From: Apostichopus japonicus
Taxonomy: Eukaryota; Echinodermata; Holothuroidea; Aspidochirotida; Stichopodidae
Assembly (NCBI RefSeq): GCF_037975245.1
Contig: NC_092564.1
Location: forward strand, 19,728,484 to 19,792,483
Length of the DNA stretch: 64,000 bases
Direction: 5' to 3'
Each line of letters starts with the position of its first letter. The first letter of the stretch is position 1. The notes under the pieces are model-generated. The model made no database searches. It was not told the DNA's origin and was given only the letters and a program-made list of their open reading frames with translations. The position numbers were made by a program, and so were the translations under genes. Shown one piece after another: positions 1 to 64,000 of the stretch.

Positions 1-2827
1 AATGTCACGAAGGCTTCCCAACCGGCAGTTTCCGCTGTCGTGAACTCCTTAATGTTGTAACCTAAGGTTTCCATCGACTACTTAGATCTTGTGCTGAGGT
101 CGTAAAGTCCACCGGACTAAATATAAATACGACGATCACCTGAGAGGTTATTGGTCTTTATTATGGAACGCCAAATGGAGAACAACCGGTGTAATGCTAA
201 ATCCTGTTTCCTTCATCTAACACTAAAAGCATTGCAGATATGCCTTTTTAAGCTATACCCAAAAATAATATGTTTACGTGGTTTACCACGGCTGTTAATA
301 AGCGTGTAAGTCAAGATACAAAATCCTCATATAGCTTTTTAAATAAATCTGTAAACCTTAACTTACATTTGGATTTAGAAGTAGAGTCAGCTTATCGCCC
401 CTGATTGTATAAGATTTGGGGCTTTGAAGAATTTATTCAAGTTGAAGCCGTTCATTTAAAGTTTTATAAGCAAATTCTTCATTTGCAAAAGTATGCGCGG
501 AACTTCATGGCCTATGGTGAATTACGGAGGAACAAACTAAATAATTGAGACACAAGTGATTCATATTTATTGATTAGAGTTGTGAACAGTTCTGACCATA
601 AAGCGTCTCATATGGTTTACATGTTTCTTAGAAACCTTCACGATGAAAAACATATGTAATTCACCTTGAATAGTTAAAGTTAAATCATTTTCATAAAGCT
701 GTAATTTGGCACATTTGGAATACCCTGATCAGTGACCATTTCAATTGAAACTCAGTGTATGCTTGTAGTGTACTATGAAACTTTGAGATAACACAATCGT
801 CTTACCCGGGGAAATTGTCCCCAAATAGAACATCTCTATTTAGGTCTGGTTGACCCGCTTTTGGACACCCATAAGTACCTCCATCTGATAGTAACTCTGA
901 GCTTCGTTGAACATATCATTGAAGTCTACTGCTGGCATTTTGCGACAATTTATCGGAATACCTAACTGCATGGACATCAATGAGTTCAATAGTTTATGGA
1001 ATAATAACTCAGATGAGTCAAATAACTCAGATATGTTGTTTAGAGAATATGATTTCGAAATAATATCATTAGTGCAAACAATGAGAAACTAAATTCAAAA
1101 TAAATTTTGCTAATAATAACAAATTGCAAATTCGTTGTTTCTTATTAAATATTAAATGGCATAGGCTCTAGTAAAACAAAAACGAAAATTACTAGTATTT
1201 TAAAATGGGCAAAAACCGGAATCTTGTCTTTAAATTTCATAAAAATTCATTAAACATACTTCGAGACAATGATTTTTGGACTGATTTCGAGTATCTTTTT
1301 GTATGCATATATAGTAGTCATTATGTTGCTCCAATCCTTCAGCACGCAGGTTTACAGTGTGATAATAACCGAAAAAGACAATATGCATTCTTTGGTACCA
1401 TGGCACCACCAAAGCTGTTTGGTTTTATTGCGTCACTTTATAGTCCCATTAAGTTTGATAAGCATGGCACCAACAGGCACTTGTGTTAGTCACACCACTT
1501 GATGCTTGGTGACTAATGAGCCCCAATATGAGAGGAACAGTGTACATAGCAATTAATTATATGATTTCCCCATCATGGTGCACGCTAAACTGAACTAGTG
1601 ACAGTTGGGGCGGGGGCAGGTGGAACAAGCCTGATCGAGCTCCTGCAGATTAGCAAAATAATAAGCTGAACTGGGTTATATTAGTAGAACCAACGATGGC
1701 ATGCATTAGCTCGTCATAGCATTTTCTGATCTCTCTCTGTGTTCTCGTATCAGATAATCACAATCGCCGGTAATTATTTACACACGTACGTTCTAGAATA
1801 ACGGTCCGAAAAGAATGGAGCGCGACCATAGACTTGGCCACAGGGTGTGTGTGTGGGGGGGGGGTCAATTCTCCCTCCTCCCACCATAATTGGCTTGAAT
1901 CTTCAATAGTTGGAAAATCAGTAGTCAAAAACATGGCAGTGGAAAATGTTATGTATCCAACATATCTTAAAATAATTTAAGCTGATTGAACTCTGATCGA
2001 ACAGGATAATTCTGATTTCTGAGTCAATAATATTTCGCTATTTGTAATATTCCAAAATTTTAGGCTTACATTATTACAAGATTTTATCTTGTTTCAATCA
2101 TAGGAGTTCAATCAATCTTGTTTTTAACTCCTTGTACAACCCATAACAAAGTTGATAATACTATACTAACTAACTCATCTCTGTATCTCTTGTCACACAA
2201 ATTTCCGTATATGTGGCATTTTTACTGACATAGCGCCATCACTTCGGGAACATTTTTTTTAAGTCAAATCTGCAACTGCAGCTGTACATACCACTGGATC
2301 AGTGGTATATACATACCATACGCATATATATACGCATATACAACTAGCCTGTATATGGCATAATTCAGTAGCATACTGGGTTCCTCCAAGATTAAAGTAA
2401 CTTTTCCGTTGCGAAGGAGAACGCGTCCTTCGTGATTCAAGATGTTTTATACTTCTGCATTTCGCTAACGAAAAGGACAAACCGGATCCCAACTGATATT
2501 GTCAGTCAGTATCACAGTCAGTTTAGAGCAATGTCGCCAATGCAAAATATTGATTATTTCCAGATTTAGCAATTGACAGGGCCTAACAGTAACACAAACA
2601 TGAACTTCGGGCCTAACGAGACACGTCTCGCCTAGCCATGTTACATGCTATTTAGGCCATCTATTCAGCCTAGGAACTAACTTAGTTTTTACTGGTTACC
2701 AATTGCCAATCTAGGCCTAGGCTAAATCATTCATAAAGTAATGGGAAAATTATAACTTTCGATGAAATAGTTTGCACTGAACAACAGCAATGTATTTGTT
2801 TTGCTAGCCTATGCCTAGGGTGTTAGT
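1..2827. other. No gene supported
   Basis: Only short ORFs below 100 codons occur, without recognisable domains, consistent splice sites or codon bias. The stretch is AT-rich. Around 2.59-2.81 kb the palindromic words TAGGCCTA and GCCTAGGC recur, a composition that also appears near 3.75, 28.3-28.5 and 50.35 kb. A G run lies near 1856. Confidence 0.5.
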
Positions 2828-3712
2828 ACTAAAACGAATGACAATTGCGTTACACATAATGAATGACAATATGTTGTACACACTAAAAAATTGCGTTGAC
2901 TAAAACGAATGACAGTGAATGACAGAGCAGACATTTGCTTCAACCGGATATCACAGTTCAGACTTCGAGGGTATATTAAAGCCACGCAAACCGAGTGGAC
3001 GCGAAGTGCGTGGCTTACAGATCTAGTATAGTACGGACAAGATACAAACGCACCTTATAGTAAGCGAAATTGTAAGTCTGATTTTAAAAAGTAAATTTAA
3101 CGTTATTTTTCTGATATTAATTGTTAGAAACTATATTCTTAAAACGGCTAAAAATTTCAGGAAGAGTCCTTATATTGGACATTTCTATGAAAATAATTTT
3201 TTTTTTTTTATAGGGGGGTGCAAAAGGGACTGGAAAAGGGCCAGTTATGGAGCTACTCTGTAACAGTGGCATAGGGAAGGGAGGGGGGCAAGGGGGCGCC
3301 CCCCTGGCAAAAATTTCCCCCCAAAAAATCGGGGTTAAAATCGCAAAAATCCGAGTTGACATTTTGCTACTGTGACAGGTGTTGTTGGAAATTCTTGAGC
3401 AAGATGTTTGACTTGCCCTGTGGGATTTTACCCCCTAAACTTAGGGAATTGAACCTAGGGAATTGAAAAAAATTGTTACTGTAAAAAAATTATTGTTCTT
3501 ATTCTTATTCCGCCCCTTGCAACCACGTAATATATGATTTTCCTCAAATCATTTTTGCGCAGAATACCAAAAACCCTTTACTCCACTCCGTTAATCATTC
3601 TATCTCTTCTCACCACCGTCCTTCATTGTTAGTCGTTGTCATTCGGTGTCATTCGCGAATGATAATTAACCCTGTACAAAGTCAATTGTCATATGCTGTC
3701 ATTCGTTTTAGT
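2828..3712. mobile_element. Non-autonomous element with inverted terminal repeats
   Basis: A 15-bp word, ACTAAAACGAATGAC, at 2828-2842 and again at 2899-2913 is perfectly inverted at 3698-3712; the second copy matches over 17 bp. Shorter TGTCATTCG copies lie near 3640-3660. The interior holds a T run, G/C-rich patches (3213-3310) and no coding capacity. No convincing target-site duplication was seen, so the superfamily is unknown. A nested G/C-rich insertion is possible. Confidence 0.5.
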
Positions 3713-4700
3713 TTGTCTTTATGCCTACATGTAGCACTCTAACTAAGTTAGGCCTAGATACCAAGACTAACATGGTCAGCAATTTTGTTTTCATTGGATG
3801 GCAATGAGAAAATTCTAGCATTACTCTGCGGATTCATTGAGGAAGCACTGAGAGGGGGATGTCATCACTGATTATCACTGAAATATACATGGCATAAATG
3901 TCATGTAAGTTATGTATTTAAATCAGTATGGATCAGAGTTTTCATCTAGTGGATCAAATATTCTGTTATGTAGTTGCCATGCCTGTTTGTTAGTAAACCT
4001 AGAAACTTGCAGTATACTTGCCTAACTTCTCTCCCACATGAAATTACTTACCCATAGCAGATGAATATACGAGATGATAGATTCATATTGAAACGACATA
4101 CAGTCCATAGGTGTAACAGTTGATCAGAATCGAACGATCAACCATAATGGGATCAAATAAGTATTTTGGAGTAATAATTTCAGTTACTGATAGTTCTTTT
4201 GAATGAAGTTATATATCCCAATCTGCTTAATGTTTAAGTAAAGAACGTGAGCTTCTTTGACATGGTTTAAAATATCTAGCAAAATTACCATATTCTTGAT
4301 TTTTGACCTTCTGCCATCAGGATTGCCAGAGTTAAAGGAGTAACCTAATTTGAAATTACTTTGTTCTTAATGCACAGCATTTTACTATTATTATTATTAT
4401 TATTATTTTTATGATTATTATTATTTGTGATATCAACTTAGTTAACAAACATCAATTATTTGTCTTAATCTACAGACATTGATCTTACCAGAGACACATT
4501 ACAGAGGGCGACATCACACAAGCTGAACTGATAAACAGCGTGAACATCTCAGCATTTAACCAATTCCTTGTCTATTGATCTAAGTCTTTCATGAGGTTTA
4601 TGCATTGACTGTGTTAGCTGATGAATCCCTAAAGTTTTGCAGCAATAACTATGGGAAACTTTGACGTCTTTCAACGGAGGTCAGTCTGTCGCTATGCAAG
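3713..4700. other. Upstream region of the ENTREP-like gene
   Basis: No coding exon is supported. It contains an ATT trinucleotide repeat at about 4384-4420. A pyrimidine-rich acceptor-like site ending in ACAG lies near 4474, which could open the exon that contains the start codon at 4701. The transcription start is not identified. Confidence 0.35.
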
Positions 4701-4877
4701 ATGAAGAGAGGGCGGGCTTTATGTTGTACTGATAACTTACTACTACTTCCCATCTCTGGTGCCTTTGTCATCGTCCTTGGTGTCCTCATCGTTGTCCTGT
4801 ACCTGGTGACACGTGGCCTTACGACCTCACTCCATTATGTTGAGGGCGCCATTCCAAACTACGTCTCTGCCATTGTC
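4701..4877 (+). CDS. ENTREP-like exon 1 (coding)
   Basis: 59 codons ending in phase 0 at a strong GTAAGT donor (4878). It encodes a short N-terminus with CC, the first membrane segment and the start of the second (residues 50-59). An earlier ATG at 4651 runs into a stop after 17 codons and is in another frame. Confidence 0.65.
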
Positions 4878-7800
4878 GTAAGTTTGCTAAATTAAGTTCA
4901 AATTACTATATATTTATTTATTTTTAAATAGCCTTTGAAAATTACATTTCATTACAAACTCCTTAGATGAATAAATATTATTAGTTTGCTTCAATTATTT
5001 CTTGTCCCTAGAGATAAAGTCATGTTCTTATGTCCATATGCATATGTGGGGGAAGGAGGGGGGGGTGTTAGTTGGTGCAGGAGGGAGGGCTCATATCTGA
5101 AAGTAATGGAGAGTGACCAACACTATCTGTCAATACCCAATGAAAGCTTTGATTAAAGAGGTCACTGAGCCATAGAAAGAAATTAAATATGTAAAAGAAG
5201 GGCTGAGTGTAGAATGCAAGGGTAGGGGGAAGGGGGTGTGAGATGACCATTTCATTGAAGGTACCCCAAATGTTCACTCTGTCTTAATGCAGACTGCAGC
5301 TGATATACAAAGGAAGGAGAACAAAGTAAGAAAACTGCACATCTACCTTGTGATTCTAGCTGCTACCAGCAAACTAAATATGATATTTGAGAGAAGAAAG
5401 AAATGCTTATTAAACCAAAAAAAATTAACGTATTACATAACATCACTTATTTCATGATTTCCCTCCTTAGCTGGTATTCTCAGGGATCTTCACGGCCTTG
5501 CTGTATTTTAGACCCATACGACCATTGGTAAGTGGAATTATACAAATGTCAAATCCAAGCTACAAGTTCCAGGAAATTGAGTGTGACTCATTGTGTGTTA
5601 GGTAGGGAAGTAGAGAAAATGTTCCGACTTCAGAAGTGCCATTAATTCTCAAATTAAGAAAAAAAAAATTGATAGATATGAGTAGATAAGACTTTAAGGA
5701 TCAAAATTCAAAACTTCAATTGGAAAACTTTAACAATTGTTGAAAAGAAGCCTTGAGAATAATTGAAGCTATGATGTGACCTTATCGCACAGAAATTCAA
5801 ATTCCCAATTTAGAAATGGATCTAGACCTGATAAACCCTGTGTTATGCCAACTGAGCTATCTAGCCCTCGCATGGTCGGTACCACTACCTATTGACCGCC
5901 TCAGCATTTATACTTAATGAGGTCACTGGTCTGAACCCCATTCTACAAACAATAACAAATGTTCTGAACTATTTGTAAAGATTAAATTAAGTTTTGGTTC
6001 TCAGTAGTCAACTTGGATATGTTCGAAGTGAGACAATAAGGTATAATACATTTATATTGCTTTGGGAGTCTTTGTGGGGGTAAAGGGGGGGGGGGGGGTT
6101 GGGGAGGGGATCAATTGATGAAATAATTTGCCATTGATGTTGGAGTCATATTTGTTGTTGATGGTTCAAGTTTGATTGCCTTCAACAGATTCTTGTGGCC
6201 TTCGTACTTGGTCTTTCTTGCATAGCTGTATGTCTGGTCCAAGTCGTTACTACTGCTGTAATCTCCCTGCCATTCATTGAAGGCCTCTCAGTGTGTATCT
6301 GGAGGCCGACGGACCAACAATGCCTGTGTTACAAGTTGACCAGCCAAAATAAAACTATTGTTACTGATGGTAAGATGTTTCTTTCTCCCTCTCCTTAATA
6401 AATTCAGGCAGTCTGTAATGTGAGTTTAATGGTCACATTTCTGGTTGAGGTAGCATAGCCAGCTGACCAAGAACTGGCCATATCATGTATGCATTCACTA
6501 TGCTATATTGCTATTAAAATATAAAATGGATGTGAGTGTCATATGTTATCTTTTGGGTTGAAGTCACAAGATCAGCAGACCTTTAATAGGACATAATCAT
6601 AAACTTTCTGCATCGCAAGTGCTATTGAAACTAAGCTATAAGTGGACATCTTCACTAAACTGTTATTCTTTGACCTATTTTTATTGTAGGGTAATTTGAC
6701 CTACTGCAGTCGTAGTTGTTTTAATAATCACCCCCAGTTTATGTTTAATAGCATTATGAAAGGTCAACTAAAATGATGTCTTCACTGGTTGAAGGCTACA
6801 TTTCAAATCCCTTAAAGACTGGGACAGAATTGTTATTCTTCCCACACACTGGTAGTGGACAACGAGCTAGCAGAACACATGCACATTGCACATGCACATT
6901 GTTGATTTTGGCAACGTTGATTGTTAGATATATGGTGGGATTAGGGTGCCATAACGTAAATCATAAAAATACAAGTGATGTCTTAAAACAAACCTTTAGT
7001 ATAGGCTATAGGCATCTACACTAATATGTAATAACCAGTGTGACAAGGTATAGGCTAGTCTTAAAGTTATAAATGTAACTATTAATGTAAGTTACTCCTA
7101 CTTTGGTACCATTCATGGCCTCCAGTATTGAGATCAGACGTCAGTTGCTAGCAGCTCTCTATATCTCATCAAGAAAGAGCACATACATAACTATTTGTTG
7201 AACTTAAGTATTGTTCTTGATGCTGTTATAAAGTAAGGCTCTTGAAAAACTTAAATGTCTTCCTGGCGGACAATGAAATTTCATAAACTGGAGGTTTCCT
7301 TGAGGAATCATGACTTGTCAGGCACGTCGTAGGTCGTAACTTGTGAGCATCTAAATAGAAAGTTTGGTGGTAATTCCATCATATTTTGGTATGGATTCAA
7401 GTCTGCAAGTACTACAAAATTTGCAACTCACAATGAATTTGCCACAATTCATATTGCCATATATTTCACCATAACCATTTTAGCATTTTCGGTTCTCCAA
7501 GTTATTTGTTTCCTTTCTCCTCTGTCCTGCAGGTTCGAATGCTCAATACTTCTTCGATGGGGCGACATCCTGTTATTCTGTAGAACACACCCTCAAGGAC
7601 TTCCTGTACATTTTCTGCGTCGTGTATGGGTTCGCCATCTTTGCTTGCCTCTTTACGACTCTGTTGACTATCCTCCTCTGGTGTCGATATCAAATCCCTG
7701 AGAATGAGGTCAGTTTTGAACCAAATCCTTCATTAATTATTTACAATTGTCCCATTGTAACACTATTGTGAAAACTAAGAGTCTAGTATCATTATATCAA

Positions 7801-10660
7801 GAAATGTTTGTTGTTCAAAAGACTAGCTGCATTCGTAAAGAAAAATAAATTAAGTCCATACAACCTGCGTATTGGACATTCTGCAAAGCCAGAAAATGAG
7901 GTTGAAAAATTACTCTTGTTCCACATCCATGTAGACAGACAGACTAGCTCTTCCATTTATATATCCCATTTGATATACTTACGTTCTTTTGTTTTTTCTT
8001 TCATCAGGAAAGGAAATTAACCGAAGAGAGGCCATCAGATGTAGAAGAAGTGGTTGCTGGTAAGGTGTTTATGTTTCATGACTTTGGAGATAGTGAACTG
8101 TTGTGGGAGGATGTACTCTAATATTTACTTGATGAGAACTGAATGGCACACAGGAAGATCAAAACCAGTTTGGTGAAATTAATTGGGAAAAAGTTTTGCC
8201 TACCTTCATTCACTCCTGGTATATCTATAACACTGATAGGGAGAGGGGTGGGAAAGGGGGTGGGAGAGGTAGAGGGGCACAAAATTGATCTCACAGGCCA
8301 CGGTGAAATTTTGTACCTCATCCATTTATTGTGTTGAAATATCCTATCACAACTAAGAAAGCCCTAGGCCTCTATGCAAACTCACCAAAGTATACATATT
8401 TTATGATTTTCCTTGTCATAAGGTTTTGTGGGCCACTCTTATAGGATTTTGGAAATCTTGAGGGCTGCAGAGAACTTTTCCTCAGGCCTGCACGATGCCC
8501 ACCGGCCACATTTTGTCCACCTGTGGCTTAGATGTACCCTCATTGAGTTTTTCCTCACATTAATCAATACACAAGCCACATTAATACAATTATCTGAAAA
8601 TTTGGTTGAAAGAGTTAGGAGAGATGAGTCACTGGTAGAGCCAATTGCAATGTTTATGGACATCTGCATGTTCATATATTTATCTGACTTATTGGATGGC
8701 AAATATTTTACAGTTTGTCTACTTTTTTGTAAGCAAATTTATAACCTTAGTGTTAGAAGTTTGCCTTCCAAATTTAGTAGGCCGACTCTCATTACAGATT
8801 GCTACATGGGTGGAAAAGCAATCTTTCTTGTTTTCAGAAGTTACAAACTGTAATATAAGAAACCTTTGGTACATAATGAAAAGTATTGCAACATACAAAA
8901 AGTTGTGATTGCCAATAAAATCCACTGTCTTTTTCACTCTTTATATACATTAAGGTTCAACTGGGGTAGAACATGTCACTGACCCTGAAAACCGAGAAAC
9001 ATCCAGAGGCCATCGAGAGGGACTTTCTGGTCAGCCCAGGGTGGAAGAGGTCACAAGGTCATCTTCCACCAATAGAAACAATGGACCGAGGAGAGCCGCA
9101 ACGGTACAGAGGTCATCCAGTATTAACGCAGCTTCCCAACCAAGTTCTGGCTCGCGGGTTACGAGGCACCACTCAGTGGCCACTGCAGACACATCACCAC
9201 CGGACAATACCAGACCGAGAAGGGAAGGTAACCATCAAGGAAGACAGAGGATGCCCCCTATCCTTATAAGAGGGGGGTATCTCCAGGGCCAACTAGATGG
9301 ACCCACCATCCCGGTCTACACCCTACAGGGATCGAACGAGGCGTACATATCGTTGACGGATCTTCCGTCTTTACAGATGCCGTCTTTGGACTCTGTACCT
9401 GCATTTATTCCAGAGCTGCCAGAACCCTTGCCAGATGAAGAACCTCCTCCTTACAGCCCTCAACCTGGCGGTTTCACTGGTGGTTTCACTGGTGAATTCC
9501 GCGAGGATGAGGCCCCGTCTGACCCGAGAGGAGAAGAGAGGAGCGATCCTCAGGGCGTCAATAACGATGAAGTCATTACCGTGGTAACTTCTCAGAGTGC
9601 AGAGGAGGGAACCCTGAATGCTGGTGCCATGGAGACGGAAGATACAGTCGGGCAGGTTCAACAGCCGGCTGAATCTCCACCCCAGTCTGGAGGCTCGTCT
9701 GTTACCGTAGAAACTGTTCACATGGATGATAGTTCTCGTACCAGAAGTGAACCGGTAAGAGGAAGCCCAGAAGAAGGAGAGACTCACAATGCTCTGAATA
9801 AGAGGAGGATCAAACCCATTCAGAGAAAATCCTCCAGAGAACAAAATATTGCCAATGTGGTCGGCGCAGGTGGCAGGAGAAACATGTCCATTGCCGAGCA
9901 GAATAAGGAGTCGGTTGGGACTTCCTCAGTACAGCCAAACTTAAGACATACAGAGAGAGGAGAAAATGTTACTGATGGAAGCCTCGAGCAGATGCCTGCA
10001 AGGAAACATGAACAAGGGCAGGAGGCTGCAAGGCCCGAGAATATCAAGAACGAAGATAGAACAGTCGCAAATCCAAGAGCTGGACCGTCGAAAAAGGGCT
10101 CCAAGAAAATGGGAGCCGGAAAACCAACGGAAAAAGAAGTCAGACCAAGAAATACACAGAGGAGGAGAATACCAGCCGTACCAGAAGGTGACCGCAAAGC
10201 TACGGGGGAGAAGAAAAAACGGATAAAAGAACAGGTCCTCTCTTCCGATAAGAATATTCGAGGCGGTAGGAATAAGCGCCATGCATCAGCTGGTGGTGAT
10301 GCCGCTTCCAGGAATCCATCACCCAAGAGGAAGACAACAAAAAACAAGCTCCACCTTGCCAGTGAAGTATCTGATAGCGAGCCGGAAATAACCGGCGATA
10401 GAAAATTGAGTCCAAACAAACATGGAAGCGGAGCCCGGCCGAAGACAAAAACAGAGAAAATCCCACAAAATGAGAGAAAGTCGGACAGGACTATGAAATC
10501 GGACAAGGTTTTAACAGGCTCCTCACACGAGAGCTTATCGGAAATGATCAGTTTGTTGCAATCGGTAAGGTCCAGTGAAGGGAAACCTGATATAAAAACA
10601 AAAAAGAGGCAAGGAAGATCACCATTAAATGACATAAATTTCCCTGACACAAAGTTGTAG
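4701..10660 (+). CDS. ENTREP/FAM189-like four-pass membrane protein, PPxY-containing (6 coding exons)
   Basis: Joined exons 4701-4877, 5471-5527, 6189-6369, 7533-7708, 8008-8059 and 8955-10660 stay in frame and give 782 residues. Hydrophobic segments are at about residues 13-35, 52-72, 79-102 and 162-188. The loop between the third and fourth has Cys114, Cys123, Cys125 and Cys142 and an N-glycosylation site at Asn132. A cytoplasmic tail follows with PPPY at 378-381, then a long Ser/Lys/Arg-rich region. Spacing of the segments, the SGI...RP turn after the second, the CxC loop and the SCxxV..TLKD stretch before the fourth resemble ENTREP (FAM189) proteins, endosomal adaptors that bind NEDD4/ITCH-type ubiquitin ligases through PPxY. 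TMEM255 proteins have a similar layout and are the main alternative. The tail is longer than in vertebrate members as I know them. Met 4701 is the first start after an in-frame stop at 4662. Confidence 0.7.
5471..5527 (+). CDS. ENTREP-like exon 2
   Basis: 19 codons between a CTCCTTAG acceptor and a GTAAGT donor, phase 0 on both sides. Encodes the rest of membrane segment 2 and the short loop with RPIRP. Confidence 0.7.
5795..5872 (-). repeat. tRNA-derived SINE head in intron 2
   Basis: On the minus strand a Pol III A box, TAGCTCAGTTGG, lies at 5859-5848, followed by a B-box-like GGTCTAGATCC at 5828-5818, with tRNA-like spacing. The flanking stems do not pair well, so this is a decayed SINE promoter rather than a tRNA gene. 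Confidence 0.5.
6189..6369 (+). CDS. ENTREP-like exon 3
   Basis: 181 bp, entered in phase 0 after CAACAG and left in phase 1 at a GTAAGA donor. Encodes the third membrane segment, then a loop with three cysteines and an N-K-T glycosylation site (residue 132), implying a lumenal or extracellular loop. Confidence 0.72.
7533..7708 (+). CDS. ENTREP-like exon 4
   Basis: 176 bp between CTGCAG and a GTCAGT donor, phase 1 to phase 0. Encodes the end of the Cys loop (SCYSV), a TLKD lead-in and the fourth membrane segment, ending in a charged cytoplasmic start. Confidence 0.72.
8008..8059 (+). CDS. ENTREP-like exon 5
   Basis: 52 bp after a pyrimidine-rich acceptor (TTTCATCAG), donor GTAAGG at 8060, phase 0 to 1. 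Encodes an acidic and basic juxtamembrane stretch of 17 residues. Confidence 0.6.
8955..10660 (+). CDS. ENTREP-like exon 6: long cytoplasmic tail
   Basis: 567 codons in one exon up to TAG at 10658-10660. An AAG acceptor precedes 8955; the open frame continues without stop. Codons are GC-richer than the flanks. The PPPY motif is encoded at 9443-9454; an acidic Pro-rich stretch comes before it. After about residue 450 the product becomes rich in Lys, Arg, Ser and Glu with several KRK clusters and predicted disorder. Long antisense ORFs over this exon are shadows of it. Confidence 0.75.
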
Positions 10661-12700
10661 TCTGATGTGATGTTATTGGTTAGTAATGTGGAGGGAGGGG
10701 AATTGGGCGCTATCTTATTGATCAGAATGTACATGGTCTCTCTCGCATAAGAAAGGACATTTTGATGACTTTAAAAGTATACCTTCAGTATATTTGCATA
10801 CCTCCCAAAATATTTTTGGACCTGGTTTCTAAAGCCTTGAATATGTTTTCCATATCTCCTTCCCTCCCTCCTCCTTTTTAAAAAAATATATTTTGTGTAT
10901 TTTCTTATCATCTGAATATCATTCTGTATGCCTTCTTATATACCTCCCAATTATTTATTCATTATTAGTTTATTTTTTTTTATGTACAAAACTTTTGCGG
11001 AACTTTAGTAACAAGAGGCTGAGATGATAGGGTTATTGTGATGTATAAACTACTGACATATGGCTACAGAAAGGGATTGAGCTAAACAGCTGTTGATCTG
11101 AAGAGAGGCTGTGTTCACTCTTTAATTTTCTTGTATTATTCATAAATCTTCATTTCCATTTGTTCTCTTCTTTTCTCTTTAGAATTCTCCACTATATGGG
11201 TTTCTAGTATAGAAGTAGCAAATATACCTTATTCCACAGATACTGTGCTTCTGTATTATATAAATCATGGTTGTATATGGTGCAGTGAAGTCCGCCAAAT
11301 ATTTTCTTCGGTGTCCTTTCCTGTTTTGGTCGGGTGTGGTGGTGGGAATATCATGACAGAAAAGTTAACTATAAAACATTTTGAAGTGTTTTAAAGCTCA
11401 TAAACCTTGATTTGTTATTACTATTTTTATTATATATATATATTTTTTTTTTGTCTTTTGAGGCTTTCTTGAAATTTAAAAGTACAATACTTAAGCACCT
11501 TGAATATCACCTTGAGACTTTTAAATTCTATTCATTCCATACGCTGCTTATATTTCTCTTGCTGTCAAAGTATTCGAATGATGTCTTTTAGATTCCTTCC
11601 ATAGTGCCTTCAATTAGCTATACTGTAGTAAAGCAATGGCTATTGACGTAATGATAACTGAAATTTCATATACCGTAATAATGCATCTGTATCTCTTTCA
11701 TTTTTACTTAGTAAATGTATGAAAAGCTTTCTTTATGATACTTGATTTATCATCTCATTATATTTTCTTTCTATCATAGAGTGCTTTAAAATAATGTACT
11801 CTGCAAATCATGCATGGTAATATTCGTTTATAGTCATTCCCTCTGTAACTTTAACAACCTCATTTTCATTGACGCTATTGACAAAAAGCAGTTTTAGTAC
11901 TACACTTCTTTTAAGTGATGATGTGTTAATGGGACTTTGAACTTCAAATCCCCAGAGACTCCTAGAGATATTAATCTCTGGAAACCACTATGGGATGTAA
12001 TGTGCTTCCCATTTAGCATATTAGCATCTTGAACGTATTTAATACTCGACAGTACTTAAATTAATATGTTGACATAGTAATTACTCAGAGAGGGTAAAGG
12101 GTAATATTTTCAGTGTAGCAGGTAGATCAGCCAGCAGCTCATAGAAGAATAGTCCTTGGAATTACTATGTCAGGCAGTTAGTGTAGTCAGGCAGTTAAAT
12201 ACTATCGGCATACATATGTACTACAGACTTTCAAAGATAATGTCCAATTCGAAGTTACAGATCTGCCACTAAAAAATTGTTGTACCAAAAGGCTTATGCC
12301 ATCGTTTTTCTAGAGTGATGCAAATAGCGTCACAAGTCGTTATCGCAGTATGTTATCGCAGAGGTGATCCCACAAAATGTTATTTTTTATCGCTACCTTG
12401 TTACACTTTGAGAACGCCCTAATTCTCCTGATTTTGAATCTCCGGATCTTTGGCGATGGAATTTGGAAAAATTTGTAAATGTCCCAATTTTTGGTTCCAA
12501 TGGATCAGGAATCTAAGCAGTCATGTTGGTGTATTTGTGTGTATGTATATGTATTAAGCCAGCTAGTGTGAACTCCATGAATTTTGAATCTGATTCATGC
12601 CCTATGTAATATGTTAGACTAATTGCCAATGGGATGTAGATGTGACCTATTGTCCTTAGAAATAATCATCCATGTTAATAAACTGGGCAGAGCATGTTAA
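10661..12700 (+). other. Probable long 3'UTR of the ENTREP-like gene
   Basis: AT-rich, no coding capacity. The first canonical AATAAA I see downstream of the stop is at 12677-12682, which would give a 3'UTR of about 2 kb; alternative weaker signals may be used earlier. Confidence 0.4.
12677..12682 (+). terminator. Candidate polyadenylation signal
   Basis: Canonical AATAAA about 2.0 kb after the ENTREP-like stop codon. No transcript evidence is available. Confidence 0.35.
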
Positions 12701-13789
12701 ATGGCCATCATGATATTTTGACAACTAATTGTTTGTTTTCTTTTCATATTTTGCATATGTACTACATCGCTTTTGGAAGAAATATCATGCATATTAATGA
12801 ATGGTTGGGGCAGCTCTTTTGACTGTCTAGTTCTCAACACAAAATTCGTTAGCATACATTTATGATAATGAGCATCTGCACAATTGGTGTTCTTGTGTCT
12901 AATAGTTCAGGCAGGTCTATTTTTCCAAGTATCTCAACTGCAGGTGGAATCTTGAAAAAGCAATCATTCGAAAACATAGATTCCAAAAAAAATCGGTCAT
13001 ATCGTTGTGAAAGACAGGTTGGCAGGTCTAATGTCATATCTGTATTAAATTGCACAGCTATTGTTCACTACATGCTGTATCTTTATTGTATCAATGCTTT
13101 TTTTCTCAAAATTTACACAACCTCATTTTAATTTTCAGTGAAACTTACACAATATAATGTTAGTAGGTGTGTACTGGTCTGTGGAAAATCACAATTTAAA
13201 CCCATTCAAGCACTGTATTGCTGGCATGAGTCTTTTACAACCCACAGGTTGAATGCCAATATTGAAATGTTACAGTAGGAAGTTTATATTGATTCATTAA
13301 AATGACCTCTGATCAATTTTTTGGGGGCATATCTCACCTTGTATTGTTTGACTAGAAAACGACTGCACTGTTGATTTTAGTCAAGCAGTTGATTGATCTT
13401 TCACAGTTAATCATTTATGAGGGATTTCCTTCTTGTGTGTTATTCCCATGTAGAGAAAATGGACCTGTCAACTTTTCGACCTTTCATTGTCTTGGCTTGG
13501 CAATACATGTACAAAGAGTTGGCAATTCTTTCGGTATTGTCAACAACTATGAAATTCAAATGGCGAAATATTTAACGGCTTCTAGTCATGGGTTGCAAAT
13601 CAGTTCATGTGTAGGTTGACAACAGATATTTTACTTCCCAAAACTATTAAACTTGTAAAATGTGAAAACCAGAATGAAAACATTTCATGGTTCCTTGCTG
13701 CTGTTCATTAGTTCCATTCATAGGGAAATTTCTAACAAAGCCCTAATACAACAACAGTAATTTATGCTCACAAACTTTTGTTGCCAAAG
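12701..13789. other. Intergenic, nothing recognised
   Basis: AT-rich sequence with only short ORFs. No splice-linked coding segments, RNA genes or repeats were recognised. Confidence 0.4.
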
Positions 13790-16240
13790 TAATGCTAAGC
13801 CCTGATATCAATTGCAACACACATCAGTGTGTGAAGACTATCTACCATTATCATCATACCAAGTTTGATGAAATTCCGACTAGTAATAGTAGCCAAGTAA
13901 TTGCAATTTGGAGTATTTCACGTTTGACCCCATGACCTCATTAATATTCATGAAATGAGCACCAACATCAACAGGGATAATCTACTTACTATGGGCCACC
14001 CACTCACCAAGTATGGTAATGATTGGTCATTCCCTTGTTGAGTTATTGTGCATACAAACTTTTCATAACGAAATAATGCTAGCCCCCCCCCCTTATAAAC
14101 ATGCATGATATCAATTGCAACACACATCAGTGTGTGGAGACTATCTACCAATATCATCATACCAAGTTTGACAAAATTCCAATAAATAGTAGCTAAGTTA
14201 TTGCAACTTGGGAGTTTTTCACGTTTGACCTGTGACCTCATTAATATTATTTAACTTTGAACTTGTATAACTTCACACACGAAGGTCACATTGGGGTCAA
14301 CCTATTGACATTTATGATCAGAAGGCACCTTTGACATCTGAAAATAGCATCGAAACTGTAAAAACCCCCAAAACACGAAAAGGTCACCAGAGGTCAAATT
14401 GAGGTCAAGGGTCACCCAGCTGCGGGTTGACAAATGGATTACATTGAAGCAACTCCCAACCTTAACGGACAGTTCGTTCTCAAGTTATCACAAAAATACT
14501 AGTTTTTTATCATTAATTGACCTTTGATGACCTCGGATCACATGACCGTTAAGTTTGAAAATATTCCCCTATACCATTTGCAACTTGTCCCAAAATATCA
14601 ACCATGTCACACCTTGGAACTGAGAGTTATTGCATTAAATGTGTGAAAATTAACTTTGACCTCGTATAACTCCGCACACGAAGGTCACACGGGGGTCAAC
14701 CCATTGACATTTATGATCAGAAGGTACCTTTGACATCTGAAAATAGCATCGAAACTGTAAAAATCCCCAAAACATGAAAAGGTCACCAGAGGTCAAATTG
14801 AGGTCAAGGGTCACCCAGATGTGGGTCGACAATTGGACTAAATTGAAGCAACTCCCAACCCTAACGGACAATTCGTTCTCAAGTTATCGCAAAAATACTA
14901 GTTTTTTATCATTAATTGACCTTTGGTGACCTCGGATCACATGACCGTTAAGTTTCAAAATATTCCCCTATACCATTTGCAACTTGTCCCAAAATATCAA
15001 CCGTGTCACACCTTGGAACTGGGAATTATTGCACTAAATGTCTGAAAATTTACTTTGACCTCATAAAACTTCACACACAAAGGTCACCTGGGGTAAACCT
15101 ATTGACAATTTTGATTGTTGAGACGTGAATATAGCATCAAAACTGTAAGAATTCAAACATTTTCTTCTTTGCCCATTTTCTCACCGAAAATACTAGTTTT
15201 TTAACATTAATTGACCTTTGATGACCTCGGATCACATGACCGTTAAGTTTGAAAATATTCCTCTATACCATTTGCAACTTGTCCCAAAATATCAACCTTG
15301 TTACACCTTGGCCCTGGGAGTTATTGCATTAAATGTCTGAAAATTAACTTTGACCTTGTATAACTTTACACACAAAGGTCACCCGGGTGTCAACCCATTG
15401 ACATTTTTGATCGGAAGGTACCTTTGATATCCAAATCTAGCATCAAAACCAAACATTTTCTTTTTCGCCCGTTTTCTCCCAAACTAAGCACATTTTTTCT
15501 AATGTGACCTTTGACCTTTTGACCTTGGTTTCAAATGTAGTTTGATCTGCTGATTCCAAAAATCAACACGATAAGTCTGTACAGCCTTCCTAACTCTGAC
15601 CGAAAACTTTGACCCCATATAAGTTCGCACACAAAGGTCACACGGGGGTCAACCTATCGATATTTATGATCGGAAGGTACCTTTGACATCTGAAAATAGC
15701 ATCGAAACTGTAAAAATCCCCAAAACATGAAAAGGTCACCAGAGGTCAAATTGAGGTCAAGGGTCACCCAGATGTGGGTCAACAATTGGATTACACTGAA
15801 GCAACTCCCAACCCTAACGGACAATTCGTTCTCAAGTTATCGCAAAAATACTAGTTTTTTAACATTAATTGACCTTTGGTGACCTCAGATCACATGACCG
15901 TTAAGTTTCAAAATATTGCCCTAACCAGTTCACAACTTGTCCCAAAATATCAACCTTGTCGCACATTGGCACTGGGAGTTATTGCAGTTTTAGTATTTTG
16001 GGTTTTTGGACCATAACTGACCTTTGGTGACCTTTGTGGGCACCAAAAACAATAGGGTTCATCTACTCACTATGGACCACCCACCCACCAAGTTTGATCA
16101 TGATCAGTCAATCCCTTGTTGAGTTATCGTGCATACAAGCTTAAGCGTCACACACACACACACACACACACATACACACACACACACACACACACGCCAA
16201 CCTGAATACATAGGTTCCTTTGCTTTCAGCAAGGAACCAA
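13790..16240. repeat. Array of diverged repeats rich in AGGTCA/TGACCT words
   Basis: Two copies of a roughly 150-bp segment start at about 13797 and 14101 (shared ATCAATTGCAACACACATCA). They are followed by five diverged copies of a unit of up to 400 bp starting near 14252, 14650, 15050, 15345 and 15603; the last two steps are shorter through deletion. Units share ATTGACCTTTG, GATCACATGACCGTTAAGTT and AAGGTCACCAGAGGTCAAAT. A CCTTGTTGAGTTAT segment near 14031 recurs at 16115, just before the CA microsatellite. A short hairpin (GGTTCCTTTGC / GCAAGGAACC) closes the array at about 16212-16237. Confidence 0.8.
16149..16195. repeat. CA microsatellite
   Basis: Nearly perfect (CA)n of about 46 bp with one TA interruption, at the 3' edge of the 13.8-16.2 kb repeat array. 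Confidence 0.9.
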
Positions 16241-16402
16241 AAAGTCTTAAATTACCAGTAATAAAATACTTGCACTGCTATAAATTAAAACGAAATGTCT
16301 TCCTGTACAGAGCATTTTAAGTCTCCCCCAAAAAATTCCAGGATTTTGATACGGTTAGTCATCGACACTACCAGGAAATTGTCAGTTATGTCATATGAAT
16401 GC

Positions 16403-16433
<31 letters not shown>

Positions 16434-19400
16434 TTCATTCTTTGTATGTTCTTACACCATAGTAATATTCAGGTACCCATTTATAGTTTAATTGAAATAA
16501 TTCCAAACTGTTTGCTGTATGGGTTAGTAAGTCTTGTAAACAATTGCCTTAGATCATATATGGTGTCTTGTCTTGTAAATATGGTAAACTAATGGGGGGT
16601 AGGAGGCGGGGGAGGGGTTGGAGCAAAATGACTGAAAGTTGAAAGCACGCCTCTTTGTACTTTGAGCATATATCACACATGAAAATGCAAACCATACATT
16701 TGTGAAAGATGTATATGCCATCATTTCAAATATCACTTATGTTGTCCAAAGTGACTTTCATTTGTTAAAGTATGCTTTCCTAATGGCATGGTCAAACTAC
16801 ACCTCCCCCCCACCTCCCTCCCCCTCTCCACTCAATAAGATGAAATGAAGTACCTTTTAAAATGAGCTGTTCAACTAGTACTTTAGGCTAATCTAATTAA
16901 CCACAAACATTTGGCATAATTAAGATCCCAATTATGAACTTATTTAACCAAACCTATGAAGTGTCACTCCAAACAAACAGACCGTCCAACAGAGTGGTAA
17001 AATTATTCCATTAGATTTCTGGCAAGTTGACCACCCACTCACAAGTACATTTATTGGAGGCTCAAACAGAACCTGCTTCAACTAATCAAATTTTGAGCAT
17101 TGTTTGAAAAAGAGAAATGTCAACGATGAAGCTAATGAGAGGCATCGTGCTGGGTTTGGGACTTGGGAGGAACCTTTCTGAGGCAATACAGTTGCTGCTT
17201 CATAACACTCCGTTCTCACGTGGAACGGTTCTGCAGTGTCTCAAAGGAACAAAGAGAAATGGAATAACACCAAATTGAAAATTCTCAAACACTATGTTCT
17301 TTCTTCAGCATCCAACAATCTGAGATAATATAGTTTATACGGATGACATCATTCTCCAAGTAACACTGTTGACTTGCTCCAAGTTTAGAATTGCTAGAAC
17401 ACACCTAAAATAACCACTATAACATACCAATGGTGCCCAATTCAAATCTAATGTATAAAAAAAAAAAGAGGAAAAAACAAATCTCTTGTTCATAATTTAT
17501 AACCGAAATTCCCACCACGTCTTTATCATGATTACATACCACACACTGATTATTAAGTCTGTACCAACTTTTAATATGCACTCTACTAGGCACTACATCT
17601 TATAAACAACAGAGGTGAAACCAGAATGTGTTTTTTTCTTCTTCTTCCAGAGTCGAGTCTCAACGGTGCAGTTATTGAGAAACAGACGACTAGATGAACA
17701 CTTAGACGGACAATTTCCTTTGCGTTTAAATACAGATACAACTTACACATGCAGAACAGGAAGTTGATTAGTTCACAGGTTATACATATTGGAGCACCAC
17801 CCATGACAACAACAACAATAAACAAAAACAAAATAAGCTACACTTGGAGCAAGTCAACAAGTTTGACTTCAAATAATGGTTAATAATCTTAATTATCAAC
17901 ACTACAGCAAGTCAAATAAAATTGAATTTTGGAAAAAAAAAAAGAAGAAAAAGTTAACCCAAAACAGGTTATTCTTAATTTATAGATTAAATTGTACTTA
18001 CAGCATTAAAAAATGACACTGCAGGCATCCTGCCTATAGCAAAACATCATGTTAGGATAGTTAGACTAAGTCATTATTGATCATAATAGATAATATTGAT
18101 TAATGATACACACTTATCCAGTTGAAGTCTTTTTGTTGTTTTTCCCCTTGTAACTTTTGACTTTGCTGTTTGTATTGCGCTGTGTTCGGCTTTCCTTGTA
18201 CAGCAAAAAAAAAAAAAAAATAACAAACAGAATGGCTAGAGTTACAGGTTAATAATTGGATGGCAAAAAAAGAAAGAAAAAAAAAGCTATGTTGATTCTA
18301 GAAATGAAAGGAATATTCATATTGTTAACAATAATAACTAAGGACAAAGTATCTGAGGAGAACAGTTGTTTCTGTTTAGGCATTTCATAGACATTTGATG
18401 ATAGAAGGAATTAAGCTAAATCACACAGCATGACAAAGAGGAACCCAATTTTGTCATAGTTCCTTGTAGCAAAACAAATAGGACACACACACACTAAAAA
18501 GATACCAGTAGTCGAGTAAACCCAGACGCAAGAACAAGGTTCCTTCCCCCCCCCCCCCCCTTTCATATAGGAGTCGATTTGAGAGACTGGCATACCAATC
18601 TGTATAAATCTGTAATTACAGCACACATCCATCATTATCATAATACCCTAAACAAACTGTTTTTTAGATATTTTTTTTTTGGCCAATAACCTTAAATAGA
18701 TAATCAAGTCAAAAAAGTGGTTATATTTATTTAATATACATTGTTTCAAATATTCTTAGTGCTTTCTCTTAACCCTCTACTATAAGTTCCATTTCCAAAG
18801 AATCCATTCTAAAGTGCGCTGGTAGTAGAGCTAGCTGGTGGATACAGAACATCACAAATAAAATTAAAAAACAACAACAAAACTTGGATACTGGAAGGAA
18901 ATTTGAATTTAAAAAAAAAGACATTCATTAATGATCAAATGAGAATGTTTTTTCCAGAAACCCAAACTAGTGGTGAACATTGCACATGCCACCACTAAAA
19001 GTTTGTTTGTTTGTTGAATAGTACATAAAATGGGTGTCGGCTGCATTCCACATCATTGAGTAGGATCTGTGACAAGCTACCAGTACTTCAGTTCCTCTAT
19101 CAGCTTTGCCTAGAGTTCATCCACACAGTAAACATACACCACACTCAATGACTAGGTGTCTCTTGTGTTTGTGACAAAGTGCATATAGTATTTCTACAGA
19201 TTGGAAGCAATGATTTAATATAATAATAAAATGAAAGAAAATCAAAAGTTTTGAAAAAAAGGGTGAGTAATTTCTGTACTTCCCAGTAAATACAACATAA
19301 CGTCTGTGGTTAGGCATTCACAGAACAGAATAGCCAGTCTGCGGTCAAACACCCAGTGAGAAAAAGTTGCATGTAAACTTCTGTAATTGGATATTACAAG

Positions 19401-20756
19401 TTGACCGGTCTTTTTTAAGTGTACTGAGACACAGATATTCCAATACTTGTATTAGGTTCATCAGGTTTACTTTCATCGTAAGAGAGAATAGAGAATATCG
19501 TTTTGAATAATTTCTAACGTTGCCCCTTGAAAGTCAAGGAAACTATAGATATGTGCCCTTTGTTGATTTACGGCACTGTATCGTTCTCATTACAAGTGCA
19601 AACGAGTATGTTAACAGACAATTTCATACTGGATATTTCAAGCTGAACATTCTCTTCACGACAAACAGAAAGGAGTATGCGCCTAATTAATTTTCTTTCT
19701 TTCAGCACATTTGAAAACGACATTCTTATTTCTTTTCAATCAGCATGTAAAACTGAAGTACAATTTTTCTCATGCAAACTGGTCTAAAACAGGTACTGTA
19801 GGAACTTTATGATTTTCTTATTTATTTATATTCGTAAGAGTCATACGAACTGGAGATCTCACAGGTAGCATGTTTTAAAGAATTAATTCCGTTAACACTA
19901 GCTAATGGAAGTGAAAGGCAACACATGGCTATGACCCAATGCCTTATATTATAAACCCCTCATAAATGAAAGGAAGCAGGCTGAGAGAAATATAATCTTG
20001 GAGTAAACAACATCGAGTGGTTGTTTCGGCGAGAGAAGCGTCTAGAGATTCTTACAGTCACAGTCTTTAAAGTTTTTCTTCAATGAGAGGCGGGCTGTCC
20101 AGATGGTTGAACAAGAATTTCATGGTTATGAAACATGGAATTTACAAGTGCGTCTTGCTCACAGACGGAAGACACATGAACATTTCATATTCGGTTTCTC
20201 AGTTTTGGATAAGATTTTTAGAGCAGAATTTCAATGTACAGTAGGATAGGGAAGATGAGTTTAGATAGGCCGTCTTTATTTTACCAATTTGACTTTGTCT
20301 AAGATCTCGAGCAGGGTAGTGAAAAGCTTGATTCTTCTTGAAGGCAAGGTTATACTGTATGAAACAGTGACAATTCAGGAGAGTGAATGGGTACTAAGGA
20401 TCAACATTGGCCAATTAAGCACTTATTTTGAAGCATTCCGGTAGTATGTTGTAATGTGTGATGTGTAAAATATTTCAATTAGGTAGTAAGGTTGTGAGGT
20501 AAAGACAAATTAATTTTTTTAAATGAAATGATAATGTAGCTTTGCTGATTTTTAATTTACTCTTGATTTCAACAGTCAGCAACTTTTATTGTACACAAAT
20601 GACTAAGCTTTTACAACAGAATGAACTTGACAACAGGGAGCTTCAAACGAGGTTACTGCTCTATTGTGGGCAGTTCTGTAAGATGAATTTTTATACATAT
20701 ACATACACATGGGATATATACATATGCATTTATATACATATATATATCTATATATA

Positions 20757-20792
<36 letters not shown>

Positions 20793-21040
20793 CACATATA
20801 TATACACATATATATATATATATATATATACATATATATATACGTATATATATGTTGGAATATAAGGGGCTGTTTTGAATGGTGCAAGGGGCCATCATAC
20901 CATGTAAAAAAAGAACAAAAACACTAAAGTTTATGCAAACAAAATGCTTGAATGTTTCATAATTCTGTCACATCCAGATAAAAGGGTGTCTTTTTTCTAA
21001 ATAACGCTGCCAAGATGACTGCCTGACAGTTTGGTTGATA
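16241..21040. other. 3' flank and possible 3'UTR of the ZFAND gene; intergenic
   Basis: No coding exon is supported. Features are poly-A/poly-C tracts (for example 18546-18560) and a TA repeat near 20.75 kb. Candidate minus-strand AATAAA signals (TTTATT on +) are at 20585-20590 and 20275-20280, 0.45-0.77 kb past the ZFAND stop; a longer 3'UTR is possible. Confidence 0.4.
20690..20852. repeat. TA-rich microsatellite
   Basis: TATA/TACA dinucleotide tract. The ORFs on both strands that run through it encode only Ile/Tyr repeats and are artefacts. Confidence 0.9.
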
Positions 21041-21189
21041 TTACAATTTTTGTATTTTCTCCCCTACTACCACTGGATTATTTTTCCTTATTTCTTCCTT
21101 CCCGTGGGTGCGATAATCGAAGGAGCATTCATGTTTGTCTGAGTAGCGATGTATACTGCAATATAGACCACCACATCTACATTCAAAAC
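21041..21189 (-). CDS. ZFAND terminal exon with second half of AN1
   Basis: Acceptor TCGACAG precedes 21189; the split Gly codon joins to F-E-C-R-C-G-G, completing the AN1 ligand set. Ends at TAA (21043-21041) after the conserved C-terminal motif. Confidence 0.92.
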
Positions 21190-24100
21190 CTGTCGAGACA
21201 AAAAACAAAGAAAGCAAGGAATTATTATACATATATTAGCACAGAGGATCGAAGGTCAATTAATTCAATATTCCTTGACGTGGTGGTGGATGGACATATC
21301 ATCCATAGCCCATCTCAAGGTCATTTGATCTGGTGTGAAATTAGGCAGAACTTTAACCATTCTCGACCTGCACAGACTGAAGTAGTTCTACACAGAGGTT
21401 CATCAAGTTATTGGATAACAAAACACTTGCACTTCGCTGCAATATTATGGCATACAATTTTTTTTCATTCTACATTTGGTGAACTGTTAGATATGTAAGG
21501 GAAAGTCTGACAAAATTTTGCTGACGTAACAACATTTGTCCAAATTCCCTTACACGTACATATTTTTCTAAATTAGTAATCAGTCAAATAATTTACTACT
21601 ATAAAACGTTCTTACTGTACATGTACAGTCTGTGTACATTTCTAAAAGCAACAAGTAATTGAAAGAGTAATTTCCTCCTTGACAAAATTTCCTGTTTCAT
21701 ATCCATTTAAAGATAGCATTGTGAGGTACTTGTAGTATAGAAGCACACATCCCCAAATATTCTTAAATGTCATCCCCAAATACTCTATAATGATCTTTAT
21801 GCCTTAAGGTCATACTGTAGGTGTTACGTTTAGCTCAATGGAATTCAACATTTTGAGCAATAACAACTAAGTCTGCTATTCTCCACCATATGTATTGTTG
21901 GCCGACATAAAAGTTAAGAATGCAAAACAAAATATGAAACTTCTTGTTAAAAGTATAGATGAATTTTGCAAAATATAATAGCGAGTTGTTATCCTTTTTG
22001 CAGATTGTAACTAAAGCACAATTTTTTTTATTTTAATTCAATTTCAAATACTGTAATCATAAAGGCACTGTGATTAATGGGTTTGGTACAGTAGAACTTT
22101 CTTGTTGCATCGAAGCAACCAAACAGGTCGACTTCAGAGACAGCCACTACCGGACCTCTACCTCTACAAGTATATGCTGTGCACAAACTATGAGAGGTAC
22201 TGTATGTTAATGCAAATCACTACCTAAAAACACAGGGAACTCCAGTTAACCCATGGTATGAACACCCAGCAAAGTGCACTTTCAACAAATACCGTAGGCA
22301 GTGCATAGAGTTGCAAAACTTGGTTACATGACTGCTACAATGCCATCACTCAAAATGGCAGATCATCACAGACCCCTCCAGGTTTGATGTGCATGTGACT
22401 TATGATTTAGAAGCTTTGACCTTTCACATCTTGTGTTCATTAATATCATCTTAACATTTGACACTTTTCAACTATTTAATATTAATAATTTCCAAAATAA
22501 GTATCATCATAATGACATTTGATGTCAGATCTTTTGAGCCTCTTACATTGTACCTCATGGGGGCTTAACAGCCAACCCCCAGGCTTACACTTCCAAAATT
22601 TGAAGTCGATCAGGTTTGCCATTTAGGAGTAGTTTGCGACACACTTAGATGCATAGTGACCATAGACGTCCACCGATGTTTGGCGCTGACTAATATGACA
22701 TAATCGTTGACAGTCTGTTATCTTACATAGAGTGTGATGGTTTCAGTCCTTTTGTCACAGTTTTGCACTTTTGGTTTAAATGACCATTGACAGCACGTAC
22801 AGAGGCTTTACGGACAATTCACAAGCAATAACTCTGCAGTCTTAAACTATAAGGTTTATTGCCATAGTCAAGTACCACTTTTTGCCCCCCCCCCCCCAAA
22901 TTATCAACAAGTACAATATCCCATGCCCAGTTAACCACTGTACATAAAGCTGGATCTGGTTTGAACATGAGATACATATATCTTTAAGTCTTGATCGCTA
23001 CTTCCTTTGATGTACTAAACAACTTTCAAACAGCATTACAACAAACTGACAAGCATTCTGGGCACAGGAGTTTGCTCGACAAGTGCACAAAACGTCACAA
23101 GATCAACAGCAATGTACCCACCTAGCGTTGTGCGGGATCCCGGTAGTCAAGTGAATCCCGGTATCCCGATCCCGGTATTGACTAGTCCTGATCACAGTGC
23201 AATGTGTAACTACTACCGGTATCGGGAAAACAACCGGAACCTTATTACATTCGTTTCGGTATCATTCCCGGGAATCCCGGACATAAAAAAAATATCTACG
23301 TGTTACTATTTGAAATAAAGAAAAGAAAACATGTTTATTTCTGGTTTCTGTGTTCTTAGTTTGAATAATATCTGATCAATTTACATACTGGCCTAGACCT
23401 ATGTATTAACGAATCAATAACGGTTGTAGTTACGATACCGGGATTCATGTTGCAACACTACCAGTTGTTTGAAATCTGACTACTGCACAACGCTATACCC
23501 ACCTGTGAGACCGACTTTTTTGCGACATGTATGGCATCTGTTCCTTTTCTTTTTTCCCTTCTCCCCATCTGAACCACCGTCAGAGGAGGAATTTGATGTA
23601 GTTGGACTAGGAGATGGTTCTTTATCTGAATTTAAATCTTTACATGATGGTGATATGATAGCAGCGGCCATAGCCTTGGCTCCATCTGCGTCTAATTCTG
23701 TGTTCTGATTGATAGGGGTGGTGGGGATTAAGGAAGGTGTTGTCGTAGAGGCAGTTGAAACTGGCAAATCTGGGATACTAGATGGAATTCCGCCTGCAGA
23801 CATTCCAGGCGGTGTAGTTGCACTACTTGTGGCTGTGTGATTGAAAAGAAAAAAAATAATAATAATCCTTTAGACAAGTGATTTGAGTTACATTGATCAC
23901 TGGATGGTAAAACTAAATGTTAACAGAAATACTTATAAAATACTTGCAAGTCTCTTATGTGGGTTGTGCTGTGCATCTTCAACTTAAGGTCTAGAGTTAC
24001 TTTAAACAACATGATGCACAACAGAACTGAAACAAAGCAAAGCTGTTAATGCATTGAGGCAAACAAATGTATAAACACAACCCACATAAGAGTGCACAGC

Positions 24101-26467
24101 ACAACCCACATAAGAGACTTGCAAGTATTTATATAGTACCTGATTTCCATAATCAGATAACCAATGCAAAACTAAACATAGTGGTTTCATCACCAAACAT
24201 GTAATTTAGAATTAGTCACTGTATGTTCAACTTGGGACCCAAAATGCAATACACAGGCTGTACGTAGTAATAGTAAAGAACTCATTTCTAGAACAGGCTC
24301 ATAACTAGTCTCTCTTATCAATGTGAGTAACACACTGTGCACTATTGTGCTTCATAGGCCTGAAGTGTACACAGGCTGCATAGAGCTCACTTCCATACAC
24401 GCATGTTTATCAGTTCTAGCTGTGTATACTTTTTATCGAGGTATGAACACAACTACGTCCTGAGGACAATAAAATTGTCGACGAAACTGAAACAATTTGC
24501 CTCTCCAAAACAACCTTTAACAACTTGCCCAGAAGACAAAGAACTGGTGCATACTTTCAAGAGCAGAGCATATAATAATCTAAGATAATAACAAAGTCAT
24601 GTTACACTGGCATGATGCCGGAAATGCCACCAAAAAGCAACTTCAGTTATGGACAACATAAAGAAAACATGCAGTGTCATAAAGACAACATACAGTGTAA
24701 CCTTGCAAGGAGGATTGGTACTACCCAGTTTTAATGGCTGAACAAAAGCACCCGTGGGAGATAGCAAAACTAAGGGAGAAACTGCACAAGTTAATGCTGT
24801 AACATCCTCCCAAGATGTAATAAAATTAAGAGGTTCTATAGTCCTTGTCACAGTATTAGACTGACCTTATCCAGACATGATACAGTATTATGTACTGTGT
24901 ACTGATCCATGCCGAACACAGAAATGGGAGTGAGAATCTATACCATTGAAATGGCCCAAAAATTTACCTGCATTGCAAAATGCTTATGAAGTTGATGGAC
25001 CTTGCCTTACTGTTAAGGGAATGTTTCAGAGCACTGATATTAACTGGTGATTGGAAGCTTCTAACATATCATTGGCAATGCAATACTTTGCTCACTGTAA
25101 AACATGAGACCCTTAAGATTTGTGATGCTTTAGAGGCATGTTTGACTACTACTGATTACCCACAGCCACAGTAGCCATTATGCGGGCCGTACAACTGCAA
25201 TAATATGATATTATGCTGATAGTACTCTCTCTGGTTGCCATGCTTCTAATACAAATGTCTACAGCTTTTCAGCTATCAGTTTTATCTCCAAGTACTGTGT
25301 AGCAGCCTACACGGCACAAACCAATGTAATAGTATACCAGATTCTTTTACCTTTATTATGCAAACGAAATGCAAATGTACTTGTTCAGTGGCATGCGTAA
25401 CTGGTTAACACCAATGTTACAGTATGTTCATTTACTGGTTAGATGATATTACAAAAATGTTGAGATATGACAAAAATGTTGACACATAACTGGCAGGGAG
25501 TTTTTGAAGTTGAAAATGTGACCTTCTTACTAGCAATCTGCACACCCTCACGCCTGGTCTGGTCAAATCCTCTTCCCACTAAAGCTATTCTATTGTAACA
25601 CTACTGTACATGCTTACTTAACAGAAGATGTGTGACAACCTAGGGCTGTCAAGCAAATTATAAGTGCAAATATTAAGCAGCATGGAAGCACTTGGTCTGA
25701 GGCATGCAGGAAGATATGAAACTACAAGAGGGCAACACAGCAGGACTCGCATGGCTCACAAAACTTGACACCTTAGATTGGGGATAAGACTCGTTCTCTC
25801 ACTGCTTCAGTTACGTTGCCCTGGAACTTTTTTCGTCCCTGTCTGTCTGGAATGATTAACATTATTGCTCAAACCAACACTCCTTCTAAGTTCCTACCTC
25901 TAATACCTTCGAGAGGATCTCATTGATACATATTCAGTAGTGACAGAACAAGCTCTATGTTGTCTATTTGTAATTTTGCAACAAGCTGGACCAACATTGC
26001 AAAGGAAATTTCAACATCCAAATTCAAAGTTTCCTACAGTTGTATCACATGATGTAAAAAATCGATCCTGCGTTTGAAGATATTCAAACTGGACTTGGCG
26101 GGGAAACCGTCAAAAGATCTACCATCTCACAAATATTGCCTGTCAATGAAGTGTAGAGATACCATTTTCTTCTTATAAAGTCCACAGAATAAGTCTGCAC
26201 AAAACTTTCTTGGTTTATACTGAAATATGCTGCACTTCATCACACAAACTAAGAAAATGGCCAATTTGCTCATATGTCAACTATGTAGAGATGAAACACA
26301 AAGTTGTGAAAACCCTTACCTAAAGCAGGTGAATTTTGTTTTTTCCTTTGATAATCCTTAAAGCATTTGGAGCACATCCCCTCGGTTGCAGCACTTCCAT
26401 AGAATCCACATCCATTCCGACATTGATTTCCAGAGGAAAGTTCTTTGCTTCCATTGCCACTGTCCAT
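21041..26467 (-). CDS. A20/AN1 zinc-finger protein, ZFAND5/6 type (3 coding exons)
   Basis: Minus-strand exons 26467-26320, 23832-23503 and 21189-21041 join in frame to give 208 residues, the usual size for ZFAND5/6. An A20-type finger lies at residues 16-35 (Cys16, 20, 32, 35). A Ser/Thr/Pro-rich linker follows. A complete AN1 finger covers residues 149-181 with Cys149, 152, 163, 165, 170, His173, His179 and Cys181, and the tail has the conserved [12 protein letters not shown] motif. Family members bind ubiquitin through A20 and act in proteasomal turnover and NF-kB signalling in the cytosol. All ligands are present and the frame is intact, so the gene looks functional. ZFAND5 and ZFAND6 are vertebrate duplicates, so one invertebrate orthologue of both is expected. 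Two introns split the gene, one of them within AN1. Confidence 0.93.
23123..23495. mobile_element. hAT-like MITE inserted at a ZFAND splice donor
   Basis: 373 bp bounded by perfect 11-bp inverted repeats (TAGCGTTGTGC at 23123-23133; GCACAACGCTA at 23485-23495) and flanked by a perfect 8-bp duplication, TACCCACC, at 23115-23122 and 23496-23503. Eight-bp duplications and TAGNG ends are typical of hAT transposons. GGGATCCCGG-like palindromes lie subterminally. There is no transposase. The right duplication carries the ZFAND donor (GTGGGTA on the minus strand). Confidence 0.9.
23503..23832 (-). CDS. ZFAND exon with linker and first half of AN1
   Basis: Entered after CACACAG in phase 1; 109 whole codons; left in phase 1 at a GTGGGT donor starting at 23502. 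Encodes the Ser/Thr/Pro-rich, Lys-rich linker and the first two AN1 cysteines. The last exon base and the first seven intron bases belong to an 8-bp target-site duplication of an inserted MITE. Confidence 0.88.
23938..24130. repeat. Perfect 38-bp inverted repeat (hairpin) in a ZFAND intron
   Basis: The arm at 23938-23975 is the exact reverse complement of 24093-24130, separated by 117 bp, with imperfect extension outside. An extra partial copy (ACAACCCACATAAGAG) sits at 24077-24092, next to the right arm. As part of the ZFAND pre-mRNA it would fold into a long stem. No target duplication was recognised. Confidence 0.85.
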
Positions 26468-26507
26468 TCTGCCTTGAAGCAGGTTCTCAATCTTATAAAC
26501 TATCAAT
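26320..26507 (-). CDS. ZFAND exon with start codon and A20 finger
   Basis: The start codon is at 26467-26465; coding continues 49 codons plus one base to a GTAAGG donor (from 26319). The A20 cysteines and the FKDY segment are here. 5' of the ATG a TGTGCAG acceptor-like site at about 26508 suggests a 40-nt 5'UTR portion, with a non-coding first exon farther upstream. Confidence 0.85.
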
Positions 26508-28930
26508 CTGCACACCAGGCAATGCCTCAATATCTCCTTGATGATGACTTTAACTCTTTATGATTATGTGTCTCTGCTCTGTTCAATGTAGAATGATAAC
26601 ACTTTGTTTCTGGAACTCTCAAAATGTAGCTGGCACAGTTGAACAGGATTTGTATTTATCTCCTTTTGCTGAGAGAAAAAGAGAAACAATACTTGAAAAC
26701 GAGAGAAACAATTATAACAACTGCTGTTGATCTCTGAAGAGCTGGTGGGGTTAAGTATATATATATGTACATACTTGATGACCTGAATTTGCATTTTTCC
26801 TGAAATTACTACACAATTAATTAAAAGTTGTGTATGTACTCATCAGATTGAAGTATTATGTATTCAGATTCTCAGGGAATTATTTATCTATACAAGTGCA
26901 AAGATGTATATTGTCTCAGTTTTGTACACAGAAACTAATATATTATAAGAGACAAAATACAGAGCTTTAAAAACTGCGTAGACACAAAATTTGAACACTG
27001 AAATTTTCCCTAACATGTAATAGAAGTCATGTGGCTGAGTTACTGTACAGAAATGTTAGACTGAGGCACGTTGAAATATCTGGACTTGAGAAAATCTGAA
27101 AATTATTTAATTGCATACATGTAAACTGAAAGTGGAATACGGAGTGAAATTTGATGCATTCATGTCTATTTTGGTACAGTACTCTCATGTAGTAACTAAT
27201 CACACAATGTACTTTTTTGTCAAAACTTGTGGCCCATTCTCATCTAAGAGCGGGCAATGAAAAATTCAAATAAAAATATTGGTGTCCCATCAAAACAATT
27301 GTATAAAAACAAGAATTGAATGCATGCTCAAGCAAATGTCTCGACTTAATAGGCCCACTGAAGAACCCTGGAGCCTGTACAGTGAACAACTTTCCCTGGC
27401 CCCAGTACAGTCATGGATTCAATTGCAGACAAAGCAATTAATGACTCATGTGTTTTTGTTAAATATATCTTCCCAACTGGTCACTCTGCTATGGCAATAT
27501 TTTTCTGCCACACTTAACAACTGGTAATGATGGTTGGCTGTAAGATTGCCAGAAATACATGCTCCACCATAAAAACCAAACGTATGGTTATAAACAAAAA
27601 GTTTAATACAACTGTTAACACATGCATGAGAAGCTGTCTTTACCTTCCATTTCACCGTCTTACATTAATCTCTTTGTTGTGTACTTTTTTTATGCAGACA
27701 CTATACCTATCACCATAACATAATGTCTGACACAGACTTCAGGTCTCTTTCCAATAAGGTTTACACAGAACAGTAAGTAATTCAAAAGGCATACTTAACA
27801 ATACCTTCAGGTTATTACTTGCTTTGCTGCCAGTTGATTCATTACTGTACAGAGACTAGTGATAATTATTTTTCAATATCACATAGCAACGTCAATGCGT
27901 TTTGCTCGCGCATGCATCATATTCATGTTTTGAACAAGAACCGTAACTCTATTTGTAAACAAAGGCAGGGCATAGTTATCTGCGTGATGTTTACATTTAG
28001 ACTTCATTTGCTCAACTTTTACCAATGGGCCAAAATTCTTGCCAAAAAGCATATTGTCATAATTTTGTGATTACTTATTATATATTACCTACATTAGTAG
28101 TGATAAAAACATGCCAAGATCAGTACTGGGTTATCATTGTTTATAATGAAATGCGAAAGGAGAGGTAACACATTACTGCCGTACCCTACCTTCACCCATC
28201 CTTCAGAATATTTTGGCTAAATGTATATTGACAAAGTCATCACAAAAACAATGTTTCCAACTACTCTCTGTATCCAATCTGCTACTGGGCTAACTTAGAC
28301 TTTAAGGTTGTGACCGAATTGAGGCTTAATTATTATATTCAAATAGACTGTAGACATAACTAGTATCAGGTTAGTAAGGCCTAATTATGATGGTGTGACT
28401 CACTTACAAAACAATGTTAGTATAACTACTAGTCCTAGGCTTCAGCATTTAAGTCTTTTGTTACTTACTTCTGTTCAATGAACTAGGACTAGTACTGTAG
28501 AAGTTCTAACGTTACTGGGTAGCGCACAACACGACAGTTTAATCCAGCTTAGGTTAGTATATCATACATGTACACTACAGTGGTACAACGTTACGATAGC
28601 TTATTAGTATATGAAAAGTGTACACTAATAGCACTTCTCAGATGACTCATCACGTCGTCTATGAAAACGAACCATGTTAGGATAGCGTACTAAGCTTATT
28701 CGACACATAACAGAAACGTAACCAACTCGACGTAACCTAAAGAAGTTCGGTTTCTTGGTGCTTCATAGTGGCGGATATGACGCACAGATTTGCAATTGAA
28801 TTCCATTATGGCATATATAAGATATATTTCTTATACTCACTTCATACAAGTACTTCTTTGCTCCTTAAAAATGTCATAAAAGCGGAATCATATTCGTTGT
28901 TGGTCGTCTACTTTCTTGTTTTGTTGACTC
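26508..28930 (-). other. Probable first intron and 5'UTR exon of ZFAND
   Basis: No coding segment. A strong donor-like GTAAGT on the minus strand at 28468-28463, preceded by CAGAA, could end a non-coding first exon. The 28.45-28.76 kb stretch is richer in CpG (ACG, CGT words) than its surroundings, as expected near a promoter. Confidence 0.35.
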
Positions 28931-28939
28931 AGATCATTT

Positions 28940-29000
28940 ACCTTCAATGTTGTTACGTCAGTCATGTGACTACTTCATCGCAATTTGATTGGATCAATGC
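28940..29000 (-). promoter_or_regulatory. Candidate ZFAND promoter elements
   Basis: Within about 40 bp lie a CRE-like TTACGTCA (near 28953), a TCATGTGAC M-box/E-box (near 28962) and ATTGG, an inverted CCAAT box (near 28988). They are in the right place for a minus-strand start around 28.9 kb. No TATA box is seen. Motif matching only. Confidence 0.35.
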
Positions 29001-29811
29001 CAGCGCTAAGGGGAAATCTTTATGACGTTTTTAAAGGCACTCCCGGTGTTGGGTAACCACCACTAAAACAAGGTTTAGTGTCAAAGAAGATTACCACAGG
29101 ATATAAAAACATAATTTTAGAGCGTAATTTTAGTCGCATAATTTTTTAATCAATTTAAGTATTACTTAAAAATATATTAATTTTTATTTTTAGAAATTTA
29201 AACTACTTTGTTTCTGAAAAGTGAGAGAATATAAGCATCATAGTTTCAGTTTTAATTTGAATACCCCAATATATATTAAACTCTTCCATTTGAGTTCTTT
29301 GTACTTCGTGAAGATCTGGCTCATGTCTTTGAAACAATCGGCTATTATTGTGCTTTACGTATGTGGTCGCTTTTATCGGCGTATTTCGTAAGAGCAGTAG
29401 TGCTGCAACTAGTACCCATTATCTGAATCTTGGGAAAGTTCGAGAGAGTTCGTTTTTCAAACATTATCGGCCTTCCTACAAGGTATATATGTATCCCGTA
29501 TTATGAGGTCGCCTATGAAGGTACCGCCCAATCTTGAAGTATGTATGTATTTACTTGTCAAAGGACTCATCGGTTGCGTAATCATAATACCTTTCTTCAG
29601 TTGTTCGCAAACTGGTTTCCTTCTACAAGCAGGAAGTCCAAGTTAATGTATACTCTGTTTGGGGGTCTGGAGAACCGACTTAGCAAAGTCGTTCATTCAT
29701 TAAACTGGTACTATATTTTCTATTTTTGGTTTCGATGAAATCGTAACCTTTGTAGTCATGCAGGCGGATGAGTGTGTATGTGCGTGTGTGTGTGTGTGAG
29801 TGTGACGCCTT

Positions 29812-30600
29812 GCTTGTAAACACGATATATCAAGAAGGGAAGCTTGGACCTAGCTCATATTTGGTGTGTAGGAGTACCACATAAAAGGGTGTGAAGACTC
29901 GCGCACAAAGAAACGTCTCATGCCGGTAATCTGACCAAGTTTCGAATGAGATGTAACAGAAGTGTTAGACACCACCATCGATCACAGAAAATGCTCACAC
30001 ACCGCTTGCTACCGTCGGTAATTAGACACTAGTGTACAGTCAATGCATACAGCTACGGTCAATACCAACAACACAGTGTACATAGCAGCGTGGACATCGC
30101 AGGTGTAGATAAAAGATAACAAGGTATCACGTTTCATTACTGTCTGCATTTTGTAGCGACAAGAAGAAAACGTCATTTGCTAGCAACGGAAGGTTAACTT
30201 TTTCAGAGCGCGACACGTGGTTTGGGGGAGTCTGCAATGTCTTTTAGTACAAGAAGTATATTTTTTTGTGGATGTCAAAGGTCACTTGGGGTCACTAGTG
30301 GTCATATCGTAAAACCTTGTAAACACGATATCTCAAAAAGGGAATCTTGGACCAATCTCATATTTAATATGTAGTTGTGACACAATAAGTACAAGAAGAC
30401 TATTTCTTGTGGAGGTCAAAGGTCATTTTGGGTCACTACTGGTCAAATTGTGAAAACATGTAAACACGATATCTCAAACAGGGAAGCTTGGACCAATCTC
30501 ATAGTAAGTTCAAGGAGCCTTTTATTTCTGTGTAGGTCAAAGTTCATTTGGAGTCACCAGAGGCCAAATTGAGGAAACCAGCCAGCTATTAGATAACATA
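29812..30600. repeat. Diverged tandem repeat (about 141-bp unit) and a related copy
   Basis: TGTAAACACGATATCTCAA followed by GGGAAGCTTGGACC occurs near 29816, 30318 and 30459; the last two are spaced about 141 bp, with partial unit sequence from 30255. Each unit also carries GGTCAAAGGTCA-like words, as in the 13.8-16.2 kb array, but the unit is different. Confidence 0.7.
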
Positions 30601-33600
30601 TGCTTTACGTCTCATAAGAATAGGAGGCTGTTGGCAATTGGAAATTAGATTATGGGCATCCGTAGAATCGAATCAAAACTCACGAACAAACCACTGTAGG
30701 ATACAGTGTGTCGCTACGCTGCATACTTTCGCTACATATATTGTGTGCAAAAAGGTGCGCTCTTTGTATATACAGCGTTGATATTGGAACGAACGATATC
30801 ATTGAATAATCAGTATTGTATATTTTCTTCCGTTTTTGAAGTTTTCCGTCGTATTTGCCGAGATTCAGTGCCAAATAAAACTTCAGGTTTGGTTGTAGTT
30901 ACGTTGGGGAAATGGATTGGCGCCGATAACGAAAATTAACTGTCGCCTAGTTAGCGTTTTATCAATGACCGATCTCAATGCGAATTAACTGTGTACTGGT
31001 TCGCTATCTGCACATGCATTATGTACGGGAAGTTTTCATGTGCGGAGATGGTTCACAAACTTCATGAAGCATTAACAAACATACAGCGATAGCATCATTT
31101 AAAATCTAAATTTAAAATTTGTTAGAGGGAACGATTTAAGCTTACGAAGTACGTGATGTGTTTTAAAGGCATTTAAATATGTTGTGTTCATTTATTTATT
31201 TATCAAACAATTAGAAAAATTAGTAACAGTCGATATCACGACACAGGCAGGCAGGTTATGCGCTGGCAACCCCTGCACATACTAGAGTATATGCATGTAG
31301 ACTATTAACAATAAGCATTGTTATAGGCCTACATGTTTCGTGTCAGAATACCAATATAGTAAAGGTGGCCAAACATTTCTTAAGGCATTTCCTACATGCG
31401 ATCAGTCATAATTCGCAAAATATACAACAATGTAAGGAGTTTTGAGACAAATGTGTCGTTATTGCTGCTAGAATTTATTGCAAAGATTTTCACTCAAAAC
31501 CAGTTGCGAGTGGAAGATAGATGCTCTTTCAACCTTGGATTTTCATAGCGTAAAAGATCGCTTTGATTTAGGCAGTGTAATGGAGTAATAGCGATATTTT
31601 TCGCACACCAATCTGCAGCTAAAAGACAAAGTAAATAATTCGGAGGTGTACGAAGTCGCGCTAATCGACCGAGTAGCGGTTCATGTTCAAAGTAGCAGTG
31701 AGGTACTGTATAGGCTAAGTAATCGCGCACACCTAGCTACTGTATAGAACATTCCTAGTAAAGGAGGAGCCCTAATGTAACAGAAGCTAAGCTATCTTCG
31801 TAGGTATTTTGCATATGTTTTATTTTTAATTGTTAGCAACACTGCAATATGCCTATAGCTGTTTATTTATGATTCTGCGACATGTTTTATTTTGTTCGAC
31901 ACTTACTTTTGGTGGAAAAAGTTTAAATTTTAACAGAAACATAATTTTCCAATGATGTACAACTACGTAGCACCATGTATCTGCCCAAGTGCCTAACCTG
32001 TGTTCACAGAAATTATTGATGTTGTAGATCTGTGCTATAGAGACTCGAACAACAATCATAGTGCCGAGTTATCTTTGGTAGAGATTCATTTGTTTGCTGA
32101 ATACAAGAAAAGTGTCGATCTCGGTAATCAGCCGACAAATATGAATATTGTTTGTCATATCTCAATGGTTTTTACTGGACCACTTTGAAGTATATTGTCC
32201 ATCCTCGCTATACGCTACATCCTATATAAAGTGTGCCACATTCATATTATATTATTCATGTAGCGTCATCGAAACCACACTGCAGTTTTGCTGTCTGGTT
32301 CTTTTCCTAGGATTGGGTTGAGAGTCATGGTGGTCAAATGCTATGAACCTATTTGATCGTAATGAATGAAGTCATCACGACAGACAAAAACTGAAATAGT
32401 ATGAAACAATGAAACAATTCTAGGCTAAAGTGTTATTTGTTAATTCTGCATTTCCAATGGTTCAGTGACCTACACCTCAGTAGGCTACCGAATTATTTCT
32501 GTACTTTCATTTCGGATAGATCGCCATGCATGTCACTAAGCAATAGAAACATAAATATTCCACCGTGAAACATCACGTGATGATGTCACTGACTAATTAG
32601 ATCCCTTTTCCTGCCAATGACATGTATAGGGTTATCTGGAAAACGTGCATTGTTTACTGCAAGCAATGACTACGTCACTTGTGTGCCTATATGACTATTG
32701 CAATCAAATGAAACAGGAATACGTGACATTTCCAATATAAACAAAAGAATCAAGCAAAGCTAATTTATGGACAAACAGTAGGGGAATCTTTCTTTTACCA
32801 AATATAACACATACCGTTAACGAACTGATGCATACAAGTTATCCAATGGCTCATGCAGCAGTTACTGGAGAGGGTGAGCTAAATGGATCCATTTATTTTC
32901 AAAGCAATGGTTTTCACATGGGCCGGTTGCTGCCTTAGTAAATTTCAAGGCCAATGAACATTGACGTGGCTCAATGTCTCCACCCCTTCCCCATGTGTCG
33001 GGGGTCCCGGACTACCTACAAGTTTCCATGCTGAAGAAAGCCAGCTATCAAAATTATCAGATAAATAAACCTGTTAGATTATTGCCAGCAGGTCTTCTTT
33101 CGAATAATAAAGGATTATCTATTATTAAGTACATAATCAGTCCATGAATTAATGCCATGGGGTATCATAATGCAACTTTACATCTCCTCGGAACACTTGA
33201 GAGAAGAAACAAATGCGAGAAATCAAAAGATGAAATTATTTTGCCCAATATGTATTAGATACCGCCATATTAAGGGATGAGAATCGTTGGTCCCGTTTCA
33301 CATAAATTGTCATCTACAATTATCTTTTCATTGATCCATTTGCATTTTTCTGGTAGAAGAAAGTGCGCATAATGATGCTTAGGGGATGAGTTGGGTTTGG
33401 GGGAAGGGGAGGGGGTCAGTGGATATGCTATTAAAAAGGCAACCCAATGGCAAAAAGTTGAGAATACAAACTTCTTCAAAAACAGTTCTTTCATAGCAAC
33501 CGTACAAACCTTTCCAAAATAAGTACCTATGCATGACTGCATTTATACATTTGAACGATACAAGTTGCAGCGTCCTCCTTCCCCACAACGCAGTAATTTT

Positions 33601-35230
33601 GCTATTTTAACTGATCAGATGTAGCGCCATCTATTTTACACCCTCTCACATTGGGCCATATATAGCCACACAGCGTTATCGTGTACGTGTCGTTCCCACA
33701 ATTATTCATCGTTCCAATCATTGACTTCGACACACTAAAGTTGTCACTTTCCAGGCCCGCTCAAGCATAGATAAAAGTTTAACCTACACACCACATGTCA
33801 TACCACCAGCAAATTTCCATATCATGATCGTTTAGATTTTGAGCAAAAAGAGGAGCAAGTTTAGCGTATTAAGTCTTAACTTTCCGTTTGTTCCTGCTCC
33901 TTCGGAGTAAGTCTTATGTGGTATATGATGATACATACTTATATATTGTTTCTCTTCAGAAGGATTTCAACCGGTCCATCAATTCTGCAGGTACGCACTC
34001 ACGTTTTGAAAACCATGGCAATTTTTCAAGCGTAAATGAGCTTCTGTCAGTCATGAAAAAGTGAAAATAGTCCGATTCGTGAGAAGCCAAGCGTAGATGA
34101 TACAGTGCGACAAAACAACAACAGGGGCCTATACCTATATTAAAGAACATTTTAGCCTAACAAGCGAAGCCTACTCGTGGTAATGTGCATGATAGAAAAT
34201 TCAAGCTCACTATTATACATTCAATGTAACTTATTGAAAAAAAGTAACTAACAGCCTATATAGGCTTTAGATGGGTGAACCTTTTGCTGCACCTGCAAAG
34301 TCAAGTAAATGCCCCCCCCCCCCCCAAATAACCCTCTTAAGCAGGGGCGTCAATCCCAATTGAAAAGTGGGAGGGGAGGAGATAAATTAATAAACATGGA
34401 TAAAACTGGACGAGCGCCTTGGCGCAAAGCCTTTATTGGGTGGTGTCCGGGCCGCCTTAGGGCCCCTGCTGGGGTCCAGGGGCGAATCCCTTGCGGGGCA
34501 ATGGGGGCTGACTCACAACTAGAAATCTTCAAATTTGCTTCTGATTGCTATCTGAATGATATGTAAGTGATAAATGTAATTTAACAGAAGTCACATCTGA
34601 CAAGTGGTTAAACTTAAATTACGAAAACTCATCCGGGTGTAACTTAGAGCCTTTAAAATGATTAATAAATATGAAACTTAAACCAAAACGGAAACATTCT
34701 TAAACTTTGAACACAAGAATAAGGTCATCATGTTATACAGATGTCTACAACATGCACATATGTGGTATCATAAGTACATTTAAAAAGCACTGTTGGGTAT
34801 GTATTCACTGGACACATTGGGTACAGCACTGGGCACATTCACTTTATCGGAAACTGTAAAAACCTATAAAATAGAGATATTTCAGGGCCGTAGCATGGGT
34901 AGCCTGTCCCTAGGGGGGGGGGGGGACATCAAGAAACATTATGTATCGTTCAAATGTTACAGTAAGTTGCATCTAAATATATTTATTTTGAGATCCCATG
35001 TTTTAGAATCTAACACTTACCCCCCCCCCCCCCCCACAAAAAAAGGTAAATTATTTAATAAAATAATTCGGTAAAATCACTAAAAGGGCTTCACGTTACT
35101 TTATAAAGCTCTGCGTTATGCATTTTTTTACACAGATAAAAGCACACTAGGGCATTCTGATGCTGAGGGGATACCAAAGAGGGAATTTAGGTGTAAATTA
35201 AGTTAGGTTTGTGTTATCATTATTTGTTTC
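30601..35230. other. Intergenic, no gene supported
   Basis: Only short uncorrelated ORFs. G/C-homopolymer-rich patches with mobile-element-like texture occur at 34313-34500 (CAGGGGCGTC... and ...GGGGCAATGGGG) and at 34880-35040. No clear ends or target duplications could be assigned. Confidence 0.4.
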
Positions 35231-35231
35231 C

Positions 35232-35523
35232 AGGCGCGTAGCGAGGAATTTGCCAAGGGAGGGCGAAACTGTAGGCAAACTATCAGAGCCGTAGATACGG
35301 CATTGCAAACTATCTAAGCTTAGCGCCACCATGAATTTTGTTTTGAAAATTTTGGCTGAAAATGCCTCCCAGATCGCTGGAAATGGCACTATTCCCATGT
35401 CTTGTAAGTTGCATCTTATCATTTTCTCTTTTGAAATTACTAGCGATATCATAAAAACATACAATAAAAATATGCTCAAGGGGGGCGGCTTCCCCCTTCG
35501 CCCCCCCCCTTGGCTACGCGCCT
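35232..35523. mobile_element. Short TIR element (MITE)
   Basis: AGGCGCGTAGC at the left end is inverted at the right end (GCTACGCGCCT), with CCAAGGG / CCCTTGG-like extensions. About 290 bp, non-coding. The target duplication is not clear. Confidence 0.55.
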
Positions 35524-35982
35524 CGTTTTACGTGCCAAAGGGACCTACCGGAGGGACTGTGCCTCAGTGTTCTTAGTTAAAACATTTGGGCACTGATAAA
35601 GGGGCTAAAAATTCAACTGATAGGCCTATATAAAACACATAGACGTAAAAAATATACCCTCCGGTGAGGGTGGGGGTCGAGCAGATGAGAATAAAACAAT
35701 AATAACTACTAAATCATGTAGCACAATGTTTGAGCTTCCTTTATGAGATACACGAGTCATTATGAGCCTGATAGGCCACGCTCCTACACGAACCAGTCAC
35801 TAAACCCACGGGGGAGGGGGGAAGACATTTGATTTGTGTCTCCCATTCTTCAGAAAATAGGGGGACGTGTCATCCTGCCCCTCCCCCAATAATTGACCAC
35901 TCTGCTATTTAACCAGGCAAATAATCAACAGTAAAAGTCTGAATAAAAAATGCAAAACTCAAAGCAGTCGTTTTCATTTTGC

Positions 35983-35988
35983 TTTATT
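35983..35988 (-). terminator. Candidate polyadenylation signal
   Basis: AATAAA on the minus strand, in UTR-like sequence that is conserved with the decayed copy (equivalent signal at 42735-42740). Confidence 0.4.
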
Positions 35989-36124
35989 TGTTTTAATTGT
36001 GTTAATACGGTAGGTTATTAGTTATTAAAGCCTATTTCTTTCCCCGTCACCATTTCATGATTGTTTATTTCTTTCATGATGCCCTTTATTGAAGTTGGCG
36101 TTAAAAGCAATGAGTATTTCCTGC

Positions 36125-36205
36125 TCATGTGACACAGGTGAACATCCCGTCACCACAGTTAGTTAAGCCAGTAGGGATCCAAGTTTGGTCACCGACATGT
36201 ATAGT
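36125..36205 (-). CDS. Third, cysteine-bearing exon candidate of the microseminoprotein-like gene
   Basis: After a TTAATTTGCAG acceptor the phase-0 frame reads 26 residues with W, two Cys (GDQTWIP... and NCGDGMFTC) and TGA. A decayed homologue with the same downstream UTR-like sequence lies at 42.87-42.96 kb, so this segment belongs to the duplicated gene. Splicing from the strong exon-2 donor would enter it in another phase and after a stop, so it may be 3'UTR, or be joined from an unseen exon. Confidence 0.4.
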   Translation of the reverse strand, partial: TIHVGDQTWIPTGLTNCGDGMFTCVT

Positions 36206-36347
36206 CTGCAAATTAAGGGGTGAAAATATGAATTAATATATATATATATAGCCTAGAAATGATATAGTGTAAGAGAAAGGTAACTCAAGATAGAGTACGG
36301 AAGCTCAAAGCGACTTAACTGATCTACTCCCAACCCCATACAGTCTG

Positions 36348-36490
36348 CAGTGGTGTCGCCAAGGGGTCACTGCCCTCCCCCAGGACGGCATTAACAAATA
36401 AACATTGCGCCACTAATTAAGTGCTGTGCCCTCCCCCCCCCCCCCGTGACCCCCCCCCCCCCAAGATTGAAATGTATGGCGACGTCACTG
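36348..36490. mobile_element. hAT-like short TIR element
   Basis: Ends CAGTGGTGTCGCCA and TGGCGACGTCACTG are inverted repeats (12 of 14 bases). Flanking octamers ACAGTCTG and GCAATCTG match at 6 of 8 positions, consistent with an aged 8-bp duplication. Poly-C tracts fill the interior. Confidence 0.5.
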
Positions 36491-38057
36491 GCAATCTGTC
36501 CCCTAACATCGAGATAGTGACCGTGTGGTCAGGAAGACGACACGTGAACTCGCTCAGATGTGCATCACAGTACCTTGGGAAGGGAGTAAACATAGGCGTA
36601 CCGTACTATACGTATACGATCTAAACCAAAATGCCGAGCAGCGCCGATGCAAAAACAACGAATATGCTGCAGGTTTTTCCATCACGTGCATGATATATAC
36701 TCTCCTCATAACATGAATAATGTGTTTCGTATTTTCAGGAACATTGGCATGTTTAAGAATGTGCAAGTGATTGATTGATGGAATACATATGTCCCCGAGT
36801 GTAGGCATTGACAAATGTTACATTAACTGGTCTATTGCATGCAATAATAAACAGACTGTATTTGATCAGAAAAAAATGCAAAATCCAAGAGTATTTCCTA
36901 AATGTCTTCGCCTCGTGCACTTGCGATTCGCTCTCTTTAGAACATTGTGCTAATTAATAGTAACGTTTTTGTAGGTGTGTTGTAAATTCCACCAATCAAC
37001 AGATGACGTCCCGTCATGGTAGTCTATATCAGCATGGTATACAGGGCAAGCGTCGCCCTTATCTCGCTCACGTTTTCAGATTTGAATTAGCCTATCATTC
37101 GAATCAGAAAGGATCTCGCCATGATTGATCTTCAGTATTTAAGTGTAACGAGCTGTAAATAGTTTAACGTGAGCCAGTTGTAAACTTTGCGTTTCTTACA
37201 TCGCGATTCATTAATAGTTTAAGAGAAGAATTCGGCAAAAGTCAATCAATGGAAATCAACTTGATTTGAGTGATTGACATGATTGGCCTCGTAGACTAAT
37301 TAAATCTGTTGTTCTGTGAATATTGCTTATCGTCTTTATCTTTATCTTTACCCTTACCGTTGTATTAATATATAATAGTTTGCTCTAGAAAGAATTGCTT
37401 ACCTGCAGTGCGGCTCGTTCAAGCTTGTCCCCCTGAACCCCCCCCCCCACTTCTCCATGTTTTAATAGTTTGCAATCACGTACTCGCAGCAGTTTAAAAA
37501 TCATGTATACTACAGCATGCACTCATATACGTCTATATATCTCATTATACTCGTATACTCATCTCAATGTAGCCGAACTCCAAATCCGATATAATATTAT
37601 TTGTTTAATTTCACGTGTGCCGATTGTGTTGATTTGGGAACGTGTACGCGGCGTAGACATTTCTTATACAGGTGTATTATACCTTTGTTGAATTGTGCAT
37701 GTTGTAATTCTCGAACATGGGTTACATCACTTCAAACGGTAAAGGTATCCCTCTTTCTGGTGACATGAACGTTTATAAACTTGCAAAAAATAGAACCAGT
37801 AAAGAAACTCTGACAATTCCGCTTTTACACCTAGATATGGGAAAGTGTTTACACGTATAGTTTACACGAAGAGCTATACATTTACTCGTAAAAGTATGTG
37901 AGAATTAATTAATCTTTATTCATTTTTTTATTATACTATTTTTCAATGAAATAACACAATCACAATGATTTTATCATTATTGTATGGATACTATCAAAGA
38001 ACAAAATTTTCATGATGTTAACTGATAATTATATTCAAGCTCTGAATACTTACAAAA

Positions 38058-40336
<2,279 letters not shown>

Positions 40337-40390
40337 GATGGAAGTCAATCTGCATGTTTGTGGCATTAAGAGAAACAAAAAGTATGAACG

Positions 40391-40398
40391 GTATATAA
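40391..40398 (-). promoter_or_regulatory. Candidate TATA box
   Basis: Minus-strand TTATATAC lies about 56-61 bp upstream of the signal-peptide ATG, suited to a start about 25 nt before the ATG. Confidence 0.4.
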
Positions 40399-40815
40399 CA
40401 AGACCAGACAATCCAGTCCCCCTCCCCCCTCCTTGTGGATACAAACCAATTGACACCCTATAACCCTCACCACAGATACCCGAAACAAAGGTAAAGACTG
40501 CATTTTGGAACTATGGAACGATCATTGCGTGAATTTATTATTTAAAATTCTTTATACAGTATATGGATATTGAGCAAGTATATCTACACAAAGTGGTTAA
40601 TTAATGTGTATACATGGCTTATTATCATTGTGATACATGTAAAGCACATTACATGTATTAACTTAAAGAACCATATTGTCCTATCGTAACCAAATCTCAC
40701 TTCTGTCAAGTTTAATCCGACAATACTTTTTATTCGAAGTTTCGAGCAAAGCAGTCTCGATTTGTGGTAGCAAAAGACAGTTACAATTAGCATATGGTGG
40801 TACATTTTAAGAAAA

Positions 40816-40962
40816 GTCACCCAGGAAAGAACCTGGGTTCGAAAACCAAACTACCGAACGACTGAGCCGCTCACAACTCCAGTCACCTTGCATCGGGACT
40901 GTGACTGTGTGATCATCGTCGGGTGTGTATCACCATTCCCCTCGAAAGGGAACAGATACTGT
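40816..40962 (+). repeat. Dispersed repeat, copy 1 (inverted relative to 48.4 kb)
   Basis: About 147 bp, closely matching the reverse complement of 48399-48545. It has a hairpin CCCAGG-AAAGAA-CCTGGG at one end and TTCCCCTCGAAAGGGAA at the other. Non-coding; a short interspersed or fold-back element. Confidence 0.8.
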
Positions 40963-41199
40963 GGTGGTTATATAACTTGGCTATAGTAAGTGACAAAAAC
41001 TAGCCGTTACCGCCCTGACTTTTATAAATGCAACTTGTAGGCTGGCTTTGGGGACGTTTGCTATGAAAGTGTATAGTGGGGATGTATATCTTAGACTATA
41101 AGTACTGTCTATTTGTTTCATAACAACATTCTCCGATGTTAATGCAAACACCTAGCTTATAAAGAAGGTTTTGTTTTCAAATGGATATAATAACGGGAG

Positions 41200-41370
41200 G
41201 AAGTAATGCTGAAAACTGAAAACTAGCTTGAAACATGCATGGCGCTAGATGATTTATTCAACTTACCAGACAGTTACTGTTTCAGTTACACTGGATAGAA
41301 CCTGGATGGATACAGTATAGCGAGTTGAATAAGCTGGCAATAATATCTCAAGACCCAACCTGAACACTTT
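41200..41370. repeat. 5' flank shared with the decayed copy (duplication, copy A)
   Basis: AATGCTGAAAAC..., CATGGCG..., ATGATTTATT... and GAACCTG..GGATACA..ATAG words appear in the same order at 45010-45190. The offset (about 3.8 kb) equals that of the two signal-peptide exons, marking one edge of a tandem duplication. Confidence 0.7.
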
Positions 41371-41487
41371 ATACCAATTTTACAAGTATATTTGACAATT
41401 TGCCAAGTTTCTATATGTCATGAATATGCAATGAGACAAATGAACAAATCTTAATCTTTATATTGCATTCATGAATATATATATGTA

Positions 41488-41495
<8 letters not shown>

Positions 41496-41566
<71 letters not shown>
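41496..41566. repeat. TA microsatellite
   Basis: Pure (TA)n, followed directly by the small palindrome GGTCCCATGCTGGGGACC at 41571-41588. Confidence 0.95.
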
Positions 41567-41569
<3 letters not shown>

Positions 41570-42729
41570 GGTCCCATGCTGGGGACCGAAATTTCCAATA
41601 TATATATTTTATAAAACAGTACTCCTTATTTGTCAATCACGAGTTATATCTTATTTTTCTGCTGCTGTCTCATAATACCGGCAAATATATGGACTTTACT
41701 GGATATTCGTATTAAATATTCGTTGCTGGTAGATATCTTTGCTTCGCATCAACAAGTGTTTACAAATTTGAAGCGACGAATTTGGCAACTTTTCAACGTT
41801 TTGCATCATACAGACTACTGTTATAAAGGAAATAAATTGATCAAACTGACACAGTCTCCTATGTATAATGTTTTCAAAAAACGAAGAATTACGGGTGCGA
41901 GTATTAATAAAACTTTGATTGCACATTATATATATGTAGCCAACACACATACATATTGGTATATATCACATACAAAAGCAAATCAGTAATTACAGGCGCA
42001 AACCTAGGGAGATGTAAGAGTGTCCTCCCCGACCCCCCACATTTCTACCCCACACACAAAAAGCTAAAAGTACAGTTTATAGCACAAAATTGTATGGAGA
42101 ACCAATTTATAGCCTAAATATGCCTCCGAATGCACCACTGCACGTCTATTTTGATCCGGGGGAAAGCCCCAACATTGGACTGCATGCTTCAACGACCCAC
42201 AAAACCTACCAAACATTCTTCTTTCCATATCATGAGTGCATAAACTATAGGCCAATAGACAGGTTCCGGTTTATATTAACAATGCCTATTGTTTCTTTGT
42301 TATTGCATTTGCCTATGTTAACTATACATAAGCAACGCTGGTATTGTATCGGTATAGTACAATCAGAGGTATTTTCCCTAAAAAGAGGGCTGTAGCTCGG
42401 AATACATGCACGGGGAAGCTTTTCTCTTGATCATAATGCTGCTAATTGTGGGGTAAGAAAAGGTCGAATTTGGTGAACTTTTGACACTGCTGGAATAAGT
42501 CCAGCGTATAAGCTGTGTCATGAAGCTTTCAAGGTCATTTGTTTTAACTTGCAGTATATAGTATGCACTTTTGAAGTTGTCAACAAGTTAGCGTTCCAAT
42601 TCCGGAACGGTCATGGACGTTCGATAAGAAAAGTCACCCAATTTATATATATTAAACTTAGCGGGAAACTCCAAAACTAATTGATAGCCATACAAGCAAC
42701 AGTTAGTAAAGCTGGAATAAAGCTCTCAT

Positions 42730-44123
42730 TTGATTTTATTTGGCTATATTTTTGTTTTTATTGTTTTGATGCGGTAGGTCATTAAAGTAATCTTTTCCCG
42801 CCAAAAGTGCACCTTTTGGTCTTGTATTCTGCACTTTTTGTAGTTTGTAGTCTGAATAATTCGTAGTACGTCTAAACGCACCGTTATTGTTCTTCCCGCC
42901 GATCACCATAGTGATTGAGGAAGGCGGCCAGTAAGGATCCAAGTTTAGTATATGACCGGTACTCTGAATATTAAAACATAATGAATTAAAAGACAAAATA
43001 GCGATGACTATAATCAATTTAAAAGCAGGAGATCAACACTATGTGGGGACGAGGTGGCAAGTCTGCATTTTATGTTATGGTGTTTTCAAATGAAACCGAA
43101 ATTAATACTGAAATCAAAAGGAGAGTTAATTTGTTGCATAAATGTTTGTAATTTCAGGGCAGTATACATGAATCTTGGTTGCAGTTACACCCATACTCCA
43201 GTCTGATTAAGAACCTACACTTTATGTGTAAATATTTCTTCCCACAATCAGACTATAGCGAAGAAACGAAAATGTTGGAGGACAAATATATATGCAGTAA
43301 CTTAATAAGGGTAATAAGGGTTTGATAAATGTTGACTATCTGTAAGAATCATATCACGAAAACTAGGCAGGACGAAGGTATTTAGATTGTTAAATTTTGT
43401 CAGCCTGAAGGAAACATATATAGGGAATATATATCTATATAAAGGGAGAGTTAAGGGTTGATTATAAATATTGACTATCTCAGAGAATCATGTCGCGAAA
43501 CTATGCAGAACGAAGGTATTTAAATTCTGTTCAATTCTAAGAAATTCGATATCTATATGAAGATGAGGGGTACAGACTATGCATACAGTTTCCTCGTTCC
43601 CAGTTGTTTCGCAAACAACATGTGCCGTATACAAAATCACTGGTATTTTTAGTTTATAGATTTATCTTATTTTGGGAAATACAATGTTTTTGTGCTTCTT
43701 AGAATGTGACTCCAGGTAAAGGGGAGTGGTGGGGGGGGGGGGTGGTTGTTGTTGTTGAGAGGTGAGGTAGATGAGCGGTTTGGCAACCGTTGTCACCAAC
43801 TTTTATTTTATTTCTATTGTTTATTGTTTAATGGTTTAGGTAACTCTTTTGTATGATCATTCTAAAGCCATGACCTGACTCAGGAGGTTTTAGGGTTATA
43901 AACAATTGCAAATTGTAGATTTTATCTAAAAAATATAAGAAATGCATATGATTATTATCATTATCATTGGTATGTAATCATAATTGCTAATATATAAACG
44001 TTATGATTATTTATTCATGTGTAATCTGTATTCTTGCGTGAGTCAAAGCCTGTCGTAAATATATGACCAGTGTTGGCTACGTAGACGGTCAGAAGAAACC
44101 TAAGGATAGCTTATCGATTCATA
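42730..44123 (-). pseudogene. Decayed copy of the microseminoprotein-like gene
   Basis: The sequence at 44123-44069 aligns with the signal-peptide exon at 40336-40282, but the fourth codon is TAA and the donor has become GTCATA. The sequence at about 42960-42870 aligns with the third exon (shared AAACTTGGATCC and TACTGGC), again with broken coding, and the following 3' sequence, including GCGGTAGGT..ATTAAAG and a minus-strand AATAAA, is also shared. No counterpart of the cysteine exon was found in between. This is a partly deleted, non-functional tandem duplicate. Confidence 0.75.
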
Positions 44124-44244
44124 ATGGAAGTTTATCTGTTTGTGACATCAATAAAGTAAAAAACTTCTTATACAATAAGCCAAAAAAGACTGTTTTCGTT
44201 AGAAACTTATTTCCTCTTTTCAGTTATCATCCTACCCCTAACTT

Positions 44245-44680
44245 TTCTTTCCGAAAAACCCTTTGAGTCCGGACAAACGGCACAAATTTTGTTGCAATCG
44301 TCGCTTTGACCCGAGGCAAAATAATTTCTGGGGAGTTCTATGCACTACCCTACCCTCACCCCAATAATAAGACCCTTGATCAGCCTGACGAGAATTTAGA
44401 ATTTCCCGACAACTATTTTCCCATTCACTGAAACGTCTTGAGTTTTGCTTTCCACCCACAAAATGTTTCCCTATACCGACGCTTTGGCCCAAGGAAAAAT
44501 ATTTTCTTGGGGTCCTCCCCCTCCCCAACCATAATAACGCACACGATAGTATACCAGTGGCGTGCGTATATCCAAGATGTTCCCGAAGAGTTGCGCCCGG
44601 ATGACATGTCGGGTATGGACATACACCGAAGTTACTGCCGAAATAGAGGGGGTGCGTATATAAGAAGACTGGTATACCTT
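44245..44680. repeat. Diverged internal repeat and possible short TIR element
   Basis: CGTCGCTTTGACCCGAGGCAA near 44298 recurs as CGACGCTTTGGCCCAAGGAAA near 44476, both followed by TTTCT.GGGG and CCCCAA.ATAATA, giving a unit of about 180 bp. At 44555-44671 a CAGT...ACTG segment is flanked by GTATAC on both sides, perhaps a nested short element. The 168-codon minus-strand ORF across this region has no recognisable domain. Confidence 0.5.
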
Positions 44681-45009
44681 TACCACGGAAAGTAATAGTG
44701 GACATTGGATCTATATAGTAAGATACGTTATAAGTGATGCCCATGTTTGTTTTACAATACCAGAGAGGAAAATACTGTATATAGCAAAACTGGGTATTTT
44801 TTGTTACTGCAAAACGTCTGTGAATGTATATAGGTAAATGTAAAAGTTATACAGGGCCTGACGTTTCGATGCATACCAGGATCTTCTTCAAAAGCAAACT
44901 AAAAACGAAACCAGTTTTCTTTTGTTTACAATACAACAGAAGCTCGTGGAGTTCCAAATATTGGTTATGCGACATGAATGCAAAACAATACGAAATAGTT
45001 TTCTAGTTC

Positions 45010-45190
45010 ATATTTAATGGGGAGAGAATTAATGCTGAAAACGCAAAAAGCTGTTATAAACAAACATGGCGTCACATAACATGATTTATTTACTTATACC
45101 TCACTGTTGAGAACCTGTATGGGATACATTATAGTTAGTTGCAATAAGCAATCAGATCTCCAGAACAAACATTAAGAAATAACTTATTCC
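45010..45190. repeat. 5' flank of the decayed gene copy (duplication, copy B)
   Basis: Homologous to 41200-41370 at the same offset as the signal-peptide exons. Confidence 0.7.
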
Positions 45191-45264
45191 GGATCATGAT
45201 ATCATTGCCCCCACTTGATGTTAGCAGTAGTAATATATAGGGGTGAAGCCCCTCACCCCAACCC

Positions 45265-45430
45265 CTCATGATGATGGTAATAATAATATTAATTATAATA
45301 ATAATAGTAATTATAATAATAATGATATGAATAATGATAATATTAATAAAAATGACGATAATAATGAATGTATTAACATAGCGCTTTACATAAAATAATA
45401 TCTCAAAGTACTTTACATGGGACTATATAC
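45265..45430. repeat. Dispersed repeat with AAT tract and AGCGCTTTACA motif
   Basis: An (AAT/AAC)n-like tract runs into ATAGCGCTTTACATAA...CAAAGTACTTTACA. Repeats with a 5' AAT tract followed by paired GCGCTTTACA boxes are common in marine invertebrate genomes. Confidence 0.5.
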
Positions 45431-46357
45431 CAAAATCTTAAAAAGTACAAATGTAGGTGTATACATACAGAGTAATAAAAGGTTATTAAGTAGTCAAAGC
45501 AAAATCAGAATATAAATAAATAACCAATATAACCGGTATACGTAACGGGGAAAGGATGTAAGTTTATATACTAAGGATGTGGACAGGGAATTTGTATATA
45601 AAACTGTCATGGGTGAAGACATTTCGTTGAAATTTCTATGAATACTTCTTTGAATATACCCTACAAAAGGAAGATCCGGTTATAACTTGCATAATAAGGT
45701 CAAGTTAATTATAACATCTTTTGCAATTGGATAAAGAAACAGGATAAACGTATCAAGAAATGTGAAACTGACGTAATTGATATGTCTGTATATCTAAATG
45801 TCTGTGACTGCGTGTATAGTGTCTTTTGTCAAGATCATTGACGAAGGTTATTGAAGAAGGAAAAATATATATTGTTTCTAAATTTCGTATCAAAAAATAA
45901 AATCATGTTTTGCTGTGTTAATGTGCGGAACCGCTTAAGTGGACTGGGTATTTCGGTTTTGCGAATTGGGAAATGGGGACTGGTACTGTTTCCACTGGTT
46001 TCGACGAAGCTTCCTATCGTGACTAGACTGCAGTGATCACTGCATGGGGTACCCTTCCCTCCATCAGTATACGGGAACGTAGCAGTGATTTCAAAGGTGC
46101 AGGAGGTTGGAGGCAAATTGAAGCTTTTCCGCGACTTATGAATATAGAGGGCCTGAAATTTGGGGCAAAATATCAAAAGGCGAATGAAGGAATTTCTTAA
46201 AAGGAGGAGGAACTGCACTGGGGTCATTGCGGCCGACTCATATGTAAGGTATGGGGGGGGGGGTGGCTGGAGGTCCCCCTCAGATAAAAATAAAAATTTC
46301 AAATGATACATTTTGAGGCTATGATAAGTTAGGTCGAAGGTTAGGTCCATACCCCTT

Positions 46358-46410
46358 CCCGCCCGCCCGCCCGCCCGCCCGCCCGCCCGCCCGCCCGCCC
46401 GCCCGCCCGC
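46358..46410. repeat. (GCCC)n tetranucleotide array
   Basis: About 13 perfect CCCG units (53 bp) in an AT-rich setting. The complementary strand has GGGC repeats able to form G-quadruplexes. Confidence 0.95.
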
Positions 46411-46825
46411 AAATCTTCATTAGGATTCGTTCTTAATGTTTAACACGGAAAAGAATGCAAGTTTGTCGCTAAATCATACTTTACTATATAAACTGACACT
46501 GTACTTGCTGTGTAGTCAATATGGTTTAGCATTAATAAACTTCTATACAATTTAGAAATAACATATAAATCTCACGGAGGCCTTCTCCATCCTATTTCTC
46601 TCCTAGACAATTGTGTCTTCTTCCTTTTTTTTCAATGAATATAATCGGCAACAAAATGTAGTTATAGTTATACCGGTATATATGATATGGTATAAAGTAT
46701 AGTCACGGTTATAGTGTATGTGGATATAGTACTAAAATGGCATACAGATAACAGTACATCACGGATGATCATGGGAATTGCTATAGTTATACTTATAACT
46801 GCTTTCATGTGTTCAGGATCAAACG

Positions 46826-46996
<171 letters not shown>

Positions 46997-47299
46997 TATA
47001 TTTGTATATGATATCGTATATTAGCATGAATCAAAACTGCGCTGTGGCCTGCTTTATACAAACATCGTTGTGTTGCAATTGAGTTCATAGGTTTTACTTT
47101 CGCAAAAGTAAAGTTATCAATATTTGTGTGATCATCGCATGTGTATACAGGTCATGGTCAACGCGGTCACCATATGTATAGGCCTGTGCATGGCAATCAA
47201 ATCTTTTACCATAATTATGTCTTTTCATATTAAATGTCGATTTCTCATTTATATTCAGTCTAAAGCGCTTGAATTTGTTTTCAAACTATCGGCGTTCAA

Positions 47300-48020
47300 G
47301 GGCGGTCCCATTGATTAATAGTATATATATTTTAATTTAATATCGACATGGCAAGTTTGATATTAATAAATTACTTTTAATATCAGCATATTGTAATATG
47401 CTGATGTTTCTTCATAACATGTTGATATTGAAATTTGAAATAGAGCTGCTGATTTGAATATTGACATGCTGGTATTGTTGTGACATGTTAATGTATATTT
47501 CTTGATATACCACTGGTGTAGCCGAATGGATAAAGGCGGTGGCATTTGAAGCAATGAGGCTTAGCAATCGGGAGGCTCCGGGTTCGATACCTGGCCGGGT
47601 CATAGTAAGGTGGCTTTGTCATCCAAGAGAAATCTATACAGTTTTTCCATCTGAAAGTACTTTCTTAATTGAAAAATATTCAAGATTTGAGTTAAAAATG
47701 TTTAATAAGAAGCCACCCGACGTGTAAGTTGTAATCCATAAGCCCTTGCGGGTTTCTCCCACATTTGTGGTCGTAAGAATAACTGCTGATTAGTAACTGA
47801 TTATTATGATATCGAAACATGGCATATTGATTTTAACCTTTGGCATGCTGATGTTAAATTGTAACTTGATTTTTTCTGACATGAACTTGCAATTTGTCAT
47901 AACATTTTGATACAGATGATGTTCTGTATATATAAATCACCATATGATAGTCATTATGTATACATTGCGCATGCAAAGTATACACGTGCATACACGGTAT
48001 TGACATCCATTAATATGCCT
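47300..48020. repeat. Degenerate CATGTTGATATT-type minisatellite interrupted by a SINE
   Basis: Words such as CATGTTGATATTG, GACATGCTGGTATTG and GCATGCTGATGTTAA recur irregularly before 47.51 kb and after 47.78 kb, on both sides of the tRNA-derived SINE. Confidence 0.45.
47513..47775 (+). mobile_element. tRNA-derived SINE
   Basis: A Pol III A box (TAGCCGAATGG, 47519-47529) and a B box (GGTTCGATACC, 47581-47591) are 62 bp apart, as in tRNAs with a long variable arm. A T-arm stem CCGGG/CCTGG forms, but the acceptor strands do not pair, so it is a SINE head and not a tRNA gene. A non-tRNA body follows, ending in a GCCCTTGCGGG...CCCAC segment. Confidence 0.7.
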
Positions 48021-48398
48021 TTATATGATATATCAAACTTCTCTTTTAGTATTTGTTGAAAGTCAAATCTCGAACCTTGACCTTGCAAGGCTTTGGATCA
48101 ATCTCTATAACTGAATTAGCGCAGCAGAGACATTACATTGAGGACTGTGTCATACAATGTCATACGCTTGACTGTCTCATGTCTGAGATTTGGTGGAAAT
48201 TGTGCCAGCTAGTAGAAATTTATAAGACTGCAATTATTTGATTTTTCTTAACATATTGACTTTTCTTAACATATTGAGTTCACCATCTATAGTCACTCCA
48301 CACAGACAACTACAAAGGGTTAGACCATTTGCACGAATCCTATGTCATTTTCAGTATGATGAGTCTGTGGGTCTTCAGTATTGGCTAAGATCATGTGT

Positions 48399-48545
48399 AG
48401 TATCTGTTCCCTTTCGAGGGGAATGGTGATGCACACCCGACGATCACACAATCGCAGTCCCGATGAAAGGGGACTGGGGTTGAGAGCGGGTCAGTCGTTC
48501 GGTAGTTTGGTTTTCGTGCCCAGGTTCTTTCCTGGGCGACTTTTT
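48399..48545 (-). repeat. Dispersed repeat, copy 2
   Basis: Reverse-complement counterpart of 40816-40962, with the same terminal hairpins. Confidence 0.8.
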
Positions 48546-51500
48546 CTTAAAAAGTAGTATATGTAGTTGAGAACCTGCATGGACCTCTCTCAAGAAACGT
48601 TTCTATGGCCACAGATGCACAGTGAAGACTGAAACTCCTGCCTGGCACGGGCGACATTTCAACTTTTCTATAACCACACTAGTTTCATATATCATCCTTC
48701 AAGGCATTTAATTAGTTAATATAGGTAACAGCCCCGATACAGGGCCCTATACCAAATTATCTCCAACAATATAGTTCAATAACGTTCTCTGTTTTATCTG
48801 AAATCTTTCCATAATTCTCATTAATGACATACCCCAATCTCCCAATAGAAAGACGAGGTTAAACCGACTGCTGTTCTACAGATATCAAGCCCCGCCATTA
48901 AAAGCAGGTTTTGAGTGTATCTCCCACGAACCTAATGAAATGTCTTTATTTCTTTAGTGCAAGCTTATAGATTGAACACATATCACTTGTGCTATTATTA
49001 AAGCCACAGATTATACTTTCAGGCACCTTGTCTTTCCAAGAGGTCGAGAATAATACAAACAGCTCGCGACAAAATTCAACAAATAATTGAAGTGCATGAT
49101 TTCATGCAGCTATATTCAAGCATGCATGCAGGGTACGAACAATTTCAGCACTAAAATAAAGCCGTATGCAAACGATCCGATGGCACGAGGTAAACGTGAA
49201 ATTAATCTATACTATATTTCCTGGTGGAACAGTAATATTCAAATAAAAAATATATATATATAACCGGAGGCTCCGGAGCATAATTTAAAATAGTGATAAT
49301 TGACTCTTTTTTTTTTTGGTAAGTCATCTTCAATCCAATAGAGTATTCAGAGGGATATTTATCAGTCTTTCAACAGGCAAGATAAAAAGAATGATAGCAT
49401 TTGCAACCAAGTGTAAAGAAGCCTCTCAGTAGTTCTCTTTAGGGACTTTTCCCTACAATGGTTGACCTTTTAGGCGGATGTATACTTTACACATATTGTG
49501 GTTAGGTAGGGTCTTCATATATACTCAGTGCGCGCTCGCTGCATGCATGTGCACGTGATCTGAGCCATAGGCCCTATATAGGGATATTAAAGACTAGCTT
49601 TGCGAAGAGCGAACATTATGCTTGTTTTACCATATGCGATCATGTGTATATATAGCTTGGTCAGAACGTAAAACTCGGTCTTCCCCAAGTCCAGCTTTAT
49701 TTAGAAAAATCCCAGGAATCTTCCTATCCTTGAATTTTCAAACGAGTCACCTCATAGTCATTATACCAGTCAAAGTCATAATATTATACCAGTTGTCTCT
49801 AGTTGTGACTGTTATTATACAGAACAATATAAGCCCATACGGTAGAAAGGTAAAATTCTGGTTAACCCTGTACGACAGATTCCAAAATTATTACTAGAGT
49901 GTTATTAAAAACCTCAACCATCCCAAGCAAACAAGCAATTGTGACGAATAATGCGTTGGCGTTTCAGGTAGTGTCATTATTCTAGCACATTTGTATAGGC
50001 AAATCATGGTTACAGCAGCAGATTATAAGGAAGACGCCCTCAATATACCTTATACGGTTCTGATTTGGGTTCCTTCTTCACGCGTACAATTCATTAGTTC
50101 ATATCTAAAATAAGAAGAGCTTACATGAACTCATGGGGTTTCCCCTGATTCCCACTTTACCAGAAATGTGCATCCGCTTGCCCAAATATTGAAGAAAATA
50201 TAGTTTTTACACGCCATCCGTCTCAAAAATTACTGAAATGTAAAAAGGTAAGTATAGTAGTTCGAAGATGATCGCTAAATTTGAAAGGAATCGTTCTTTC
50301 TTGAAATCTGCCCCTCTTGCATACAACCGGTGCAGACCCAAAGCCTAAATAACATAGGCTAGGCTTAACGTTATAGATGGTTAGGCTAGTACCAAACCGT
50401 CATGCCTTAATCTAAGTTCACTATACCGGTTAGGTCCACGTAGAGCTATGGTATGAGAATGCATTTTCATGAAGAAGAATGAAGAAAAAAGACTAATGGT
50501 TTCATGTAAGTTGTAACGGCCGATCTTATTCCATTCACAAAAGTGAACAGTATATAAAATGACTTGGCCAGCATCAGTGAAGTCAATATCAGAGATAAAA
50601 GTAGGCTAGCCAACATTTTAGATCCTTGTAATACAGTGATTTTCCAAAACAAAATAAGGAGAAAATACAGCTCAGTTAATTTTAGGCTCTTAGCGGGTGC
50701 AAACTGTAACAGCTGGTCACATACATTACCTTAACCAATGATACTTATTATGCCAGTGATTTTCCTGACTAGCGTTTAATCATTGACTCCAGTTATTGTA
50801 AGGGCATCAGACATGACAAGTTTGATTAAATCACTTTTCTGGTGACTGGAGTCATACAGTAACTCTTCACAACACTACAATTTTCTGTGTCAAATATAAA
50901 CCAGTGAGCTGGATGGGATTGAATACAGAGTTGCAAAAGTTTTGGCATTACTATGAACCAAATGCAACAACTTAAATCAACATCCTTGGGCAGTTTTGAG
51001 AAAGATTAGTCCTCACCGAAACCACCTCTGAATGGGATCATGTGCAGATGGCTAGATGAAAAGCCAACAGTAGGGTTTAGTAGCAAGTTGAGTATAATAC
51101 ATCAAGATCAGTTCTTCAGCAAGATTTATAAGGATGATGCTCCAATGAAAAGTTCAAACTTTCAGAGATGATGAAACTGTTAATTTGTGGTTGCAAAATC
51201 TGACAACAATATTGACACAAAATACCAGTGAGTTCCCATCAACCATGTTTGATATGTTTGGACAGTAGGTAGTTGTTGGATGAGGCACCTTAAAGTGATT
51301 TAACAGTATCTTAATTCAATCCAGTGCTAACATTTTGCCCTCACTCAGTCCTGTATATATATACCAGGCACTGTTGCAGAATGCGATGCATAATTGAGTT
51401 CTAATCATGGAGACTAAACGACAGCCCCCAGTCTTACCTTTATGTAAAACCTTCTTTTCTATAGCCACCATTTTATTTTAAGCTCATCGTACAGTATACT

Positions 51501-51560
51501 TTCCTGAAATAGGAAACAGTTGGCGGATAAAGTTTTCAGTATTTTAAGTACTAGTTAAAT
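48546..51560. other. Intergenic, no gene supported
   Basis: Short ORFs only. Around 50.34-50.42 kb the words ATAGGCTAGGCTTAACGTTA recur, like those near 2.6 and 28.3-28.5 kb; they may mark an upstream region of the candidate gene that follows. Confidence 0.4.
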
Positions 51561-51564
51561 CATT

Positions 51565-52306
51565 TAATCTTTACCCTTTAAAGATAATCTGTGTGGACTT
51601 GCTTTGGGCACTTTTCGGGTAAACCTGTACATACTTTGATACTTGACTATGAAAACCAAGGAAAAAAAGAAACTAGGAATCAAACAGAAATGTTCTAAGT
51701 TGTCTCTTGAAAATACAATGGGAGTTCGTTCCAAAGAGAAGGCGCAGCGACCGAAAAGGCTCAATCGCCATAAAGAGTGTGGGTACAAGGACCAGGAATT
51801 AATTGCAAATGTGCATGATAGGAAGAGCAAAGCGTAACTGTAGTTGACCGACGCAAAGGAGTAAGAAGGTCAGTGATATATTGAGGGGCAAGCCCATTGA
51901 TCACTCTGTAGGTGTGAAGTAGGATGTAGGAAGTAGGAATGCAATGAACGGAGTACAGGAGTGATGTGATCAAACTATTTAGTGAGTGAGACTAGGGGGG
52001 CAGCAGCGTTCTGAATTCTCTGAAGGGGAGCTATATGAGAAACTGTCAAATTCACATACAAACTGTTTCAGTAATCCAGATAGGAGGAACAAAAGAGTGA
52101 ACCAGTCGTTTAGTAGAGCCTTGATCAAGATACTTCCTGAGTTTATCAATTTTGTAAATACCATATGCAGCTGAACGACAAGTGTTCTGAATATGTTTTC
52201 GCATATCGAGTTTATCGTCATTCTGTAGGAATGAAATGGTTACTGAAGTCGGGTCTCTCTGTAAGGGTGTATTGTTACATTCTTTACATTTTGCATAAAT
52301 TTGCAT
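51565..52306 (-). mobile_element. Degraded non-LTR retrotransposon (LINE) reverse transcriptase C-terminus
   Basis: Reading the minus strand across frames gives, in the usual order, a KHIQNTCRSAAYGIYKI segment and STKRLVHSFV (about 52.2 kb), LQRIQNAAAPLVSLTK then FDHITPVLRSLH (about 52.0 kb), and HTYRVINGLAPQYITDLL (about 51.9 kb), then a GDR.FS.....W-like end. This is the conserved thumb/C-terminal part of CR1/L2-like LINE ORF2. Stops and frameshifts separate the pieces, so it is dead. Confidence 0.85.
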
Positions 52307-53064
52307 GAATACATGCAGAAACTTTCACTATCAATATTGCTATCATGCGAGGAATATTACAAAGTGACCTTCAATACACTTTCAATTTTATCTACAAAAT
52401 GCAATGACTGGTATAAGCCAATTGTGTGGTGCATTCCCGTCCTGTCTATGTAGGTGGTACAATCAGCTTCCAAGGTAAACATAGAGGGTATTGGTTGCAA
52501 AAAAACATGCTAGGATGTTATTCTATCTGTCCATGAATTACTTTTCATTCTTCCTCTATCCACATGATTTTGTTGGAAGCTGGGGGGGAAAAACTGCATC
52601 ATGGTACCAAAACTGTACGCTAAACAAGCACAACTTATATTTATTGCATGTACAGTGGTAACTTTTGATTATGTCTTTTTGGGAAGATAGCAAGTTCTAA
52701 AACTATTCAAGTTCACACATATATACTTACACTACTTACATTAAAATGGATCTTATGAACTCATTTAGTTAGAGTGTTGCAATTCATATGATTCATTTTT
52801 GTTCAAAACCATTTACTTAAATGCCAATTACTAGTTAGAAATATTTGCTCTATTAATCACAGATTATTTCCCAATTTGTGTTCAGTTTGGTAGTGCTACT
52901 GAGAAGTTGAACCATAGAACCAAATGTGGCTAGTCATCATTTGGTGTCATTTCTGGATTGGAATATTTATAGTACAAACATTGCTATATTTTGATCTGAT
53001 GCATTATATGCCACTTTTGTCTTTGGTGTGCATTTTAAATCAAACAATATCCATTTGTTTGTAG

Positions 53065-53121
53065 GAGACAGTACTTTGCTAATGGATGATCAGCTAGTTG
53101 AGGAGAAAACTATTTCGTTCG
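53065..53121 (+). CDS. Candidate exon of an unidentified gene (possible start codon)
   Basis: 57 bp between a TTTGTTTGTAG acceptor and a GTAAGA donor. Only one frame is open; it contains ATG at 53082 and reads MDDQLVEEKTISF, ending in phase 1. It could be a first coding exon after a 5'UTR, or an internal exon. Confidence 0.4.
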
Positions 53122-54173
53122 GTAAGAGAAGTTTGTTTTCATGAGATTTATGTCTAGAGTGTACAATTAGAAAGTACATTCAAGTGGAGCACTTACAGTA
53201 ATCAACATGCACAAATCACAATCTGGGGGTACATGGATGTTGTAAAATTTGTTTGACACATTTATGGTGATTGATATTTAAGAGAATACTAATAATATGC
53301 ATTTGGATTTAGGTTGTATAGGCTCTAGGTATAGAGGCAACCAAAAACTGTTTATTCCTGTGATATTTGTTTATTCATTGAAGCATTTGTAGCAATGGGC
53401 TTTGAGTTTGGAGGTGGAGCTCTTTATCTGAGGGTGGGGAAGCTTTCATCTTAATTTGTACTCTTAAAGGGATAAGAGGCAGAGCAGAGGAAGGAGGAGA
53501 GGGAAGGGAAGGGGAGGGGAAGGGCAGAATTCTGGATGTCTAGGTGTAATATTCATGACAATTTTTACACTCAAAAGGCCAGACACAAAATTATTCACGC
53601 TGTAACTGGAAGAATTAAGATTATAAAGCAGTCACTGTAAGTCACATGGTCTTTCAATACCTTACACAGTAATCCTATTCTTGTTGCTGCTAGTTTGTGC
53701 TAATTTTAGTATTTTGCAATTTAGTAAATATCTCTAAGTTATTTTGGTACAAGACTGAGGTAGAGAATTAATCCTTATAGTTTACTGACTGTTTATTAAA
53801 TAAAACTCTGGAACAGTCATAACTTTATTCTACAAGAGCAACCATTGCAGTGTATCACCCATTTTTTTTCATTTTTTTATATATAAAGACAAGCAAAACC
53901 TGAGTATCCCTTTAAGCGGACAAATCATGCAAAAAATTACTCAATGTTTATGACCCCAGTAACCGTTCCTTTGCACCAATGTCTTTCCATGGTTGAAACA
54001 AGGAAGCAATTCCATGTCTATGATAAGTGAAAGACTGAAAAAATTAATTTACCCTACATACTGAAGTTTTATTCAAAAAGTTCATTCTGCATTAGTTTGG
54101 GTTACAGACAAATTGCATTTTTAGTAACATTGTATTGTTGTGTTAATGTTATAAAATATTACTTTATATACAG

Positions 54174-54250
54174 AAGAGAACCTTGCCTTGCTAACTTCCC
54201 TGGCAATAATCCAAATGTCCTACAAGATATTTATGGAGGCTCTTCAATAT
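54174..54250 (+). CDS. Candidate exon of the same unidentified gene
   Basis: After TTATATACAG the phase-1 frame compatible with the exon at 53065 is open and reads ENLALLTSLAIIQMSYKIF, then MEALQY. It looks amphipathic and helical. The donor, GTATAT at 54251, is weak. Ends in phase 0, compatible with 58304. Confidence 0.35.
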
Positions 54251-54592
54251 GTATATACCACATAACTAAATATAGTACTTATAAATTTGAAATAGGAGGA
54301 AACAGAAGTAAACACTTTTTTTGCGGCACGGATCACTTCATATTTGGTATTGACCATTTCTTTGTGTGTCATAGATTGTCAGCTTAGATAACAATAACAT
54401 TTCACAATGACACAGCCTCTTAATCATGATGGGTAGACTGAATATTTATTACCTTGGCCCTTGGGTCTGGTCATGTCTGTACTTGCCTTTAAAATTGATA
54501 TCTTCTTTGTATTTTATTTACTTTTGGGGGAGGGGAGGGGGGTGGTCGATAACTTCATTTTGGTGCATTTTCAGTATCAATTAATATTAAAG

Positions 54593-55568
54593 CAGGGTTG
54601 GCTGATTACAATCACAGTGATTTGAATCACTGATGTAAATCGTGATTTCAATCAAGTGATTTTTCTTACAAAATCACTGATTCATATCACTTTTTTTTCT
54701 TTCATGTTTTGAACCTTTTATTCAATTTTTTATTTATGATTTTTACTACTGTAAGAAATTACTGTGAGACTGCTTCTGTAGTTTGATATTTCTTTAGCAT
54801 ATAAGCACATGTATGTAACTTGTAACATTAATCAGTGTGCAGAATCAGTTAGCCATCTTATACTTGTAAATTAAAGGTTCCAAGGGTGTTTCCAACTACA
54901 GTTATATAAAATAAAAACAAAGTTTAAAAATAAGTTGTCTTCGACGTTTAAAATACTGTAAGACCCAGGAGCTAGTGTGTGGATCTGCTCCAGAGAAAAA
55001 GGCATAAAGGACATACATAAAAAGCCATTGTTGACATACCACTAATGGCACTAAAACTTAAATACTGAAATGCAAACTTGAAGGTGTATTGTACAGTCAA
55101 TAGACTTTTAAAGTTTAAGGGTCCTTCTTCATGTTCAAGGCTTTAAATAATCATAATCAATGAGGTCAATATCTTTCTTGTATGGAGAGCAAGATTCAAA
55201 TTTAAAGAAAACAGGAAGTCGAGCAGACATCCTATTGTTATGTAAATAGTTGATTATGTTTTGTAGCAAGATAGTGAAAATAGTTATCAACAAGAATAAT
55301 GTACTTGTTGTATACTCTAGAACATCTAGTGGGTTCGCTACATATATTTGAACAAAAGTGTAACAAAAATATGGAAAATCGTCAGATTTTATCTGTCTCC
55401 AAATTGCACAATGCATCCTGTAGACTCATAACATTCATGGTAGTAATTTAGAGACTGCCTCAAAAAATCAACTTACCTCGACAGTGGCATTCATCATGTG
55501 TAATACAAAAAATTATAAAATCAGATTTTATTGATTTTTTCAAAAAGTAAAAAAAAACACCAACCCTG
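54593..55568. mobile_element. hAT-like non-autonomous DNA transposon
   Basis: 976 bp with CAGGGTTGG / CCAACCCTG ends, flanked by a perfect 8-bp duplication TATTAAAG (54585-54592 and 55569-55576). Subterminal ATCACTGATTTGAATCACTGAT-like palindromes near the left end and AAAATCAGATTTTATTGATTTT near the right. No intact transposase; the 93-codon minus-strand ORF inside shows no transposase motif I recognise. Confidence 0.9.
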
Positions 55569-55576
55569 TATTAAAG

Positions 55577-58303
55577 TCATATGTCCAGTACAGCTCATCC
55601 AATGAAGAATGTAAATACCTTTTACGTTTGCTTTTTGATATTTAGTAAATATCGTTTTGTTGTTGACAGTATACTTCAAAGTATTTTAATTAATTTCAAA
55701 TTCAAATGGTACAATGGGGCCTTCTAGTTTCGCCAGAACTCTCAGGGAGCGCTGTCGTATTGGTCCTATCTAGTTCCACAAAAGTTTAAAGAGCTACACT
55801 ATTTAACCGCTGATCACTGCCGAACCCATGAGTTCATCACTGAATACTTTTACTATAAACTGTATCAATCGTAGTTCCGCCTGTCGAGACACTGGAGAGA
55901 CAAAGTAATTACTCATCAATTTGACCTCATTTTAAGAATGGTAAATATTCGTTTATTATTGTTGAATAAATGGTCAAAAGATTTGCAAACCAAAAACAAC
56001 ACAAGTCTGGTTTTGTACAAGTAGCAGCATATTTTGAAGGAAAAAATAAGAAGCTTCAAGCTTGCAAGAGTAACAATCTATTGATCGATGTTTATACTAA
56101 CTTTCAGTTCTAAGTTAGTGATTTTCATGACAGTCTAACAGGGATGTGTAACTGTATAACAACTTTGAGGATCTGAACACTTCCCACATTGCCATATTAA
56201 TATATATATATATTAATATATAAATAGATATATATTTATATATATTGCAAGGTCTGCATTTACTCTGCTTCCTTACTGTTTAGTTAATCACATGATACAC
56301 ATTGATCTATAGAATTCAACATATAGCAATTTGTTAAGTACCTTTTTGAGACTTTTTGCAGATTTCAATTGAAATAACAACAAACTTCAACAAATTCTTT
56401 TCCATTCAAAAGGATTGATTATAAATCCATAGATACTTTATATATGACATGTTTTCCTGTTGAAAACCACTTTAAGCTATGCATAGGGTTTTCCCCTTTA
56501 TGTGCAACTCGTAAGCTTCCTTTTACGTGGCATTGCGCAATACCTCTGTTGTGTAATCATAACAGTGTAATCGACCAGTTTGCTCCAGTCAGCCTATGCA
56601 CATGTGTCTATGTACATCAGTGTGTATGTGTGAGAGAGTGATGTCGCTATTCAGGGGAAAACAACACTATGTTTCATAAAGCATTAGCAAGAGCACACAA
56701 TAGTGGATTATTGGATTATAATAGAGGATTATTTTTTTAGATGTAACTAGTGAGAAAAGAGTAAGTGATATTTATTTTCATGTTATTTCTTCATGATTTT
56801 TTATATTTTTTTTATTGGTATTCTGTATTAAGCTCATTGTTACCTTTTGTAGACTGTACATAGTTTAAAGTTCAATAATTGAATAAATTATTCATATATT
56901 TAGTTAATTCATTTTTATTATCTAGGCCTATTGTCTGTTTGTAAAAAAAATGTAATATTGACCGAAAGTTTGTATATAGAAACAAAACGGAAGAAAGAAA
57001 ACTTAGAAACTGTTAAAAATAAGAAGGAAAAGGGAAAAGAATAGAAATACTACAAAAAAAGAGAAAAGTTTTATTCTCTTGAACATGTTGTTGCATTTTA
57101 AATACATGTATATTGTATGTAGGCTTCAAATATCTTCACATTTTGCTGAACTGAAAGAAATTTAATATTAAAAAAATTAAAATGGTTTCTATGGATACAA
57201 ATATGACATCAGTAACATCTTGTCAAGATACTACCATATTAATAGTCATATTCTGCTGAACATTCAGTACATTAAATTTAGGGGAACTTTTTAGTACTTT
57301 ACCGTAAAATTGCTAGGTATTGTAAAATATTCATAACACTTCCATATTTTAACATTGCGAAACAGTTTAAGCAAAAGCATTTCTGTGGTGTCATTGGAAA
57401 TTGAAACATCAATATTTCCATCATTACTTGTAGTTCTAGGTAACTAGTGAACCTTTCGTTTCAAATATTTGTAGTTACAGTAGTTACACGATTTGAGAAT
57501 GAAATAAATATTTCAATCATTTTAGTGCTTGCTGGAATCCTTCTCTTGCCTAATTAGTCTCTTTAAAAACTAACGGCTCTTCTGAATATGTAGTACAGTC
57601 TTAATCATTTTAACAGTCATATACAAATTTCACTACAAAAGGCTAAATCTACTGCCAGGTATTCCGATATTGCAAATTCTCAATTTGGCAAATAAGGAGA
57701 CTGTTCTGGTGTGTTTGTTTGTTGGTGTTTAATTAAAGTAGCTCAGTCGTTGGGATAAGGCTATTTATATGTTAGGAAAAGTACCTCATTATGATAATTA
57801 TTCTAATATGCCTAACAAGGAGTACTATACCTAATGATATGCCTAACTAGGAGTGCTATACCTTATGATATATAAAGTTTAAACTATCAGGATGGTGGAC
57901 ATTGGTTTGTTTGTGTTTATAATAGATTGCATAAAAGTTGAACTTCTGTTTGATTAAAAGGCGCCTCTTGACACTGACGTACAAGCATGGTGAGTACATA
58001 TGAACCAATTCAAGATTGTAATGGGTTGGCGGGGGGGGTTGGGGACGGGGTAGTAGACCAGTTTAATTTGATCATGCAGTTCACAGGTGACCATCCCTGT
58101 TTAACTTTCGGGCAATCGAAGAGGGAGTAATATTGCATGTTCACAGAAATATTTGTTCATGAAGAAGAGTTTACAAATGTGAAAATTGTCATGTCAGTAA
58201 GTTTTTAAATGGTTTGCCTTCACTCGCTACTTACATACTGTACATACATGCCCTTTCAATTTGCATGTTATTAGTAAATTTCTCTTCATGATGTTTGGAA
58301 CAG
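55577..58303. other. Intron or intergenic sequence, nothing firm
   Basis: AT-rich. A TA-rich tract lies at 56199-56245. A possible small exon, 57961-57989, has AAAAG before it and a GTGAGT donor after an ATG at its very end; it could be an alternative first exon spliced in phase 0 to 58304. Confidence 0.3.
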
Positions 58304-58603
58304 TCAGGGGTGGGCATGAAAGTGTGGCAAAATAACCAGAACTTGCATCAACGGCAAATTACTGTGCACGAGCTCCTCTGGGTTAAACCACATACTCCTC
58401 CCCATGAAGATAAGGAAATGGACGAGCATCTTACCAACGTATTCCAATCATCTCGTAATAGGTCTGCTGCCCCCTTTGAGACCTCCTACAGCAAAAATCT
58501 GCCATTTTCTCTCGTCGACCATTCCTTCTCTGAAGAGGATAGTCCGAAGGAAATTTTACCCTTTAAAAGAAGACAAATTCTAAGCATCCCGGTGAAATTT
58601 TGA
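58304..58603 (+). CDS. Candidate terminal exon of an unidentified gene
   Basis: After a TTGGAACAG acceptor, 99 codons are open in phase 0 and end with TGA at 58601-58603. The product is polar, begins SGVGMKVWQNNQNLHQRQ, has a VHELLWVKPHTPPHEDKE stretch and a basic end (FKRRQ). Composition and codon use look protein-coding and richer in GC than the flanks. After the TGA the same frame stays open to 58828 (74 codons), so either a stop acquired by mutation or a second ORF is possible. No family was recognised. Confidence 0.45.
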   Translation, partial: SGVGMKVWQNNQNLHQRQITVHELLWVKPHTPPHEDKEMDEHLTNVFQSSRNRSAAPFETSYSKNLPFSLVDHSFSEEDSPKEILPFKRRQILSIPVKF

Positions 58604-60882
58604 ATGCAATTCCTACGTTGCGTTCGAAATATCGTCACAGGTTGTACCAAACGTGAATCAAACGTGTTTGATGTCAAAGTTGCACAAAATCTGTCTCAAA
58701 AATCTATATCAAGGATATTGAATGCAACTTTAACCGAGATGAATCGAATATGGCCCTCAAAGAAGAAGGCAAATTTTCACTTCAAAACTATCCTTCCAAG
58801 CTGTATTCCAGCTCTCGATTGTTCTTAAATTACTCATGTACCATGATTCCAAATTGTCTTTTTGACTGTTGTAGTTATCAAGCTGTCAGTTTGAGATGCT
58901 AATGAAAAGGGTACCAGGTTTGCTCTTTATGGTTTTTGCTTCATAGTGTAGTTAATGGGTTGAACTCATTTGTGATATCACATGTGAAGATTTAGAAAGG
59001 TGTAGTCAAATCCTTAGACCAGAAGCAATTGGTCGTCAGTCTCTTCGATAGAGTTTTGTAGTGAACAAGTTCAGTTGGAGGACATATCACCATTAGAAAT
59101 GGAGCAGAAATTCCCAACCATTTAATACCGTTGGCAGAAATTTGTCATGCCATGGTGCTACCTGTGACGAACAAGTCCCCAGATATCTATATTCCATGTC
59201 ACACTTCACAATGAGAAGCAGACCAGCATACCAAACCATCACCATCATTAATTTCAAATTTGATAGAGAGGTGCTTTTGTCATGAAACAAGTTCCCCAAA
59301 ACTTTTTTTTATTTTTTATTTTTTATTTTTTTTCTAAGTTCACCAAACTAAGGAAAGTCTATTTTTTGCCATATGGGAGATATCACAGTCGGAATATTCT
59401 TTTAGGACTGAAGACTTGAGCAAGTCCAAAGTTTGGCAATTACAGAATTATAGTACGTATGACTGATGTCCATGGTTTTCTTTTGTTCATTAAAAATGTC
59501 TTTTTTCTGTAAATAGAGAGATTGGTGTTAAAAAATTTAGAATCTAGAAATGTTGAACTTCTTAACATGAACTTTTATTGTTTCTAGTATACACACCGTT
59601 TTTACGTTAACCTTGAAAATATGAAAAGAAATGCATTTCAAGTTTTTTTTTGGTGGAATAATCATAAGGCAATTTTAAACATATAAACAGAATGTTAAAT
59701 TATGAGTCATCCAAAAGCAATGGTTGTATTATTTTTACAGTATGTTCTAGGAGTAACAAGAACTTTTGTAAAGTAGGTTACTTAGTTGACATCGGGATAG
59801 GGAGGATTTGATGTTTTAAATTGGGGGGGGGGGGGAAACATGGGGTAGAGATCTAAAGGGAGGGGTTGTGTTTAAATTTATAAAGCCCCTAGATGTAATA
59901 TGGTGCAATATTTATAGTTTTTTGTCCCAGTACTAGTTGTGTATTTATGATATCTGCATAAAAATGTTGCCAGGAGTATTAGTCGTCAAAATTGGTGACA
60001 AATGGATTTAAAATAAGAATTGTCACAATGGGTGGATCTTCTTTATAGCCTGCGTAATGACATTATGAATGAGTATATATACAAGAACCGCAGAGTTGTC
60101 AGTATAGCTTTGGCGTAATCATCCAAATTACCGACCGAATGGATTAAAAGGCAACTTCAAGGTCTGGGAAAAAGTGGGGTGGGGGGGCACTTGACCCTCC
60201 CACATAGTCCCGCCTATGGTTGACATAATTTTATTAGCATTGTTTTAGAAGTGTGCATTCCATTTTCAAAAAGATGTTCACAATTAGAGGGAAGTTAGAG
60301 ATTGTTTTGGGAAGGCATCATAAATAAATTGGCTGAATTTGGGAATACTGTATATGAGAATGAAGCACATGAGGTGTGTGATAAAGATAAAGGAGGGGGG
60401 GGGGCGACTTCTTGTCATCCCCTAAAGGATTCCATTTGTGGAAGTAAACTCTGTGTGAATTCAACTATTTAATTCTGTTAAGTTCTTTAGTATATTTCAA
60501 TATATTTCATGTTCAATACTGAATCAGTATGGTGAATATAACTGTACTTTTAACAACAATGAAGCAAGACTTTTGGGCCTTCTCTGTCTGTCACCCCTGG
60601 TTTTATCTTTGGGTAAAAGACAAACATCACACAACTCAACAATTCACATCTTGTTTACTTTTAATGTTCAAACCTGTATCTTAATTGTTATTTCTTATTC
60701 TTATTATTATTATGAATATTATGGTTATTATTATTATTATTATTATTATCATTATTATTATTATTATCATTATTACTATTATTATTATTATCATTATTAT
60801 GTCACCCTGGTAGAAACTATGACCTTTGAAGTGTCCTACTAGTGAATACGAAATGCAGACAGCTCTCATCGGTTGCTAGGAG
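58604..60882. other. 3' flank and intergenic sequence
   Basis: Includes the open frame to 58828 noted with the preceding exon, poly-G tracts (59824, 60180, 60396) and an ATT trinucleotide repeat at about 60696-60800. No other gene is supported. Confidence 0.4.
60696..60800. repeat. (TTA)n trinucleotide repeat
   Basis: Imperfect TTA/TCA repeat just upstream of the coiled-coil gene's start codon. ORFs through it are artefacts. Confidence 0.9.
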
Positions 60883-61128
60883 ATGTCGGGAACAGAAGGA
60901 GCTGGCACCGGCAAAAATCAGGCTCTAGATCTACGATCATTAAGAGGCAGCGTATCTGAAGGCGCTCTTTCGAGCCAAGAGGCTGAAGCAGAACCATCCC
61001 CTCAGAGCTTTGCTGCCCTCAAGCAAGCGTACGATTTTATGGTTCCACAATTCAAAGCTCTTCAAACAGACAAACGATCTCTCCAAAAGGAAAACGAGGA
61101 GCTCAAGAAAAAGCTGACAGACAAAGAG
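60883..61128 (+). CDS. First coding exon of an unidentified coiled-coil protein
   Basis: 82 codons from ATG 60883 to a GTCAGT donor at 61129, phase 0. Residues 1-45 are Ser/Glu/Ala-rich and probably disordered; residues 43-82 form a helix with heptad-like hydrophobic spacing (FAALKQAYDFMVPQFKAL, then a Lys/Glu-rich stretch with ENEELKKKL). The ATG follows a half X-box-like GGTTGCTAGG. Several centrosomal or ciliary proteins start this way, but I do not recognise the family. No downstream exon was identified before the window ends, so the gene is partial or has a long intron. Confidence 0.6.
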
Positions 61129-61260
61129 GTCAGTATAAAGTTGTAAATTAAATTTAAACAAACAAACGGTCGGGTCGGGCATATTTCTTGGGGTGTCCGG
61201 TCTAAAACTTTTGCTACTAGATACTGTAGTGTCTTTGGAAGATTACTGACTGGGGAGGGG

Positions 61261-61600
61261 CACTGGCGGAATGTCCATACAGTCAGGGGGTAGATGCCCC
61301 CCCCCCTGACGGACTCAAATGGATTGCTGGCGCCCTTTCAGCTTTTTGCCACTTTTTACTTATTTGCGATTTTTGACTTTCTTATTGTGCTCTCATCTAC
61401 TTATTGACATATGTCACATTTTCTGTAAATTAGCAAGGCCCACGGAAAGGGTCATTCCGGCGATCTAGGGAGTATCTTTACTCAAAAGAATTCTGTACGC
61501 TCCACACCAACCTGTGATTTTGCTCCGCTTAGATGGTGTCAAAAGCGCCCCTACAGACCATTCTTGCCCCCCCCCGACCAATACCCCTAGCTCCGCCACA
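61261..61600. mobile_element. Short TIR element, hAT-like
   Basis: CACTGGCGGA at the left and its inverse-like TCCGCCACA at the right share TGGCGGA, and both sides are flanked by GGGGAGGGG (61252-61260 and 61601-61609), a likely target duplication. Non-coding, with poly-C tracts; lies in the intron after the coiled-coil exon. Confidence 0.55.
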
Positions 61601-61685
61601 GGGGAGGGGGGGTTGTGAAGGTGCTCATTTCCGTTATCCTTTTTGGTAATATCAACACCTGCCTCTAACAGAGCTTTGGGCAGGG

Positions 61686-62130
61686 GGCAGTGGCTCTTGT
61701 GTAGGAGGGTCTAGGCTTATTCCTCAGAAAAGAAATAAAACTTTAAACATATAAATCAGGTCAATAATTATAGCTACAAGGAAGGTTCTGCTACTGTGAT
61801 AACTACTTTGTTTTGTATGTGTGGGGGGGGGGGCAGTGGCTCTTGTGTAGGAGGGTCTAGGCTTATTCCTCAGAAAAGAAATAAAACTTTAAACATATAA
61901 ATCAGGTCACAATAATTAGAGCTACAAGGAAGGTTCTGCTACTGTAATAACTACTTTATGTTTTGTGTGTGGGTGGGGGGGGGGAAGTGGCTCTTGTGTA
62001 GGAGGGTCTAGGCTTATTCCTCAGAAAAGAAATAAAACTTTAAACATACAAATCAGGTAAATAATTATAGCTACAAGGAAGGTTCTGCTACTGTAATATC
62101 TACTTTATGTTTTGTGTGTGTGGGGGGGGG
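61686..62130. repeat. Tandem repeat, 3 copies of about 146-151 bp
   Basis: GTGGCTCTTGTGTAGGAGGG, then ATTCCTCAGAAAAG, AAGGAAGGTTCTGCTACTGT and a G run occur three times, starting at 61688, 61834 and 61985. High identity implies recent amplification. Confidence 0.92.
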
Positions 62131-62201
62131 GAGGGTTGAAAAAGGATTGCACATCCCTCTTTCAGATCTATACCAGTTGGGGATGCCCATGGTACCCTTA
62201 A

Positions 62202-62233
62202 CCCCCCCCCCCCCCCCCCCACACACACACACA
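62202..62233. repeat. Poly-C then CA tract
   Basis: About 18 C residues followed by (CA)n; a simple repeat and a likely slippage point. Confidence 0.9.
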
Positions 62234-62929
62234 GAAAAAAGAACCACTCAAAGGTGCACTGTTTATTTCCTGACATGTCCATAGAGTTTTGTATTACCAA
62301 ACTGTTCATGAAGTAATGTGAGGGAGGGGGAGGAGGACATTTTGACCATGTCATTATTGACATCTTTGTAAAAATAAATCTTTATTTAGTTGCATTTCAC
62401 CTATTCTATCATTACACACTGTCATTGTGAAGAACCTTGTCAGCAACATTTCAGAAATGTTAGTTCCTTCTACAATGTAGCAAAAGGGATGAGTGGTTCT
62501 TGGTGTCATAATCTGGTTAAATTCTGAAATAATTTTCTGACTAAGTTGAGAGAGTCATGTCATGCTTCAGCTATATATTGTTACAATACACCGGGACTTC
62601 ACTGTACTGTGCGATCCACGGCATACACTTGAGTTCCTCTGCTACTCTGCTAGTGTGACTAGCACTAGTGATAATAGAAAGAGGTCCTTTTCCTTACTTA
62701 CAGTTTCAACTATTTCTTCAGCAAGTAGAAATAGTTTCAATAGTCATTGCCTTTTAGGGGAAACTTCTGGAGAATCCCCATAAAAAATTTACATTTTGTG
62801 TGACCTGACTATATGCAAGTGTGACTGAGATATAAAACTGAGGGAGAACATAGAAATAAAATACGATAGATCTAGATAAAGAGAGAAATACTGTAGAAAT
62901 GCAGAAGAAATCTATAGGTGTTAGAGATA

Positions 62930-63240
62930 CATATATGGAGATAAATATAGAGGTCTATAATGAAAGTATAGATTTGTGCAGAGAGATATATGTATTGAAG
63001 GTTGTAAGAAGATAGACATAGAGGAACGTGTGTTGTTTAGAGGTATGTGTATAGAGAAACATATGGTAAGAGAAAGGTATACCGAGATAAGTTGTGAAGT
63101 ATATATATGTAGAGATAATTACATATGGTATACATATATAGAGAAGTACATGGTATACATATATAGAGAAGTACATGGTATACATATAGTGAAATACTTA
63201 TGGTTTGTATATATAGTGAAGTATATGGTATATATTCAAT
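62930..63240. repeat. Degenerate tandem repeat, about 25-bp unit
   Basis: TGGTATACATATATAGAGAA with AGTACA repeats nearly perfectly around 63126-63185 and in decayed form on either side. Minus-strand ORFs through it encode only repeats. Confidence 0.75.
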
Positions 63241-64000
63241 GGTTGAGATTATGCAACTTAGCCTCCCAATTTTCTTCAGGAAATGAGAATGAAAAATGAA
63301 TATTGCACAAAGCACACTTTTACAGTAAAGATTCCACCAATATTTTACACTGTTCATAGAAATTTGGATGAGTAATATCAGATGACCCCGGTAAATGTTT
63401 TGTCTGGATCGTAACAAAGAATAGTGTTTTTTGGTGATTTTTGTGTATTTCGTAGTGTTTGTGCTTTTTCCAAACTAATTTTTCCAAACTGTTCTAAAGA
63501 ATGGTAGAATTTCCCAGGGATACACCTCAAGGATCAGCAAACCTTTTCTCTGCCATTTTTCGTAAGCATCAACGAGTGTCCCAACAAAGAATTTTAATAA
63601 AGTTGTTTTTTAGTATTTCTTTTTGTGCAAATTTAACGTGGTTCCGCTTTTGCTGGTTTCTCCGCAGTTTGCGATGACTTTGCACAATTCCTACTAACCT
63701 ATCTTCAATCAACCAATGCATTTTGCTTTACTTTTCTTGTTTACTACACTTCATGACCTTTTGACCCAAAACAAGGACTCCTAGTGACTAAAATTCTTAA
63801 TGGTCACCTGTTTGAAATAATTGACACATTTCTTTTGTCTAAGTCTTTGGTTGACATCTGTGAGCTGTTGACCGATTGACGGTGCTTAATGATCCTGTTC
63901 ATGGCGAATACTAACTATGAATAATCAACAATAATAATAAGAACAAGGACAAGGACAATCGTTATCATAATCATGATGATTGATGATGATGAATATCATA
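63241..64000. other. Right end of window, nothing firm
   Basis: AT-rich, likely intron of the coiled-coil gene or intergenic. An acceptor-like TTTCTCCGCAG at about 63665 leads into a frame that stops after nine codons. ATG/ATC-rich simple repeat at the very end. Confidence 0.35.

What the first reader, a model, noticed from the sequence alone, without database searches (positions are those of the whole stretch)
23115..23503. hAT-like MITE inserted exactly at a ZFAND splice donor, with the donor preserved in the target duplication
The 8-bp duplication TACCCACC on both sides of the 373-bp element is, on the coding strand, GGTGGGTA: the last exon base plus the first seven intron bases. Insertion therefore split the exon/intron junction but rebuilt a working donor by duplicating it. 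A second copy of the donor now sits at the far end of the element (23115-23122). Use of that copy would retain 381 nt and stop translation soon after the first AN1 cysteines (the frame reads ...GYSVVQ, then stop). The event shows how a target duplication can make an otherwise destructive insertion neutral, and may create an A20-only isoform.
Basis: partly seen in the sequence, partly recalled or inferred. Interest (0 to 1): 0.75.

Follow-up and report, generated by a model that had tools for sequence, protein, structure and literature searches.

The report
Transposon inserted across a splice donor
In the sea cucumber Apostichopus japonicus, a shortened hAT-type DNA transposon landed exactly across an exon/intron boundary of a zinc-finger gene, and the usual 8-base target duplication left a usable-looking splice site at both ends, so the gene most likely still works; it is a neat but fairly ordinary accident.

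Summary
A 373-bp element (23123-23495) with 11-bp inverted ends lies between two copies of TACCCACC, on the coding strand G|GTGGGTA: last exon base plus first seven intron bases of a ZFAND6-type gene of Apostichopus japonicus. The element belongs to a repeated hAT-like family, seen mostly as ~1.34-kb copies; 39 of 40 distinct complete copies scored carry 8-bp duplications. The 373-bp form was found once: an internal-deletion derivative, not one of a homogeneous MITE set. The exon-side donor is unchanged through intron +7, so for the transcript this equals an insertion at +8. It pairs better with U1 than the far copy (-14.5 vs -11.3 kcal/mol), and the recorded protein has that join. Far-donor use would retain 381 nt and stop 358 nt before the junction, so NMD is likelier than an A20-only protein. 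Rebuilding the donor follows from any 8-bp staggered insertion in this register. Rough arithmetic expects 0.4-0.8 such hits per 400 copies (0.04-0.08 per 40). RNA and empty alleles were not available. Unproven bold reading: the far duplication reads TAG|GTGGGT, so the 381-nt unit could be spliced out as a nested intron; its acceptor looks poor.

The parts
23123..23495 (.). 373-bp internally deleted hAT-like element; TIRs 23123-23133 and 23485-23495
   Evidence: 11-bp perfect TIRs; left 295 nt and right ~79 nt each match ~1.34-kb family copies; 960-972 nt missing relative to six full copies compared, with a 2-nt overlap at the junction
23496..23503 (-). exon-side target duplication GGTGGGTA = last exon base + intron +1 to +7; the presumed working donor (GT at 23502-23501)
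   Evidence: U1 duplex -14.5 kcal/mol
23115..23122 (-). intron-side target duplication; second potential donor (GT at 23121-23120); with the element's terminal TA it also reads TAG|GTGGGT
   Evidence: U1 duplex -11.3 kcal/mol
26320..26467 (-). ZFAND6-type gene, coding part of exon A (A20 zinc finger)
23503..23832 (-). exon B (330 nt; linker and first AN1 cysteines), ending at the insertion
21041..21189 (-). coding part of exon C (rest of the AN1 finger, to the stop codon)
21190..23502 (-). intron 2 (2313 nt), whose first 381 nt are one duplication register plus the element

Best explanation
A hAT-like transposon without a transposase of its own inserted with an 8-bp stagger across the exon B/intron 2 junction of the ZFAND6-type gene, presumably moved by a transposase made elsewhere. 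Gap repair copied the 8-bp target G|GTGGGTA to both ends. The exon therefore kept its own donor untouched through intron +7, and the element became the first part of the intron. Splicing goes from the exon-side donor (23502) to the old acceptor (21190), giving the normal 208-aa protein. The far donor is a weaker decoy; occasional use would give a stop-containing, NMD-prone transcript. Shown: anatomy, family, duplication, gene model, the recorded protein join. Inferred: actual donor use, NMD, the empty ancestral site, the source of transposase, and whether the internal deletion came before or after insertion.
For: Perfect 8-bp duplication and 11-bp TIRs. 39 of 40 distinct complete family copies scored have 8-bp duplications, with excess T at position 2 (20 of 39) and A at position 7 (22 of 39); symmetrised 42 of 78, binomial p 3.6e-5 against an assumed 0.315. 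Element halves match ~1.34-kb copies. Predicted protein identical to A. japonicus BSL78_19534, 208 of 208 residues, with A20 and AN1 above Pfam cut-offs. Five genome matches to the protein: the three exons here and two weak partial ones elsewhere. U1 duplex energies: exon-side -14.5, far -11.3, pre-insertion -13.3, perfect site -15.0, exon A donor of the same gene -10.1 kcal/mol; with recalled vertebrate site frequencies the scores are 5.93 exon-side, 4.35 far, 5.87 exon A, and the next GT in 23101-23520 scores 0.09.
Against: No RNA-seq, no empty allele and no related-species DNA could be examined. The protein record is an annotation, not proof of splicing. The far donor, though weaker than the exon-side one, pairs with U1 better than the exon A donor does (the frequency score ranks those two the other way), and in a predicted fold of the region its G|GTGGG bases are somewhat more open than those of the exon-side donor, so it could be used. 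The window's own target (TACCCACC) lacks the family's T2 and A7.
Confidence: 0.87

Rival explanations
1. The two donors are both used and the far one makes a regulated truncated A20-only ZFAND, or lowers expression through NMD.
For: The far donor is intact with GTGGGTACAT downstream as in the original, U1 duplex -11.3 kcal/mol, better than the exon A donor at -10.1; its core is predicted more open in the fold. The frame stops after 166 aa, keeping A20.
Against: Weaker than the exon-side donor (TAG instead of CAG at -3 to -1). The exon would grow from 330 to 711 nt. Stop 358 nt upstream of the junction predicts NMD rather than protein. The one A. japonicus record among the 120 listed of 1946 matches is full length; its cluster holds four member sequences that I did not see separately.
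Confidence: 0.1
2. Introner-like or recursive splicing: the 381-nt unit GT...TAG is removed first as a nested intron, recreating the pre-insertion donor, which is then spliced to the old acceptor.
For: The far duplication with the element end reads TAG|GTGGGT, and cutting out the 381-nt unit gives exactly the collapsed empty-site sequence. YTNAY matches begin 27 and 32 nt upstream of the acceptor AG. The terminal repeats pair in the predicted RNA fold (MFE z -3.69, 0 of 100 shuffles as stable).
Against: Acceptor tract only 44% pyrimidine; 78.5% of 121 AGs tested in the intron do as well or better, against 81% pyrimidine for the real acceptor. It is not needed, because the exon-side donor is already intact. 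The pairing follows from having TIRs.
Confidence: 0.04
3. The element made the splice junction itself: intron 2 is a new intron and the ancestral exon/intron boundary lay elsewhere.
For: None direct; the intron position could not be compared with other echinoderms here, and the C6 paralog has an AN1 exon starting at a different codon.
Against: Intron 2 is 2313 nt, of which only 381 nt is element plus one duplication; its own acceptor lies 1932 nt beyond the far duplication.
Confidence: 0.03

Closest known systems
hAT superfamily nonautonomous elements (Ac/hobo/Hermes type)
   Same: 8-bp target duplications; family target bias T at 2 and A at 7 like Hermes nTnnnnAn (PMC2803484, passages read); short TIRs beginning TAGNG
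   Different: no open frame over 106 codons in the four longer copies examined; no autonomous partner tied to it; the window's own target departs from the consensus
Introners (intron-making DNA transposons; PMC9860276, passages read)
   Same: TIRs and target duplication; a 5' splice site lies in the duplication; the unit GT...TAG could be removed without changing the mRNA
   Different: inserted at an existing intron's donor, not in an exon; among the flanks of 39 copies read by eye only this one sits at a clear splice junction; no evidence that the unit is spliced by itself
Stwintrons / recursive splice sites (PMC12403724, abstract and passages read)
   Same: a possible intron nested at the donor of another intron
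   Different: the stwintrons there split the donor between nt 1 and 2 and show no target duplications; here the donor is duplicated whole

Membership tests
hAT superfamily | 8-bp target duplication | tested here: met
   window copy perfect; 39 of 40 distinct complete copies scored are within one mismatch
hAT superfamily | short TIRs with hAT-type ends (pattern YARNG recalled) | tested here: met
   TAGCGTTGTGC, family also TAGGGTTGTGC
hAT superfamily | target preference nTnnnnAn (seen in many hATs, not defining for all) | tested here: met
   family: T2 20 of 39, A7 22 of 39, both 11 of 39; the window's own site has neither
hAT superfamily | relative with hAT transposase sharing the TIRs | tested here: inconclusive
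   150 hAT dimerisation-domain matches scored of 633 first-look candidates in the genome; 1 kb beyond the domain read for 10 of them: 6 TIR-like matches at two mismatches on both strands, 4 of them in the transposase's direction, against 2.8 expected on both strands from shuffles; upstream ends and duplications were not read
MITE (short, homogeneous, high-copy) | many copies of about the same short length | tested here: not met
   373-bp form once; the other 38 copies with duplications are 835-3028 bp, 31 of them 1321-1369; (40 candidates scored of 416) the 39 left-end hits other than the window copy stop within 9 bases of the same point. Capped lists, so a second 373-bp copy is not strictly excluded
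Introner | insertion into an exon creating a new intron | tested here: not met
   element lies inside a 2313-nt intron with its own far acceptor; the age of that intron was not testable
Introner | many family copies bounded by splice sites | tested here: inconclusive
   flanks of 39 copies read by eye; two with splice-like flanks (L014, L073) had no long open frame beside them; the rest were not tested for coding
ZFAND5/6 gene | N-terminal A20 and C-terminal AN1 fingers | tested here: met
   PF01754 45.4 bits, PF01428 36.7 bits, both above cut-off; best match among solved chains is AN1-type zinc finger protein 5

The most novel reading that the evidence does not exclude
A hAT element end plus a donor-derived target duplication makes a ready recursive-splicing unit in an animal gene: TAG|GTGGGT, a zero-length exon that lets the spliceosome remove the transposon first and restore the original donor. 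If real, any hAT with ends ...TA that lands on a G|GT donor would be born spliceable, a step between an intronic insertion and an introner.
Probability: 0.04. Interest if true: 0.65.

Novelty: new member of a known kind. Interest (0 to 1): 0.27.

Why it matters
It is a clean natural example of a duplicated 5' splice site made by a transposon: identical GTGGGTA copies 381 nt apart, differing only in the exonic bases before -1 and the wider context. That makes it a tidy test of donor choice, NMD and nested splicing. It does not change any view of how transposons or ZFAND genes work.

Tried and rejected
Empty site: the gene's three exons were each found once in the assembly, so no second haplotype or retrocopy shows the uninserted junction. 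Paralog test of intron age: the C6 paralog's AN1 exon starts at a different codon, so it does not settle the age of this intron. Longer family members (L071, L072, L079, about 2.6 kb) were tested as autonomous partners: longest stop-to-stop stretch 106 codons; they were not searched against transposases. Target preference as the cause of the donor hit: rejected, because the window target lacks both family-preferred bases. Further splice-site insertions in the family: L014 (CAG|GTAAGG before the element) and L073 (pyrimidine tract and AG after it) had no open frame beside them.

Errors of mine: one search used exon B one base too long and so gave a wrong frame and a wrong stop distance (its donor scores are not touched by this); one search cut intron 2 three bases short; both were redone. 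The protein typed had two surplus residues (GK) at the exon A/B join; searches used the right one. The 5' splice-site frequencies and the U1 5' end were recalled.

Literature: the listings of searches showed no report of this insertion (4, 3, 15, 1, 3, 0 and 5 papers listed); most were seen as listings only. The Huff 2016 introner paper was not held and is known here only as cited in PMC12403724.

Full report
What is there. The window is part of contig C4 of a 671,581,487-base, 35-contig genome. Total size and the 23 large contigs seen in the locus lists (18.20-46.04 Mb) are close to the published Apostichopus japonicus assembly (671.64 Mb, 34 scaffolds, 23 chromosomes of 18.21-46.02 Mb; PMC10344927, passages read). 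The gene supports the species: the protein predicted here is identical over 208 of 208 residues to a record named BSL78_19534 of A. japonicus, 'AN1-type zinc finger protein 6'.

Gene. Three coding exons on the minus strand: A 26320-26467 (A20 finger), B 23503-23832, C 21041-21189 (rest of AN1). Introns are 2487 and 2313 nt, both GT-AG. Pfam A20 and AN1 are above cut-off. The protein search of the whole genome gave five matches: the three exons and two weak partial matches elsewhere.

Element. 23123-23495, 373 bp, 11-bp perfect TIRs, flanked by TACCCACC at 23115-23122 and 23496-23503. The genome search gave 41 matches: the window copy itself, 39 left-end matches that stop at or near one internal point (37 at query 303, i.e. 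element nt 295, one at 300, one at 294) and one right-end match that starts at 292. The right end, searched alone, gave 40 matches. Both lists are capped (40 scored of 416 and of 211 first-look candidates), so copy number is not known. From 83 loci (many overlapping), my script scored 40 distinct copies with both ends; loci without a full right end in the fetched stretch were set aside. 39 have an 8-bp duplication with at most one mismatch, 36 of them perfect; one (L013) has none. Lengths of the 39: 373 once, 835 once, 1251 once, 1321-1369 in 31, and 2152-3028 in 5. Against six full copies the window element lacks 960-972 nt, with a 2-nt overlap at the break. So it is an internal-deletion derivative seen once. 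Three 2.6-kb copies and one 1.34-kb copy have no stop-to-stop stretch above 106 codons.

Class. The duplication bases are biased to T at 2 (20 of 39) and A at 7 (22 of 39), symmetrised 42 of 78, p 3.6e-5 against an assumed 0.315 background, as in Hermes (PMC2803484, passages). hAT dimerisation domains are common in the genome (150 scored of 633 candidates). One kilobase beyond ten of them held 6 TIR-like matches at two mismatches, 4 in the transposase's direction, against 2.8 expected on both strands: suggestive at most. 'hAT-like, without its own transposase' is well supported; the mobilising transposase is not identified.

Age. In the left 295 nt the window copy differs from the consensus of 39 others at 10 of 291 positions (7 of 259 outside CpG); the others average 3.3% over all positions. 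Two of the ten substitutions and a 4-base insertion are private; the other eight are shared with some copies. In the right end, against 22 others, three substitutions past the deletion point are private and two are shared with one other copy each. It is an ordinary-aged member of its family; no rate for sea cucumbers was used, so no date is given.

Splicing. The exon-side donor CAG|GTGGGT is unchanged through +7. With an unmodified U1 5' end, duplex energies are -14.5 (exon side), -11.3 (far side), -13.3 (before insertion), -15.0 (perfect) and -10.1 kcal/mol (the exon A donor); recalled site frequencies score 5.93, 4.35 and 5.87 for exon side, far side and exon A. Both measures favour the exon side over the far side; they disagree on far side against exon A. 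In a predicted fold the far donor's core is somewhat more open, which speaks mildly against my reading. Using the far donor keeps 381 nt, ends the protein at 166 aa and leaves 358 nt between stop and junction, which predicts NMD (rule recalled). The recorded protein has the normal join. Hence normal splicing is most likely, and the insertion is close to silent at the protein level.

Is it surprising? With 19,828 genes (PMC10344927) and an assumed 5-10 introns each, 7 registers of an 8-bp target cross each donor: 0.10-0.21% of the genome. That gives 0.4-0.8 hits per 400 random insertions and 0.04-0.08 per 40. The family's true copy number is unknown; 416 is the number of first-look candidates, so 400 is rough. 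Over all DNA transposons of the genome such hits should be many. The duplication's protective effect is built into the staggered cut.

A bolder reading. The element's terminal TA plus the duplication's first G gives TAG directly before GTGGGT. Removing the 381-nt GT...TAG unit restores the collapsed pre-insertion sequence exactly. Introners that take their 5' splice site from the duplication are known (PMC9860276, passages). But the acceptor is poor: 44% pyrimidine, matched or beaten by 78.5% of 121 AGs in the intron, against 81% for the true acceptor. The RNA is predicted to fold back through its TIRs (MFE -115.3, z -3.69), as any TIR element would. I give this 4%.

Limits. No RNA data, no other individual and no other sea cucumber DNA were available.

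Noticed in passing
23938-24130: Intron 1 of the same gene holds a perfect 38-nt inverted repeat (arms 23938-23975 and 24093-24130, 117 nt apart), looking like another MITE-type insertion.
   Followed up: no
L014 and L073: Two other family copies have splice-site-like flanks (CAG|GTAAGG before the element; pyrimidine tract and AG after it), but no long open reading frame beside them.
   Followed up: partly
L071, L072, L079: A 2.6-kb subfamily shares the ends of the 1.34-kb family but carries about 1.5 kb of different interior without a long open frame.
   Followed up: partly
20680-20855: Long AT-rich microsatellite about 190 bases and more past the ZFAND stop codon on the gene's 3' side.
   Followed up: no
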